DNA from: Helicobacteraceae bacterium
Lineage (GTDB): Bacteria > Campylobacterota > Campylobacteria > Campylobacterales > Sulfurimonadaceae
Assembly (NCBI GenBank): GCA_015493495.1
Contig: WGDB01000008.1
Location: 1-56,411 of the forward strand
Reading direction: 5' to 3'
DNA: 56,411 bases
Notes under the pieces: model-generated
What the model saw: only the letters and a program-made list of their open reading frames with translations
Database searches by the model: none
What the model was told of the DNA's origin: nothing
Program-made: the position numbers and the translations under genes
Part shown: piece by piece, positions 1 to 56,411 of the stretch
How the letters are laid out: the number at the start of each line of letters is the position of its first letter
How positions within the stretch are numbered: the stretch's first letter is position 1

Positions 1-15
1 AAAGGTCAAAGTTAA

Positions 16-1470
16 GTGTTATTCAACAGTTATGGCTTCATCTTTCTCTTTCTGCCTCTTAGCTTTTTTGTCTATTTCTATCTTTTGGAAAAGAGACTGA
101 TCACTGGGGCCAAAGGTTTTTTGGTCTTTAGCTCTCTCTTCTTTTACAGTTGGTGGAACATCTCTTATCTACCGCTGATCCTCACCTCTATGTTATTTAA
201 CTATGTCATAGGCAACTCCTTGAATGAGAACTTTAAAAAGGTGCAGCTCCACAAAAAGGCACTTCTGAGCTTTGGTATTATGGCCAACCTGCTGCTACTT
301 GGATATTTTAAATATATGGACTTTTTTATAGAGAACTTCAACCTTGTGTTTGATGGTTCCATACCTCTTTTGCATCTGGCACTTCCTCTCGCGATCTCTT
401 TCTTTACCTTTCAGCAGATCGCTTATCTTGTAGACTCGTATCGTGGTGAGACTGCCGAATATGACTTTTTAAACTATGCACTCTTTGTCACCTTCTTTCC
501 ACAGCTTATCGCGGGACCTATTGTCCATCATAAGGAGATGATGCCTCAGTTCGCATCTAAATGGAACTTGGTCAAAAACTATAAAAACATCGCTACAGGT
601 CTCTTCATATTTTCCCTTGGTCTCTTTAAAAAAGTAGCAATTGCAGACTATTTTGCAACATTTGCCACCAATGGGTTTGATCATGCTGAAGTATTGAACT
701 TTTTGGAGGCCTGGGCAACCTCACTCTCTTATACGTTTCAGCTCTATTTTGATTTTAGTGGTTATACCGACATGGCTATTGGTGCCGCGCTGCTCTTTAA
801 CATCAAACTTCCTATTAACTTCAACTCTCCCTATAAGGCTTTAGACATTCAAGACTTTTGGAGACGTTGGCACATCACCCTTTCACGTTTCCTGCGTGAC
901 TACATCTACATCCCGCTAGGTGGTAACCGTAAAGGTGCTTTTCGGACATATAACAACCTCTTAGCCACCTTTATTCTTGGTGGTATCTGGCATGGTGCAG
1001 GTTGGACTTTTGTCTTTTGGGGTTTTCTGCATGGTATGGCACTCGTCATTCACCGTTTTTGGAAACAGCTTGGGTTTACTATGCCTAAGCTCCTCGCTTG
1101 GTTCATCACTTTTAACTTTATCAACATCGCCTGGGTCTTTTTTAGGGCTAGGGAGTTTGATGATGCTATCAAAGTACTTACAGGAATGTTTACTGGCGAT
1201 ATTGTCATGAATTACCGCTGGTATGATCAACTCGGTTTTTTACATGACAAAATGGCATTTGGAGCCTGGCTACAAGCGATCAATGGTGACAAATATACGT
1301 TATGGGCAATCTTGGCCGTATTTATACTGACCCTTATCAGTAAAAACAGTATGCAGCATGCTACTGCTATGAAATACAATAGATCATACCTTCTGGTGGG
1401 TTCTTTACTCCTCACTTTTTCACTCCTTAAAATGCATCAGGTCAGTGAATTTTTATATTTTAATTTTTAA
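16..1470 (+). CDS. MBOAT family O-acyltransferase (AlgI/DltB-like)
   Basis: A 484-residue polytopic inner-membrane protein. MBOAT proteins move acyl groups, usually acetyl, across the membrane onto extracytoplasmic polysaccharides. The family signatures are present: WRRWHITLSRFLRDYIYIP near residues 281-300 and GGIWHGAGW with the presumed catalytic His near residue 326. Hydrophobic segments cover nearly the whole length. The start is GTG at 16, preceded by AAAGGT, so the gene looks complete although it sits at the window edge. It is followed 9 nt later by an SGNH-like membrane-anchored protein, the usual arrangement of AlgI/AlgJ- or PatA/PatB-type acetylation pairs. The polymer being acylated cannot be told from this window. 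Confidence 0.93.
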   Translation: MLFNSYGFIFLFLPLSFFVYFYLLEKRLITGAKGFLVFSSLFFYSWWNISYLPLILTSMLFNYVIGNSLNENFKKVQLHKKALLSFGIMANLLLLGYFKYMDFFIENFNLVFDGSIPLLHLALPLAISFFTFQQIAYLVDSYRGETAEYDFLNYALFVTFFPQLIAGPIVHHKEMMPQFASKWNLVKNYKNIATGLFIFSLGLFKKVAIADYFATFATNGFDHAEVLNFLEAWATSLSYTFQLYFDFSGYTDMAIGAALLFNIKLPINFNSPYKALDIQDFWRRWHITLSRFLRDYIYIPLGGNRKGAFRTYNNLLATFILGGIWHGAGWTFVFWGFLHGMALVIHRFWKQLGFTMPKLLAWFITFNFINIAWVFFRAREFDDAIKVLTGMFTGDIVMNYRWYDQLGFLHDKMAFGAWLQAINGDKYTLWAILAVFILTLISKNSMQHATAMKYNRSYLLVGSLLLTFSLLKMHQVSEFLYFNF

Positions 1471-1479
1471 AGAGAAAAG

Positions 1480-2529
1480 ATGAAAAAACTTCAGTGGGTT
1501 CGCCTCTATATCACCATACCACTTCTACTAATAGCGATCATCTTTACTTTTAATTTTATCGTTGACCCCTACTCTATGACCTCTTATAACCTGCTAGAGA
1601 TCCCAAATAAATTTGCAAGAGATGATCGAAAAGAGAAAGTAGCCAAACTCTATACAGAGGATCGTTATAACAACATCATATTTGGCAGCAGTCATGTCTA
1701 TACTATAAACCCGTTGATACTCAAAAAGTATCTTGGCGGCCGCAGTTATAATGCCGGTGTGGGAACTGCACGTATAGAAGATCATCTTGGTTTTTTACTC
1801 TATTTGGAGCGTATTGGCAAGCTTCCTAAAAATGTACTGTTAGGACTTGATTTTTACTCTTTTAACCAAAACGTAGAGACTAACAAATACTTTTTGGTAA
1901 ACGAGCAGCTAAACTTTATGCAAAAAAGAGCAGACAGCAACATCTATTTTAGTAAGTTCTTGTCTATTGATGCCATTCGTGCCTCATACAAGACCTTACA
2001 TAATTATCTTAATAATTCCAAAGACAAACCTCGTTTTGGCACCTATGGAACAGCTTTAAATGCCTCTAAAGTTTTTATCTATTACCCTAAGAAGATTGAA
2101 CAAAAAACATTTACACAAACACAGATCGATGAAGCATTTAAGAGCATTAAGACTATAGAATACACTACTATTAGCCAGCAAAGGATGCATTACATCCAAG
2201 AGATCGTCACACTTTGTAAAAAGCACCAAATTAACTATACTTTTTTTATTACACCCTTAAATGGTCAACTTCTAAATGCTATAGAAAATGACAGACCCTT
2301 GTTTAACACTTTTAAAAAATTCAAAAGCAAGCTCTCAGAGATCACCAGTTATTATGACTTTACAACACATAACAGTATTAATGACAACAGGTTTTACTTT
2401 GGTGACCCTGCCCACACAGAGCCTTTTACAGGAAATCTTATATTGGCTAGAATATTTCACGACAATACTATTTCATTGCCTCAAAAATTTGGTCTCTACG
2501 TTCAAAAAGCACACTATCTTCATCCATAA
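1480..2529 (+). CDS. Membrane-anchored SGNH-like protein, likely partner of the MBOAT acyltransferase
   Basis: A 349-residue protein with one N-terminal membrane anchor (about residues 8-28) and a periplasmic domain. FGSSH at about 68-72 fits SGNH block I (candidate nucleophile Ser70 or Ser71), NAGVG follows, and a late DPAH at 309-312 fits the Asp-x-x-His of block V. AlgJ/AlgX/PatB-type proteins with this fold take the acyl group from the MBOAT partner and place it on a glycan; that role here is inferred from fold and position. A strong AGAGAAAAG ribosome site precedes ATG, and the gene lies 9 nt after the MBOAT stop. No closer family name can be given. Confidence 0.75.
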   Translation: MKKLQWVRLYITIPLLLIAIIFTFNFIVDPYSMTSYNLLEIPNKFARDDRKEKVAKLYTEDRYNNIIFGSSHVYTINPLILKKYLGGRSYNAGVGTARIEDHLGFLLYLERIGKLPKNVLLGLDFYSFNQNVETNKYFLVNEQLNFMQKRADSNIYFSKFLSIDAIRASYKTLHNYLNNSKDKPRFGTYGTALNASKVFIYYPKKIEQKTFTQTQIDEAFKSIKTIEYTTISQQRMHYIQEIVTLCKKHQINYTFFITPLNGQLLNAIENDRPLFNTFKKFKSKLSEITSYYDFTTHNSINDNRFYFGDPAHTEPFTGNLILARIFHDNTISLPQKFGLYVQKAHYLHP

Positions 2530-2619
2530 ATATCGATCCTTAAGCGTATAGCATATCAATATAGAAAGCACTTGTTGTATAATCATTTATCCATTTACTC
2601 TCTAGAAAGGCGCTACAAT

Positions 2620-3789
2620 TTGAACTCTTTTACATTACTAGATGCCGATCTTCCTTTAAGAACACCCCCTCAACCACTCGAGTTAAGACAAGAAAATTAT
2701 GATCAGGTCTTTGACTTTGAGACACTCATATATGATTGTATTTATAATGAGAAAAAGCTTGTTATTATTACACCACCACTCTCTGAGATAGAACTCGAAG
2801 CGGTATTGAACAATGTAGTTATTAATTCCCTTCTACTGTCTAGTTATAACTATCAAGTTTTTTCTAGAGATCGGGCACAAACTATTATAGTTCATATTGC
2901 TGATATCGTAAATATAGAGATCTTTAAAAGACCAATCACTTTTGATATGTCTCTAACACAGAAAGCGACCTCTAAAGTCTTATATACTTTACAAAAAAAC
3001 AACGACATTCAATGGATTATTGATTGGGCAAACTATTACTATCTATGGCATACACCTTCATTGATCATTATTTATGATAATAACAGCGATCAATATAGTA
3101 TCAGTGAGTTACAAGCTGCACTAGAAAAATATGTTTCATGTAAATGTATAGTGCGTTCTTTCCCTTTTAGATATGGCGCAGGAGGGTGGAAAGGCAGTGT
3201 TTGGGATTCTGATTTCTGTCAAATTGCGGCATTACAACATGTACGCTACAGCATTAGAAATAGGTCCTGCTTACTAAACGTAGATATTGATGAACTCGTA
3301 ATAACTAAAAATAGACGTTCGATTTTTGATATAGCTGCCAAAAGCAACAGATCTGTCTACTATTTCAAAGGACGATCTGTTTACATAGAGAAAGTTGAGA
3401 TGGAAAAAGTATTGGCAACCAGGCATTTGCAACATAATCTTTTGGATGAGGAGAGTGTTTATCCAAATAAATACATCGTCGATCTCTCAAAGATAACTGA
3501 CGATTCCTTTCTTTTTCCTCATGAGGTTACTGACGCCAAAGATGTCATAGAGTCCAATAAGGTTGAGTACCTACACTATATGAATATCTCAAACAACTGG
3601 AAATATAATCGAGATAATCACATACTGTATAATGCTGAAATCCACCAACGTATCAGTTTACGTCCCCTATTTGAGGATGCACAAAATCCCAATACACACA
3701 ATGACATATATTCGGAAAATTTATCTACATCATTCATAGATTATCTAACATCAAAAATGAAAAAGAGAATTCAAAAGATTCTAAAATAG
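2620..3789 (+). CDS. GT92-like glycosyltransferase
   Basis: The central part reads like a GT-A glycosyltransferase of the family 92/DUF616 group: a WANYYYLWHTPSLIIIYDNN segment is followed by NVDIDELV at about residues 220-227, which supplies the DxD-type metal and nucleotide-sugar site (Asp222, Asp224). I place the start at TTG 2620 because AGAAAGG lies 9 nt upstream; this gives 389 residues. An in-frame TTG at 2572 would add 16 residues but has no ribosome site. There is no signal peptide or membrane segment, so a cytoplasmic enzyme is expected. It follows the acyltransferase pair and probably builds the same surface glycan. Donor and acceptor are unknown. Confidence 0.72.
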   Translation: MNSFTLLDADLPLRTPPQPLELRQENYDQVFDFETLIYDCIYNEKKLVIITPPLSEIELEAVLNNVVINSLLLSSYNYQVFSRDRAQTIIVHIADIVNIEIFKRPITFDMSLTQKATSKVLYTLQKNNDIQWIIDWANYYYLWHTPSLIIIYDNNSDQYSISELQAALEKYVSCKCIVRSFPFRYGAGGWKGSVWDSDFCQIAALQHVRYSIRNRSCLLNVDIDELVITKNRRSIFDIAAKSNRSVYYFKGRSVYIEKVEMEKVLATRHLQHNLLDEESVYPNKYIVDLSKITDDSFLFPHEVTDAKDVIESNKVEYLHYMNISNNWKYNRDNHILYNAEIHQRISLRPLFEDAQNPNTHNDIYSENLSTSFIDYLTSKMKKRIQKILK

Positions 3790-3807
3790 AGATAGTTCTA
3801 TGATCTA

Positions 3808-4785
3808 TTACTTGTTGGAAATTTTGAGGGAAAGGTCTATTTTTACTTTAGAGACAACATCGCTTCTCTTTTCACCAAGTGGTAACATATAGGCATGTTG
3901 TAGTCTCTCATCGCTTACAGCTTTCCAACGTTTCACAGAGGCAAAAAGAGAATCACCAAAAAATGTCATGGTCGGTGTGTTGACCAGTGCTGCCAAATGG
4001 TATGTGCCCGTTGATGTGCTGACAAAAAGTTTAAATGAGGCCAAGAGTTTGGTAAATGTGACAATACCCTCTGTGGACTGGTAGAAGATGACATCTAGCC
4101 CTTCACACAGCGCCACACTCTTTTTTCTCAGTGCCTCTTCTCCCGGACCAAAGGTCATCACAGCCTGATACTTGCCGTTTTCACTTACCATACGGACAAG
4201 TTCTACATACTCTTCTAGTGTAAGGTTGGCATCTGAAGAACCTCCAAAACCTGGATGAAAAGCGATGACCGGTCGGGTAATAGCATATCGCTCTGTAAAC
4301 TTTTGGTAGACCTTTTCAAGTTCCTCTTTAGCAAATGAGCAGAGAGGTTTTGAAAAACTGAGATCTACATCTGGGAACACTGTTTTTACAAGTTGCAGAT
4401 TATATTCAAATTCTGCCATCTCAACTCGAGAACGACGCTGTTTAACACGCTTAGTATAGAAAACCTGGGCCAATTTCGTCGCAGGGGCTATACGGGTTGG
4501 TATACCTGCTATAAATTGCGCTACAGCTACACGTGTATTGGAGAAAAGGGTGAGAGAAAGATCGATCTTGGCACTGCGTAAGCTTTTAGCCAAACTCCAA
4601 AGCGACCCGCCCTCATCTACAATCACCTCATCTATAAAGGGACAAGCCAAGGCTAACTCTTTGTTAAGCGGTGCGACACAAGCAATAATTTTATGGTGCT
4701 GATCATAATTTTTTAAAACGTAAAGCGTCGGAAGAGCAGTGACAAAGTCACCAAGTTTATCGGTACGAACAACGAGTATATTCAT
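3808..4785 (-). CDS. Glycosyltransferase family 9 (heptosyltransferase-like)
   Basis: A 325-residue GT-B enzyme of the ADP-heptose:LPS heptosyltransferase family. The N-terminal ILVVRTDKLGDFVTALPTL is the classic GT9 opening. The C-terminal half has FHPGFGGSSDANL and STSTGTYHLAALVNTPTMTF, matching the nucleotide-sugar binding loop. It lacks the Cys-rich C-terminus of WaaF and is more divergent than the WaaF at 12766, so the exact acceptor on the lipooligosaccharide core is uncertain. It lies downstream of ugd on the same strand and converges on the GT92-like gene, with only 18 bp between stops. An AGAGAGGGATG stretch precedes ATG. Confidence 0.85.
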   Translation of the reverse strand: MNILVVRTDKLGDFVTALPTLYVLKNYDQHHKIIACVAPLNKELALACPFIDEVIVDEGGSLWSLAKSLRSAKIDLSLTLFSNTRVAVAQFIAGIPTRIAPATKLAQVFYTKRVKQRRSRVEMAEFEYNLQLVKTVFPDVDLSFSKPLCSFAKEELEKVYQKFTERYAITRPVIAFHPGFGGSSDANLTLEEYVELVRMVSENGKYQAVMTFGPGEEALRKKSVALCEGLDVIFYQSTEGIVTFTKLLASFKLFVSTSTGTYHLAALVNTPTMTFFGDSLFASVKRWKAVSDERLQHAYMLPLGEKRSDVVSKVKIDLSLKISNK

Positions 4786-4874
4786 TTTTAAATCATCCCT
4801 CTCTAAACTCTCGATGCCATCGCAAATGACATAAGTATCTACTTCGCTCCACTAATACCATCTATATCGATGAC

Positions 4875-6197
4875 TTACACACCGATCTGAAAATATTCAA
4901 ACCCTATTTCAGCCATGCGATCTTTGTCGAACTGGTTTCGTCCATCAAAGAAAATAGCATTTTTAAGCAGTTTTTTCATCTCATCAAAGTCAGGACTTCT
5001 GAACTCTTGCCACTCTGTTACCAGCACTACTGCATCTGCATCTTTTAGTGCCTCATATTTACTGTCTACATAAGAGACATCTGCATTGTCTTTTAAATAG
5101 TAGGACTCAGCCTCATGACGTGCTTTAGGATCATAAGCTACCACTTTGGCACCACGTTTAGTTAGTTCATTGATGATGGTAATAGCGGATGCTTCACGCA
5201 TGTCATCGGTCTCAGGTTTGAAGGCCAGACCCCAGACTGCAAAAGTCTTGCCACTCAGGTTCTCACCAAAACGTTTAATGACCTTGTTGGAGATCACTGT
5301 CTTTTGATCATAGTTCACTGCTTCGACTGCATCCAAGATACGTGGTGTATAACCAAAATCTTTTGAGGTTTTGGCAAGGGCCTGAACATCTTTGGGAAAA
5401 CAGCTGCCCCCATAACCACAACCTGGATAAATAAAGCTGTAACCGATACGCGCGTCTGAACCGATGCCATTACGAACCTTGTTAATGTCTGCACCCACAC
5501 GTTCACAGATATTAGAGATCTCATTCATAAAACTGATCTTGGTTGCCAGCATCGCATTGGCCGCATACTTGGTCATCTCTGCTGACTTAATGTCCATACC
5601 GATAAAACGATCATGATTTTTCATAAAAGGCGCATAGAGATCATGCATGGTCTGCATCGCTTTTTCACTGTCAGCACCGATAACGACACGGTCGGGATGC
5701 ATAAAGTCCTGTATTGCAGCACCCTCTTTCAAAAATTCAGGGTTTGAGACGACATCGAAGGCAAGATCAACCCCGCGTTTGTCAAGTTCTGCCTGAATGG
5801 TCGCTTTTACTTTTTCAGCTGTACCTACCGGTACCGTTGATTTGTCTACAACTACGATATAGTCCTGCATGTACTGTCCAATACTTTTGGCCACTGCCAG
5901 AACATACTGCAGGTCTGCCGAACCGTCTTCACCCATCGGCGTACCCACAGCGATAAAGGTGATCAGTGAGTTGGCTATAGTACTCTCGACATCTGTCGTA
6001 AATTTCAGTGTCTCTTTTTTGTAGTTGTCCAGGACCATCTCTTCAAGACCCGGTTCATAAATAGGGATGACACCCTGCTTCAGTTTCTCTATCTTGGTCT
6101 CATCAATGTCAACACAGGTCACACTGTTTCCCATTTGTGCGAAACATGTACCACTCACCAAACCAACATAACCTGTACCTATCACTGAAACTTTCAT
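4875..6197 (-). CDS. ugd: UDP-glucose 6-dehydrogenase
   Basis: Oxidises UDP-glucose to UDP-glucuronate with two NAD+, feeding surface polysaccharide synthesis. The 440-residue length is normal. The Rossmann start [19 protein letters not shown] is at residues 4-22, and the catalytic thiol is Cys266 in [18 protein letters not shown] ribosome site precedes ATG. The product may feed the nearby glycosyltransferases. A UDP-N-acetyl-mannosamine dehydrogenase relative is possible, but the closest motif match is UDP-glucose dehydrogenase. Confidence 0.95.
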
Positions 6198-6251
6198 ATA
6201 CTTCCCCTGTAAAAAATCTTTTTATTTTATCTAACTGTTGCTAATAAGCGC

Positions 6252-7580
6252 CTATTTGTTTGGTTGCTCTGCCCGACAATATTTCTCAGACTTCATAATC
6301 ATATAACTCTCAAGAACCTTTGCATCACGCATCACCATCTCGACCTTCAAGGTGTCTGCATCTGCTGTGATGAGCAGTGAACCTGATGTGAAGTAACTTA
6401 TAGGCATCATCGGATGCGGTTCATTAAAAGGGTTGATACCGCGAGAGTCTTCTGAGGATGAGCCTGCGACATTATAGATCGTGCCGGCAAAGGAGACTTT
6501 TTTGTTACATTTATGATAGGAATGCAGATCACTTTGCACCACATGTTTTGCAGCATCGAAATTATCGCTGTAACCGTACTGTCCATGGGAGAGCAGAGAG
6601 CGCTCATAGACATGAGAGTGTCCGCTCAGTACAAGGTCTACATCATACTTTTCCAGGATCGGCACGATGTTCTCGCGCATCTGTACCATTCGTCCGCGTG
6701 AATCATAGTAGCTGTCTGAGTCATGACTTCCTTTGGTATAGGGAGGATGATGGAAGATAACGATAGTCCAGAGTTTTTGATTGGCGCTTAGATCTTTTTT
6801 AAGCCACTCTGCCATCTCACCCTCAGCATCTCTATCTACTGTCTGTGAATCCAAAAGCACAAAATGGACATTACCATTTTCAAAAGAGAAGTAGCTTTCG
6901 CTTCCAGAAGCAACACCACCCGACTCCCCATTGATAGGAAATTCAAAAATATCGTAAAAAGCCCAGCGACGCGCATCATGGTTTCCGATTACTGGCCATA
7001 CCACATGTCTTTTCAACATCTCAGTAAAGGCATTAAAGAGTCCTTTATTGAACTGTTTTTGTGAACCGCTTCTATACGCATTGTCTCCCAGCATCAACCA
7101 AGTGTCGATCTTTCTGTCATCACCGACATACTTCATCATCGCCTTGTAGTTCTCCTGTTGGGCACTGTTAAAATTACCAGAGTCTCCCTGTACCCAGATG
7201 CGCTGGGTTCTGTTCACATCATCATTAAGCGTCTCGAAGCTGCGTCCTAAATTATCGACTTTTATAGATGCAGCATCTACACTGTAGCGATAGCGTCTCT
7301 CTTTTTGCAGTCCTGTGATCTCCACCCTGTGGTACTGTGTAGCTTTATCTTCACACACCTCTTTGTCAAGTTTTTTCTCACCATAATAGACACAGCCAAG
7401 CTCCTCTTTTGGCGTCTGCCAGATCACCACGACCCCGTTTTGGCTCACCTTCTGCAGATAGGGCTGACGATCCACATACTTGTAGCTGTCGTACATCACT
7501 ACACTCAAACGGCCTATGCCGTAGAGTGAAGCAACAACCACCAGAAAGATGGCAAAATATTTTAAGATTTTTTTGATCAC
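6252..7580 (-). CDS. Membrane-anchored purple-acid-phosphatase-like metallophosphoesterase
   Basis: A 442-residue protein with an N-terminal membrane anchor (about residues 5-25), a fibronectin-type domain typical of purple acid phosphatases (about 35-105), then a calcineurin-like phosphoesterase domain. All metal motifs are visible in order: QGDSGN, MLGDNAYRSG, GNHDARR, FHHPPYT and GHSHVYERS. The domain should lie in the periplasm and hydrolyse phosphomonoesters or diesters; the substrate is unknown. The start is GTG at 7580 behind AGGAAAAAACA. A divergent gene begins 76 bp away, and the intergenic strand contains TATAAT in this gene's orientation. Confidence 0.88.
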   Translation of the reverse strand: MIKKILKYFAIFLVVVASLYGIGRLSVVMYDSYKYVDRQPYLQKVSQNGVVVIWQTPKEELGCVYYGEKKLDKEVCEDKATQYHRVEITGLQKERRYRYSVDAASIKVDNLGRSFETLNDDVNRTQRIWVQGDSGNFNSAQQENYKAMMKYVGDDRKIDTWLMLGDNAYRSGSQKQFNKGLFNAFTEMLKRHVVWPVIGNHDARRWAFYDIFEFPINGESGGVASGSESYFSFENGNVHFVLLDSQTVDRDAEGEMAEWLKKDLSANQKLWTIVIFHHPPYTKGSHDSDSYYDSRGRMVQMRENIVPILEKYDVDLVLSGHSHVYERSLLSHGQYGYSDNFDAAKHVVQSDLHSYHKCNKKVSFAGTIYNVAGSSSEDSRGINPFNEPHPMMPISYFTSGSLLITADADTLKVEMVMRDAKVLESYMIMKSEKYCRAEQPNK

Positions 7581-7644
7581 TGTTTTTTCCTAGAAATTTA
7601 TTATTGTCATTATAGTGGTCTAGAGGTTACAAGCGACTTTTCAC

Positions 7645-7657
7645 TATAATAGCGCCA
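7645..7657 (+). promoter_or_regulatory. Candidate leaderless promoter
   Basis: A perfect TATAAT at 7645-7650 is followed by six bases and the ATG of the next gene at 7657. Transcription would begin at or within a base of the start codon. No Shine-Dalgarno sequence lies before the ATG. Confidence 0.6.
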
Positions 7658-8919
7658 TGAAAAAACCGTATCTTTGGGACTCCTATTCAGACCAGCCTTA
7701 CCAACTCAAAGATCGTACCTTTAAGAAAAAAGGACGTAAAAAAGAGCTCTTTTCTCTGCTTTACACCTACCTCTCTTCGCTGCTTCTTCTGCCCCTGTTT
7801 ATAATGCTTCAAGTTTTTGTAAAACCCAGAAAAATAGGTACAAAACAGTTCTTTGGCATGAGTGTTAACCTTGACAGGTTCCCCAAAGAGAGCGTCATAC
7901 TTATCAAAGAGCTGGGTGTCGACACTGTGTTGATACGACTGCCGCTTTGGGAGATGGAGCGGCTCGAGGCCTATGTCGCTTTTGTACAGCAGTTCTCTGA
8001 GCAAAAAGTTATACTCAACATCATGCAAGACAGAGAACATGTTGAAGACCTAGAGCTGCTTAAAAATGATCTCGACACCATCTTCGAAGCACTTCACAAA
8101 GATGTCTCACTCTTTCAGATCGGAACGACCATCAACCGTGCCAAATGGGGCTTTTTCAGTGTAGGAGAGTACCTGAAGTTCTATAGGGTGGCTTACCTGC
8201 TCAAAAAACAGCACTTTCCCAAGATAGCGCTCATGGGCCCATCAGTCATCGATTTTGAGTACCATTTTGACATTCATGTTCTCTTCAACTTCGTGAAACT
8301 GCGCTTCGATGCACTTTCTGCCCTGCTCTATGTCGACCGGCGCGGTGCTCCTGAAAACACGCAGATAGGCTTCGACCTTCTCAAAAAGATCACACTGCTT
8401 GACACCCTCGTCTTTTTCTCACCCAAGAGTAAAAGAGCGCTCTACATCACCGAGACCAACTGGCCCATCTCACAGACAGCACCATATGCCCCTACCAGCG
8501 AACATGAGTGTGTCAGCGAAGATCTTTATACAGAATACATGCTGCGTTACTGCCTGCTGTCTTTTGCCTCACAGCGCGTCGATGCGCTCTACTGGCACCA
8601 GCTCATCGCTCCGGGTTATGGGCTTATCGACTCCAGAGATGGCTTAATGAAGCGCGAAGCCTTCGAAGCGTTCAAGGTAATGCTGCAACAGCTTCAGAGT
8701 ATGGAGTTCGTTCACTTTTCACAACATAAGAGACAATATATCCTTATTGTAAAAAACAGCTTACAGAGCGTTTCAGTACTCTGGTCCCTTCAACCTACAA
8801 CACGCCACTTTTCAAAAACAGTGCACTATTATGATCATCTCGGCAGAGAAAATCATGCCAAGCATGTTGAACTGGACACCAAACCAATTTATATAACAGA
8901 GAATATACATGACCTTTAA
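7657..8919 (+). CDS. Membrane-anchored glycosidase-like (TIM-barrel) protein
   Basis: A 420-residue protein with a basic N-terminus, one membrane segment (about 38-55) and a large domain probably exported to the periplasm. The domain has the alternating pattern of a glycoside-hydrolase barrel: FFGMSVNLDRFP, VDTVLIRLPLWEMERLEAY, QIGTTINRAKWGFFS and YITETNWPISQTAPY, where the Glu of ITETNWP resembles a retaining-glycosidase nucleophile. The expected acid/base Asn-Glu is not obvious, since INRAK occupies that place, so activity is uncertain. The end overlaps the next gene by 11 bp, tying it to the LtaS-like pair. I cannot name a family with certainty. Confidence 0.65.
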   Translation: MKKPYLWDSYSDQPYQLKDRTFKKKGRKKELFSLLYTYLSSLLLLPLFIMLQVFVKPRKIGTKQFFGMSVNLDRFPKESVILIKELGVDTVLIRLPLWEMERLEAYVAFVQQFSEQKVILNIMQDREHVEDLELLKNDLDTIFEALHKDVSLFQIGTTINRAKWGFFSVGEYLKFYRVAYLLKKQHFPKIALMGPSVIDFEYHFDIHVLFNFVKLRFDALSALLYVDRRGAPENTQIGFDLLKKITLLDTLVFFSPKSKRALYITETNWPISQTAPYAPTSEHECVSEDLYTEYMLRYCLLSFASQRVDALYWHQLIAPGYGLIDSRDGLMKREAFEAFKVMLQQLQSMEFVHFSQHKRQYILIVKNSLQSVSVLWSLQPTTRHFSKTVHYYDHLGRENHAKHVELDTKPIYITENIHDL

Positions 8920-10837
8920 AAACCGATTTACCCCCGTTATTGCAGCCACCTTTGCCTCCCTTGTTCTGCTCTTTTTTGTCAGACTCTTTTTATGGCTGCG
9001 TTATAACACGCTTTTTAGTGACTTGAGCGCTTACGAAACCTTACAATCATTTATACTAGGGAGTCGCGTCGACCTCATCGCTATATTGACTTTTACCAGT
9101 ATCTTGATACTGCTCGCTACATTGCCTCTGAAAATTGTCTACAACATCTATATTCGAACCCTGTTTGGAGTGGTATGGGGCATCATCATGGCCATGATAT
9201 TTGCCATAAGTTTTGGAGATGTGCTCTATTTTGAGTACACCCTTCGCCACCTTTCCAATGAACTTATCAACCTCTCCAATGATACCAACATCATCATAGA
9301 CATGGCCCTGCACTCTTATTTGATCTACACTCTTTTGTCTACTGTGATCAGCATACTGATCATCAGTTTTTTTGTTTGGCTCTTTAGACAAAAGATAGAG
9401 AACAAAACACACAGCCTTAAAAGCTGGATGAGTATTTTTCTGGTCATCATACTCCTCTTTTTTGGCATACGTAGTAAATTAACAGGCAAAAGTTTTGGTT
9501 TTTCAGATGCCTTCGCTGTTAACAAAGTCAGTTCAGGGAACTTGGCACTCAATGGATTTTTCAGTGTCTATCGCACCATAAAAGATGATGGTTACAAAAA
9601 CAATCATTTTCCTTTTGAAAAAGCCCTTCACATCACCAAGTCTATGCTTGACTCCAACAACACCTACTATGTCACCGACCAAGCACCTATACAGAGAGCC
9701 TTTGTACAACCCAAACGCAAAAAATACAATGTGGTCTTTGTTCTTATAGAGTCTTGGGGTGCTGAACATCTCGATAGTTACACGCCTTATGAAGCTCTGG
9801 GTGTTACACCCTACTTTACCTATCTTTCCAACCATGGCATGCGTTTTGACAACTTTTACGCCAATGGCAGTCGTTCTATTTATGGCATCACTACCATCAT
9901 GACCGGGGTAGCCAAACCAACAGGATTCCCACCTATTGGAAGCGGCTTGGAGTTTTCAAAACTCTCCTACTTAGGAAGTATCTTAAAAGATAATGGCTAT
10001 GATACACTCTCCATGCAGGGTTCATCACGTCGCTCTTACCGCATGGACTCTGTTATGAACCTCAGTGGTTTTGACCAATATTATGGAAAAAGTGACATCC
10101 CTAATGCTGAGACTATAGATGAAGGATACAGTGATGGCGGTATAGGTACCTTTGATTACAACACACTGCACTTTTTACATCAAAAGATCAACACACTAAA
10201 ACCACCCTTTTGTAGTTTTGTCTTTACTGCCTCCACGCATACAGACTTTCATGTCCCACAAAAAAAATATGAGAAGTTCGAACCCTCACTGAGTGGGTAC
10301 ACCGGCTTTCTTAATACCATGTACTATGCAGACAGTGCTATCAAACGTTTTATGAACGAGGTCAAAGATGAACCTTGGTTTGATAACACGATTTTTATTT
10401 TCACTGGTGATCACGGCTATCAGAGTGCCGCAAGAGGTCTCTCTAAAAAGATGCGTCATGTAAAAAAAGCGGTATCTAGCATCGAACATCACAGAGTACC
10501 CTTACTCATTTATGCACCTAAGATCATTACACCTTCTAAAAATAGAACACTGGGTTCACATGCGGACATTTTACCAACTGTGATCGATCTTTTAGGGCTT
10601 AAAAACAGTTACTCATCTATTGGTTCCTCTCTTTTGGACCCTAATGTACATAAACGTTTTGTCTATATACAAGATGGCAGTATGATGGGGCTGATCACTG
10701 AGCAAGGTTATGTCAAACATAATTATGAAAATATCATCGAGACCAACCTCACTGACCCCCAAGAGGTTGCTGATCAACTTCTCAGTGTTGACAAAGTTGA
10801 GACAATACTCCTCAATACAAACAGATGGAACCACTAA
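8909..10837 (+). CDS. LtaS-type sulfatase-fold phosphotransferase, copy 1
   Basis: A 642-residue protein with about five N-terminal membrane segments and a periplasmic alkaline-phosphatase/sulfatase domain (about 265-600). Family members transfer phosphoglycerol or a similar phospho-alcohol from phospholipid to an envelope glycan. Visible metal residues are Glu281 in LIESWGAEH and Asp501-His502 in GDHGYQ. The nucleophile position in NGSRSIYG is Ser323 rather than the Thr usual in LtaS. It overlaps the gene before by 11 bp and the next by one base (TAATG). A Gram-negative context makes lipoteichoic acid unlikely; LOS or a periplasmic glucan is more plausible. Confidence 0.85.
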   Translation: MTFKNRFTPVIAATFASLVLLFFVRLFLWLRYNTLFSDLSAYETLQSFILGSRVDLIAILTFTSILILLATLPLKIVYNIYIRTLFGVVWGIIMAMIFAISFGDVLYFEYTLRHLSNELINLSNDTNIIIDMALHSYLIYTLLSTVISILIISFFVWLFRQKIENKTHSLKSWMSIFLVIILLFFGIRSKLTGKSFGFSDAFAVNKVSSGNLALNGFFSVYRTIKDDGYKNNHFPFEKALHITKSMLDSNNTYYVTDQAPIQRAFVQPKRKKYNVVFVLIESWGAEHLDSYTPYEALGVTPYFTYLSNHGMRFDNFYANGSRSIYGITTIMTGVAKPTGFPPIGSGLEFSKLSYLGSILKDNGYDTLSMQGSSRRSYRMDSVMNLSGFDQYYGKSDIPNAETIDEGYSDGGIGTFDYNTLHFLHQKINTLKPPFCSFVFTASTHTDFHVPQKKYEKFEPSLSGYTGFLNTMYYADSAIKRFMNEVKDEPWFDNTIFIFTGDHGYQSAARGLSKKMRHVKKAVSSIEHHRVPLLIYAPKIITPSKNRTLGSHADILPTVIDLLGLKNSYSSIGSSLLDPNVHKRFVYIQDGSMMGLITEQGYVKHNYENIIETNLTDPQEVADQLLSVDKVETILLNTNRWNH

Positions 10838-12765
10838 TGCGATTTAAAAACATATATGTACAAACATTTATGGGTCTACTCCTCGGTCTGCTATCACTTT
10901 TTAGCAGTCACCTCTTTTTATTACTGCGCTATCCCAATGATTTTTCGGACCTTACCACTACAGAGAGACTTCTCTCTCTATTAATGGCCATTCGTGTTGA
11001 CACCATCACACTTCTTACTCTGACCGGTATCGCGATTTTGATTTTGACCTTTCCTCTCAAAAGTATCTACCAGCGAACATTTCGTACTCTGATTGGTACC
11101 TTATGGGGATTAAGCATCATCAGTGTTGTTCTTTTCTCTTACAGCAATGTTCTCTATTTCGACTTTTCACACAGACATCTTTCCAATGAGCTTTTTACCC
11201 TGGGTAATGACACCGACATCATCATCAACATGGCATTACACTCCTTCCTGCCCTACACCATAGGTGCCTTTATAGCCCTTTTTGGCTATATGTATCTCTA
11301 CTATAAGATCTTTTCTGCTCCTGTCACAGAGCAGATAGAGACCAAAAAAGCGATACTTTTTTACCTTATTATCATTGTCTTGATCTTTGGAGGGATCCGT
11401 TCCAAACTCACCGGTAAAAGTTTTGGTATGAGTGACGCTTTTACCTGCAACAAAGTCTCTTCGGGTGTACTTGCACTCAATGGAGTCTTTACCGTTTATA
11501 GAACAGCGGGTACCTCAGCACAGTTACATGATCTTCTCCCTTATGAGCAGGCACTCCCTATTGCAAAAACACTCCTGACATCCAATAACGCTCCTTTTGT
11601 AGATCCTGAGTACCCATTGATGCGTGCTTATGCACCTAAAGAAAAGCCCAATTACAATGTGGTTATTGTCTTACTCGAATCGTGGGGCGCAGAGCATATC
11701 GACGGTTTTACAAAATATCCAGAACTCGACATCACCCCATTTTTTAAAGAGATGGCTGCGCATGCCTTAAAATTTACAAATTTTTATGCCAATGGGTACC
11801 GCTCTATTTATGGTATTACCTCAATATTTACAGGAATCACACTGCCCAAAGGTTTTGAGTTTTTAGGCAATGGTCTTGAACTCAGTAAACTTAGTTATCT
11901 TGGCAGCATCGCTAAAAACAATGGATACAGTACCATCGCGATGCAAGGCTCACAAAGACGTTCGTACCGCGTGGATGCTGTCAGTAATATCGCTGGATTC
12001 GAGCACTATTATGGAGCACAGGATATGCCTGATGCCGAAGAAGTAGAAGGAGACCGCGCCCCTATTACCAGAACCTATGACTATAACCTTTTACACTTTT
12101 ACCACCAAAAGCTCAACGAGATGAAAGAGCCATTTTTAGGGTTTGCCTTTACCTCAACTAACCACAGTGACTATCATCTTCCCAGCTCTAAGTTTGAGCG
12201 TTATCCTCATGGCTTACGCGACTATAACGGTCAACTCAATGCCTACATCTATGTCGATGATGCCATCAGACGTTTTATGCAGGGGGTTCAAAAAGAGCCT
12301 TGGTTTGATCGCACTATTTTTATCTTTACCTCTGATCATGGAAGTGGTGATGCACTCAACACTATTGGTAGAAGATTAAGAGGCAAGGATTTGGCCTCAC
12401 TGCCTGCCAAAGAGCATTTCCGCATTCCCCTTGTCATCTATGCACCTAAGATCTTTAAAGCAAAAGAGGTCACAACACTGGGCTCTCAAGTAGACATCTT
12501 ACCAACACTCATAGATATCTTAGGATTTCAGGACAACTTTACGACTATGAGTAACTCTCTTTTTGATCAAAGTGTCAAAAATCGTTTTGTCTATTACTAC
12601 AGTGGTGCGACCATAGGACTTATCAAAGAAGATGGTGATTTACAATACAATTTCAAAAACATAGTAGGTGCCTCCAAAAAAGATCATGCACAGATGAAAA
12701 AAGAGCTTTTTGCCATCGATACAATGGAAGCAAAACTGATCAAAACTAACAAATGGACCAAGTAG
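10837..12765 (+). CDS. LtaS-type sulfatase-fold phosphotransferase, copy 2
   Basis: A second 642-residue LtaS-like enzyme, plainly a tandem duplicate of the preceding gene: SKLTGKSFG, NKVSSG, NFYANG-RSIYGIT and GLE-SKLSYLGS occur in both at the same spacing. Glu281 and Ser323 fall at identical residue numbers; the metal Asp-His is at 500-501. I start it at ATG 10837, which shares an A with the upstream TAA; an in-frame ATG at 10825 lies inside the previous gene. The stop is followed directly by the waaF ATG. The divergent loops suggest the two copies act on different acceptors or donors. Confidence 0.85.
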   Translation: MRFKNIYVQTFMGLLLGLLSLFSSHLFLLLRYPNDFSDLTTTERLLSLLMAIRVDTITLLTLTGIAILILTFPLKSIYQRTFRTLIGTLWGLSIISVVLFSYSNVLYFDFSHRHLSNELFTLGNDTDIIINMALHSFLPYTIGAFIALFGYMYLYYKIFSAPVTEQIETKKAILFYLIIIVLIFGGIRSKLTGKSFGMSDAFTCNKVSSGVLALNGVFTVYRTAGTSAQLHDLLPYEQALPIAKTLLTSNNAPFVDPEYPLMRAYAPKEKPNYNVVIVLLESWGAEHIDGFTKYPELDITPFFKEMAAHALKFTNFYANGYRSIYGITSIFTGITLPKGFEFLGNGLELSKLSYLGSIAKNNGYSTIAMQGSQRRSYRVDAVSNIAGFEHYYGAQDMPDAEEVEGDRAPITRTYDYNLLHFYHQKLNEMKEPFLGFAFTSTNHSDYHLPSSKFERYPHGLRDYNGQLNAYIYVDDAIRRFMQGVQKEPWFDRTIFIFTSDHGSGDALNTIGRRLRGKDLASLPAKEHFRIPLVIYAPKIFKAKEVTTLGSQVDILPTLIDILGFQDNFTTMSNSLFDQSVKNRFVYYYSGATIGLIKEDGDLQYNFKNIVGASKKDHAQMKKELFAIDTMEAKLIKTNKWTK

Positions 12766-13761
12766 ATGCAAAAACGAACAGAGATCACCTCTATACTGAT
12801 CATACTTCCCAACTGGCTTGGAGATGCTGTTATGGCAACACCGGTCATCGAAGCACTTTGCGAGTTCTATCCTCATGCTACCTTGACACTGATAGGCTCG
12901 TTTGTCTCCATAGAAGCACTAAAGTACCACCCGCTCTGCAAGCGCCACTACATAGACAACACTAAAAAAGGCGGCCTTCGCCTGCTTAACACCTACAAGT
13001 TCGCCAAAGAGATCGGTCCTCATGACATTGCCATCTCTTTTCGAAACCAGATCCACGCCTCCCTGCTATTAAAGTTCACCGGCTCAAGAGTCACCGTGGC
13101 ACGCAATTCATGGCATGCCAGACTCTTTTTGGACCATGCTGTCCAGACACCACAGGGACACCTTGTCGAGCAGTATGTTTCACTCGTAGAAGCCATAACC
13201 CATGAAAAGGTCGACCCTGTCTCACCCCTGCGTCTCTTCATAGAGCCCTACCACTATGATGTCCCTACACTCGGCATCAACCCCGGTGCCACCTACGGCT
13301 CCGCCAAACGCTGGTACCCGGAGAAGTTCGCAGCCGTTGCTGCCAACTATGCCAACCATTACGACATCGTGATCTTTGGAGGACCGACAGAGACAGAGAT
13401 GGCCAAAGCCATCGAAGAGGAGCTCATCAAACTCGGCATCAACAACTTCACCAACCTCGCAGGCACCACCACCATAAAAGAGCTCTGCAGCCACATCGGC
13501 GGCCTCTCACTCTTCATCACCAACGACAGCGGCCCCATGCACGTAGCAGCAGCCTATCAGGTCCCCACCGTCAGCATCTTCGGCCCGACAAAACATTTAG
13601 AGACCTCACAGTGGAAAAACAGACAGAGCAAGATTGTAAGGCATGACATAGAGTGTGCTCCGTGTATGAAACGAGAGTGCCCTCTGAAACATCATGAGTG
13701 TATGAAACTTATCGAAGCTGATGAAGTGATAGAGGCAGTGGATACTGTTGTGAGTTTTTAG
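12766..13761 (+). CDS. waaF: Lipopolysaccharide heptosyltransferase II
   Basis: Adds the second heptose to the LOS inner core from ADP-heptose. The 331-residue protein carries the WaaF hallmarks ILPNWLGDAVMATPVIEAL at the N-terminus, NDSGPMHVAAAYQVPTVSIF in the C-terminal domain, and the Cys-rich tail ECAPCMKRECPLKHHECM seen in WaaF rather than WaaC. The start ATG directly abuts the stop of the LtaS-like gene, so it is the last gene of that operon. Donor synthesis is encoded nearby (HldD, HldE, GmhA, GmhB). The second half looks richer in G+C than neighbouring genes by eye. The stop codon falls in the first unit of a heptamer repeat. Confidence 0.93.
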   Translation: MQKRTEITSILIILPNWLGDAVMATPVIEALCEFYPHATLTLIGSFVSIEALKYHPLCKRHYIDNTKKGGLRLLNTYKFAKEIGPHDIAISFRNQIHASLLLKFTGSRVTVARNSWHARLFLDHAVQTPQGHLVEQYVSLVEAITHEKVDPVSPLRLFIEPYHYDVPTLGINPGATYGSAKRWYPEKFAAVAANYANHYDIVIFGGPTETEMAKAIEEELIKLGINNFTNLAGTTTIKELCSHIGGLSLFITNDSGPMHVAAAYQVPTVSIFGPTKHLETSQWKNRQSKIVRHDIECAPCMKRECPLKHHECMKLIEADEVIEAVDTVVSF

Positions 13762-13782
13762 TTTTTAGTTTTTAGTTTTTAG
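13755..13782 (+). repeat. Tandem heptamer TTTTTAG x4
   Basis: Four perfect copies of TTTTTAG. The first contains the waaF stop codon. Copy-number slippage would not alter WaaF, because the stop lies in unit one. Confidence 0.9.
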
Positions 13783-14160
13783 AAAGATGACTTAATCATC
13801 TTAAGAGCAAGAGCGTTCGTACGATACGGGATTTAGTCCCGTCCATGCATTGGACTGTTGGTCCTGATCAGCAGATTACGCAGATTTAGCAGATTAAGAG
13901 CGAGAGCGAATTATAAAATATGCGTAGCTTATTGAACACTGATTAAAGTCACAAGACGTATAAACTCGTGGATTCCTTTCTTCAAAGGAATGACGACAAG
14001 CGAAGCAAAGTCGAAAGATGAAAGCGCATCTACAAATTTACTGTACGTATAAAAGTTTCAGATGTGGTGTGAGTTGTGCTGAAGCGATCCCGAAGGCGCA
14101 CTAGTGTGCGTTGAGTGGTGAGCTGAAGTGCAAATCGCGCCGCAGCTGGAACTTTTATTG
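13783..14160. repeat. Gene-free patchwork of hairpins and short repeats
   Basis: There is no coding gene between waaF and the YfaZ-like gene. Contents in order: TTAAGAGCAAGAGCG (13801-13815), repeated with one change at 13894-13908; hairpin ACGGGA/TCCCGT (13826-13842); three 9-bp units starting GCAGATT (13871-13897); hairpin ATTCCTTT-CTTC-AAAGGAAT (13972-13991) within a REP-like ATTCC...GGAATGACG context; and a closed element bounded by a 13-bp inverted repeat (14049-14061 with 14146-14158, one G:U) holding an inner CGCAC-TAGT-GTGCG hairpin (14097-14110). It resembles dispersed intergenic repeat families more than a promoter region. Confidence 0.75.
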
Positions 14161-14766
14161 TTAGAATTTGAATTTGAAGCCAGCAAAGTAGCTTCTGTTT
14201 ATGTACGCATTCCCCATCTGAACAACCGGCGAATCGATCCCCCGGTAACCCATCGTCAAAAGCCCTCGTTCCATCAACTCTATATCTATATTTCCCTGAT
14301 ACTCCATATAAGTATCAGAGTCACTAAAAGAGAGTACATTTGGTGCATAATAGAACACTCCAGCAATGTGAATAGGGATAAAAGTGATAAAAGGCAAAAC
14401 ATAATCACTCTGAATACCTAAAGGCATAGCAAACACTGAGCCTCCTCTTAGGTAAGTATAAGCCATCTTCACACCCATACCCATCGTCAATCCTGGTGCC
14501 ATGGCAGATGAAGACTGCGCCACAAAACCGATCTCACCTAAGAAGTTGTTATCTCTTTCGTAAGGGAGTCTTGCATTTTCAGGACTACCAATCAAAAGAC
14601 GGGTTTCTATCATAAGGTTCTCTGGTTCTATATTGTTATTGAATTGACCCATGTCCAAATTCAGATGCATATCCAGATCTTTGTTATTCAAGTTGAGTTC
14701 AAACTCATGATAGGCCTGAGCACTGCTTCCAAATAGGACCAGTGTCACTAATAGTTTTTTTAACAT
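14161..14766 (-). CDS. YfaZ-like outer-membrane protein
   Basis: A 201-residue protein with a clear signal peptide (MLKKLLVTLVLFGSSAQA, cut after residue 18) and alternating beta-strand pattern ending in FAGFKFKF, a typical C-terminal barrel strand with final Phe. The strands GEIGFVAQSSSAMAPGLTMG and MAYTYLRGGSVFAMPLG suggest the YfaZ family, whose role is unknown. The start ATG overlaps the end of hldE by 7 nt, so it is probably translated from the hldDE transcript. The 3' end abuts the hairpin element at 14049-14158. Confidence 0.7.
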   Translation of the reverse strand: MLKKLLVTLVLFGSSAQAYHEFELNLNNKDLDMHLNLDMGQFNNNIEPENLMIETRLLIGSPENARLPYERDNNFLGEIGFVAQSSSAMAPGLTMGMGVKMAYTYLRGGSVFAMPLGIQSDYVLPFITFIPIHIAGVFYYAPNVLSFSDSDTYMEYQGNIDIELMERGLLTMGYRGIDSPVVQMGNAYINRSYFAGFKFKF

Positions 14767-16190
14767 GTAGAACCTTGTATTTTTTCTATAGTCTTGGTTG
14801 TACTCTTGCCATCAACGAAGTCCACCAGTTTCAAGACCTTGGAGAACTCAGTTCCTACCACTTTTTTACCTTCATAGTCGCCCCCTTTGACCAAAACATC
14901 TGGAGCGATCATCTTAATAAGGTCATGCGGGGTATCCTCACTGAATTTGACCACATAATCCACAGCATCCAAAGCCGCCAAAATATAGGCGCGGTCATCT
15001 TCTACGTTTACAGGACGTGTAGGCCCTTTAAGCTCACGAACAGAAGCGTCAGAGTTAAGACCTACGATGAGTATGTCCCCAAAACTCTTAGCCTCTTGAA
15101 GGTACTTTACGTGGCCTACATGCAAGATATCAAAACAGCCGTTGGTAAAGACCACACGCTGTCCCTGCTCTTTAGCATGCTTAACGATGCGATCGATATC
15201 TTCAAAACTCTTGATATGTGCGTCAGAATTACTCTGGTGGAGTTTGGACTCATAGATCTCGATCTCATCGAGTGTCACTGTAGCTGATCCCACTTTACCC
15301 ACCACAACACCTGCTGCAAGATTGGAAAAACGAGCCGTCTCTTCTATACTTAGACCCGCGCTTAAAGCAAAGGCTATCGAAGCGATTACCGTGTCACCGG
15401 CACCGGTCACGTCAAAGACTTCTTGAGCAACAGTAGCAAAACGTTTCACAGCACCATCATAGATAGCGATACCATCTTCGGAGAGAGTGATCATAGAGCG
15501 TTCAAGGTCACACTGCTCTTTGAGTGAAAGCAGTGCTGCTTTTAAAGAATCATCATCTTTGATCTCGATCTGTGTTGCTTCTGAAGCCTCTTTTTTGTTA
15601 GGTGTCAACATATGCGCACCACGATATTTACTGTAGTCTGTCCCCTTGGGATCGACAATTACTTTGATCTTTTTACTCTTAGCCAGAGTGATCACAGCTT
15701 GAGAGAGTTCATCTGAGATGACACCCTTTCCATAATCAGACAAAATGATCATATCGGTCACAAAAAGATCTTTTTCTATGGCTGTGATGATCTTTGAGAC
15801 AGAATCAGAAGAAATGGTCTCTTTAGACTCTTTGTCGTACCGTAAGATCTGCTGATTAGCTGCAATCACCCGTGATTTTTTACTGGTCTTACGTCCTGCT
15901 TGTGTGATGAGGCCTTCTGTTTTGACCCCAATAGACTTCAACATGATCGTAAGCTCTTTAGCGATCTCATCATCTCCTACCACACTGGCCACATTAACCG
16001 TAGCACCCAGAGAGATAAGGTTGTTGACGACATTACCTGCACCACCAAGCACAGAGCTCTCTTTAGCGATGTCTACCACCTGCACGGGGGCCTCAGGTGA
16101 AATGCGCTCAGCACTTCCCCAAAGGTAGTGGTCTATCATCAGATCACCAATAACCAAAATGTTAGGGTTGGCCTTTTTAAGTGCCTGCAT
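14760..16190 (-). CDS. hldE: Bifunctional heptose-7-phosphate kinase / heptose-1-phosphate adenylyltransferase
   Basis: Catalyses two steps of ADP-heptose synthesis: phosphorylation of heptose-7-phosphate at C1, then adenylylation of heptose-1-phosphate. The 476-residue fusion has an N-terminal PfkB kinase domain with GGAGNVVNNLISLGA and the catalytic DVTGAGDT, and a C-terminal nucleotidyltransferase domain starting VVFTNGCFDILHVGHVKYL. Length and domain order are those of full HldE. The start ATG shares a base with the hldD stop (TAATG). Its product is epimerised by the adjacent HldD and used by WaaF. Confidence 0.96.
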   Translation of the reverse strand: MQALKKANPNILVIGDLMIDHYLWGSAERISPEAPVQVVDIAKESSVLGGAGNVVNNLISLGATVNVASVVGDDEIAKELTIMLKSIGVKTEGLITQAGRKTSKKSRVIAANQQILRYDKESKETISSDSVSKIITAIEKDLFVTDMIILSDYGKGVISDELSQAVITLAKSKKIKVIVDPKGTDYSKYRGAHMLTPNKKEASEATQIEIKDDDSLKAALLSLKEQCDLERSMITLSEDGIAIYDGAVKRFATVAQEVFDVTGAGDTVIASIAFALSAGLSIEETARFSNLAAGVVVGKVGSATVTLDEIEIYESKLHQSNSDAHIKSFEDIDRIVKHAKEQGQRVVFTNGCFDILHVGHVKYLQEAKSFGDILIVGLNSDASVRELKGPTRPVNVEDDRAYILAALDAVDYVVKFSEDTPHDLIKMIAPDVLVKGGDYEGKKVVGTEFSKVLKLVDFVDGKSTTKTIEKIQGSTC

Positions 16191-17197
16191 TACTTCACTT
16201 CTTCTTCAAACATACGTTTGATCTCAGGGATATAGGCCTTGATGCCTTCTTCAAAAGAGAACTTAGGTGCATACCCCAGTCCTTCCACTGTACTCTCAAT
16301 GTTCGCTTCGGTATGGAACTGATAACGCCCTATAAAGGGGTTGGGAATATACTCACATGGATAAGAGGTCCCCAACTCTTTTTGCAAGATGTCTACCATA
16401 GACTGAAAAGAGCGCGCATTTCCTGTACCAACATTGTAAATACCACTCTTTTTAGGATGCATAGCCAAGACATTTGCCTGAATAATGTCCTCTATATAGA
16501 TAAAGTCACGAACGATCTTGTCTGAATTTTCAAAAAGTTTAGGGTTTTTACCCTGAAGCAGCTGGTGTCCAAACTGAATTACCATGGAAGAGGTCTTGTC
16601 TTTAAAGTACTCTCTTGGACCATAGACATTAAAATAACGTAGACCTACTATGGAGATAGCAGCTGTTTTCATAACATCACGAGAGAGGTGGTCCATCATC
16701 AATTTTGAAAAACCGTAGACATTTTGAGGGGCTTCGACACCTACTGTCTGTGGTGAAGGTGCATCACCGTAAGTTGCACCTGAAGAGGCATAGATCATGT
16801 TGGCGTTTTGGCGCAGTGCCATATCTAAAAGATCTTTAAAAGCATTAAGATTGGTTCTGACCATAAGGTCTTGTTCCATGGCCGTGGTGTCCGAGATGGC
16901 TGCTTCATGGAAGATGTAGTCAAAATCGTAATCCACTTCAAGTTTGGCAAGCAGGGCTTTGTCGTTGATGTCCCCACTGATCACCTCACCTCTAAAACCT
17001 ATAAGGTTTTTAAAATGTCCAAAACTTTTCAAGTTCCCATTAGAGAGGGTCTCACCGGAGCGAAAACTGTCCAAGACAACGACTTTGGCATCAGGATGGT
17101 TCTCTTGAAAATAGAAAGCAAGATTAGAACCAATAAACCCAGCCCCTCCTGTAATCAAAATAGTTTTATCTGTTAAATCATTATCAATATATCGCAT
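16190..17197 (-). CDS. hldD: ADP-glyceromanno-heptose 6-epimerase
   Basis: Converts ADP-D-glycero-D-manno-heptose to the L-glycero form used by LOS heptosyltransferases. The 335-residue short-chain dehydrogenase fold begins with ILITGGAGFIGSNLAF (NADP binding). The catalytic Ser and Tyr-x-x-x-Lys lie in YASSGATYG and NVYGFSKLMMD. An AAAGAGAG site precedes ATG. It is the first gene of the hldD-hldE-yfaZ-like unit and is divergent from the cytochrome c gene. Confidence 0.95.
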   Translation of the reverse strand: MRYIDNDLTDKTILITGGAGFIGSNLAFYFQENHPDAKVVVLDSFRSGETLSNGNLKSFGHFKNLIGFRGEVISGDINDKALLAKLEVDYDFDYIFHEAAISDTTAMEQDLMVRTNLNAFKDLLDMALRQNANMIYASSGATYGDAPSPQTVGVEAPQNVYGFSKLMMDHLSRDVMKTAAISIVGLRYFNVYGPREYFKDKTSSMVIQFGHQLLQGKNPKLFENSDKIVRDFIYIEDIIQANVLAMHPKKSGIYNVGTGNARSFQSMVDILQKELGTSYPCEYIPNPFIGRYQFHTEANIESTVEGLGYAPKFSFEEGIKAYIPEIKRMFEEEVK

Positions 17198-17325
17198 CTT
17201 CTCTCTTTAGTAAGGTCTTAAAGTATTTGCATAACCATAGCTGGCGTAAAAACAACTTTTTATTATGACTCAGATTATAGCAAATAGACGATTAATCGCT
17301 TAGTACAATTTAAGATTATTATGTT

Positions 17326-17355
17326 TATAATACATTCAAATTTTAACACGGAGAA
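17326..17355 (+). promoter_or_regulatory. Promoter and ribosome site of the cytochrome c gene
   Basis: TATAAT at 17326-17331 precedes an ordinary short leader ending in CGGAGAA ahead of ATG 17361. No clear -35 box is seen, as is usual for Campylobacterota sigma-70 promoters. Confidence 0.65.
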
Positions 17356-17360
17356 TTAAC

Positions 17361-17657
17361 ATGAAAAAAATCGCATTAGCACTACTAGTAGCAAGCGTAT
17401 CACTAATGGCAGCAGACGGTGCAGCAGCATACAAGAAATGTGTATCTTGTCACGGTGCAAAAGCTGAGAAGAAAGCTCTTAACAAGTCTGAGATCATCGC
17501 TGGTTGGGACGCTGCTAAGACTGAAGAAGCTCTTAACGGTTACAAAGCTGGTACTCGTAACGTTCACGGTATGGGTGCATTGATGAAAGGTCAAGTTGCT
17601 TCTTACGATGCAGCAACGATCAAAGCAGTATCTGCTTACATCGCTGGTCTTAAGTAA
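17361..17657 (+). CDS. Small periplasmic c-type cytochrome (class I, c553-like)
   Basis: A 98-residue exported monoheme cytochrome. The signal peptide is MKKIALALLVASVSLMA. The heme site is Cys27-x-x-Cys30-His31 (KKCVSCHG), and a Met in HGMGALMKGQ is the likely sixth ligand. It would carry electrons in the periplasm between the bc1-type complex or dehydrogenases and an oxidase such as cbb3, whose assembly genes ccoI and ccoS are next door on the other strand. It has its own promoter and terminator. Its codon choice is uniform, as in highly expressed genes. Confidence 0.92.
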   Translation: MKKIALALLVASVSLMAADGAAAYKKCVSCHGAKAEKKALNKSEIIAGWDAAKTEEALNGYKAGTRNVHGMGALMKGQVASYDAATIKAVSAYIAGLK

Positions 17658-17669
17658 TTAGACCCCTTT

Positions 17670-17700
17670 AGGAGACCCGCTTTGGGTTTCCTCCTTTTCC
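17670..17700 (+). terminator. Terminator-like hairpin after the cytochrome c gene
   Basis: AGGAGACCC (17670-17678), loop GCTTT, GGGTTTCCT (17684-17692) with one G:U pair, then a C/T-rich tail. It lies 13 nt past the stop codon. Confidence 0.65.
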
Positions 17701-17780
17701 TCTTTTCTACCCTTCCTCAGCTATTTTATACACTAAGAAACTTCTATAATGTTACTTTTTTTCACACTCTAATTATCTAC

Positions 17781-18005
17781 CTATTCTGGTCTATACCCCT
17801 CTTTATTCTTTTTAAGTGCGCTCTTTTTACGTTCTTGTTCTGCAGCAGAGTTTAGCTCCTCTTCACCATCGTACTGAACCTGATTTAAAAACTTATCTTT
17901 GTCATCAAACTGTCCCGTCTTAATAGCCCACATAATTCCAAATAGTGCCAACGCACCCAAAAAGACCGACACACCTAACATCAATATAATAATAGAATCA
18001 TTCAT
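17781..18005 (-). CDS. ccoS: cbb3-type cytochrome oxidase assembly protein CcoS
   Basis: Small single-span membrane protein needed for cofactor insertion into cbb3 oxidase. The chosen start is ATG 18005 (MNDSIIILMLGVSVFLGALA), because AGAAG lies 6 nt upstream and this is how family members begin. An in-frame ATG at 18023 would overlap ccoI. The membrane span is residues 4-26, followed by the typical GQFDD segment and a charged tail (74 residues in all). It begins 2 nt after ccoI. Confidence 0.93.
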   Translation of the reverse strand: MNDSIIILMLGVSVFLGALALFGIMWAIKTGQFDDKDKFLNQVQYDGEEELNSAAEQERKKSALKKNKEGYRPE

Positions 18006-18007
18006 AA

Positions 18008-20410
18008 TTAACTTCTTTTCCACATAATTTTTATACGCATCGAGTTACCCACCACAAGCAGTGAGCTCACCGACATAGATATAGCCGCGATCAACGGGAT
18101 AATATAACCCGCCATAGCAAGTGGTATGGTCACTGCATTGTAAAGCAGTGAGATCCAGAGATTCTGCTTAACCAGTTTAAAGGTTGTTCGCCCTATTTTA
18201 AAGGCTTCTTCCAAAGATCGTAGCGAATCATTCATCAAAATAACATCACTCACATCGATAGCAATATCACTGCCACTTCCCATAGCGATCCCAATCTCAG
18301 CTTGAGCCAAGGCTAAGATATCATTAACACCGTCTCCTGCCATCACAACGCGATGACCCTCTGCTTGCATCTGAGAGATCATCTGGGCTTTCTCTTGAGG
18401 CACAAGTTCTGCATGGTAGTGCTCAATCCCAACAGTATCAGCTATTCGTTTAGCAACGCCTTCATGATCTCCGGTCAACATAACTACATTGATACCAGAG
18501 TGTTTCAAAGAAGCGATCACCGCTTGTGCCTCTTTTTTAGGAGCATCTGCCAACTCAAAATGGGCAACAAGTCTCTCTCCTACCGCAAAAAAGAAAAGTG
18601 TCTTGTCGCTGTTTATAGCAATATCAATGTTTTGTTCTTGCATCAACAGCGCATTACCACCACTTAGTACCTCACCTTTGTAACGCGCGACCATTCCTCG
18701 TGCAGAGAGTTGTTGAACCTCATCCAAGAGGGGAATGTTCATCTTCTCATCATAAAGATACTCAGCGACACCTAAAGAGACAGGATGTTTGGAACTGTTG
18801 AGCAAGGCGGCAAGTTGTGCCTTGTTAGCGTCAGTCGCCTCCTCATACCACCTCATGTCTACCACCTGAGGTCTTCCCTCAGTGATAGTACCTGTTTTGT
18901 CCAAGACCAGTGTGTCCACCTTGGCGATGGTCTCCAGATGTCCCGCCTCTTTAAAGAGAATCCCGCGTTTCGCACCCTGTCCCAGACCCACCATCGTTGC
19001 GACGGGTGTTGCCAGAGCCAAGGCGCAAGGACAGGCAATAACGATCACAGAGATCCCCACCATAAAAGCAGTCTCGAAGCTGTGTGGCCATAACCACCAA
19101 ACTATAAAGGTTACCAAGGCTAAAAGGAGTATCGCACTTGAAAAGTATTCTGAGAGACGGTTGGCTATCTGCTCAATACGCGGTTTTTTAGCCAGAGATC
19201 GCTCTAACATGGTCAAGATGTTGGAGAGCGTAGAGTGTTCGAAGTCTTTGGTCGCCTCATATTTGACAACAGCATCGATACTCGTCGTTCCACTCACGAC
19301 ATGTGCTCCAACCTCTTTATAGATCGGTTCACTCTCACCACTGAGACTTGACTCATCGAAGCTGCCGGAGCCTTCAAGAATAACCCCATCAATACCCGCT
19401 TTTTCTCCCGCCTTAAGAAGCAGTACATCCCCAACTATGATCTCTTTGACACTCACATTAGACTGTTCACCATCTTTAAGCAAGGTCACTTCATTAGGAA
19501 CATGTTTTGAGAGAACATCCAGAGTATCTGCCGCACTCTTTTTACTCAACACCTCTAAAAACTTACCCAAAAGAACAAAGGTGATGATCATCGCCACCGA
19601 ATCAAAATAAGCTTCTCCCTTTTCAAAGACCGTGATATAGATGGAGTAGAGATAGGTCAATGAAGCCCCCGTCGCTACCAAGATATCCATGTTCACTGTT
19701 TTGGTCTTCATACCATAGTAAGACCCTCTAAAAAAGACCCATCCACTATAAAAAAGGACCGGAGTCGAAAGCAGCCACTCTGCAACATTCAAGATGTTTT
19801 TAATATTCTGATCCATACCGGTGAAGAAACCGGCATACTGTGCGACAGCAATAGTCATGATATTCATCATGGCAAAAGCAGCCACCGCAATACGAAGATA
19901 GTAATCTTTACGCTCTTTATCTGCTTGTGCCTCTTGGATCTCTGGATCATAAGGAAAAGCGTTATAACCAATAGCACGGACCATATCGATGATAGCAGAG
20001 AGCTTCACTACCTCATCATCCCAGACGACACGGGCTTTGTTGTTGGTATGGTTGATAAAGACCTCTACCACCCCTTCCATCTTATGCAGGGCTTTTTCAT
20101 TGAGCCAGACACAGGCCGAACAGTGAATCCCTTCGATGATCAAAGAGACCTCCTGAAACCCTTCACTGTCAACACTCACGTAACGTTCATGAAAAGCGGG
20201 GGCATCAAAGTTGGAACTGTCTTCAAACTGCTCTGTCGGCGGAGCCAATTTCTCATCACCCAGTTTATTATAGAAAGTGTCAAGTCCCTCATCTTGAAGA
20301 AGGTGGTAGATCCCCTGACACCCTTTACAGCAGAAAAAAAGGTCTTCATCTTTGATCATTACCGATTCATCAAACTCTAAATGGCAGTGACTACATGCGA
20401 TCTTGGACAA
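18008..20410 (-). CDS. ccoI: Copper-translocating P-type ATPase for cbb3 oxidase assembly (FixI/CcoI family)
   Basis: An 800-residue inner-membrane P1B ATPase that exports copper, here most likely for cbb3 oxidase because ccoS follows. The N-terminus has a Cys-rich zinc-ribbon-like segment (Cys6, 9, 27, 28, 31), then a heavy-metal domain with Cys97-x-x-Cys100 (HCSAC). Later come SGESEP, the CPC ion motif in ACPCALALATP, the phosphorylation site DKTGTITEG and GDGVNDILAL. The N-terminal Cys cluster is typical of the FixI subgroup. The start is TTG 20410 with GGAAGG 7 nt upstream, overlapping the asparaginase gene by 20 bp. Confidence 0.94.
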   Translation of the reverse strand: MSKIACSHCHLEFDESVMIKDEDLFFCCKGCQGIYHLLQDEGLDTFYNKLGDEKLAPPTEQFEDSSNFDAPAFHERYVSVDSEGFQEVSLIIEGIHCSACVWLNEKALHKMEGVVEVFINHTNNKARVVWDDEVVKLSAIIDMVRAIGYNAFPYDPEIQEAQADKERKDYYLRIAVAAFAMMNIMTIAVAQYAGFFTGMDQNIKNILNVAEWLLSTPVLFYSGWVFFRGSYYGMKTKTVNMDILVATGASLTYLYSIYITVFEKGEAYFDSVAMIITFVLLGKFLEVLSKKSAADTLDVLSKHVPNEVTLLKDGEQSNVSVKEIIVGDVLLLKAGEKAGIDGVILEGSGSFDESSLSGESEPIYKEVGAHVVSGTTSIDAVVKYEATKDFEHSTLSNILTMLERSLAKKPRIEQIANRLSEYFSSAILLLALVTFIVWWLWPHSFETAFMVGISVIVIACPCALALATPVATMVGLGQGAKRGILFKEAGHLETIAKVDTLVLDKTGTITEGRPQVVDMRWYEEATDANKAQLAALLNSSKHPVSLGVAEYLYDEKMNIPLLDEVQQLSARGMVARYKGEVLSGGNALLMQEQNIDIAINSDKTLFFFAVGERLVAHFELADAPKKEAQAVIASLKHSGINVVMLTGDHEGVAKRIADTVGIEHYHAELVPQEKAQMISQMQAEGHRVVMAGDGVNDILALAQAEIGIAMGSGSDIAIDVSDVILMNDSLRSLEEAFKIGRTTFKLVKQNLWISLLYNAVTIPLAMAGYIIPLIAAISMSVSSLLVVGNSMRIKIMWKRS

Positions 20411-20885
20411 TTTGGAACCTTCCCTCTCTACGGTTTTTCACGATTTTGTTATGCGGCGCGATAATACCACTCATACAGATGTAAACACCATTGGCCGGTT
20501 GTGTTGCAGCAAAACCCAAGGCCATTCCCAGGTTGAGACTCGCCTCACCTTTATCTATAGAGTAAGGGACCATGGCACCAGTGATAACAATGACCCTCTC
20601 AGGTAGATAAGCAGCTAACTTCATCGCTGTCAGATGCATAGTGTCTGTACCATGAACAATGACAAAGATATCTTCATCATCTGCTTCCAAGATGGCGGTA
20701 AGCTGTTCACGGTCTTCATCATCGATCTCCATAGAGTCTTTATAGAGCATTCCTGCAATCTCAACCTCATAAGCGAAGCTTTTGACGATCTCTTCAATGG
20801 CCAGGTTGTCAAACGGAACCTCAAGTTCACCACTGATCGGGTCATAACGCTTGTTAAAGGTACCGCCTGTATTCATGATCTTCAT
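20391..20885 (-). CDS. Stand-alone asparaginase N-domain protein
   Basis: A 164-residue protein equal to only the N-terminal domain of L-asparaginase. It has the first catalytic Thr in NTGGTFN, the second motif HGTDTM and the following VITGAMVP, but no C-terminal domain and no signal peptide. The reading frame is intact, the start overlaps the gmhB stop (ATGA), and it overlaps ccoI, so it looks like a maintained gene and not a decayed one. Whether it deamidates asparagine alone, or as an oligomer, cannot be told. Full-length asparaginases are about 330 residues. Confidence 0.8.
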   Translation of the reverse strand: MKIMNTGGTFNKRYDPISGELEVPFDNLAIEEIVKSFAYEVEIAGMLYKDSMEIDDEDREQLTAILEADDEDIFVIVHGTDTMHLTAMKLAAYLPERVIVITGAMVPYSIDKGEASLNLGMALGFAATQPANGVYICMSGIIAPHNKIVKNRREGRFQIVQDRM

Positions 20886-21388
20886 AGTAACTCTTTGAGA
20901 TCTTTTATGATTTTGTTCGCTTCACTTTTGATCGCCTCTTTTGAAAAGAGGTAGCTCTCTCTTACTCCTGCGCGATGCGCGGCCAGGATATCGCGTTCAC
21001 TGTCTCCTACTAACAGAGAGTTTTTCATGTCGATATGATGTTCCTCTGCTGCTTTAAGTAGCATTCCCGGTTCGGGTTTACGACAACTGCAAGGACCCGA
21101 GATATCTGGATGATGTGGGCAGTGATAGACATCAGTAATATTGATCCCTTCTCTAGCAAAGACATCCACCATCCATCGCGTCAAGTCACTAAAGTCATCT
21201 TCACTGTAATACCCACGAGCGATCCCGGACTGGTTGGTCACTATGATAATAAGATAACCCTTGTCTTGATACTTGTGACAGAGTTCGAAGACCCCCTCTA
21301 TAAACTCAAAATCCTCGATTCTATACAGATAGTTCTTCTCCACATTGATGACCCCGTCTCGATCTAAAAAAAGTGCTGGTTTTTTCAC
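20882..21388 (-). CDS. gmhB: D-glycero-D-manno-heptose-1,7-bisphosphate 7-phosphatase
   Basis: HAD-family phosphatase (168 residues) removing the 7-phosphate between the kinase and adenylylation steps of HldE. The nucleophile motif is FLDRDGVIN (Asp9, Asp11). The zinc-binding loop shows CPHHPDISGPCSCRKP, diagnostic of GmhB and its relatives. GDSERDILAA supplies the later acidic motif. The start is GTG 21388 with GGAG 8 nt upstream, immediately after gmhA. A histidinol-phosphatase relative is possible, but the gmhA neighbour fixes the role. Confidence 0.93.
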   Translation of the reverse strand: MKKPALFLDRDGVINVEKNYLYRIEDFEFIEGVFELCHKYQDKGYLIIIVTNQSGIARGYYSEDDFSDLTRWMVDVFAREGINITDVYHCPHHPDISGPCSCRKPEPGMLLKAAEEHHIDMKNSLLVGDSERDILAAHRAGVRESYLFSKEAIKSEANKIIKDLKELL

Positions 21389-21391
21389 CTT

Positions 21392-21982
21392 CTACACTCC
21401 TACCCCATCACCAAACATCTCTTTTTCTATTGCATCACAGATCATATGTTCTATAAGAAGGTGAGACTCCTGGATACGTGGCGTAGCATCTGATGGCACG
21501 ATCAGCGTATGGTCTGCAACCTCCGCCATCTTACCACCATCACGGCCACTCAACGCCACGGTTGTTATCCCCTTCTCTTTGGCAGAAGCAAAGGCATTTA
21601 AAATATTTACAGAGTTTCCAGAGGTGGAGATACCAATGAAAAGGTCGCCTGTAACACCCATCCCCTCTAGTTGACGCGAAAAAACGTAGTCGTATCCGTA
21701 ATCATTGCCGATAGCTGTAAGATTAGAGGTATCAGTCGTCAAGGCCAAGGCAGGAAGAGAAGGTCTGTCAAAGCCGTAACGTCCAACCAACTCTGCTGCA
21801 AAGTGCTGGGCGTCTGCTGCAGAACCACCGTTACCTGCGATCAAGATCTTGTTACCCGCTTTATAGACCGCTACTGATGCTTTAATGACACTGGCGATCT
21901 TCTCTAAAAAGGCAGTGTCATTTAAGATTTTCTCTTTGGTCTGCGCAGAAGCAGCCACTTCACTTTTAATATACTCTAGCAT
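21392..21982 (-). CDS. gmhA: Phosphoheptose isomerase
   Basis: Converts sedoheptulose-7-phosphate to D-glycero-D-manno-heptose-7-phosphate, the first committed step of ADP-heptose synthesis. The 196-residue SIS-domain protein has [20 protein letters not shown], the signature of GmhA, plus [21 protein letters not shown] precedes ATG, and the gene lies 2 nt after pgi. It sits with gmhB downstream, while hldE and hldD are 4 kb away beyond cytochrome c. Confidence 0.95.
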
Positions 21983-21984
21983 CG

Positions 21985-23187
21985 TTACCCTTTCAACTTC
22001 TCTTTTAAGATCACTTTACCCATCTCAACACCGGGTTGGTCATAAGCGTTAATATCCAACATATTAGCTACCAAAGCAGTCAACAACTCATAATAAAGTA
22101 TAAGCTGACCAATCTCTGAAGCATTCACACTCTCTATTTCTATGATATCAAGAGGGATATCATCGAGTGCATCCAAGGCTTCCACCATAGAGTCTGCCTG
22201 CATATTGATCAGTTCTGAAAAACTGTAGCCATTGATAATGTCCATTGACTCCATGTTCTCAAATGAACTCTCTGGGATCTTCATCGGGTTGTCAAACTCT
22301 TTGATCTTGATGACAGTAACAGACTTGTCACGTTTACCATCAACAATAAGCTGTAAAAATGAGTGCTGATCTGTCGGCCCGATGAGACCAACAGGCGTCA
22401 GCCCTACATGCAGTTCAGAGTGACGCTGCTTTTTACCCAGACTTTCTCCCCACAACTGGACATACCAGGCGTTAAATTCTCTAAAGACCTCAGAGTAGGA
22501 AAAAAGGCAGTTAATATTGTAAGTGTTGGCATGCTGTGCATAGTAGGTCGCTTTTTGCATCAAAGAGTGGCAATACCCCTGCTCATTAAAAAAAGCGTCA
22601 CGTACTTTTTGAGCGCCCTCAAGTAAAAGTTTTATATCCACTCCGACCAAGGCTAAAGGGATAAGACCGGCACTGCTTAAAACTGAAAAACGACCACCTA
22701 CATCATTAGGAATACTAAAATGTGATATTCCTCTTGAATGCGCGAACTGCTCTAACATCGAGCCCGAGTCTGTTATGATCACACTGTTTTCACTATTGAG
22801 CTTGATCTCATTATCGATATATTTGGCAACTGCCACAGTCTCGATGGTCCCACCTGACTTACTAATAAGACAGTAATAGGCATCTTGCATATCAAAACTG
22901 TTAAGTTTACTACCAAGGACAAGAGGGTCCGTAGTATCCAAGATGTGTAACTTCTTCTCAAAAGAGCGTACCAAATCTAAAAAACGGTAGACAGCAGAGG
23001 CCCCTAAAGCACTTCCGCCTATACCAATGATCACAATATTTTTTTGCTTGACGGAAGCCGCAAGTTCTAAAAAAGGCGTTATGTCTTGATCACACAGATC
23101 ATAGAACCCTATATATTCACGTTCACGGACAATGGCATCAGAGAGTTGCTCATTTACATGGGGAGAAAACTCAAAAGTGTTGGTCAT
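21985..23187 (-). CDS. pgi: Glucose-6-phosphate isomerase
   Basis: Interconverts glucose- and fructose-6-phosphate. The 400-residue protein is the short form expected in Campylobacterota. It has [16 protein letters not shown], the sugar-phosphate [11 protein letters not shown] loop, and the PGVEMGK signature near the C-terminus. It heads the pgi-gmhA-gmhB-asparaginase-ccoI-ccoS string, linking sugar phosphate supply to heptose synthesis. AGAAAAG precedes ATG. Confidence 0.94.
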
Positions 23188-23290
23188 CTTTTCTGCTTTG
23201 TATTAAAGTCCTATATTTTAACAAAGATCGACTAAATACCCTATGGAACAGTTAAATATCATGAAATGTATACCAAATAGCACCCGAAAC

Positions 23291-23318
23291 TTGACAAGTA
23301 CTCTTAAGTTGTTATAAA
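23291..23318 (+). promoter_or_regulatory. Sigma-70 promoter of rho
   Basis: TTGACA (23291-23296), a 16-bp spacer and TATAAA (23313-23318), about 80 nt before the rho ATG. A full -35 consensus is unusual in this window. Confidence 0.65.
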
Positions 23319-23400
23319 ATACCTTCAAAGACAAATCTAAAAACTTCTTCAACTTTCCTCACATCTTCGTGGAAAATTTCCGAATCACACAAGGTAATTC

Positions 23401-24723
23401 ATGAGCGACACTCGTCAGCAAAAAAACAATAAATCTTCGCGAACACATGTTCCAGTTAAGGGTCATACTATTGAAGACCTTCGTACCAAACCTCTCGACA
23501 CACTTGTCAAACTTGCTACAGAACTTGGTGTTGAACATCCCAATGAGCTTAAACGTCAAGACCTTACTTTTGAGATCTTAAAGGCACAGACCTCTCAAGG
23601 CGGTTTTATCCTCTTTACCGGTATTTTGGAGACCATGCAAGATGGTTACGGTTTTTTACGTTCTATCGACACCAAGCAGTTCAGCGACTCGCTGAACGAT
23701 GCCTATGTCTCAAGCACTCAGATCAAAAAGTTTGCACTGCGTAATGGTGATGTCGTCACTGGTCAGGTACGTCCTCCAAAAGATCAAGAGCGTTATTATG
23801 CTCTGCTTAAGGTCGAAGCGATCAACTACCTGCCACCTGCAGAGAGTAAAAAACGTCCTCTCTTTGAGAACCTGACACCACTGTATGCCTCAGAACAACT
23901 CAAATTAGAGTATAAACCGGAGAACCTGACAGGCCGTATGATGGACCTTTTTGCCCCTATTGGTAAAGGACAACGTGGTCTCATCGTCGCCTCTCCGCGT
24001 TCTGGTAAAACAGAACTTATGAAAGAGATCGCACACGGTATTACTTACAACCACCCTGAAGCAGAGCTAATGGTACTACTCGTGGATGAGCGTCCGGAAG
24101 AGGTCACGGACATGGAGCGTTCTGTCAAAGGTGAGGTCTACTCTTCTACTTTTGATATGCCTGCTAAAAACCACGTTAAAGTGGCTGAGATGGTGATCGA
24201 GCGTGCCAAGCGTCGTGTTGAGATCGGTAAAGATGTTGTGATCTTACTAGACTCTATCACCCGTCTTGCACGTGCATACAACACGGTAACACCATCAAGC
24301 GGAAAAGTCCTTTCCGGTGGTGTCGATGCCAATGCACTGCACAAACCAAAACGTTTCTTTGGTGCGGCCCGTAACATCGAAAATGGCGGTTCTCTTACCA
24401 TCATCGCTACTGCACTTGTAGAGACCGGTAGTAAGATGGACGAAGTTATTTTCGAGGAGTTCAAAGGAACCGGTAACTCAGAAATCGTACTTAGCCGTAA
24501 AATCGCTGAACGCCGTATTTTCCCTGCTATTGACCTTCTTAAGTCAGGTACACGTAAAGAGGAGCTGTTGATCGGACCAGATGTCCTTCAAAAAGTCTTT
24601 ATCTTGCGTTCTATGTTACACAAACAAGAAGATGAGATCGAGGCCTTGAAATTCCTCTACACCAAGATGAAGAAGATGCCTACCAACGAAGAGTTCCTTA
24701 ACATGATGAACGAAGCGAAGTAG
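23401..24723 (+). CDS. rho: Transcription termination factor Rho
   Basis: Hexameric RNA-dependent ATPase that ends transcription. The 440-residue protein has an N-terminal Rho-N segment ([17 protein letters not shown]), an RNA-binding cold-shock-like domain ([15 protein letters not shown]), Walker A with Lys203 in SPRSGKTEL, Walker [17 protein letters not shown], and the C-terminal ring-closing region. AAGGTAA precedes ATG. It is followed 4 nt later by murI. The N-terminus before Rho-N is short and basic, with no large insertion. Confidence 0.97.
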
Positions 24724-24727
24724 TCTC

Positions 24728-25483
24728 TTGAAAGTCGGTGTTTTTGACAGTGGGATCGGTGGTCTAACTGTCGTTAAGTCCCTTTTGAAGCACCAACTTT
24801 TTGAAGAGATCATCTACTTTGGTGACACTGCCCGTGTACCATATGGGGTCAAAGACAAAAATACTATTGTGCGTTACTCCCTTGAGGCCTTGGAGTTTTT
24901 TAAAAACTTTGAGATCGACCTTTTAATTACTGCCTGTAATACCGTCAGTGCCTACGCTTTGGAAGAGATGCGGGCACAGGCACCTTTTGATGTGATCGGT
25001 GTGGTTGAACCCGGTATCATCGCCACTGAAAATGCGCTGAGCGACAACAGTGCACAGGTACTTGTTCTAGGTACCAATGCAACCATAAATTCCAAAGCTT
25101 ACGAGACACTCCTCCAAAATCATGGATTTATGAACACCACCTCAAAAGCGACAGGCCTTTTTGTCCCTATAATCGAAGAGGGGCTGTTTGAAGGAGAGAT
25201 CTTAGAGAGTACTTTAGAACACTATTTTAAAGCGCTTCCCTGTCCAGACGGTGTCATCTTGGGATGTACCCATTTTCCACTGATCGCTGATGCTATTAGT
25301 GGGTATTTTGACCATAAAGTGACACTGATCCACTCAGGCGAGGCTATTGTAGAGTACTTGGAGTCTCACTACAAGTTTGATAAAAAATATCCTAACCCCG
25401 AGATCAAGTTTTTTGCTTCTGAAAATCCTGAGGCACTGCGTCAAACTGCACAACGCTGGTTAAACCTCCCTAACAAACCATAG
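24728..25483 (+). CDS. murI: Glutamate racemase
   Basis: Makes D-glutamate for peptidoglycan. The 251-residue protein has both catalytic cysteines, Cys70 in ITACNTVSA and Cys180 in LGCTHFPL, and the N-terminal FDSGIGGLTV with Asp7. The start is TTG 24728, 4 nt after the rho stop, with only a weak GAAGTAG ribosome site inside the rho end, so translation is probably coupled to rho. Confidence 0.95.
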   Translation: MKVGVFDSGIGGLTVVKSLLKHQLFEEIIYFGDTARVPYGVKDKNTIVRYSLEALEFFKNFEIDLLITACNTVSAYALEEMRAQAPFDVIGVVEPGIIATENALSDNSAQVLVLGTNATINSKAYETLLQNHGFMNTTSKATGLFVPIIEEGLFEGEILESTLEHYFKALPCPDGVILGCTHFPLIADAISGYFDHKVTLIHSGEAIVEYLESHYKFDKKYPNPEIKFFASENPEALRQTAQRWLNLPNKP

Positions 25484-25552
25484 AGACCTTCCAAAACCTT
25501 ACTGTCATATTTTCCTCATCAAAAGCCTAGCTATGATAAAATCTATCTCTTA

Positions 25553-25565
25553 GACCACTGTGGTC
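25553..25565. promoter_or_regulatory. Perfect 13-bp palindrome in the dnaX leader
   Basis: GACCAC-T-GTGGTC, lying 16-28 nt downstream of a TATGATAAAAT -10-like region and 26 nt before the dnaX start. Its position fits an operator or a small leader hairpin; no regulator can be named. Confidence 0.4.
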
Positions 25566-25590
25566 ATAGCTTAGTACAAAAGGCAACAAT

Positions 25591-27423
25591 GTGAACGAGA
25601 GCTCAGAAGTTTTAGCACGAAAATATCGTCCCGATAATTTTAACGAACTCATCGGTCAAGAGACCATTTCCCAAACACTGTCACTGGCATTGGACTCTAA
25701 CCGACTCTCTCACGCTTATCTTTTTTCAGGGTTGAGAGGCTCTGGAAAGACTTCTACCGCCCGTATATTTGCCAAGGCACTCATCTGTGACAATGGCCCT
25801 ACCTCTAACCCTTGCGGTGTCTGTGAGCATTGTGTCATGGCAAAAGAGGGACGCCATATGGACATCATCGAGATGGATGCTGCCTCTAGCCGTAAAATCG
25901 ACGATATCCGCGATCTTATCGAGCATACCAAGTACAAACCTGCTGCAGGAAAGTTTAAGATCTTCATCATCGATGAAGTCCATATGTTGACCAAAGAAGC
26001 CTTTAATGCCCTGCTCAAAACCCTCGAAGAGCCTCCTGAGTTTGTCAAGTTCATCTTGGCCACTACCGATCCACTCAAACTGCCAGCGACCATACTCAGT
26101 CGTACCCAGCACTTTCGTTTTAAACGTATCTCCAACATCAATGTCGTACATCACCTGCAGCACATCTTACAGCTAGAGGACATCAGCTATGAAGACGCCG
26201 CACTTGACATCTTGGCTCGTAGCGGTTCTGGCAGTCTGCGTGATACCTTGACCCTGCTTGATCAGGCTATTATCTACTCTAAAAACCATGTTGATGTCCA
26301 AACCGTCACGGACATGCTTGGACTCGTTGATCCTGAGTTTCTAGAGACTATTTTCACTACGATCTTCAATGGCGATCGTGACGGTATTATCCAGCATCTT
26401 AAGTCTCTTGAGGACTACGAAGCAGAAATGGTCGTAGATGAGCTCATTGCCTTTTTACAAGAGCGGCTATATGAACAAGATGGGCGCTACTCCATCTTAT
26501 TGATCGAACGCTTTTTTAGGATCCTCTCTGATGCCAAGTCTCTGTTTGGTATTAACGCCGATGGCGCTTTTGTTTTGAGTATGATATTTTTCAAAATGTT
26601 AGAGGCACTCAAGGTCAAAGAGATCGACCAGATGATCGAGTCACTTGAAGTACAGATCAGCAGTGGTGCCCCCATACCAACTGCGCCGAAGGCTCCTGTT
26701 GTAGCACCCAAAGAGACCCCAGCAGTTCAAACAGCACCTGTTCAAAATGACCCCGTTACACCTCAGCAGAGCATTCCAGAGTCACAACCTACACCTCCTG
26801 CTGCGGATATCGCACCTGCACAAGTGACAGTAGAGGTACCTGCAGAAGCCGTACCTGCAATACCAGAACCTACTATTGAGCCAATTATCACCGATGCTAA
26901 AGAGCGGGCTATGTTTGAGACCCTCATAAACAAAATAGATGATAGAAGTCTTGATCTGGGTAACTGCTTCAGAGCGCAGATCTCATTTGTCTCCTACCAG
27001 GGTAATCTCTTGACATGGGAAAGTTGTGCGGATGAAGCTTGTAAAAAACAGCTTAAACACGGGTACAGTGTCATCAAGCAGTTTGTGCGAGAGATCTTCG
27101 GCTTTGAGACCCAAATCAAAGCACAAAAATGCTCCAAGGAACGTCCCCAACCCGTAGAATCCCCTAAAAGAGAGCAACAAAAAGCGGTCATAGAAAACAC
27201 CAATCCAACACTTCGTCCTCAGGAGCAGGCACACGCAGCACCGCAGGCTTCTTCTATGACAGAAGAGTCAGAAGTGGGTACAGGTTCTTGTGTAACAAGT
27301 TGTAGTGAAAGTGATCAGTCTACTAAAGAGTTTGACGGACAGGCTATTTTAGAAGAGCCTATGATCATCAAGGCTACTGAACTTTTTGAAGCCACTAAAA
27401 TAACTATCCAAAATAAAGTCTAG
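25591..27423 (+). CDS. dnaX: DNA polymerase III subunit tau/gamma
   Basis: AAA+ subunit of the sliding-clamp loader. The 610-residue protein has Walker A GLRGSGKTSTAR (Lys53), a zinc module with Cys66, 75, 78 and 81, Walker B IIDEVHM, and LSRTQHFRF at the sensor/arginine-finger region. From about residue 355 comes a Pro/Ala-rich linker of about 80 residues, then a tau-like C-terminal region with NCFRAQISFVSYQGNLLTWE. The start is GTG 25591 behind AAAAGGCAAC. I saw no clear slippery site for making a shorter gamma form. Confidence 0.95.
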   Translation: MNESSEVLARKYRPDNFNELIGQETISQTLSLALDSNRLSHAYLFSGLRGSGKTSTARIFAKALICDNGPTSNPCGVCEHCVMAKEGRHMDIIEMDAASSRKIDDIRDLIEHTKYKPAAGKFKIFIIDEVHMLTKEAFNALLKTLEEPPEFVKFILATTDPLKLPATILSRTQHFRFKRISNINVVHHLQHILQLEDISYEDAALDILARSGSGSLRDTLTLLDQAIIYSKNHVDVQTVTDMLGLVDPEFLETIFTTIFNGDRDGIIQHLKSLEDYEAEMVVDELIAFLQERLYEQDGRYSILLIERFFRILSDAKSLFGINADGAFVLSMIFFKMLEALKVKEIDQMIESLEVQISSGAPIPTAPKAPVVAPKETPAVQTAPVQNDPVTPQQSIPESQPTPPAADIAPAQVTVEVPAEAVPAIPEPTIEPIITDAKERAMFETLINKIDDRSLDLGNCFRAQISFVSYQGNLLTWESCADEACKKQLKHGYSVIKQFVREIFGFETQIKAQKCSKERPQPVESPKREQQKAVIENTNPTLRPQEQAHAAPQASSMTEESEVGTGSCVTSCSESDQSTKEFDGQAILEEPMIIKATELFEATKITIQNKV

Positions 27424-27734
27424 TGAAAGATCTCAACCACTCATTTTTTCATGAACGTCTTCTCTCTTTTGAAGATGGTGCCTATGATGTTTTGTATGAC
27501 AACAAACGTTATCTTTTTCGAAAAGAGAGCCACCTTGATGGTAAGCTGATCAAAGTCTACGCAGAAGAGTTGGGCAACACAAACTTCATCAGTCTCAACT
27601 ACTATCCACAGACGGCTAACGGACTTTTAAAACCTTGCGAGATGCCTGATGAAAAGGTCATCGACTTTGTTTTGAGATGCCACCTCATTTATAGTAATAG
27701 CAAAAACATAGTTTGCAGTGCTACTTTCAAATAA
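27423..27734 (+). CDS. Unknown small soluble protein
   Basis: A 103-residue protein with no recognised domain. It is charged and probably beta-rich, with YDVLYDNKRYLFRKESH and NFISLNYYPQTANGLLKPCEMP; two cysteines lie near the C-terminal half (KPCEMP and LRCHL). There is no signal peptide or membrane span. The GTG start overlaps the dnaX stop (TAGTG), so it is translated with dnaX. The close coupling suggests a real gene; a link to replication is only positional. Confidence 0.65.
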   Translation: MKDLNHSFFHERLLSFEDGAYDVLYDNKRYLFRKESHLDGKLIKVYAEELGNTNFISLNYYPQTANGLLKPCEMPDEKVIDFVLRCHLIYSNSKNIVCSATFK

Positions 27735-27802
27735 AAATCATAATTACACAAGTATATTTTTATATTTGGGTGCTATTTTAGCAACCATTTTTCTGAACTT
27801 GC

Positions 27803-27834
27803 TATAATTCTTTAATCATAAACTTTTAAAGGAA
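27803..27834 (+). promoter_or_regulatory. Promoter and ribosome site for the gene at 27841
   Basis: TATAAT at 27803-27808, then a short leader with AAAGGA 7 nt before ATG 27841. The ribosome site decides the start, since an in-frame TTG at 27835 lies too close to it. Confidence 0.65.
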
Positions 27835-27840
27835 TTGGCA

Positions 27841-28182
27841 ATGCAAATCAATTACGGCCCATATAAGATCAGAGCACATGAACTCGATCAGAAATTGACG
27901 GTTCAAGTAACTTCAGACTTAGGTGAAGTTCATATCAACGACAATAACAACGATGCTCATGACTTTCCAAATGGCGTCTGTTTCAACATCGTCAATCCAA
28001 CTGAGAAACCAGAAGCTAAGGGTTTAAAAAGATACGCATTTGGTGAATACACCTTTATCATCGGTATCAATAACGGTGGAGACCTTTTCTTGTTCCATAG
28101 CGTACAACTTACTGTTGGTAAAAAAGTCATCAATGGTATTGACACCATCAATCTTGCCTTTTTGAAAGATCCAAAAGCATAA
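27841..28182 (+). CDS. Unknown small beta-rich protein
   Basis: A 113-residue protein of unknown family and no signal peptide. The sequence alternates as in a small beta sandwich: MQINYGPYKIRAHELDQK, LTVQVTSDLGEVHIND, RYAFGEYTFIIGINNGGDLF and FHSVQLTVGKKVINGID. The segment DFPNGVCFNIVNPTEKPE contains the only Cys. It has its own TATAAT promoter and strong ribosome site, so it is probably well expressed and independently regulated. No function is proposed. Confidence 0.7.
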   Translation: MQINYGPYKIRAHELDQKLTVQVTSDLGEVHINDNNNDAHDFPNGVCFNIVNPTEKPEAKGLKRYAFGEYTFIIGINNGGDLFLFHSVQLTVGKKVINGIDTINLAFLKDPKA

Positions 28183-28196
28183 TATTAGTAATAGCG

Positions 28197-29492
28197 TCAA
28201 GACCTTTGAAAGGTCATGACACTCTTTTGCATACTAGAGAGATCAAACGTCACGACCTCATGTGCATTGGTGTTGGCCACATAGAGTCTGCACCCTTTTT
28301 TAGCCACATCACTTGGTTCATGTAAGCCTTCTAATAAAGTCATCATACTGTTGTCATCAGGAAAATAGGCCTTGAGTTTATTATTATAGGTGTCTGCTAT
28401 AAAAAGGCGTCCTCCACCACAACCATCACCTATAAGACCTGCACAGAGCCCTTGAGGATGTTGCAACATTAGTGTTCCTTCATCACTGTCCCCATAACTG
28501 AAAAGGCCCTCACCTATCAGGGTAGTGACCACACCCGATTCTAGTTGACGTAACGAAGAGCTCTCTGCATCAACAAAGTAAAGTATCTCATCTAAAGCAC
28601 TCAAGCCTGAAGGCTGTGCCAGTTGACAATTTTCAGCATCTCCGTCACGAAGGGCCTCAAATTTGTTACCATAGGTCTGAAGCAGTTGATGACTTTGCAG
28701 ATCATAAAAGTATATCTGGTGTGATCCAGCAACGGCTACAGCCAGTGCACCATTGATAATACTCAGGTCATAAGGGTTTCTCAAACCTTCTATAACGCTC
28801 TGGAGTTCACCTTTTGTCAAGTCATATTTTACTATCCTGCCCTCTGTCGTTTCACAGATATAGAGCATCTCTTCTTGATAAGCCATACCCATTGGAGACA
28901 TAACAGAGATCACATCAAAAAGCCTACCCTCATAATCACTTAGCCACACTTCGTCATGGCCTGTATTGGCAACCGCTAAAAACTCAGGCGTTATCAGAAT
29001 TTTTTGTGGAAAATGTAATGTATTAGCAGGTCTATTTTCTTTCGCTTCACTTCTATAGGCAGAAAAGCCACAGGAGCTAAAGCGTCCACTCCACTCATAA
29101 AACTTCTGTTCTCCTCTTGCTTCGTGAACCAAATAACCCCGATTATCGATCAGTATCGTAGTTGGCCACCCTTTTACCGCATAAGCCTTGGCCATAGTAT
29201 GGTCAACGTCATTGACGACAGCATAATCTATCTCATAACGTTCAAGCGCCTCTTTTAATGGTTGAGACTCTTTTTCATGACTGAACTTACCGGTATGCAC
29301 ACCGATAACAGTGACTTCATGACCAAAGGCAGCATGGAGTCTCTTAATGGTTGCCATGTTGTTCAAGCAGTTCACACAGCCAAAGGTAAAAAACTCCAAA
29401 AGTACAAAGCGACCCTTTAGCTCCGAGAGTATCAATGGCTCAGAATTAAACCATTTCAATCCCTCTTCAAAAGCCGGTGCACGTACTGCCAT
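28197..29492 (-). CDS. Thioredoxin-like / NHL-repeat fusion protein
   Basis: A 431-residue cytoplasmic protein resembling NHLRC2. Residues 1-150 form a thioredoxin-like domain with EFFTFGCVNCLNNM (CxxC redox pair) and KGWPTTILIDNRGYL (cis-Pro region). Residues about 165-431 form an NHL beta-propeller, with blades seen in PLAQPSGLSALDEILYF, LMLQHPQGLCAGL and GLHEPSDVAKKGCRLYVANT-type repeats. No export signal is present. The start overlaps the tcdA stop (TAATG) as third gene of the surE unit. The substrate is unknown. Confidence 0.85.
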   Translation of the reverse strand: MAVRAPAFEEGLKWFNSEPLILSELKGRFVLLEFFTFGCVNCLNNMATIKRLHAAFGHEVTVIGVHTGKFSHEKESQPLKEALERYEIDYAVVNDVDHTMAKAYAVKGWPTTILIDNRGYLVHEARGEQKFYEWSGRFSSCGFSAYRSEAKENRPANTLHFPQKILITPEFLAVANTGHDEVWLSDYEGRLFDVISVMSPMGMAYQEEMLYICETTEGRIVKYDLTKGELQSVIEGLRNPYDLSIINGALAVAVAGSHQIYFYDLQSHQLLQTYGNKFEALRDGDAENCQLAQPSGLSALDEILYFVDAESSSLRQLESGVVTTLIGEGLFSYGDSDEGTLMLQHPQGLCAGLIGDGCGGGRLFIADTYNNKLKAYFPDDNSMMTLLEGLHEPSDVAKKGCRLYVANTNAHEVVTFDLSSMQKSVMTFQRS

Positions 29493-30130
29493 TACTTCTC
29501 AGTCAACTTCTTGATGGCTACAGAACACATACTCAGACCAAAGGCTGCAGTCACTGCCATAAAACTGCCTTTAACCTTGACATGCGGTGGTTCAGAGCTG
29601 AAGATGACAGGATATTTTTTGGTAAACCGTCTTTTTTTCAGTTCATAGCGGATCTTGGAGGCAAAACGGTCTCCATGGGTCTTCCAGATGGTAGAGACCT
29701 CGATCTTTGTAGGGTCCAGACGTTTGGCAGAACCTGTTGCAGAGATCAGTTTTTTATAACATCGCTGCGCCAGAGCAAGTTTGGCCTGCGTGTCATCAAT
29801 GGCATCGAGTACCAAGTCATACGGCTCAAAGTCAAAACTGTTCACCCACTCCGCATCAATACGTTTTTCTATGGCAATGATCTCAGGATAGTGACTCTTC
29901 AAACTTAGTACCTTAGACTCACCACAATGGTGTTCAGACCACATCTGACGGTTTTGGTTACTTTCATCATAGGTATCAAAATCGATGATCGTGATATCTC
30001 GTACACCCGTTCGATAGAGACAGTCCAGACAGTAAGAACCTACCCCACCAACCCCAAGTAAAAGAACTTTAGCATCACTTATCGCTTCGAAGTCATCACC
30101 AAAAAGCATGCGACTGCGTTCAAATCTCAC
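29492..30130 (-). CDS. tcdA: tRNA threonylcarbamoyladenosine dehydratase (TcdA/CsdL, ThiF family)
   Basis: Uses ATP to cyclise the threonylcarbamoyl group at A37 of tRNAs. The 212-residue E1-like protein opens RFERSRMLFG, has the nucleotide loop VLLLGVGGVGSYCLDCLYR, IIDFDTYDESNQNRQ and VLDAIDDTQAKLAL, a pattern specific to TcdA within the ThiF family. It is shorter than the 268-residue E. coli form at the C-terminus. The start is GTG, overlapping the surE stop (GTGA). Confidence 0.88.
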   Translation of the reverse strand: MRFERSRMLFGDDFEAISDAKVLLLGVGGVGSYCLDCLYRTGVRDITIIDFDTYDESNQNRQMWSEHHCGESKVLSLKSHYPEIIAIEKRIDAEWVNSFDFEPYDLVLDAIDDTQAKLALAQRCYKKLISATGSAKRLDPTKIEVSTIWKTHGDRFASKIRYELKKRRFTKKYPVIFSSEPPHVKVKGSFMAVTAAFGLSMCSVAIKKLTEK

Positions 30131-30903
30131 AGCCAGTTCTCCAGTGTTTTCATAGATTTATAAGCACTCATATCAAGTTGTATCGGTGTTAATGAGACAT
30201 AGCCCTGCTCTATCGCTTCGAAATCTGAAAGTATTTCTTGGCCCACTCTCGCTCTAAAATCCAAAGGGTGCAGTCCTAACCAGTAGTACTCCATACCACG
30301 AGGGTTTCGGTGAAGATGAGCATCATTGCCATAACAGCGATATCCTGCATAGGTCACTTTTAGTTCCGCCTCTTTAACAGAATGGGGGACATTGATGTTT
30401 ATAAATTCACGTTCAGGCAAAGGGAAATCTCCCGCTAATACTTTTTGAACGACTTTAGTAATAGTCTCAGCTGCCAGTTCAAAACTTGGCAGTGGTTGGG
30501 AAAAGTCCATAACTTGAGAGATAGCGATGGCTGGGACACCTTGAAGCACTGCTTCCATGGCACCGGCAGCAGTACCTGAGTAAGTAATGTCCTCACCCAT
30601 ATTGGAGCCTTTGTTGATACCACTGACAACAAGGTCCGGTTTTTCATTTTCAAACATAGAGTGCAGTGCCAAATAGATACAGTCACTAGGGGTACCATCT
30701 TCCAATTTGTAAAAATCATCATCAACACTGACAAAATGCAGAGGGTGGGAGAGCGTCAAAGAGTGTCCACATGCTGACTTCTCTGTAGCAGGTGCCACAA
30801 CACTGACCTTGGCGATCTTACGCAAGGCATCGACTAAGATATGCAGGGCTTCTGACTCGTAGCCATCATCGTTGGTTACCAATATATGTTTCATTTTTTT
30901 CAT
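30127..30903 (-). CDS. surE: 5'/3'-nucleotidase SurE
   Basis: Metal-dependent nucleoside monophosphatase. Signatures are ILVTNDDGYESEALHIL with the metal-binding Asp pair, SACGHSLTLSHPL, and VVSGINKGSNMGEDITYSGT. I start at ATG 30903 (258 residues): a TATAAT on this strand ends 6 nt earlier, so the start would lie at the 5' end of the mRNA. An ATG at 30894, giving the usual MKHILVTNDDG opening, is the alternative. An upstream ATG at 30921 would sit inside the promoter. It heads the surE-tcdA-thioredoxin/NHL unit. Confidence 0.92.
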   Translation of the reverse strand: MKKMKHILVTNDDGYESEALHILVDALRKIAKVSVVAPATEKSACGHSLTLSHPLHFVSVDDDFYKLEDGTPSDCIYLALHSMFENEKPDLVVSGINKGSNMGEDITYSGTAAGAMEAVLQGVPAIAISQVMDFSQPLPSFELAAETITKVVQKVLAGDFPLPEREFININVPHSVKEAELKVTYAGYRCYGNDAHLHRNPRGMEYYWLGLHPLDFRARVGQEILSDFEAIEQGYVSLTPIQLDMSAYKSMKTLENWL

Positions 30904-30915
30904 AAATGTATTATA
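30903..30915 (-). promoter_or_regulatory. Candidate leaderless promoter of surE
   Basis: On the minus strand TATAAT occupies 30915-30910, followed by ACATTT and ATG at 30903. There is no Shine-Dalgarno between them. Confidence 0.5.
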
Positions 30916-31000
30916 ACCCAAAAAATAATATGCATGGAATATGTTATAATAATTTGATAATTAATATTATGTGTTAAATTCTAATTTAAACAGGGAAATC

Positions 31001-31384
31001 ATGAGTGACTTAAACGATCCTATCCGCGCCCAAAATACCCAAGCCGATGCTGACCGGTTTTTAAAACGAAATAACAAACGACGCATTGCAAGTAAACAAT
31101 CTTTTGCTCAAAAAGAGATCGATGTCAAGGCCTTTATCATCGCACCTGAGGGTTATGAGGCCTTTATGTTCACCGTCTATGCCGTCACGCTTCCCTATCT
31201 TTTTGGTCTTGCATTTTTATACATGTTTATTGCCAAGGGAAACTTCATACAATTTCTCAATGTTAAGCTAAGTTCATTTTTTATTATCTGGATGATTGGT
31301 TACGAAGTGATCGCGGTCATCTCTTTAACCCTGATCGCTTACGCCTTTATAAAGTCCCTTAAAAACAGCAGCAGTGATTTCTAA
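31001..31384 (+). CDS. Unknown two-span inner-membrane protein
   Basis: A 127-residue protein with a charged cytoplasmic N-terminus (about 50 residues, rich in Arg, Lys and Asp), then two membrane spans at about 58-80 and 92-118. The start is ATG 31001, because AGGGAA lies just upstream; an in-frame start at 30971 lacks such a site. TATAAT-like sequence lies near 30947. No family is recognised. The end is convergent with the sensor kinase gene at 11 bp. Confidence 0.7.
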   Translation: MSDLNDPIRAQNTQADADRFLKRNNKRRIASKQSFAQKEIDVKAFIIAPEGYEAFMFTVYAVTLPYLFGLAFLYMFIAKGNFIQFLNVKLSSFFIIWMIGYEVIAVISLTLIAYAFIKSLKNSSSDF

Positions 31385-31395
31385 ACCCTCAAAGC

Positions 31396-32682
31396 CTAAA
31401 TACTTTTAGGCACAAATATAAAACAATTTACACCCTCGCTATATTCATACGCCAACACCATATCATGCGCATGCAAGATCGCATCGACCAGGTAGAGACC
31501 CAAGCCAAAACTGTCACGTGAATTTTCATCCTTGGTGAAAGGCTGTACATAGTATGAAAGTGGATGTTTAAGACGCTCTCCTCTGCTTTTAAACCAGATC
31601 TCAGAGCCTTGTGTTGTGATAGTTACATGTTTGTCTGTAGAGTACTTCATCGCATTGTCTATCATATTTTTAATCGCGGTAGAAAAGAGGTTGAAGTCTG
31701 CATGGATCTTCATAGAGGCATCAACCTCTTGTGTAACACACTCATTTTCCACCATCGCCATATCAATAGCACCATCAATGATATCTATGACCCTATACTC
31801 TTCACTCGAAGCATGGGTAAAGCCCGTAGAGACCTCTTCGACCAACGCAAACTCACTGATAAGACTCTCCATACGTAAAAAGATACGCTGAAAACGCTCT
31901 TTTTGTTTACCATTTTCTAACATCTCAGCAGAGATCCGCCCCTTGGCAATAGGTGTTTTAAGTTCATGCATGATGTTACGCATAAAGAGCGTACGCGACT
32001 CTATCAGTGTTCGGATCTTCTGTCGTGTGTTTTCAAGTTCATTGGCGATCACTGCGATCTCATCTTCACCTTGCATCTTAAACGAGGTCTGCATCTCTCC
32101 AGCACCAAAATCACGAATCTTTTTACGCAGTTTTCGCAATGGCCTCAAACGTAAAAAGATCAAAATATACGAAACTGTGATAGTAGAGATAATAATAAGA
32201 TAGACATACAACAGTGTCAATTCTCTGTATGGTTTGATCTTTTCATCTTTTAGCAAGACACCATTGTTGGGACCCTGAAGTAAAAAATAAATGCTCTCAT
32301 GGTTCTGGATCATAGAGATCTTTACTTCAATTGTACTTGCTGCTGAAAAAGTTGGACGCATCTTAAAAGGACTGCTGTCGTTAACCGCCTGAAAGGTCTC
32401 ACTTTTAAGTAGCTTGGCATTATCAATAATAGTTTGAGGTTTATCTTTTGGCTCTACAGTAAAAAGATTGTAAAGTGCAAGATTGGCCTCAAGCATAGTC
32501 TCTGAGGTCCCTTTTTGCATATAGTCACGATAGATCCGGGTGATAACAGTATATTTTAAGAAGGTGTTGTCGATGTACTGTTGGCGGTTAAGTTTGTAAA
32601 ACTCTAAAAAAACATAACTGACACTCGAAAGGGTAACAATAAAGGCAAAAAGAACCGTTAATAAGACTGCATGACGACCCAT
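31396..32682 (-). CDS. Sensor histidine kinase, ArsS/CprS-like
   Basis: A 428-residue inner-membrane kinase: membrane span about 7-29, periplasmic domain of about 120 residues, second span about 152-173, HAMP linker (PLRKLRKKIRDFGAGEMQ), phosphorylated His239 in IMHELKTPIAKGR, N-box MIDNAMKYS and G-box DSFGLGLYLVDA. The HELKTPIAKG box is characteristic of the ArsS (Helicobacter) and CprS (Campylobacter) kinases, which sense acid and control envelope genes. The regulator gene lies 26 bp upstream. The signal here is unknown. Confidence 0.9.
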   Translation of the reverse strand: MGRHAVLLTVLFAFIVTLSSVSYVFLEFYKLNRQQYIDNTFLKYTVITRIYRDYMQKGTSETMLEANLALYNLFTVEPKDKPQTIIDNAKLLKSETFQAVNDSSPFKMRPTFSAASTIEVKISMIQNHESIYFLLQGPNNGVLLKDEKIKPYRELTLLYVYLIIISTITVSYILIFLRLRPLRKLRKKIRDFGAGEMQTSFKMQGEDEIAVIANELENTRQKIRTLIESRTLFMRNIMHELKTPIAKGRISAEMLENGKQKERFQRIFLRMESLISEFALVEEVSTGFTHASSEEYRVIDIIDGAIDMAMVENECVTQEVDASMKIHADFNLFSTAIKNMIDNAMKYSTDKHVTITTQGSEIWFKSRGERLKHPLSYYVQPFTKDENSRDSFGLGLYLVDAILHAHDMVLAYEYSEGVNCFIFVPKSI

Positions 32683-32708
32683 TTTTGACCTTTAGTTGTT
32701 AAAGAAGA

Positions 32709-33383
32709 TTATTTGACCAGTTTATAACCGATACCGCGTACCGATTCTATCAAGGTCTTGTCACCAAGTTTGGTTCTTATACGGCCAACCATAACATCGA
32801 TGCTCTTGTTCGAAGAGTCTTCATTGATCGCAGCAACATTATGGATGATGTCTTCACGAGAGACTACCATCCCCTCTTTTTTGATCATATATGCCAAGAT
32901 GCCGTACTCTGCATTGGTCAGGTCAAGCGGACGATTTTTATAAGCGATCTGCATTGCTGCTTCGTCGAGTTTAAAGTCACTGCTACTCTGCTGTGCGACC
33001 TCTGCTGCTTTAGCCTCATAACGACGCAGCACAGAGTAGATACGTGCTTCAAGTTCACGAGGGTCGTAAGGTTTTGGAAGGTAGTCATCAGCACCGAGTT
33101 CAAGTGCAGTTACCTTATCCGTCACGTCTGAACGTGCCGAAGAGATAATAATAGGGATGTTTTGACGTTTACGGATCTCTTCACAGACCTCAAGACCATC
33201 CATACCAGGAAGGGTCAGATCCAAGATAACCAGGTCAAACTCTTTAAGCTTCAAGATACTTAGGGCTTTAAACGGATCATCTTCCGTCTCGACTTTTATC
33301 TCTTCTTGTTTTAGCTGTTCTAAAAATTCGGTTAGGATCTCCGCTAATTCGAGATCATCTTCTATCATTAATATTTTTATCAT
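32709..33383 (-). CDS. OmpR-family response regulator, ArsR/CprR-like
   Basis: A 224-residue regulator with a receiver domain (acidic pair in MIEDDLELAE, phospho-acceptor Asp55 in VILDLTLPGMDG, Lys in LPKPYDPRELEAR) and a C-terminal winged helix ending VESVRGIGYKLVK. It is paired with the downstream ArsS-like kinase. Homologues in Helicobacter and Campylobacter are reported to be essential. No ribosome site precedes the ATG; instead TAAAAT ends 6 nt before it, suggesting a leaderless transcript. Confidence 0.92.
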   Translation of the reverse strand: MIKILMIEDDLELAEILTEFLEQLKQEEIKVETEDDPFKALSILKLKEFDLVILDLTLPGMDGLEVCEEIRKRQNIPIIISSARSDVTDKVTALELGADDYLPKPYDPRELEARIYSVLRRYEAKAAEVAQQSSSDFKLDEAAMQIAYKNRPLDLTNAEYGILAYMIKKEGMVVSREDIIHNVAAINEDSSNKSIDVMVGRIRTKLGDKTLIESVRGIGYKLVK

Positions 33384-33395
33384 AAGTTGATTTTA
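33383..33395 (-). promoter_or_regulatory. Candidate leaderless promoter of the ArsR-like regulator
   Basis: On the minus strand TAAAAT (33395-33390), CAACTT, then ATG at 33383. No Shine-Dalgarno is present. Confidence 0.45.
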
Positions 33396-33437
33396 TCCCA
33401 AGATGACTAACATTTGGATAACTTCTCTAAAACGTTC

Positions 33438-33450
33438 TATAATCTCACTA
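33438..33450 (+). promoter_or_regulatory. Candidate leaderless promoter of the DUF1801-like gene
   Basis: TATAAT (33438-33443), CTCACT, then ATG at 33450. It is divergent from the ArsR-like promoter 43 bp away, and neither has a ribosome site. Confidence 0.55.
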
Positions 33451-33830
33451 TGTTATTACAATTTGACCTAGATACCCACTCAGACCATGCTGCACTCTTC
33501 TCATATCTGCGGAAGACCATTCTCTCCTATGAAGAGATCGTAGAGATAAAAAATGCCAAACAGACCACCTATAAAGACAGCTACAGTACTGTTTGCATGT
33601 TGCGTGTTAGACAAGGTGTTGTGCGTCTTAGCTTTGCCAATGGAGCCCGCTTACAAAAACAATTTTCAGAACTTAGAGGTGACTCTAAGATCGTAAAATA
33701 TTTGGAGTTTCACACAATTGAAGAGGTTGATAACCTCGCTATAAAAGCGATGATTGAAGAGTCTCTACTTCTAAACATGGAAAAATATGAGTTAAAACGT
33801 TTAAAGTGTAATGCAAAGCATTCACTTTAA
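33450..33830 (+). CDS. DUF1801-like small protein
   Basis: A 126-residue cytoplasmic protein. The run VVRLSFANGARLQKQFSEL, followed by KYLEFHTIEEVDNLAIKAMI, fits the YdhG/DUF1801 fold, whose function is not established. The start is ATG 33450, six nt after TATAAT; an in-frame codon at 33414 would lie in the promoter. It is divergent from the ArsRS-like genes and ends 6 bp before the convergent feoB. Confidence 0.65.
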   Translation: MLLQFDLDTHSDHAALFSYLRKTILSYEEIVEIKNAKQTTYKDSYSTVCMLRVRQGVVRLSFANGARLQKQFSELRGDSKIVKYLEFHTIEEVDNLAIKAMIEESLLLNMEKYELKRLKCNAKHSL

Positions 33831-33836
33831 GCCTAC

Positions 33837-35978
33837 CTATGTTATTAGCAGTGTCACTCTGTAAGCTATGAACGAAAGCACATAAGCTGTGATGGTCGTA
33901 AAGACAAAGAGGTAAACAAAATACTTGATACCTCCGGCTTCACGGGTAAAGACTACTGAAGCTGCCAAACACGGCAGGTAGATCATCACAAAGACGATGA
34001 ATGCCACGCCAGAGGCAAAAGGGATGTTTTTACTGATAGCTGTTGCTAAAGACTGACTCTCCTGATCCACCGCATCTCCCATAGAGTAGAGCACACCGAG
34101 TGTCGAAACAACAACTTCTTTAGCTGCAAGTCCAGCCTGTAGTGCTACTGTCATCTTCCAGTCAAAGCCCAGTGGCTCAAAAGCGGGTTCCATAAACTTA
34201 CCGATCTGCCCCAAATAACTCTGAGCGAGTTGCGCTTCTTGGAGTTTGTTGTTCAATCTGTTTTTCTCTGCTTCAGATGAGACCTGTTCTACTTCAACCG
34301 CGTAGCTGCTGCTAAGCTCTTCATTATGAGGATAGTTACTTAAAAACCAGACCAACATGGTCGCAGCGGCGATGAACGTACCCGCTTTTTTCAGGTACAT
34401 CCAGGTCTTTGTCATCACCGTGTGCCAAATGAGTTTGAACGAAGGCAGACGGTACTTTGGCATCTCCATGACAAAAGGCTCATCCGCCCCTTTAAAGGCA
34501 GTCATCTTCAGTATTTTCGCTGCTGCCAGTCCAATCATAGCACCTGAGATGTAAATGGCAAAAAGAACATTACCCGCCACACTCTCCGCAAAGAACGCAC
34601 CCGAGAAAAGGACATAGACCGGAAGTCTTGCACCACAACTCATAAAGCCGATGATAAAGAGCGTCAGCAAACGGTCTCTATCATTTTTCAAGATACGTGC
34701 AGACATATAGGCCGGGATAGAACATCCGAACCCGGTTACCAGAGGGATAAATGACTGTCCATGTAAACCAAACTTGTGGAAAAACCCATCGAGTAAAAAG
34801 GCCACACGGGACATATAACCTGTCGACTCTAAAAGTGAAATACCTATAAACAAGATCATAATGTTAGGTACAAACATAACAACTGCACCCACACCTGCGA
34901 TGAGACCATCAACGATCAACGACCTGATGTCATCATTCGCAATGGTACTGCCCACAACATCACCAAACCAGGTAAAGAAGTTACCGATCCACTCCATAGG
35001 GATAGACCCGATTTCAAAGGTGAGTTGAAACAGTAACCACATAAAAAAGAGAAAGATCGGGATCCCGAAAAGAGGGTGTATAAGTACATTGTCTATACGT
35101 TCTGTGATGGTCTTTTTAATGATCTTAAATTTTTTCTCTTTAACCACCTCAGTGATAACACCCCGGTTAAAGGCAGCATACTCTTCAGCAAAGATCTCTT
35201 TAATATCTTCTGAGTCGTGGTGTAGTTCTATATGCTTGTCGGCTTCGATAAGCATAGGTTGCAACTCTGTCCAGAGAGGGTTGTCATGAAGTACACGATA
35301 GGTCTTGGTCTCATTTTGAAGGAGGTTAACCGCTATATTACGGTTAGAGATCGCCGCTTTGAAATGGTGTTTGTCCAAATATTCTTGAATCTGTGATATC
35401 TCCTCTTCCACAGCTTCAGAGAAGATGAGTTTTGGTTCTACGATGTCTGCCTCATGCACAGCTATAACGGCATCCATAAGTTCATCTAATCCAAGTTTCG
35501 ATACGGCTGAAACACGTACAGCAGGCAGGTCTAAAAGCTGAGAGAGATACTCTGCATCGATCTCTATCCCCTCTTTTTCCGCCTCGTCGCTCATGTTAAG
35601 TGCCAAAACCATCTTTTTACTCATGGTCATCAACTCTGCAGTCAGTTGCAGGTTCTTTTCTAAGTTAGTCGAGTCTACAACATTGATAACAAGATCATAC
35701 TCTTCGTTACACAAAAAGTCATGGGTCACACGCTCTTCTATGGTGTAGTTGGTAAAAGCGTAAGTCCCAGGAAGGTCGACCACCGTAAAGTGGTAGTCGT
35801 TATAGTCAAAAAGGACTTCCGTCTTCTCAACCGTTACCCCTGTAAAATTCCCGACATGCAGATGGGCGTTAGAGATAGAGTTGATAAGCATACTCTTACC
35901 CACATTAGGTTGCCCAACCAAGGCTATCTTAATGTGCTTGGCTATTACCGGACAAGTGGGTGCATTATTCTCCATCAT
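33837..35978 (-). CDS. feoB: Ferrous iron transport protein B
   Basis: Inner-membrane Fe(II) transporter, 713 residues. The N-terminal G domain shows G1 LVGQPNVGKS (22-29), G3 DLPGTY, G4 NMSDE and G5 VSAVSK. The membrane part has the Gate motif SCGARLPVY and the paired Cys-containing segments of the FeoB core. GAGGTAATTA precedes ATG 35978, which overlaps feoA by 14 bp. Likely iron-regulated through the Fur-box-like sequence upstream of feoA. Confidence 0.96.
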   Translation of the reverse strand: MMENNAPTCPVIAKHIKIALVGQPNVGKSMLINSISNAHLHVGNFTGVTVEKTEVLFDYNDYHFTVVDLPGTYAFTNYTIEERVTHDFLCNEEYDLVINVVDSTNLEKNLQLTAELMTMSKKMVLALNMSDEAEKEGIEIDAEYLSQLLDLPAVRVSAVSKLGLDELMDAVIAVHEADIVEPKLIFSEAVEEEISQIQEYLDKHHFKAAISNRNIAVNLLQNETKTYRVLHDNPLWTELQPMLIEADKHIELHHDSEDIKEIFAEEYAAFNRGVITEVVKEKKFKIIKKTITERIDNVLIHPLFGIPIFLFFMWLLFQLTFEIGSIPMEWIGNFFTWFGDVVGSTIANDDIRSLIVDGLIAGVGAVVMFVPNIMILFIGISLLESTGYMSRVAFLLDGFFHKFGLHGQSFIPLVTGFGCSIPAYMSARILKNDRDRLLTLFIIGFMSCGARLPVYVLFSGAFFAESVAGNVLFAIYISGAMIGLAAAKILKMTAFKGADEPFVMEMPKYRLPSFKLIWHTVMTKTWMYLKKAGTFIAAATMLVWFLSNYPHNEELSSSYAVEVEQVSSEAEKNRLNNKLQEAQLAQSYLGQIGKFMEPAFEPLGFDWKMTVALQAGLAAKEVVVSTLGVLYSMGDAVDQESQSLATAISKNIPFASGVAFIVFVMIYLPCLAASVVFTREAGGIKYFVYLFVFTTITAYVLSFIAYRVTLLIT

Positions 35979-36198
35979 TAATTACCTCGATCATATCAGC
36001 CTCTTCTTTACGTAAGGCCAAACGCATTTTACCCACCTTGACCTCAACGGTACTTTTTCTAGGTGCATACTCCAAAAGTGTGACCGTCGCACCCTTCATG
36101 ATCCCAAAAGAGACCAGTCTCTGTTTCAAAGGACCCGTTGCATGGAGTTTTTTAATAGTAGTTTCGCAGCCTCTTGGGCAGTTTGTTAATGTATTCAT
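35965..36198 (-). CDS. feoA: Ferrous iron transport protein A
   Basis: A 77-residue SH3-like cytoplasmic protein that supports FeoB. It opens MNTLTNCPRGCETTIKKL, with two cysteines near the N-terminus, and carries the family core GIMKGATVTLLEYAP and VEVKVGKMRLALRKEEADMI. It is the first gene of the feoAB unit. Confidence 0.92.
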   Translation of the reverse strand: MNTLTNCPRGCETTIKKLHATGPLKQRLVSFGIMKGATVTLLEYAPRKSTVEVKVGKMRLALRKEEADMIEVINDGE

Positions 36199-36224
36199 AA
36201 TTCTTCATTCAAATAGTATTTACG

Positions 36225-36236
36225 TAATGATAATAA
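36225..36236 (-). promoter_or_regulatory. Fur-box-like site upstream of feoA
   Basis: The plus-strand sequence TAATGATAATAA contains the nine-base Fur core AATGATAAT, 28 bp before the feoA start in an AT-rich promoter region. The other half of the 19-bp box is degenerate. Confidence 0.5.
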
Positions 36237-36254
36237 AAATCAAATTAATTTAGC

Positions 36255-37574
36255 TTAAAATTTATAATCTAATCGGGTAACAAGGCGCTGAAAGTCAAAT
36301 GTCTCTTCAGGATCTCCGGCAGAAAACTCTATGTTATCCAGAGAGACCTTGGTATAGATACTCTCAAAGTACCAACGTTTCGTAATGCCATAGGTCAAGG
36401 CAAGGTCATTTTCTTGTGCATCGACCGGTGAATCCTCAACCAGAAAATGTCCATGTACAAACTCTACAGAAAGGTCTTTAGCACCAAGTCCACTGAAGTT
36501 CAACCCCAGCGCCAGACGATAAACAAAGAGGTCATGTCCTGGAGTCAGTGCAGAGATGCTTCCAATGGTCTGCTCGTCCAGAGAAGTATAGTAAGGTCCA
36601 CCGCCAAAACCGTCTGTAATGGTGTTGTTATCATCTTCGAACACATAGTTACACGAAAGTCCGCCATAGACATACCCAAGATCAGCGATCAACATCCCAC
36701 CAAGAACATCACCCTCGACATCTGAGTCCGAACGTTCCATGATATGGGCACCCTGCAGACCCCATTCCATATGAAAGTCCTCATTGAAACGCATATCTGC
36801 AGCAGCCTCAACATAAATAATGTCACTCTCTCTGTCCACATTGTAGTACCATAGCGAGACCTCATTTTCTTCATCTATGCTGTAAGTCACTGCTCCGCCT
36901 GCCAGACCATATCCGCCATCGACCAGCTCTGTAAAGAGATCAATTTGCTCACTGTCCGTACCGGCCCACCGCGTAAGCATATATGCGTCTGTCTGCCATG
37001 CATCAGAGAGCTGTGCATGCAGTGATGCCCCCTCAAAACTGTTGGGAGACATCCTAATGTCATCACTGTCTGCATAAGGTGTGTCAAGACGTATGCGTCC
37101 AACTTTTGCTTGAATAGTGTCAGTCTCATATGCTACAGAGGCCTCTCCTATATAGGTGTAAGAGTCACCCTTAGCATTAAAGAGTGCATCATTCTGGTTT
37201 GCAGCAGTCAATGATGCTATCTTTTGAGAGACATATGCACCCACATGCAGACGCAGACCATGTAGTGAAGCTGTCTCAAATCCGAAGATCCCACCAAAGG
37301 CAGTCGCACCCTTGCGTTCAACCTCGATGTTTTGTTCTGTCAAAGCATCATGCTGAGTAGTAATGTTTGCTGTTCTAAAAGTTCCAAACGGCCGGGCATA
37401 ATCAAAAGAGTTATCAAAACTTTCTGCCTTCTGCGGCAGTTGCTTAAGAACCTTATACCGCCCTTTTTGCTTACTATGAACAAGACCACCTTCAGCACTT
37501 TTCTGTGTTGCTGCTTCTTGGGCAGACAAAAGTATATTCGCTGAAACTGCCAAAAGTATGATCAACCTCACCAT
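36255..37574 (-). CDS. OprD-like outer-membrane porin
   Basis: A 439-residue protein with a signal peptide (MVRLIILLAVSANILLSA) and a long mature N-terminus, then repeated beta strands ending RLVTRLDYKF. The features FRTANITTQHD, GGIFGFETASLHGLRLHVGAYVSQ and IQAKVGRIRLDTPYADSDD are typical of the Opr/OprD porin family of Campylobacterota, which forms substrate-specific or general pores. AGGAG lies 8 nt before ATG. It is downstream of no obvious partner and divergent from pssA; the substrate is unknown. Confidence 0.85.
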   Translation of the reverse strand: MVRLIILLAVSANILLSAQEAATQKSAEGGLVHSKQKGRYKVLKQLPQKAESFDNSFDYARPFGTFRTANITTQHDALTEQNIEVERKGATAFGGIFGFETASLHGLRLHVGAYVSQKIASLTAANQNDALFNAKGDSYTYIGEASVAYETDTIQAKVGRIRLDTPYADSDDIRMSPNSFEGASLHAQLSDAWQTDAYMLTRWAGTDSEQIDLFTELVDGGYGLAGGAVTYSIDEENEVSLWYYNVDRESDIIYVEAAADMRFNEDFHMEWGLQGAHIMERSDSDVEGDVLGGMLIADLGYVYGGLSCNYVFEDDNNTITDGFGGGPYYTSLDEQTIGSISALTPGHDLFVYRLALGLNFSGLGAKDLSVEFVHGHFLVEDSPVDAQENDLALTYGITKRWYFESIYTKVSLDNIEFSAGDPEETFDFQRLVTRLDYKF

Positions 37575-37705
37575 TTACATTCTCCTCTGTACTAATACCA
37601 TCTTTTTAAGTATTTGGAATCATGCCATCAAATCTATTAAATCAATATTAATTATCAAAATAGGTTTCTAGCATCACACTTTCTTTTACTTCGTCAGGTT
37701 TTTGC

Positions 37706-37735
37706 TATAATGGTATGCTTACAAATACTTAAGGA
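37706..37735 (+). promoter_or_regulatory. Promoter and ribosome site of pssA
   Basis: TATAAT (37706-37711) and AAGGA (37731-37735) before ATG 37741. Confidence 0.65.
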
Positions 37736-37740
37736 CTATA

Positions 37741-38295
37741 ATGAATTTTCTCTACCGTGCCGACAGCCATTTTAACTTAGCCAACATGTTTACCTTTGGA
37801 AACCTCTCTAGTGGATTGATCGCGATGTACTTGGCAACACAAGGAAACTTTTTTATGGCCATTATCTTTTTATGGATCGGTGGCGGTTTTGACATCTTTG
37901 ATGGCAAGATGGCACGTAAACACGGTCTCTCTAATGAGTTTGGAATCCAGCTAGATTCTTATGCTGACTTTCTCTCGTTTGTCTTGACGCCAGTGTTTAT
38001 TATTTTTGTCTCTATTATTCAGCCTTCTGAGTCAAGTTTTATCTTTATCGTAGGTTCTGCTATTTCTCTCTATTACATCATCAGTGGTCTACGCCGTCTT
38101 ATACAGTTCAACATCAACGCAGAAGAGGGAGAGGTCGAAGAGTACTTTACAGGCCTTCCCACCCCAATGGGTGCCATCGTCTTATGGTTTGTCTTTTTAG
38201 GGGGTGTTTATGTCTATCCCGCTTTTGTGACCATCCTTCTTATGGTCATTACGGGATGGCTGCTTAACTCTACGGTTAAGATCAAGCACCTCTAA
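37741..38295 (+). CDS. pssA: CDP-diacylglycerol-serine O-phosphatidyltransferase
   Basis: Makes phosphatidylserine, precursor of phosphatidylethanolamine. The 184-residue membrane protein has the CDP-alcohol phosphotransferase motif complete: Asp54-Gly55, Ala58-Arg59, Gly68, Asp72 and Asp76. About five or six membrane spans follow. It is shorter than many PssA proteins (about 240) because the C-terminus ends just after the last span. Confidence 0.92.
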   Translation: MNFLYRADSHFNLANMFTFGNLSSGLIAMYLATQGNFFMAIIFLWIGGGFDIFDGKMARKHGLSNEFGIQLDSYADFLSFVLTPVFIIFVSIIQPSESSFIFIVGSAISLYYIISGLRRLIQFNINAEEGEVEEYFTGLPTPMGAIVLWFVFLGGVYVYPAFVTILLMVITGWLLNSTVKIKHL

Positions 38296-38310
38296 AACTT
38301 CAATTCATAG

Positions 38311-38330
38311 ACTCCTGCATTCTCAGGAGT
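38311..38330 (+). promoter_or_regulatory. Hairpin covering the ribosome site of the SGNH hydrolase gene
   Basis: ACTCCTG (38311-38317), loop CATTCT, CAGGAGT (38324-38330). The AGGAG ribosome site lies wholly inside the right arm, 10 nt before ATG 38340, so the hairpin would hide it. Confidence 0.6.
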
Positions 38331-38339
38331 GACACTCAT

Positions 38340-38852
38340 ATGATGTATCAAAACTCAAAACTTATCTTTCTTGGTGACTCTCTGACACAGTTTCATGACT
38401 GGTCGAACTTTGGAGCCCATCATAATGCCGGCATAGCGGGTGATACTACCGACGGTCTGCTTTACAGACTCCACTACACTTTAGAAAAAGCACCCCAAAC
38501 GCTTGTCTTACAGATCGGTATCAATGATCTTTTGCAGGGGCAATATCTAAAAACTATACAAAATAATTATCTACAAATAGTGACTAAGATCCAAAACACA
38601 CCCAAGATAGTGCTCATTTCACTCTTACCTGTCGAGATGCATGATGGAAGTTATGAGATCAATGAAAAGATCATTTTACTCAACCACTTTCTCAAACATA
38701 CCTGCAAGCAATATGGTTTTATCTATGTTGATCTTTACACTCAGATAGTCGGCAGTGATGGAGGCATAAAAAATGCGTTTACCAGTGATGGGGTACATCT
38801 CACTGATAAGGCTTATGATATTTGGGAAGAGTCACTCAAAACCGTAATATAG
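38340..38852 (+). CDS. SGNH/GDSL hydrolase
   Basis: A 170-residue esterase-fold protein without a signal peptide. Block I is LIFLGDSLT with Ser14, block II Gly and block III Asn are in NAGIAGDTT and QIGINDLL, and block V is SDGVHLT with Asp150 and His153, so the catalytic set is complete. It could be an acyl-esterase or lysophospholipase; the substrate is unknown. It follows pssA by 44 bp. Its last 40 bp overlap the convergent kinase gene. Confidence 0.85.
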   Translation: MMYQNSKLIFLGDSLTQFHDWSNFGAHHNAGIAGDTTDGLLYRLHYTLEKAPQTLVLQIGINDLLQGQYLKTIQNNYLQIVTKIQNTPKIVLISLLPVEMHDGSYEINEKIILLNHFLKHTCKQYGFIYVDLYTQIVGSDGGIKNAFTSDGVHLTDKAYDIWEESLKTVI

Positions 38853-40870
38853 ATCTTTGCTTCCGTGCCCTCTCCTAAACCTTTACTTTCCAATACGACA
38901 TTAGCCCCTATCTCTTTTCCTATTTTACGACTCAAAGAGAGTCCGAGACCGGAACCTTTATGCTTTTTTTGCATAAGGTTATCGACCTGAACAAATGCTT
39001 GAAAAAGATTTTTAAGATCACTCGGAGATATCCCAACCCCACTGTCCTTTATGGATACCACGACTTGGTCTGCTTCTTGATAAAGCGCTACCTTTATATA
39101 TCCAGCCTCAGTAAACTTAATCGCATTGGAGAGTAAATTGACAAGGATCTGCTGGAAGTAGCGGGCATCGGTCTCTACTTGCAGCACTTCAGCAACATCA
39201 AACTGCAGCGAAAATGCAAGACCCTTCTCTTGAGCCAAAAGCTCCAACATCGTACAACTGGACGTGATCAAGGATCGAAGACGACACGGTTCAAGTGACA
39301 CTTCCATCTTTCCTGCTTCGATCTTGGCCACATCCAAGATGTTGTTGATCATCTCTAAAAGATACTCAGCAGAGGACGCAATATTTGCCACGGTGTCAAC
39401 TTGGTCCTCACTTAAGGTTTCATAGACCAACATGTATTGGGTGGCACTCATAATGGCATTAAGTGGTGTACGTAGTTCATGGGACATACTCGAGATAAAA
39501 GAGGATTTCGCCTCAGACATGGTGTGTGTACGCTCTTTAAGTAAAATACGCTCCACCTGCAAGATCATCATGTTGGTCATAGCATCAAAAAGGTCTTGTT
39601 CATATGCATGCGTAAATTGATGGTTTCCGAAATAGAGACGTCCAAAAAAGATGCGTTTCTCTTGTTCAAAATCCATCACATAAAGATCTTTATAGACTCC
39701 CTCTTGTGTGCTATTTTCTTCCTGACTAAAAGAGAGTTCAGTCGTAACTAAGATGTTACTTATCTCCTGAATGGCAAGTGTTGTACACACATTTACGGTC
39801 TCGGTGGTTGAGATGCTATTAAAGATCTCTATCAGCTGGGTCAACCGCTTGAGTCGCTCTTGGTTTTCAAGTGAGAGCGCATGAAGTGCACATTCAGTCG
39901 TCTCTAACATCGTGTTAAAGGCGGTACTCAACTGTTCGACCTCCTCATAGGCATCAAATGATACACGACGTGCATAGTTTTGTCGACTGCTGATCTCCTG
40001 AATCACCTCTGTAAAACGTGCGATCGGAGCGACGATCATCTTAGAAAAATAGTGACTCAACACCAATACCGCTATGATCATGCTCATCGCCGCCATCAAT
40101 ATAAACCAGACATAGTCATACAGTGTTCCCAAGGCAACACCCTTGTCCACTCTATAAACCAAGTACCACCCTTCTAACACTCCTGACATCTTCTCATAGA
40201 CACTCACATAGTTAGCATCAATATCACTATGCTTCTCTTCTGAAAGAGTAAGAGGGGCTTGGACTTTATGACCCACCGTTTCATCTGAACTGACATGCAG
40301 CAGATAGCTATGAACATGCTCACTTTTGACGAGATAGCGCTCTAAATTTCTCAAGTCATACTCTAAGACTAAGGTCCCGATATCTCTACTCCTATCAAAA
40401 GAAGCGGAAACTTTTGTTGCCATATAGAGCTTCCCATTTTTTATAACGTAGGGTTTTGTCTCAAATATCTTAAGATCAAGGTCCAATGCATGATCACTAT
40501 TACGAGGAGCGTGAGCAATTAACTTCTCTTTAGTGCTGTAGAGATAATAATTCATGGATGCATTGGTATCGTACACTTTTTGTTGCAAAAGACGCACGAT
40601 TCTCTGGTCAAGATCTTCTACCAAGATGTCATCCATGACATCAAGTTTTGCTAAGAAAGCCACCTCTCTCTCTAGAGCATACAGGTCACTCTCTATAAGA
40701 CGGACGATAACATGGGAGCGTTCATACTCCTCTTGCACGATCTGATGGGTCATCTTTTTCTGGCTCAAAAAAAGTGAATAACTCAAAAGAATTAAAAGTG
40801 GCAACAACCCTACCCCGATGAGGGTAACCAACAGTCGTGATTTTAGAGACTTGAATACATTAGAAAACAT
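38813..40870 (-). CDS. Sensor histidine kinase with periplasmic Cache-like domain, HAMP and GAF-like region
   Basis: A 685-residue hybrid-free kinase: span about 12-32, periplasmic sensor about 33-250 (Cache-like), span about 252-275, HAMP, a GAF-like region (about 345-445), then His464 in SSMSHELRTPLNAIM, N-box LLSNAIKFT, DSGVGI and GSGLGLSLSRKIG. It is the last gene of a long same-strand unit; its start overlaps the binding-protein gene (TAATG). The only same-unit regulator is the PhoB-type protein at 45060, its probable partner. The 3' end overlaps the convergent SGNH gene by 40 bp. Confidence 0.9.
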   Translation of the reverse strand: MFSNVFKSLKSRLLVTLIGVGLLPLLILLSYSLFLSQKKMTHQIVQEEYERSHVIVRLIESDLYALEREVAFLAKLDVMDDILVEDLDQRIVRLLQQKVYDTNASMNYYLYSTKEKLIAHAPRNSDHALDLDLKIFETKPYVIKNGKLYMATKVSASFDRSRDIGTLVLEYDLRNLERYLVKSEHVHSYLLHVSSDETVGHKVQAPLTLSEEKHSDIDANYVSVYEKMSGVLEGWYLVYRVDKGVALGTLYDYVWFILMAAMSMIIAVLVLSHYFSKMIVAPIARFTEVIQEISSRQNYARRVSFDAYEEVEQLSTAFNTMLETTECALHALSLENQERLKRLTQLIEIFNSISTTETVNVCTTLAIQEISNILVTTELSFSQEENSTQEGVYKDLYVMDFEQEKRIFFGRLYFGNHQFTHAYEQDLFDAMTNMMILQVERILLKERTHTMSEAKSSFISSMSHELRTPLNAIMSATQYMLVYETLSEDQVDTVANIASSAEYLLEMINNILDVAKIEAGKMEVSLEPCRLRSLITSSCTMLELLAQEKGLAFSLQFDVAEVLQVETDARYFQQILVNLLSNAIKFTEAGYIKVALYQEADQVVVSIKDSGVGISPSDLKNLFQAFVQVDNLMQKKHKGSGLGLSLSRKIGKEIGANVVLESKGLGEGTEAKIYITVLSDSSQIS

Positions 40871-41283
40871 TAGTCACTCCACCGATAGAGGATGTTCATG
40901 CTTTGTGCCACTTCTTCTATAGGAAGATAAGAGACCGTACCCTCCACCGTGTTTAAAAAGCGTTGAACACTCTCTAAAGAGTCTTTACGAAGTGGCGGAC
41001 GATGTCCAAGGTAATGTGCTTTTGTCCAGTACTCTCTGAGACGAGACCGACCCATCTGCAGACATGATTTTTCAAAAGACTTACGGGCATTATGGTCGGG
41101 AGGAAGGTTTACAGCAATAAGATGCACCCCATCAAGATAGGTCATCTTTTTTAAAAATATCGCTTTGACCTGAAAACGTTTTAGTGAAGGCAATGGGGAG
41201 AAGGAGACAACAGCATACTCTTGCGCACTCAAATGAGAGGCACTGATTACTAAGGCAAGTAAGACCATCCCTAACTGTTTCAT
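40870..41283 (-). CDS. Small periplasmic PstS-like binding protein
   Basis: A 137-residue protein with a signal peptide (MKQLGMVLLALVISASHLSA). The mature part resembles one lobe of phosphate-binding PstS proteins: FLKKMTYLDGVHLIAVNLPP, FEKSCLQMGRSRLREYW and a late SVQRFLNTVEGTVSYLPIEE. At this size it is a single mini-domain, too short for a normal two-lobe transporter component, and no ABC permease or ATPase is nearby. Its start overlaps the barrel gene before, and its stop overlaps the kinase gene after. I infer a sensing or delivery role for the kinase. Confidence 0.7.
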   Translation of the reverse strand: MKQLGMVLLALVISASHLSAQEYAVVSFSPLPSLKRFQVKAIFLKKMTYLDGVHLIAVNLPPDHNARKSFEKSCLQMGRSRLREYWTKAHYLGHRPPLRKDSLESVQRFLNTVEGTVSYLPIEEVAQSMNILYRWSD

Positions 41284-42290
41284 TAAAACAGTACCGAAAA
41301 GGAGAGTATGAACGTGTTGAGATCAGCATCTGAATGAACACTGTACTCACTTTTAAGTGCCATCGAGTACCAGGGCCTATAGGTATAACCAAGTACACCA
41401 AAACCCTCCTCTACCCTAGTACTTCTATCAGCATAGCGTTCCAGCCGTACAATACCAATATGCTGTGGTGTCAAACGGTAAAGCCCCTGCAAATAACCTG
41501 CATAGTTTGTTTGCTGGAGGCGGTCTGAGTAACGCCACCCTACCTCACTTAAAAACTGATAATCCTCTTTTTCATAGTTGAACGAGAGTACCCCGTAGTA
41601 GAGCCTCTCATCAGGACCATCATGAAGGTTAAAATAGCCGGCATTGGCCTTAAGCACAAGGTCATCTAAACCATACGAGAGGCCCAAACCCACATGTTCA
41701 TCAGTATTGTAGTTATTATAGGTTTCTGAGATACCCTCTGTAAACTGGAGCATCACATCTGCACGAAACGAGGCATCACCTATAGTGCTATAACTCAGTG
41801 CTGCACCGGTCGTATACTCAGGGTAGATGATCTCTGTAACAAGAGGGCTTGACGTGGTCTCACGGAGTACATTGATGGGCACAAGGTTCCAAAAACCTAC
41901 AGGCGTGTTATACTTACCAACACGTCCACTAACATGTTCGTTAAAGGCATAGTCTCCATAAAGACGTTCTATCTGTAGTTGATGGTCACTGCTTTCGGAG
42001 ATGGTACCATTTTCATCACGGTAGAGATAGAGCTCTTTATACTCCACCTCAGCCAAATACGAAAACTTTTCATAACTACCATAACCCAGTAAAGAGAGAT
42101 CATCCAAACGGTACTGCTCATAACTTTCGTTGTTTGTGTAGTCTAGCGAGAAGTAACCACCGACATAGAGCGGCAGACTCCCTACCTGTACCCCTTCACC
42201 AAGTTGATACCCATCGTCTGCAGAGAGTGTGCCGTTTTCAATAAATAAACTTAGAACAAATACAAAAAGAAATCGTAACTTTTTCCTCAT
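41283..42290 (-). CDS. Outer-membrane beta-barrel protein (porin-like)
   Basis: A 335-residue protein with a signal peptide (about MRKKLRFLFVFVLSLFIENGTLS), a barrel-like strand pattern and a C-terminal FILSFSVLF. The region LQIERLYGDYAFNEHVSGRVGKYNTPVGFWN is typical of trimeric porin-like barrels that read an oligomeric channel. It is translationally coupled to ApbE upstream (ATGA overlap) and to the PstS-like protein downstream (TAATG). No substrate can be assigned. Confidence 0.72.
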   Translation of the reverse strand: MRKKLRFLFVFVLSLFIENGTLSADDGYQLGEGVQVGSLPLYVGGYFSLDYTNNESYEQYRLDDLSLLGYGSYEKFSYLAEVEYKELYLYRDENGTISESSDHQLQIERLYGDYAFNEHVSGRVGKYNTPVGFWNLVPINVLRETTSSPLVTEIIYPEYTTGAALSYSTIGDASFRADVMLQFTEGISETYNNYNTDEHVGLGLSYGLDDLVLKANAGYFNLHDGPDERLYYGVLSFNYEKEDYQFLSEVGWRYSDRLQQTNYAGYLQGLYRLTPQHIGIVRLERYADRSTRVEEGFGVLGYTYRPWYSMALKSEYSVHSDADLNTFILSFSVLF

Positions 42291-43114
42291 AATATGATCG
42301 TTTTATGAGGCTGTTTCAGACTACTGTCTAACATCAAAGCAGTCGAGTAGACTCCACTCTCTACACAATTATGTGAGATCACACTCACCGACTTGGCGTT
42401 CCCCTCACACTCTTGTGTCTTAATGATATGAGAGTAAACCCTCTCTTCGACCTTATACTGCCGCTCATAAGAGGCAGAAGTAGTCAAGGCTTGATTATAA
42501 AGAGAGACCACCTCAGCATGTTCTGCTGGATTGTCAGGGTTTTTTATACCCACTTTAAAGTGACTGCCATCTGGTTTGGCACCTAAGGCATAGATGTCAC
42601 CACCAAAATTGATAAGTGCAGAACTGATCTTTGCTTTTTTTAAGATGACTACAGCTCTATCAACTGCATACTCTTTGACAAAACCCCCTAGGTCTATCTT
42701 GGTATGGGAATTGTCAAAGACTATCTTGTCTCGCTTGACCTGAAAATGTTCACACCCCACATAAGGTCGTAAAGCTGCGAGTAATGACTCTAACTCTGCT
42801 ACCTCTTTGGCCTCTTTATAGCTGTCTTTAAGTGTGGCCACGGTTATGTCAAAAAGTCCGTCTGTACTTTTGTAGTACTGCTTGGCACGTTTGAGCAGTG
42901 TTTTGGTCTCACTGTCAAGCAGATCTTTACTGCGTGCATTGATCTGACTCAAAAGTGAAGCAGCATCAAAATAGTTATATTTTTTTTCGAGACGTTTGGC
43001 CTCGGTTAGGACTGCTTTGGCACTCTCTTGTGCATGAAGAGGATCATCACTGTAGAGTATGATCTCACAAGGGGTACTCATGACATCGAAATTAAATCCA
43101 TATTTTTTCATCAT
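42287..43114 (-). CDS. apbE: ApbE-family FAD:protein FMN transferase, variant
   Basis: ApbE attaches FMN covalently to a Ser/Thr of target proteins. The 275-residue protein has KIDLGGFVKEYAVD (139-152), INFGGDIYALG (169-179) and YSHII (227-231). Two features are odd. There is no signal peptide or lipobox, although many ApbEs act outside the cytoplasm. In the C-terminal motif, where typical members read E-A-D-A-x-x-T, this one reads Glu252-Ser-Gly-Val-Tyr-Ser-Thr258, with Gly254 in place of the metal-binding Asp. Thr258 is kept. The start overlaps the end of the DUF3570 gene, whose product is the likely target. Confidence 0.85.
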   Translation of the reverse strand: MMKKYGFNFDVMSTPCEIILYSDDPLHAQESAKAVLTEAKRLEKKYNYFDAASLLSQINARSKDLLDSETKTLLKRAKQYYKSTDGLFDITVATLKDSYKEAKEVAELESLLAALRPYVGCEHFQVKRDKIVFDNSHTKIDLGGFVKEYAVDRAVVILKKAKISSALINFGGDIYALGAKPDGSHFKVGIKNPDNPAEHAEVVSLYNQALTTSASYERQYKVEERVYSHIIKTQECEGNAKSVSVISHNCVESGVYSTALMLDSSLKQPHKTIIL

Positions 43115-44295
43115 TAAAAATTATAACGAAATCCCGTTAGAAGTGATACCGCTTTAAGTCCAGTGCTTTGGTCGTAGTAATTTCCACCAAGGTTCACACT
43201 AAAGGCTTTTGTAAAGGCATAACGGACATCGGCCTTATAGGTTACAGCATGAAAATCACTCATGCGGTAGTCACTTGTGGCATAAAGTTCATCTGTAAAG
43301 TAGTTTGATGTGCCATTATAAAAACTGGCCGCACTTTGAGTATAGCCTCTCAGTCCGAGGTTAAACCGCCAAGAGTGTGTAAGATCATAAAAGAGATCGG
43401 TGTCCGCCGTATGTGAACGTACCTCCCAATCATCTTGATAGTAGCGGTACCCTACTTGCAAGGTCAGATCATCTGTAAGCGCATTGGCATAACGCACGGT
43501 ACCACCATAACCACGCCGCTTTTCAGGTCGCTTTTCCCCGACCACATCAGCCGTCACCCCGTTGTTATTACGTACAACATTAAGATAAGGATCTGTCAGA
43601 TAGCCATCATCAGCGATGTAAAAAAGTGCCGCTTTTATATAACTTGTGCGATTTATGTTCTGCATAAAACTTATCTGTGCGTTCACCGCTGTCGCCTGTT
43701 TCTCTTGACTTGCACCGCTACTAGCGTCACAGTTTACCTCGTCCACACATCTTGCAACGATCTCGTTTGACTGAAAAGAGACCCCTAAAGAGAGTGACTG
43801 GTTTTTAGCAGGTGTCAACCAGTGCATATACTCTGCCGCACCGGAGATAGATTCAAAATCATGTTCACTTGAAAAGTCCCCACTAACGATTAATTCATCA
43901 CGGTTGGCAAAACGGCTGGTAAGCATAACACTTCCTGCTGCACGCTGTTCAAAAAAGGAAACATTGCCATACTTAACACGATCTGCAGCGATATTTTTCC
44001 CTCTGGAGTAAGCTGAGGCACCACTTGCGCTATCCACTGTAGTCGCACTGGCACTGCTAACCGTGTCAGCAGCATAATAGGTAGGGCTTGCACCGCTTAC
44101 GGCATCCGCAACAAAAGATGCATTCAGTGTAAAATCTGTTCCAAAGTCTTTATTGATCATGACAGAGGGTGCAGAGACACTGACACGATTGTCATTTTCT
44201 TGATACTGCAGATATTGAAACGTCACATAGTCTTCAGCTTGTGTATTGGCCGCCATGATCAACGCCATGGCAGGAAGTGAGAGTCTTAATTGCAT
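43114..44295 (-). CDS. DUF3570 outer-membrane protein
   Basis: A 393-residue exported barrel-like protein (signal MQLRLSLPAMALIMAANTQA; final strand LLTGFRYNF). The segment DAVSGASPTYYA is diagnostic of DUF3570, a family of unknown function found with ApbE, DUF4266 and thioredoxin genes. The motif Asp-x-x-Ser-Gly-Ala-Ser occurs three times, at residues 64-70, 88-94 and 190-196, resembling flavinylation sites. A Cys pair (RCVDEVNC) precedes the third. I start at ATG 44295, 6 nt after GGAGGAGG; a TTG at 44301 lies against that site. The ribosome site is inside the DUF4266 coding end. Confidence 0.88.
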   Translation of the reverse strand: MQLRLSLPAMALIMAANTQAEDYVTFQYLQYQENDNRVSVSAPSVMINKDFGTDFTLNASFVADAVSGASPTYYAADTVSSASATTVDSASGASAYSRGKNIAADRVKYGNVSFFEQRAAGSVMLTSRFANRDELIVSGDFSSEHDFESISGAAEYMHWLTPAKNQSLSLGVSFQSNEIVARCVDEVNCDASSGASQEKQATAVNAQISFMQNINRTSYIKAALFYIADDGYLTDPYLNVVRNNNGVTADVVGEKRPEKRRGYGGTVRYANALTDDLTLQVGYRYYQDDWEVRSHTADTDLFYDLTHSWRFNLGLRGYTQSAASFYNGTSNYFTDELYATSDYRMSDFHAVTYKADVRYAFTKAFSVNLGGNYYDQSTGLKAVSLLTGFRYNF

Positions 44296-44501
44296 CCGCA
44301 ACCTCCTCCGGCAACACCACCGCCACCTTTAGAAGCCTCTTTCGAGAAGTAGATATGCTCTTCAAACTTGCGCGCGAGTGCATTGCCTCCTGAAGGTTCC
44401 ATCGTCTCTTTAGAGAGGGTCTCTTTCTCCCAAGGTTTCACCTCTTGGACACATCCACTCAGTGTAAGTAAAAGTGCCAGGCTTAAAAATAGTTGTACCA
44501 T
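44286..44501 (-). CDS. DUF4266 lipoprotein with Gly/Cys-rich tail
   Basis: A 71-residue lipoprotein: lipobox LSGC with Cys17, then a short polar region (VKPWEKETLSKETM) and the characteristic end GGGGVAGGGCGCN with Cys68 and Cys70. The vicinal-type Cys pair in a flexible Gly tail could be the partner of the thioredoxin encoded just upstream, or a metal or flavin contact; this is inference. The ATG directly follows the thioredoxin stop. The Gly codons of its tail also provide the ribosome site of the DUF3570 gene. Confidence 0.88.
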   Translation of the reverse strand: MVQLFLSLALLLTLSGCVQEVKPWEKETLSKETMEPSGGNALARKFEEHIYFSKEASKGGGGVAGGGCGCN

Positions 44502-44963
44502 CTACTTTTGCTCCTTCACCACTATCAAGATCTTTTCATCGATATGATCAGTAGCACCAGTAATGATCTTGATGACCTTTTGATCTTTTATGACATAAAG
44601 GGTGGGCATACCAATAGGGTTAAAGGTACCGATGATCTGACTCTCAGCATCATTGATGATTCGAAACGTAAGATGATGCTCTTGTTGTAGCTCTTTTTGA
44701 AAAGCCAAGCCTTTTGCAGGGTCTTTGTCTACATCGATCCCAATGATCTCTACCTCACTGTGATCTACCTTGTGATCAAGCGTAGCGATAAGGGGTAACT
44801 CTTTTTGACATGAACCACACCAAGAAGCAAAAAAATCCACCACATATAATTTACTATGCTCACTCAAGCCAAGTTGTGTCACCATCTCATTAGAGAGAGT
44901 CTCCCCCACCTCATAAGCTGAAAGTTGTAAAAAAAGAAGCGCAAGTAATAAAACTTTTTTCAT
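44502..44963 (-). CDS. TlpA-like periplasmic thioredoxin
   Basis: A 153-residue exported thiol-disulfide protein with signal peptide (MKKVLLLALLFLQLSA) and active site FFASWCGSCQKELP (Cys49, Cys52). The later NPIGMPTLYVI holds the cis-Pro. AAGGAT precedes two adjacent ATGs; I prefer 44963 for spacing (44966 is the other). It is the first gene after the promoter region with the 7-4-7 repeat, and starts the thioredoxin-DUF4266-DUF3570-ApbE set. It probably keeps cysteines of the DUF4266 or DUF3570 protein reduced or correctly paired. Confidence 0.88.
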   Translation of the reverse strand: MKKVLLLALLFLQLSAYEVGETLSNEMVTQLGLSEHSKLYVVDFFASWCGSCQKELPLIATLDHKVDHSEVEIIGIDVDKDPAKGLAFQKELQQEHHLTFRIINDAESQIIGTFNPIGMPTLYVIKDQKVIKIITGATDHIDEKILIVVKEQK

Positions 44964-44978
44964 CATTATCCTTGTATC

Positions 44979-45026
44979 ATGAAGATAAAAGAACTTTACA
45001 ATTTAAAAATGAAGATTTGATGAAGA
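44979..45026 (-). promoter_or_regulatory. Pho-box-like direct repeat and promoter upstream of the thioredoxin gene
   Basis: On the minus strand TCTTCAT (45026-45020), CAAA, TCTTCAT (45015-45009), ten bases, then TAAAGT (44998-44993) as -10. A third TCTTCAT lies at 44985-44979. The 7-4-7 layout and the 10-bp gap to the -10 match how PhoB-type regulators bind in place of a -35 box. Confidence 0.6.
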
Positions 45027-45059
45027 TGTTACGCCATCAACGTAATACTTAAAGAAGGT

Positions 45060-45725
45060 TTAGAGTGTACCTAGTTTGTAGCCAACCCCACGGACACTTT
45101 TAATCAACGCAGGACGTTCTAGTTTTTTACGAAGGTTTTTCACATGGACATCTACAATATTACTCTGTTTGACAGTAAAACTGTTTTTGTTGATATGTTC
45201 GTTAAGTTGGTAGCGGGTGAGTACCAGGTTGGGATTTTGCATAAAAAGAAGCAACAGGTCAAACTCAGAGACCGTCAGTGCTATAACAGCACCCCCAACA
45301 GAGACTTCATGTGTTGTCATCTCCAAAACAACATCTCCTACACTTAAGGTAGAGACCTTTTGAACACTTTCTCTACGCAGCAGAGCACGGATCCTTGCCA
45401 ACAGTTCTATGTGAGAGTAAGGTTTACAGAGATAATCGTCGGCACCTGCATCTAAGACCTTGACCCTATCATCTATTTCAGAGTTGGCAGAAAGCATCAA
45501 AACGGGAGTCTCGACACCATCTCGGCGTAACTGCTGTAAAAGGGCCAGACCATCACCATCGCCAAGGTTCCAATCTAAAAGTATCAAGGCATAGGTATGA
45601 ACGTCTAAAAATTGTTCTGCCTGACTAAACCCCAAGGCCATATCACACTGATAGGACTCTTTTTTTAAGACCTTGGAAAGTTGTTGGGCACTAAAGAGGT
45701 CGTCTTCTACTACTAAAATATTCAA
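45060..45725 (-). CDS. PhoB/OmpR-family response regulator
   Basis: A 221-residue regulator with receiver domain (acidic pair VVEDDLF, Asp51 in LILLDWNLGDGDG, Lys in LCKPYSHIE) and winged helix ending SVRGVGYKLGTL. The start is TTG 45725 with only a weak ribosome site, 10 nt after the DUF1294 stop. It precedes by 97 bp the thioredoxin gene, whose promoter carries the 7-4-7 repeat, the natural candidate for its target. The kinase at the far end of the unit (38813-40870) is the likely partner. Confidence 0.9.
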   Translation of the reverse strand: MNILVVEDDLFSAQQLSKVLKKESYQCDMALGFSQAEQFLDVHTYALILLDWNLGDGDGLALLQQLRRDGVETPVLMLSANSEIDDRVKVLDAGADDYLCKPYSHIELLARIRALLRRESVQKVSTLSVGDVVLEMTTHEVSVGGAVIALTVSEFDLLLLFMQNPNLVLTRYQLNEHINKNSFTVKQSNIVDVHVKNLRKKLERPALIKSVRGVGYKLGTL

Positions 45726-45735
45726 AACAGATGCT

Positions 45736-46107
45736 CTAGAAAATCATCTGCAGTAAGTCCGTATAGACCACCACATAAATAGTGATCACCTGTAACAGAG
45801 CAATCAACCAAAAGACCACCTGAAACTTGCGCTTGGTGGTTTTGTGCCAAAAAAGTTGTTGGGCTAAAATGCCTGCCGGAGTAGCGCCAATGGCCACTAA
45901 AATATGTAAAATAGCTTCGGGAACCCTGTGCCATGACTTTAATGCTGCCAACTTGTCGTAGCTGTAGAAGAGAAAACCTAAGATGTTGATAGTGAGTAAG
46001 TGTGCCCAAACAGTAGGCATATGCAGACGCAGTTTAAAAAAGAAAAAGAGTATCCCAAACAAGACCGTACTGATCAGTGCAAAACGTATGAAACTTGGGT
46101 TCATCAT
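45736..46107 (-). CDS. DUF1294 membrane protein
   Basis: A 123-residue protein with about four membrane spans. LFYSYDKLAALKSWHRVPE, followed by GATPAGILAQQLFWHKTTKRKF, is the signature of DUF1294, whose role is not known. The ATG immediately follows the stop of the small gene upstream, and the response regulator begins 10 nt after its end, so the three genes form one transcript. Confidence 0.82.
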   Translation of the reverse strand: MMNPSFIRFALISTVLFGILFFFFKLRLHMPTVWAHLLTINILGFLFYSYDKLAALKSWHRVPEAILHILVAIGATPAGILAQQLFWHKTTKRKFQVVFWLIALLQVITIYVVVYTDLLQMIF

Positions 46108-46305
46108 CTACTCTTGTCTGAAACGACACTCACCTACGGTGATGGTCTTGCCGTTTTGTGTCGCACTCTTGACATACTCTAAAGTCCCCTTGCCATCGCC
46201 CATCTTCATCTCATCATCTATAAGACGGATCGCTTCGGCATCATCTACCTTCGTCCATATTTTTTCATAAAGGAACTGTGTCATTAAATGTTTCTGTTTT
46301 TTCAT
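46108..46305 (-). CDS. Unknown 65-residue protein
   Basis: A small soluble, charged protein opening MKKQKHLMTQFLYEK, with a single Cys near the end (TVGECRFRQE). No family is recognised and no signal peptide is seen. It heads the ten-gene unit. The start at 46305 has no ribosome site; TATCAT lies on the minus strand 6 nt before it, as in the leaderless genes of this window. An in-frame ATG at 46284 is the alternative. Coupling to the DUF1294 gene (stop then ATG) supports it as real. Confidence 0.6.
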   Translation of the reverse strand: MKKQKHLMTQFLYEKIWTKVDDAEAIRLIDDEMKMGDGKGTLEYVKSATQNGKTITVGECRFRQE

Positions 46306-46415
46306 ATTGCAATGATATAATAATCTATATTAATGATTTGATTTTTTTTTGAGTAAAATGAGACCAACAGTGACTGCTTCACCATGATATATTTAACATA
46401 GCCGAAGGACAATAA

Positions 46416-47111
46416 TTGCAAAAAGAACTGCTAAAAGGTCTCAGGATCCTTTACGTCGAAGATGAAGATGATGTACGCCGCAATGCGGTCGAGTACTTGA
46501 AGCGTATTACTAAAGAGGTGCTTGAAGCCGGTGATGGTAAAGAAGCCATCAAGGTCTGGGCAGACGAAAAACCAGATATTATCATCACTGACATCAATAT
46601 GCCCCGTCTAAACGGTCTCGATATGGCACGCTACATCCGCTCTAAAGATCAAGATGTTCAGATCATTATTGCCACTGCTTACACAGACACTGAATACCTT
46701 ATGCAAGCTGTCGAGCTTAATTTAGTAAAGTACTTGCTCAAACCTATCACTAAAGATAAACTGCTTAACACACTAAGCAAGTCTGTAGAGAAAATAAAAG
46801 ACCAAAACAAGTTTACCATTCAGCTTGCTGAAAACTGTGATTACAACGCTTACACCCAGACCGTAAACTATGAAAACAGCGAAATCAAGCTCACAAAAAA
46901 CGAACTACTTTTTATGGACCTTCTCTCTCACTACATTAATCGTACACTCACCTATCAGGAGATCGAAGATGCCATCTGGCCTTTTGAAGGGATGAGTCAA
47001 GATGCTATTCGCTCTTTGGTTAGAGGTTTACGTAAAAAGCTCCCTGACAATACCATAGAGAACATGTCCGGTGTGGGTTATCGTTTAAACAGCTATGAGC
47101 TCAAGAATTGA
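46416..47111 (+). CDS. OmpR-like response regulator without adjacent kinase
   Basis: A 231-residue regulator: receiver domain with LYVEDEDDV, Asp59 in IIITDINMPRLNG, Lys in YLLKPITKDK, and a winged-helix domain (KLTKNELLFMDLLSHYINR to GVGYRLNSYE). The start is TTG 46416, chosen because GAAGGACAA lies directly upstream. It is divergent from the ten-gene unit and followed by an outer-membrane protein gene. The nearest kinase of the matching style is at 47975, on the opposite strand. Confidence 0.9.
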   Translation: MQKELLKGLRILYVEDEDDVRRNAVEYLKRITKEVLEAGDGKEAIKVWADEKPDIIITDINMPRLNGLDMARYIRSKDQDVQIIIATAYTDTEYLMQAVELNLVKYLLKPITKDKLLNTLSKSVEKIKDQNKFTIQLAENCDYNAYTQTVNYENSEIKLTKNELLFMDLLSHYINRTLTYQEIEDAIWPFEGMSQDAIRSLVRGLRKKLPDNTIENMSGVGYRLNSYELKN

Positions 47112-47152
47112 CATTTTTTTATAAACTTTCCTTATTAAGCATATAAGAATTC

Positions 47153-47181
47153 AGATGTAGTTATACTTTTTACATCTTTTT
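47153..47181 (+). terminator. Hairpin with T-run before the outer-membrane protein gene
   Basis: AGATGTA (47153-47159), 11-nt loop, TACATCT (47171-47177), TTTT. It could end the regulator transcript or attenuate the next gene, whose ribosome site begins 4 nt later. Confidence 0.45.
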
Positions 47182-47194
47182 AATTGGAGTTAAA

Positions 47195-47884
47195 ATGAAA
47201 ATGTTCAAAAAAATAATACTTACATGGCTTATTAGCGCACCTATGGCCCTGAGTGCAGGGGGAATTGGTCTTTACCTACCCTACTCTTTAGGCGATACTA
47301 TGGATGTAACAGTCTCTCCAGATGGGGGTCAGGAGTTTGACCAGACAACGAAGTATAAACCTACTCTTGGTTTAGGACTAATGTATGACAATAACCTTGG
47401 AAAAGATAAACTCCTAAACTATAGACTCGGAGTAGAGTGGATGGATCGTACAGTTAACACAGTCTCAAATGGCAGCAGCTCAACAAGCTGTTCTGGAAGC
47501 AATTGTGACATGTTCCGTTTGCAAGTGGTTCAAACCTTTGGATTTGGTGTGCTGAGAACAAAGATGGTACGTCTATGGATTGGTCCTCGCTTTAACTTTG
47601 GATACAACTACCAAAACAATGAAAATGCACTGCTTACACAAACAAATATCAACTTCGAATTTGGTATTGCCCCTGCAGCTGGTATCAATCTCAACTTCGG
47701 TCGCTACTTCGCAATCTCTGCAGATCTTGACTACCGTTTTGCTGGTGTTGGCGGAGGATACACCTATGATCTAAATGGAGGTACTTCCGTAACTAATACT
47801 TATAGCGGTACCAACAATGGTGCTACACTACGTGCCTATGCTATCTTTAAATTTGGTGAAGACTTTGCAGTAGACATCGACTAA
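47195..47884 (+). CDS. Outer-membrane beta-barrel protein of unknown family
   Basis: A 229-residue protein with a signal peptide (about MKMFKKIILTWLISAPMALS) and eight or so amphipathic strands, e.g. LLNYRLGVEWMDRTV, MVRLWIGPRFNFGYNYQN and YFAISADLDYRFAGVGGGYTY. A Cys pair lies in a Ser-rich loop (SSTSCSGSNCDMF), a likely disulfide. It ends in an unusual acidic FAVDID rather than a C-terminal Phe strand. TTGGAG precedes ATG. Function unknown. Confidence 0.75.
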   Translation: MKMFKKIILTWLISAPMALSAGGIGLYLPYSLGDTMDVTVSPDGGQEFDQTTKYKPTLGLGLMYDNNLGKDKLLNYRLGVEWMDRTVNTVSNGSSSTSCSGSNCDMFRLQVVQTFGFGVLRTKMVRLWIGPRFNFGYNYQNNENALLTQTNINFEFGIAPAAGINLNFGRYFAISADLDYRFAGVGGGYTYDLNGGTSVTNTYSGTNNGATLRAYAIFKFGEDFAVDID

Positions 47885-47902
47885 TAAAGTCTCTCTTTTT
47901 TT

Positions 47903-47919
47903 AGCACCGCACAGGTGCT
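47903..47919. other. Inverted repeat between convergent genes
   Basis: AGCACC-GCACA-GGTGCT lies 19 nt after the outer-membrane protein stop and 56 bp from the kinase stop. A T-run precedes it on the plus strand rather than following it, so it is not a classical terminator in either direction. Confidence 0.45.
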
Positions 47920-47974
47920 TCCTATGTTACAAGTCCAATATATCATCTACCTGAATCTTTATATTCCAATATCA

Positions 47975-49852
47975 TCACATAAGTATGACCGTAAAGCAAG
48001 CACCGCCATTGATGTTGGTGACAACTATACTCCCATTGAGATGCTCTTCTACGATCGTCTTTGACATATAGAGACCGAGTCCTGTACCACTATGTGCACC
48101 CTTAGTAGAGAAATAAGGTTCAAAGATCTTCTCCTTTATCTCTTCGTCTATACCACCACCATTGTCACAAATACTGAGATATAGTTTTTCACCCTCTTCT
48201 TTAAGCACAATTTCTATTTGGGGCACACTTACAGTACCGATGACTAAAGCATCTTTGGCGTTGGTGATAAGATTTAAGATCACCTGTAAAAGTTCATTTC
48301 TATAGACCATCAAATGTGTGTCACTTTCCAAGCGCATCTTTAGAGTGATATTATGGGCTTCCAGTGACTTTTGCACCAGTGAAACTGTGTCTTCTATGAC
48401 TTTGCTGATCTGTTCATCACTTCGCTCCTTGTCAGGCTTGAAATAATTTTTAAAATCATCTATAGTATGAGACATATACTCCAAAAGTCTGGTCCCTTCG
48501 TTGACCTTCTCTTGCATATACTTTGGAGTCATCTCTTTAAACTCATACGCAGACTCTATGTTCATCAAGACATAGGACATCTGGTTGAGAGGTTGTCTCC
48601 ATTGATGAGCGATCATACTCAGCATATCTCCCATCGCTGCCATCTTGGATTGCTGTATAAGCATCTTCTCTTTTTCTCTGCGGGCATTGACCTCTTCAGT
48701 AACACGAGCTTCCAGAGATGCATTCAGTTCTCGCAGTTCTGTCTCTTGAAGATCCAACTCCTCTTTGTACTCCTCGATAATAGCGATGATACGACGCGAT
48801 ACAATAAAAGTCAATATACCCACTAAAAGTGCAATTACTATCGAAGCTTCGATGACAAACTGCACCTCATGCTCAAACTCGTTTCGCATCTTCTCTTGTT
48901 GTTCTTTTAACATAGAGCTAAAGTAGGCCTTTTTAAAACCATAAACAATGTGCCAGTCAAAAGGTTCAAAATGGTGTATATAGACATGCGCATTCTCTTC
49001 AGGTAAGGCGACCCAACCATCCTCAAGTGTTAAATATTTTTGTATCAATTCCAACACTGTCTTGGAGTGCTCTTTGCTCTCTTTTTCTGAGATGAAAATC
49101 GGTTTTTTTCCTTCAAATATCGCCATATAACCTGAGCGGTCTCTAGGCGCCTCTTTAATGAGTTTTAACAGACCCTCTCTAGTTTTCTTCATCGCATGAT
49201 CATGATGGATGCCACTACCAAAAAACCAACCATAATGACCGAAGTCTTTCACCTTCATAGTCTGCACACCTGTCTCTTTACGAAAACGTGTCTTGATATA
49301 TCCTTCACCATACTTACGTACCATCTGGATCTCTTCTAAGACCACTGCCCGTCCATCTGCATCGGTCCATCCTGAAAGGTTACGACTACGAAGGTCTTGA
49401 GAACCCGTCACAATATTATTACCCTCATAGTCTGTAATAAAAATGTAGTTAGAGGTATCATTCCAGCGCATGGCACTTAATGCATCTATAATACGCTCTT
49501 GAACCGCTCTTTTAGGGAGACGTTTATGATATTTTTCATAGATACTGTTGGCTGTTTGAGAGGCCAGTTTAAGTCGCTCGTCTAACTCTTTTTGTATATT
49601 GGTCTCAAGGTTGGCCAATATAAACGATGCCAAGTGGTCAATGTCTTTGACATAAACCTCTCCTTGACTCTTTTGACTTGCAATATATTCAGAAAGATAA
49701 CGCTCTGCATTGACCTTAAAATAGAAGTTCATCTTGTCAATATAAAACGAGGTGATCACCACCGTTAAAATAGCCAGTGCGGCTAAGGGTGTGATAATGA
49801 TCAGGCGCAGCGTCCAGCGCTCACCAAGATGTTTAAGTTTCATCATCTTCAC
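47975..49852 (-). CDS. Cache-domain sensor histidine kinase
   Basis: A 625-residue kinase: span about 17-38, periplasmic Cache domain(s) about 40-335 (NYIFITDYEGNNIVTG, GYIKTRFRKETG, YGWFFGSGIHHD), span about 337-360, coiled coil about 365-405, His416 in MIAHQWRQPLNQM, N-box LNLITNAKDAL, DNGGGID and TGLGLYMSKTIV. The HQWRQPL box is the variant common in Campylobacterota and delta-type kinases. The start (GTG 49852, or ATG 49846/49843) lies within the last codons of rmuC, so translation is coupled. The regulator at 46416 may be its partner. Confidence 0.9.
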   Translation of the reverse strand: MKMMKLKHLGERWTLRLIIITPLAALAILTVVITSFYIDKMNFYFKVNAERYLSEYIASQKSQGEVYVKDIDHLASFILANLETNIQKELDERLKLASQTANSIYEKYHKRLPKRAVQERIIDALSAMRWNDTSNYIFITDYEGNNIVTGSQDLRSRNLSGWTDADGRAVVLEEIQMVRKYGEGYIKTRFRKETGVQTMKVKDFGHYGWFFGSGIHHDHAMKKTREGLLKLIKEAPRDRSGYMAIFEGKKPIFISEKESKEHSKTVLELIQKYLTLEDGWVALPEENAHVYIHHFEPFDWHIVYGFKKAYFSSMLKEQQEKMRNEFEHEVQFVIEASIVIALLVGILTFIVSRRIIAIIEEYKEELDLQETELRELNASLEARVTEEVNARREKEKMLIQQSKMAAMGDMLSMIAHQWRQPLNQMSYVLMNIESAYEFKEMTPKYMQEKVNEGTRLLEYMSHTIDDFKNYFKPDKERSDEQISKVIEDTVSLVQKSLEAHNITLKMRLESDTHLMVYRNELLQVILNLITNAKDALVIGTVSVPQIEIVLKEEGEKLYLSICDNGGGIDEEIKEKIFEPYFSTKGAHSGTGLGLYMSKTIVEEHLNGSIVVTNINGGACFTVILM

Positions 49853-51158
49853 CTATAAGGTGAAGGCTCTTTTTAGGTTTAAGACCCAACTCACGCATCA
49901 TCTCAACCCGTCGTAAAAGATTTCCTCTACCCGTACTTAGTTTGTTAAGTGCTTTTTCATAACTGCCTTGCGTCTTGGCGATCTGCTCACCTATCTTACT
50001 CAAGTCCTCTACAAAAGAAGCAAACTTGTCATAAAGTGCTTCAGCTTGTTTGGCGATCTCCTGGGCATTTTGCTCTTGTCGCTCAGTGCGCCAAATATGC
50101 TCTATAGTACGTAATGTCACCAATAGGGTCGAAGGACTTACTATCATGATGTTCTGTTCATAAGCACGACTAAAAAAGCTACTGTCTTGTTCAAGCGCCA
50201 GTAAAAAAGCACCCTCAATAGGCATAAAAAGCAAAATAAAATCTAAGGTCTGAATGCCCTCAAGGTCTTCATATTTCTTTTCACTTAAGCCTTTAATATG
50301 GGCATTGATAGAAGAGAGATGCTGCTTTAACGCCAACTCTTTTTCAGCAGGCTCTTCCGCACTCATAAATCGTTCATAAGCAACTAAGGAGACCTTGGAG
50401 TCTATGACAATATCTTTGTGCTGTGGCAGATGAATGATAACGTCAGGACGCAGTGTGCTACCCTCTTCGTTTTTAAAACCTCCCTGAGTCTCATACTCCA
50501 TCCCTTCACGCAGTCCAGACTCCTCTAAAATACGTTCTAAAACAATCTCACCCCAGTTACCCTGTGTTTTGTTTTCACCCTTGAGTGCATTGGTAAGGTT
50601 TTTGGCATCTTGAGTGATCTGCTCGTTGAGTTCACGCAGGCGCGAAAGCTCTTGATGTAAAACAGCACGCTCAGAGTTCTCTTTGACAAAACGCTCCTCC
50701 GTCTGCTTGGCAAAACTTGTGATCTGCTCACGAAAAGGTTTCAAAAGGATCTGCAGTCGTGCTTCAGAGTTCTCGGTAAAGTTTTTAGACTTTGACTCAA
50801 AGATCTCATTGGCCAGTTGGTTGAACTGCTGCTTCAAGGTCTCTCTAGCTTCATCTAGCAACTTGATCTTTTCGTCATGTGCTGAACGGGCATCCTCGTA
50901 ACGGGTTTGTAAAACAGCATAGTCCCGTTCGAGCCCATTTTTCTCCTCATCCAAAAGACGATAATCTTTTTCAAACTCTTTATACTCTTGCAAGTTTTCG
51001 TTAAGACTCTCTTCCAAAATAGTGATCTTTTTGTCACGTTCCATCACCTGATCTTCAAGACCATCTACTCTAAAGCGATTTTTGAGATAGAGCGAAAACA
51101 GTAAAAGTGAAGAAAAGCTTACCGTTGCTAAAAGTATGTAGAGATAATCTATAGGCAT
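49833..51158 (-). CDS. rmuC: DNA recombination protein RmuC
   Basis: RmuC limits DNA inversions and rearrangements and has a nuclease-like fold. The 441-residue protein has an N-terminal membrane anchor (about 4-24), a long coiled coil (about 40-185) and the RmuC domain with TQGNWGEIVLERILEESGL, LRPDVIIHLPQHKDIVIDSK and FMPIEGAFLLAL. AAAGGAT precedes ATG. A long hairpin with two tandem dyads lies immediately upstream of the ribosome site. Confidence 0.93.
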   Translation of the reverse strand: MPIDYLYILLATVSFSSLLLFSLYLKNRFRVDGLEDQVMERDKKITILEESLNENLQEYKEFEKDYRLLDEEKNGLERDYAVLQTRYEDARSAHDEKIKLLDEARETLKQQFNQLANEIFESKSKNFTENSEARLQILLKPFREQITSFAKQTEERFVKENSERAVLHQELSRLRELNEQITQDAKNLTNALKGENKTQGNWGEIVLERILEESGLREGMEYETQGGFKNEEGSTLRPDVIIHLPQHKDIVIDSKVSLVAYERFMSAEEPAEKELALKQHLSSINAHIKGLSEKKYEDLEGIQTLDFILLFMPIEGAFLLALEQDSSFFSRAYEQNIMIVSPSTLLVTLRTIEHIWRTERQEQNAQEIAKQAEALYDKFASFVEDLSKIGEQIAKTQGSYEKALNKLSTGRGNLLRRVEMMRELGLKPKKSLHLIGEDDET

Positions 51159-51171
51159 AATAATCCTTTTA

Positions 51172-51220
51172 TTGAACCCTCTGAACAGTTCAGATGTTCT
51201 GACCTGTTCAGAGGGTTCAA
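51172..51220. promoter_or_regulatory. Long hairpin made of two tandem dyads in front of rmuC
   Basis: TTGAACCCTCTGAACAG (51172-51188) pairs perfectly with 51204-51220 over 17 bp. After one mismatch, five more pairs close a TGT loop (51195-51197). The same bases form two near-identical 15-bp dyads, TCTGAACAGTTCAGA (51180-51194) and TCTGACCTGTTCAGA (51198-51212), with an 18-bp period. Confidence 0.75.
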
Positions 51221-51297
51221 CTAGTCTATATTATAGCAGTCAATTAAATTAAACTTAATAAATATGGCATACTCTCGCATTATTATTAATATTTCGC

Positions 51298-51303
51298 TAT
51301 AAT
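51298..51303 (+). promoter_or_regulatory. -10 box of the deaD leader RNA
   Basis: A perfect TATAAT; the expected start at about 51310 falls on the first base pair of the structured RNA. No -35 consensus is present. Confidence 0.6.
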
Positions 51304-51310
51304 TTCGCCA

Positions 51311-51425
51311 CTTAAACTTTTGAGCCATTGAAAGTATGAGGCATACTCGCACAAGAGTCCCTCTAGAGAGCCCGGGTGGGCCAACTCCTAAAAGTTTAAA
51401 ATTTAACTGAACACCATTTTAAACT
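51311..51425 (+). ncRNA. Structured, riboswitch-like leader RNA of deaD (or a separate small RNA)
   Basis: TTAAACTTTT (51312-51321) pairs perfectly with 51390-51399, extended by GAG with CTC across a 2-nt bulge. Inside are AGTATG-AGG-CATACT (51333-51347), GAGT pairing with ACTC, and GCCC-GGGT-GGGC within the latter. A rival 10-bp stem, AGTTTAAAAT (51393-51402) with ATTTTAAACT (51416-51425), shares the closing strand, so the two cannot form together; ATTTT follows it. No known riboswitch, SRP RNA, 6S RNA or tRNA signature was recognised. The rest of the 400-bp gene-free gap (51159-51557) holds the rmuC hairpin and an apparently unstructured stretch leading to the deaD ribosome site. Confidence 0.5.
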
Positions 51426-51557
51426 ATTTTACAACCTATAGACTTTTCTAAGATATTTGTTACCTACCGATAGTTTGGCACAGACACAAGCAGATACCTA
51501 CGTACAATGCAGTGGTCGCTTGAGTCTAAACGGTGTTCTATATAAAAAGAGATATAT

Positions 51558-53120
51558 ATGAGTAATGAAATTACTGAAAACACAGAACAGACTATCGCAG
51601 AAGCACTGCCAGTAGAAGAGACATTTGACCAATTTGGTCTTAAAAAAGACATTATGCGCGCCATCGGCTATGCCGGTTTCAAAGTGCCAAGCCCAATCCA
51701 ACTTCAAGCTATTCCATTGGTTATGGACGGACGTGACATCGTTGCACAGGCACAGACAGGTACAGGTAAAACAGCAGCATTTGGTCTTCCAACACTAAAC
51801 AAGATCGATCCAAATGGTGGTGTACAAGCGCTTATCATCACACCAACACGTGAACTTGCCAACCAGGTAAGTGATGAGCTTTACAAGTATGGTAAACAAG
51901 CCGGTCTTCGTACTGTTACTGTTTATGGTGGTAGCTCTTATGGTCGTCAAATCGGTCTTATCGAGCGTGGTGCACAGATCGTTATCGCAACTCCGGGTCG
52001 TCTTAAAGACATCCTTGCACGTGACATGCTTAAAAACTTCTCACCATCAACAGTTATCTTGGATGAAGCGGATGAGATGCTTGACATGGGTTTCTTGGAT
52101 GACATCAATGAGATCTTCGCTTATCTTCCATCTGACCGTCAGACACTGCTTTTCTCAGCAACCATGCCTGCACCGATCAAGAAACTTGCAGAGCGTATCT
52201 TGGTTGACCCTGCATTTATTACCATTACACGTTCTGAGACAACTAACGTTGACATTGAGCAGAAGTATTATGTTATTGATGAAAATGAGCGCGACGATGC
52301 AATTATCCGTCTTTTGGACTCTGAAGATACGACCAAATGTGTTGTCTTCTGTCGTACTAAAAAAGAGGTAGATCGTGTTGCTGAAGTACTTGCTGGTATT
52401 GGTTACAACGCTAAAGGTCTTCATGGTGACATGGAGCAGCGTCAACGTGAAGCAGTTATTAAAGGACTTAAAACAGGTCAGTATGACATTCTTGTAGCGA
52501 CTGATGTTGCGGCACGTGGTATCCACATCGACGATGTAAGTCACGTATTTAACTACCACATTCCTTTTGACTCTGAGTCTTATGTACACCGTATTGGTCG
52601 TACTGGTCGCGCGGGTCAAAAAGGTATGGCAATCACGCTTCTTACACCACGTGAGTTCAAAGAACTTCAGCGTATTAAGTCTAAGGTTGGTACAACGATG
52701 GAACATGCTTATGTTCCAAGTAAATCATCGATCAAAAGTGCTAACATCTCTAAGATGGTAGACTCTGTTGAAAAGCAGCGTATCTTTGATGAGGCACATG
52801 AGCTTCTTGACCTTCTTCGTGAAGACATCGATGATGAGAAGATCATGTATAAACTTGTCTCTATGGTGATCGATCGTCAAGAAGTAAAGGGACCAAACGA
52901 GATCGGTATTAACCCTGAGCGTCTTGAGAAGATCTTAGAAAACCTTGAGCGTGGCGGAAATGGTGGTGGAAACCGTGGCCGTGGTGGTTACCGTGGGAAC
53001 CGTAGCCGTAATGGTGGCGGAGGCGGCGGTGGTTACCGTGGCAACCGCGATCGTAACCGTTCTGGTGGCGGAGGAAGCGGTGGTGGTTACCGTGGCAACC
53101 GCGATCGTAACAGAGACTAA
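51558..53120 (+). CDS. deaD: DEAD-box RNA helicase with RGG-type tail
   Basis: ATP-dependent RNA unwinding for ribosome assembly and mRNA turnover. The 520-residue protein has the Q motif region (PSPIQLQAIP), AQTGTGKT (65-72), PTRELANQV, DEAD at 169-172, SAT, TDVAARGIHIDD and HRIGRTGRAG. The C-terminus (about 466-520) is a Gly/Arg/Asn tail with three YRGN repeats, an RNA-binding RGG-like extension. AAAAAGAGAT precedes ATG. A leader of about 247 nt with competing hairpins suggests control by RNA structure, perhaps by temperature or the helicase itself. Confidence 0.94.
   Translation: MSNEITENTEQTIAEALPVEETFDQFGLKKDIMRAIGYAGFKVPSPIQLQAIPLVMDGRDIVAQAQTGTGKTAAFGLPTLNKIDPNGGVQALIITPTRELANQVSDELYKYGKQAGLRTVTVYGGSSYGRQIGLIERGAQIVIATPGRLKDILARDMLKNFSPSTVILDEADEMLDMGFLDDINEIFAYLPSDRQTLLFSATMPAPIKKLAERILVDPAFITITRSETTNVDIEQKYYVIDENERDDAIIRLLDSEDTTKCVVFCRTKKEVDRVAEVLAGIGYNAKGLHGDMEQRQREAVIKGLKTGQYDILVATDVAARGIHIDDVSHVFNYHIPFDSESYVHRIGRTGRAGQKGMAITLLTPREFKELQRIKSKVGTTMEHAYVPSKSSIKSANISKMVDSVEKQRIFDEAHELLDLLREDIDDEKIMYKLVSMVIDRQEVKGPNEIGINPERLEKILENLERGGNGGGNRGRGGYRGNRSRNGGGGGGGYRGNRDRNRSGGGGSGGGYRGNRDRNRD
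52983..53113 (+). repeat. In-frame repeats encoding the RGG-type tail of DeaD
   Basis: Three near-identical copies beginning GGTGGTTACCGTGG at 52983, 53028 and 53082 (spacing 45 and 54 bp), separated by Gly-rich codons. All spacings are multiples of three, so copy changes would keep the frame. Confidence 0.85.
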
Positions 53121-53137
53121 ACCTCTCCCCTCTTTTA

Positions 53138-53157
53138 CAGAGAGGTCTCCCTCTCTG
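53138..53157 (+). terminator. Hairpin after deaD
   Basis: CAGAGAGG-TCTC-CCTCTCTG, a perfect 8-bp stem 17 nt after the deaD stop. The T-run is weak and begins about 18 nt later. Confidence 0.55.
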
Positions 53158-53376
53158 ATACTTCTACCCCGCTCTTTTTACATTGACTACTCAAAAAATA
53201 CTATCTTGCTTCATTTTGTACTGAAATAATTATCTAATTAACTCTGTTTTCAACCATATCGATGAGATATCACCTTTTCATAGCTGTTAAAAAAAAGAAA
53301 ACAGCACTAATTCAGACAAACACATTCTCGAAGCCGTCAAAGAGTTTCGTAAACTAAGTGTCTCTCCCTTCTCTAC

Positions 53377-54066
53377 TTAAGAGAGTGAAGCGTAAGCTTT
53401 TTGCAGGCCACCATAAAGTGTTTTAGGGGTCAGTGTAGCATCTTCTTCCCAGAGTCTCTGCATAACAACATTGTCTTCGTCACCATTCCACACTTTAATA
53501 TAAGTACCCTCTTTATATCCATGGTCCTGACGGAACTGGTTTAAGATGTTTTTTCCCACATACAGTCGGTAAAGATCACCCAAGTTCAATCCGCTCATAT
53601 AGGCTAACGCAAAAAAGTCTTCAAAAAGTTTTGGACTGTCTAATGCATCACGATTAACCGCATTGGCGATAAGATCTTCTACCTTGGACATGATCTCGTC
53701 AGGTGTTGCATACTCTAAATGTTCTGTTGTCTGTAGTTTCAGATAGCCTGCCTCTTCTGAGATCTGCATAGCCAAATCCTCTAAAGTTCCACGGAAGTTT
53801 TTAGAAAAGTCCTCTAATCCAAGACTCATAATAAAGTGCCAGACATCAATCACTTCGATCTGAAGGTTAGCCCAATCCGGGTCTGCATCGATCGCTTTCC
53901 AGTGCTTCCAGGCAAAAGAGTCGATCATCTCAGCACACTCCATATAGATACAGCGTTTCCAGTTGATGGTTTTACCGTTTTTAGTTTTACCCGCTTCCCA
54001 TCCTTCACCGTTGGTCGCATCATTTAACTCTTGTTGCAACAGCAACATCTCTAAAACTTTTTCCAT
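53377..54066 (-). CDS. dut: dUTP diphosphatase, dimeric (all-alpha) type
   Basis: Hydrolyses dUTP to dUMP, keeping uracil out of DNA. The 229-residue protein is the all-alpha dimeric type found in Campylobacter and trypanosomes, not the beta trimer. It shows YMECAEMIDSFAWKHWK with the metal-binding Glu/Asp cluster, VIDVWHFIMSLGLE as the second acidic helix, and a late NQFRQDHGYKEGTYIKVWNG. AAAGGAG precedes ATG. It is followed by 256 bp of gene-free sequence before deaD. Confidence 0.93.
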   Translation of the reverse strand: MEKVLEMLLLQQELNDATNGEGWEAGKTKNGKTINWKRCIYMECAEMIDSFAWKHWKAIDADPDWANLQIEVIDVWHFIMSLGLEDFSKNFRGTLEDLAMQISEEAGYLKLQTTEHLEYATPDEIMSKVEDLIANAVNRDALDSPKLFEDFFALAYMSGLNLGDLYRLYVGKNILNQFRQDHGYKEGTYIKVWNGDEDNVVMQRLWEEDATLTPKTLYGGLQKAYASLS

Positions 54067-54137
54067 CTTACACTCCTTTAGGTAGCACTACTTTTAGACA
54101 AGAGAGAGACTCACCTCTGTAAAAATAGCTCTGTATT

Positions 54138-54572
54138 TTACTCAAATTCTTTAAAATCTGCCCTATTCCAATAGAGCTTTTTGCCAAAGCCCAAACGGTT
54201 ATCCGTAAACTTGAGTTGTTCTAAGCGGATTGACCAGAGTTTAGGTTGCATCATTTTAGCATAGGGAAACGCTTTATAATAGATTTTTTCTGCATCTTCA
54301 CCCGCTTCAGACATCTTTGCTCTGAACTGCAAACCCTGTATCTTTCCAACCTCATCAGTCTCCAATGCTACGGTTCCTGATACATTGGTGTTTAAAATAA
54401 CATTTTTTATATGTTCCGTTTTAAAGTCAGAAGCCACAATAAAAGCGATATTTTTTTCATCATAAGCATAAAAAAGAGAGGCAGAGTGAGGCCTGTTCTC
54501 AACGCAGGTAGCCAGTGAAAGGAGGTGATGCTTGGCTAAAAAAAGCGCGATCTTCTCAAGCGTTTTTGGCAT
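54138..54572 (-). CDS. Pyridoxamine-5'-phosphate-oxidase-like protein
   Basis: A 144-residue split-barrel flavin/heme-binding-fold protein: HHLLSLATCVENRPHSASLF, YDEKNIAFIVASDFKTEHIK and NVSGTVALETDE are typical of the PNPOx-like superfamily. It is too short to be PdxH, so it is a member of unknown substrate. The start lies within the end of the ADP-ribosylglycohydrolase gene (17-bp overlap), so it is co-translated with it. Confidence 0.82.
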   Translation of the reverse strand: MPKTLEKIALFLAKHHLLSLATCVENRPHSASLFYAYDEKNIAFIVASDFKTEHIKNVILNTNVSGTVALETDEVGKIQGLQFRAKMSEAGEDAEKIYYKAFPYAKMMQPKLWSIRLEQLKFTDNRLGFGKKLYWNRADFKEFE

Positions 54573-55458
54573 CGATCTTCTCTATATATGTTTTTATAAG
54601 ATCCGCATCATTCATAGAATTATAGTTAAATGGCACTGCTTCCATACCCCCTGCAGCACCTAAGACAGCACCAACCAGCATACCCCGTGCTGCTGAATCA
54701 CCACCCGCCAGGACATTGGCTTCCATCGCCTCTTGAAAGTCACTGAAACGTACAAGCAGATAGATCACCGCAGCAAAACCGCCCTCCACACTACAAGACT
54801 GTCCCAGATCTTTAATGGCCTCGACACTCTCTGTCTCTGCCTTGGAGACACCCTTTTCGATCCAAGACTGTATGCTCTCAGAATAGGCCAATGCAATCTC
54901 TTCGATGGAGCGTTTCACCTCAGCACCCATACTCACAGCTAAAATAAGCTCGTTAAAGTAGGCAGCACTCTCGACCAGCTCTTTGGTCATATGAGTAAAG
55001 ACCGTATGAAGTTTGACATACTCCATCATCTTGTCCATGTCGTTATGATAAGCATAGACTAGTGGCATCATGCGTCCTACCACACTCAAGTCATGAGAAC
55101 TGGAACCACAGCCTAATGAACTTTTTCCTGCATCCAAAGCCTCCAAGGTATGTTTAGATGCACCATCGACATATCCCGTATACTCCTGCATCTTCTCTCT
55201 CCATGCACCAGAGAAGCTTTGAATCGTAAAATTGTCATCATTGGCAATGGCATCTAAAAGCCATAACATCTGGTCACCATAGTGGGTAAAGTCTCCCGCC
55301 TTTTTTCCAGGATGATAGTCACTCTGAGGGTCATTGAACGATTGAGTGTCAAATTGAGACTTTGAGATCTGATGGGTATCATAAAGCCAGTGTGCGCCAA
55401 GTGCATAGGCATCACCATAAAAAGCGCCCCACAGTGCGGCTTGAAGTTTAGTTTTCAT
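54556..55458 (-). CDS. ADP-ribosylglycohydrolase family protein
   Basis: Removes ADP-ribose from proteins or small molecules. The 300-residue all-alpha protein has the metal-binding N-terminal WGAFYGDAYALGAHWLYD, and the late LAGGDSAARGMLVGAVLGA, which supplies the second acidic metal cluster. AAGGAT lies upstream of ATG. It is downstream of a sirtuin gene on the same strand; both families act on NAD-derived ADP-ribose chemistry, which may be a functional link. Confidence 0.88.
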   Translation of the reverse strand: MKTKLQAALWGAFYGDAYALGAHWLYDTHQISKSQFDTQSFNDPQSDYHPGKKAGDFTHYGDQMLWLLDAIANDDNFTIQSFSGAWREKMQEYTGYVDGASKHTLEALDAGKSSLGCGSSSHDLSVVGRMMPLVYAYHNDMDKMMEYVKLHTVFTHMTKELVESAAYFNELILAVSMGAEVKRSIEEIALAYSESIQSWIEKGVSKAETESVEAIKDLGQSCSVEGGFAAVIYLLVRFSDFQEAMEANVLAGGDSAARGMLVGAVLGAAGGMEAVPFNYNSMNDADLIKTYIEKIDAKNA

Positions 55459-55574
55459 GTTTTATATCCTTAGGAAATTTGTTTCTAGTATAACATGATA
55501 CACATAGATCACATCCACATAATCCACCACTCATTACCCTTAGGTATAACTGTCTTTGAGCTGTCTCTAGTACT

Positions 55575-56300
55575 TTAACGACCAAGATGCTCCTCGATAT
55601 ACTCTAACATCTCATCAACCGCGTCCGTCGCCTTAGCTTGAATAAAGTGTTCAAAATAGGCATCGATGTTCTTCTCAAAATCTCCAAAACCGGTGGTATG
55701 ACGTTCTTGCTTAGGGTTCACCAATATGGAGTGTTCAAACTCTTGCACCAAAGCTACAATGTCTATAACCTGACCACTGGTTCCAATCGCAATAAACAGG
55801 TCACTCTCATCAATCGCTCTATAGATATGTTGGTACATCGGCGCACTCTCTCCAAACATCACAACATTATGCCGAACACTATAGCTGCCACAATGAGGGC
55901 ACTGCTCATCCTCTTTTTGAGCACGATAGCCCACATAAAAGGTTTGATGACACTCTTCACAACGTAGGTCTGTCAAGGTACCATGCAGATGTAAAACTTC
56001 TTTGGCCCCTGCTTTTTCTAAAAGGTTATCAACATTTTGAGTCAGGTGGATTATTTGATCTGGGTATTTCTCTTCCAAAGCGGCTAAAGCCCTATGCATG
56101 GCATTAGGTTTTTTGTCTTCAAGATCTTCTCTGCGGGCATTGTAAAAATCCGTCACAAGTTGGCGATCTTGCATCCAACCTTGAGTAGAACAGACTGTCA
56201 TAACATCATAGTTTTCCCAAAGACCATCACTGTCACGAAAGGTACTGATACCACTCTCAGCACTCAGACCTGCTCCGCTTATGATCATTACTTTATGCAT
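55575..56300 (-). CDS. cobB: NAD-dependent protein deacylase (sirtuin)
   Basis: Removes acyl groups from lysines using NAD+. Motifs: IISGAGLSAESGISTFRDSD (NAD binding), TQNVDNLLEKAG, the catalytic His in LHLHGTL, a zinc site CEECHQ with CPHCGS, and IGTSGQV. I start at ATG 56300 (MHKVMIIS), 6 nt after AAGGA; an ATG at 56306 lies directly against that site. The protein is about 241 residues. A hairpin lies upstream at 56318-56346. Confidence 0.93.
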   Translation of the reverse strand: MHKVMIISGAGLSAESGISTFRDSDGLWENYDVMTVCSTQGWMQDRQLVTDFYNARREDLEDKKPNAMHRALAALEEKYPDQIIHLTQNVDNLLEKAGAKEVLHLHGTLTDLRCEECHQTFYVGYRAQKEDEQCPHCGSYSVRHNVVMFGESAPMYQHIYRAIDESDLFIAIGTSGQVIDIVALVQEFEHSILVNPKQERHTTGFGDFEKNIDAYFEHFIQAKATDAVDEMLEYIEEHLGR

Positions 56301-56317
56301 CGTCATTCCTTATAAGT

Positions 56318-56346
56318 TATACCTCTGACATTCCTGAGAGGATATA
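56318..56346. other. Inverted repeat upstream of the sirtuin gene
   Basis: TATACCTCT (56318-56326) pairs with AGAGG-A-TATA (56337-56346) with one bulged A. It could be a terminator for the partial gene at the window edge, or a leader hairpin. Confidence 0.4.
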
Positions 56347-56378
56347 AGACTTCAGGGTAAAAGAGTCTCTATAACAAT

Positions 56379-56411
56379 CTAATACTCGTCAAAATCACCC
56401 AAAGCCATATC
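56379..56411 (-). CDS. 3' end of an unidentified gene
   Basis: The last minus-strand codons in the window read DMALGDFDEY followed by TAG. The fragment is too short to identify; coding is suggested only by the open frame and the position upstream of the sirtuin gene. Confidence 0.35.
   Translation of the reverse strand, partial: DMALGDFDEY

Follow-up and report, generated by a model that had tools for sequence, protein, structure and literature searches.

The window, by which we mean the whole stretch of 56,411 nt analysed here (Helicobacteraceae bacterium, contig WGDB01000008.1), carries on its minus strand a gene cluster in which the DUF4266, DUF3570 and ApbE genes follow one another with successive end-to-start overlaps. 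The DUF3570 gene (44295-43114) encodes a protein of 393 aa with a signal peptide at residues 1-20, which in a profile search matches PF12094 with an E-value of 2.8e-56 and 191.6 bits (curated cut-off 25). Its ATG start is at 44295, and the ribosome-binding sequence GGAGGAGG sits directly 5' of it, within the end of the DUF4266 gene. This stretch (44286-44301) has a double role, as it also codes for the conserved Gly-Gly-Cys end of DUF4266. The gene for an ApbE-family FMN transferase of 275 aa (43114-42287) starts in overlap with the DUF3570 stop, and its product matches PF02424 with an E-value of 5.6e-57 and 193.7 bits (curated cut-off 25.6). The two profile matches confirm an ApbE adjoining DUF3570, as an earlier sequence-only reading of this DNA had it. 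On the other side, DUF4266 is a lipoprotein of 71 aa with a C-terminal CGCN (44501-44286; PF14086, E-value 9.5e-14), and its C-terminal CxC is found in 91 of the 92 sequences among the relatives listed. Next comes an exported thioredoxin-like protein of the TlpA/ResA type with a WCGSC motif (44966-44502; PF00085 and PF00578), for which the ResA-type NCBIfam matches are below cut-off. A DUF4266 protein with a CxC end and a thioredoxin-like protein are features shared with flavinylation clusters of the DsbD type.

Regulatory genes stand at both ends, all on the minus strand. The upstream flank is an OmpR-type response regulator (45725-45060; PF00072, PF00486), which belongs to a family also seen near the cluster in other loci and which is the probable regulator of the cluster. 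At the other end, 42290-40870 encodes two proteins without a Pfam family, a porin-like one of 335 aa and an exported one of 137 aa, followed by a histidine kinase (40870-38813). L129 and L131 have the two Pfam-less genes and the kinase in this order as well, and the Pfam-less pair adjoins DUF3570 clusters in L129, L130, L131 and L145. A histidine kinase and an OmpR-type regulator likewise flank the cluster ends in L129 and L131, which suggests that the cluster is under two-component control. For one regulator of the window the nearest matches with a name come from Arcobacter and Sulfurospirillum, which makes an origin in Campylobacterota likely.

The AlphaFold2 model of the DUF3570 protein, built on four sequences, has 16 strands and a mean pLDDT of 66, with most strands at about 75-90, and predicts an outer-membrane barrel. 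In a fold search the matches are outer-membrane barrels as a class, with MtrB among them but tied with siderophore receptors, so that no close structural relative is singled out. The predicted barrel and the fold matches agree with the outer-membrane location proposed earlier. A search of viral contigs found no relative.

Three motifs and a clade-specific cysteine pair

Three D-x-x-S-G-A-S motifs lie exactly where the sequence-only reading had placed them, at residues 64-70, 88-94 and 190-196 (span 43708-44106). Site 1 (DAVSGAS, 44106-44086, predicted FMN acceptor S70) is at the outer end of strand 3, site 2 (DSASGAS, 44034-44014, predicted acceptor S94) is in the long loop between strands 3 and 4, and site 3 (DASSGAS, 43728-43708, predicted acceptor S196) is in the loop that joins strands 7 and 8. 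AlphaFold2 confidence is low in these site-bearing loops of the barrel. The motifs are thus modelled at a strand end and in loops; burial in barrel strands, which had been named as something that would speak against flavinylation, is not what the model shows. The long loops of the model are on one face and the short turns on the opposite face. In outer-membrane barrels the long loops are usually those of the outer face, which puts the three sites probably on one face, the outer one. By sequence there is also a degenerate fourth copy, DTVSSAS, at residues 77-83 (44067-44047), not listed in the earlier reading.

The loop is rich in Ser and Ala and, with its degenerate fourth copy, might be taken for a Ser/Ala-rich expansion without any cofactor. 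We find this reading hardly credible. In 100,000 shuffles of the mature DUF3570 sequence, sequences of the same composition almost never yield even two motifs (three motifs once, two motifs twice), the motifs are conserved across 31 diverged sequences, and flavinylation of a family member has been shown experimentally. None of the other ORFs of at least 100 aa in the window (22,100 residues) includes a D-x-x-S-G-A-S. Together, the shuffles and the conservation rule out an origin of the motifs by chance or low complexity. The codons of the three copies are unlike each other (the acceptor serines are AGC, TCA and AGT), and a recent DNA duplication of one motif is ruled out because of it.

We aligned 96 DUF3570 sequences from the window's order and from the phyla of the Gammaproteobacterium Bacterioplanes (L012) and of a KSB1 member (L013). 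It had been asked whether the motifs are invariant across the family, and the alignment divides them. Sites 1 and 2 are shared with the family. In the clade to which the window protein belongs, the Gly, Ala and Ser/Thr of site 1 are invariant in all 31 members, and other family members usually have this site too; site 2 reads SGA[ST] in 30 of these 31 and TGAS in one. Site 3 is present in 31/96 sequences, all of them from the window's order, and the remaining 65 are gapped there or have unrelated residues, which rules it out as a family-wide site. A tree made without the columns around the sites places the 31 on one branch (SH-aLRT 99). By this distribution, the putative third site is a trait of one clade of DUF3570. 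Several Pseudomonadota members have SSAS at site 1, and KSB1-type members (L079, L082, L087, L101, L102, L105, L106) have altered motifs, SAAS and TSAT, at both usual sites.

Sites 1 and 2 look like the counterpart of a published pair. Meheust et al. 2021 (PMC8238504) describe two conserved [ST]GA[ST] motifs in 228 ApbE-linked DUF3570 proteins, which are the motifs that sites 1 and 2 supply here, and report flavinylation of the Chlorobium luteolum DUF3570 by the ApbE of that species, which is abolished only when both serines are changed. Flavinylation of DUF3570 by ApbE is therefore already published and is not new. The proposal that DUF3570 is an ApbE substrate holds to the extent that this family member is flavinylated at two sites, a result published before and missed by the earlier reading. 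A follow-up paper on the structures of ApbE substrates does not treat DUF3570, and no third DUF3570 flavinylation site is described in the literature surveyed. We consider it very probable that the window protein is flavinylated at one site at least.

Immediately before site 3 there is a pair of cysteines, C183 and C189 (43749-43729), kept in 29 of the 31 clade members. In nearly all carriers the second cysteine adjoins the site-3 Asp, and in most of them the two are the sole cysteines of the mature protein. Nothing else in the barrel is as unexpected as this pair, given that the partner proteins are thiol carriers. One could suppose that FMN is attached at sites 1 and 2 only, and that site 3 and the cysteines form a disulfide-closed loop, for instance a structural or partner-binding one. 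The published DUF3570 does have two sites, and SSAS replaces SGAS at site 3 in 3/31 clade members. On the other hand, the Asp and the acceptor Ser are present in all 31 and the Gly in 28, so that the full seven-residue motif survives in 28/31 within very different loops, and a structural loop would have no need of it. L001 and L020 lack both cysteines; in L001 site 3 is degenerate too, and L020 keeps the motif without the cysteines, behind an Asp-rich stretch. We judge the two-site alternative unlikely, and the use of site 3 for flavinylation likely.

An ApbE without signal peptide or catalytic Asp

The cluster ApbE has no signal peptide or lipobox such as an exported ApbE would carry. Its start is two codons past an in-frame stop and the ApbE domain begins at residue 12, which leaves no room for a signal peptide. 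A missed start codon is also ruled out, since the window and many relatives have a stop immediately before the start. Aligned to the triad of FmnB (S257/H273/D301), the Ser and the His are kept and the Asp is replaced by Gly. The assignment to the ApbE family holds, that of a canonical active site does not. We compared 46 ApbEs adjoining DUF3570. A signal-like stretch is missing from 43 of them, and Gly stands at the position of FmnB Asp301 in 38; signals were called by a simple hydrophobicity rule that is positive for 81 to 95 percent of the cluster's exported partners. Two Gly-type ApbEs (L031, L024) have apparent signal stretches, which lie in parts of the frame that extend backwards into the DUF3570 gene or the spacer. 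Of 11 Asp-type ApbEs from other places in these genomes, 8 have a signal-like stretch. In the DUF3570-linked ApbEs (such as 42287-43114) the domain also opens with M-x-[ST]-P-C-E where MGT is usual, and a second Cys often lies a few positions ahead of the Asp-to-Gly change.

FmnB Asp301 coordinates both Mg ions, and Ala in place of the coordinating residues greatly reduces or abolishes activity (PMC8906456). For an ApbE subclass without the Mg-binding Asp, these data mean that it could be inactive. The lack of an export signal, on its side, suggests attachment of the flavins within the cell, ahead of barrel export. Lacking both signal peptide and usual catalytic Asp, the window ApbE would not act where ApbE acts on NqrC and RnfG, the cases from which the earlier ApbE reading argued; that reading had overlooked the missing signal peptide, the lost Asp and the cysteine pair by site 3.

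ApbE flavinylation of exported proteins is generally taken to be periplasmic. An exported, ordinary ApbE could accordingly flavinylate the barrel in the periplasm, with the operon ApbE inactive or modifying something else. The window's genome does have an exported Asp-type ApbE (at G000:C39), and the operon ApbE does lack the catalytic Asp. The genomes with one ApbE speak the other way. A single ApbE gene is present in 18 of the 34 genomes searched, and could be read in 17 (in G392 it is cut by a contig end). All 17 ApbEs are signal-less, 15 of Gly type and 2 of Asp type, and a search of these genomes for FMN_bind domains detected none. Eleven of the 17 have a completeness of at least 90 percent and little contamination. 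An exported ApbE is thus absent from 17 related genomes and is rejected as a general DUF3570 modifier. The operon ApbE, moreover, still has two of the three triad residues, Ser and His, and many genomes have it linked to DUF3570. A periplasmic modification by another ApbE is to our mind quite improbable.

Read most simply, the cluster ApbE would have DUF3570 as its substrate and modify it prior to export. Bulky attached groups are able to pass through the Sec channel. We know of no precedent for an FMN-bearing chain passing through both Sec and BAM, which counts against modification before export. In the C. luteolum co-expression the signal peptides had been removed and DUF3570 was recovered from the insoluble pellet (PMC8238504), so an unexported chain can be modified. 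Whether modification in the window's organism precedes export we regard as evenly balanced.

A proposed thiol-fed flavin conduit

The company that the cluster keeps in related loci fits electron transfer. In 13 loci of the window's order (L111, L113, L115, L117, L119, L122, L123, L128-L131, L136, L137) the DUF3570 cluster has as its neighbour a gene for a protein with two to four CxxCH motifs, in most cases immediately 5' of the thioredoxin gene. These proteins are often long, partly propeller-like (Kelch match), or lipoproteins, and one of them matches cytochrome c7 above cut-off and an MtrC/MtrF-like domain below cut-off. The window cluster itself has no cytochrome gene, and no DsbD gene between the flanking regulators; DsbD-type proteins are encoded away from the cluster, with a DsbD_TM domain in a frame of 642 aa. 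A second DUF3570 cluster of this genome (L124, G000:C39:5000-20000) has the motifs DAITAAS and DAVTGAS and comes with a signal-less ApbE of its own and a divergent ApbE that is exported; nearby is a lipoprotein-like protein of 782 aa that has two CxxCH motifs. Neither the direction of transfer nor the acceptor is given by the CxxCH proteins, the Pfam-less genes with their kinase, or the distant DsbD.

As the best explanation, and with somewhat better than even confidence, we propose a thiol-fed multi-flavin conduit of the outer membrane, flavinylated in the cytoplasm before export. The dedicated cytoplasmic ApbE, whose gene overlaps that of DUF3570, would attach FMN from FAD to the preprotein, and the flavinylated chain would then be exported and inserted in the outer membrane. 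The outer-side loops of the barrel would hold covalent FMN at two family-wide sites and at a third, lineage-specific one. DsbD, the inner-membrane thiol carrier, would hand electrons to the exported thioredoxin, which together with the CxC terminus of DUF4266 would relay them to the loop cysteines and flavins of the barrel; from there they would go on to a surface acceptor, in related strains probably a multi-haem cytochrome. For the window protein, we infer the FMN itself, its attachment before export, and the direction and path of the electrons.

In favour of this explanation are the flavinylation of the C. luteolum protein, the conservation of site 3 (31/31) and of the cysteine pair (29/31), the placement of the motifs in the model, the signal-less Gly-type ApbEs, the single-ApbE genomes without FMN_bind, and the thiol-carrier, DsbD and cytochrome genes. 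Against it are the ApbE without Mg-binding Asp, the exported Asp-type ApbE in the window's genome, and a window cluster without a cytochrome gene or an adjoining DsbD. Ser is also a poorer FMN acceptor than Thr. A bolder version, in which a cytoplasmic ApbE subclass with a changed active site attaches up to three flavins before export, the export and barrel-assembly machineries handle the FMN-bearing chain, and the third flavin with an adjacent redox-active disulfide makes a thiol-to-flavin conduit across the outer membrane, we advance tentatively. If the ApbE does act in the cytoplasm, even an outer-membrane barrel would receive its cofactor ahead of export. The genomes with only this type of ApbE make the idea directly testable.

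Comparison with known systems

The published cluster (PMC8238504) has a thioredoxin-like protein, DUF4266 with a CxC end, DUF3570 and ApbE, often with DsbD, and 316 such clusters have no DsbD. The window has the same four genes and the two [ST]GA[ST] sites. It differs in its third conserved site and cysteine pair, in a thioredoxin of TlpA/ResA type in place of PF13899, and in having no DsbD adjoining. The text of that paper does not discuss a signal-less ApbE for DUF3570. New here are a third site accompanied by two cysteines, and an ApbE in which the signal peptide is absent and Gly replaces the catalytic Asp. The cytoplasmic ApbE of Klebsiella pneumoniae, which serves a soluble fumarate reductase (reviewed in PMC12052999), is also without signal peptide, but its substrate is cytoplasmic, whereas that of the window is an exported outer-membrane barrel, and unlike it the window ApbE has Gly for the catalytic Asp.

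MtrB is likewise an outer-membrane barrel that forms part of an electron conduit. It surrounds a multi-haem protein, and we know of no flavinylation of MtrB. The fold match to MtrB of the MtrCAB porin-cytochrome conduit (6r2q; Z 17.9, rmsd 5.3, 310 aligned) is tied with many unrelated barrels and indicates a fold class only. Multi-FMN_bind proteins (PMC8238504, PMC10339131) resemble the proposed barrel in having several covalent FMN groups on one extracytosolic protein; they have one FMN per soluble FMN_bind domain, whereas DUF3570 would have several loop sites and no FMN_bind domain. A thiol-fed flavin conduit would add an outer-membrane electron route beside multi-haem cytochromes and soluble multi-flavin proteins.
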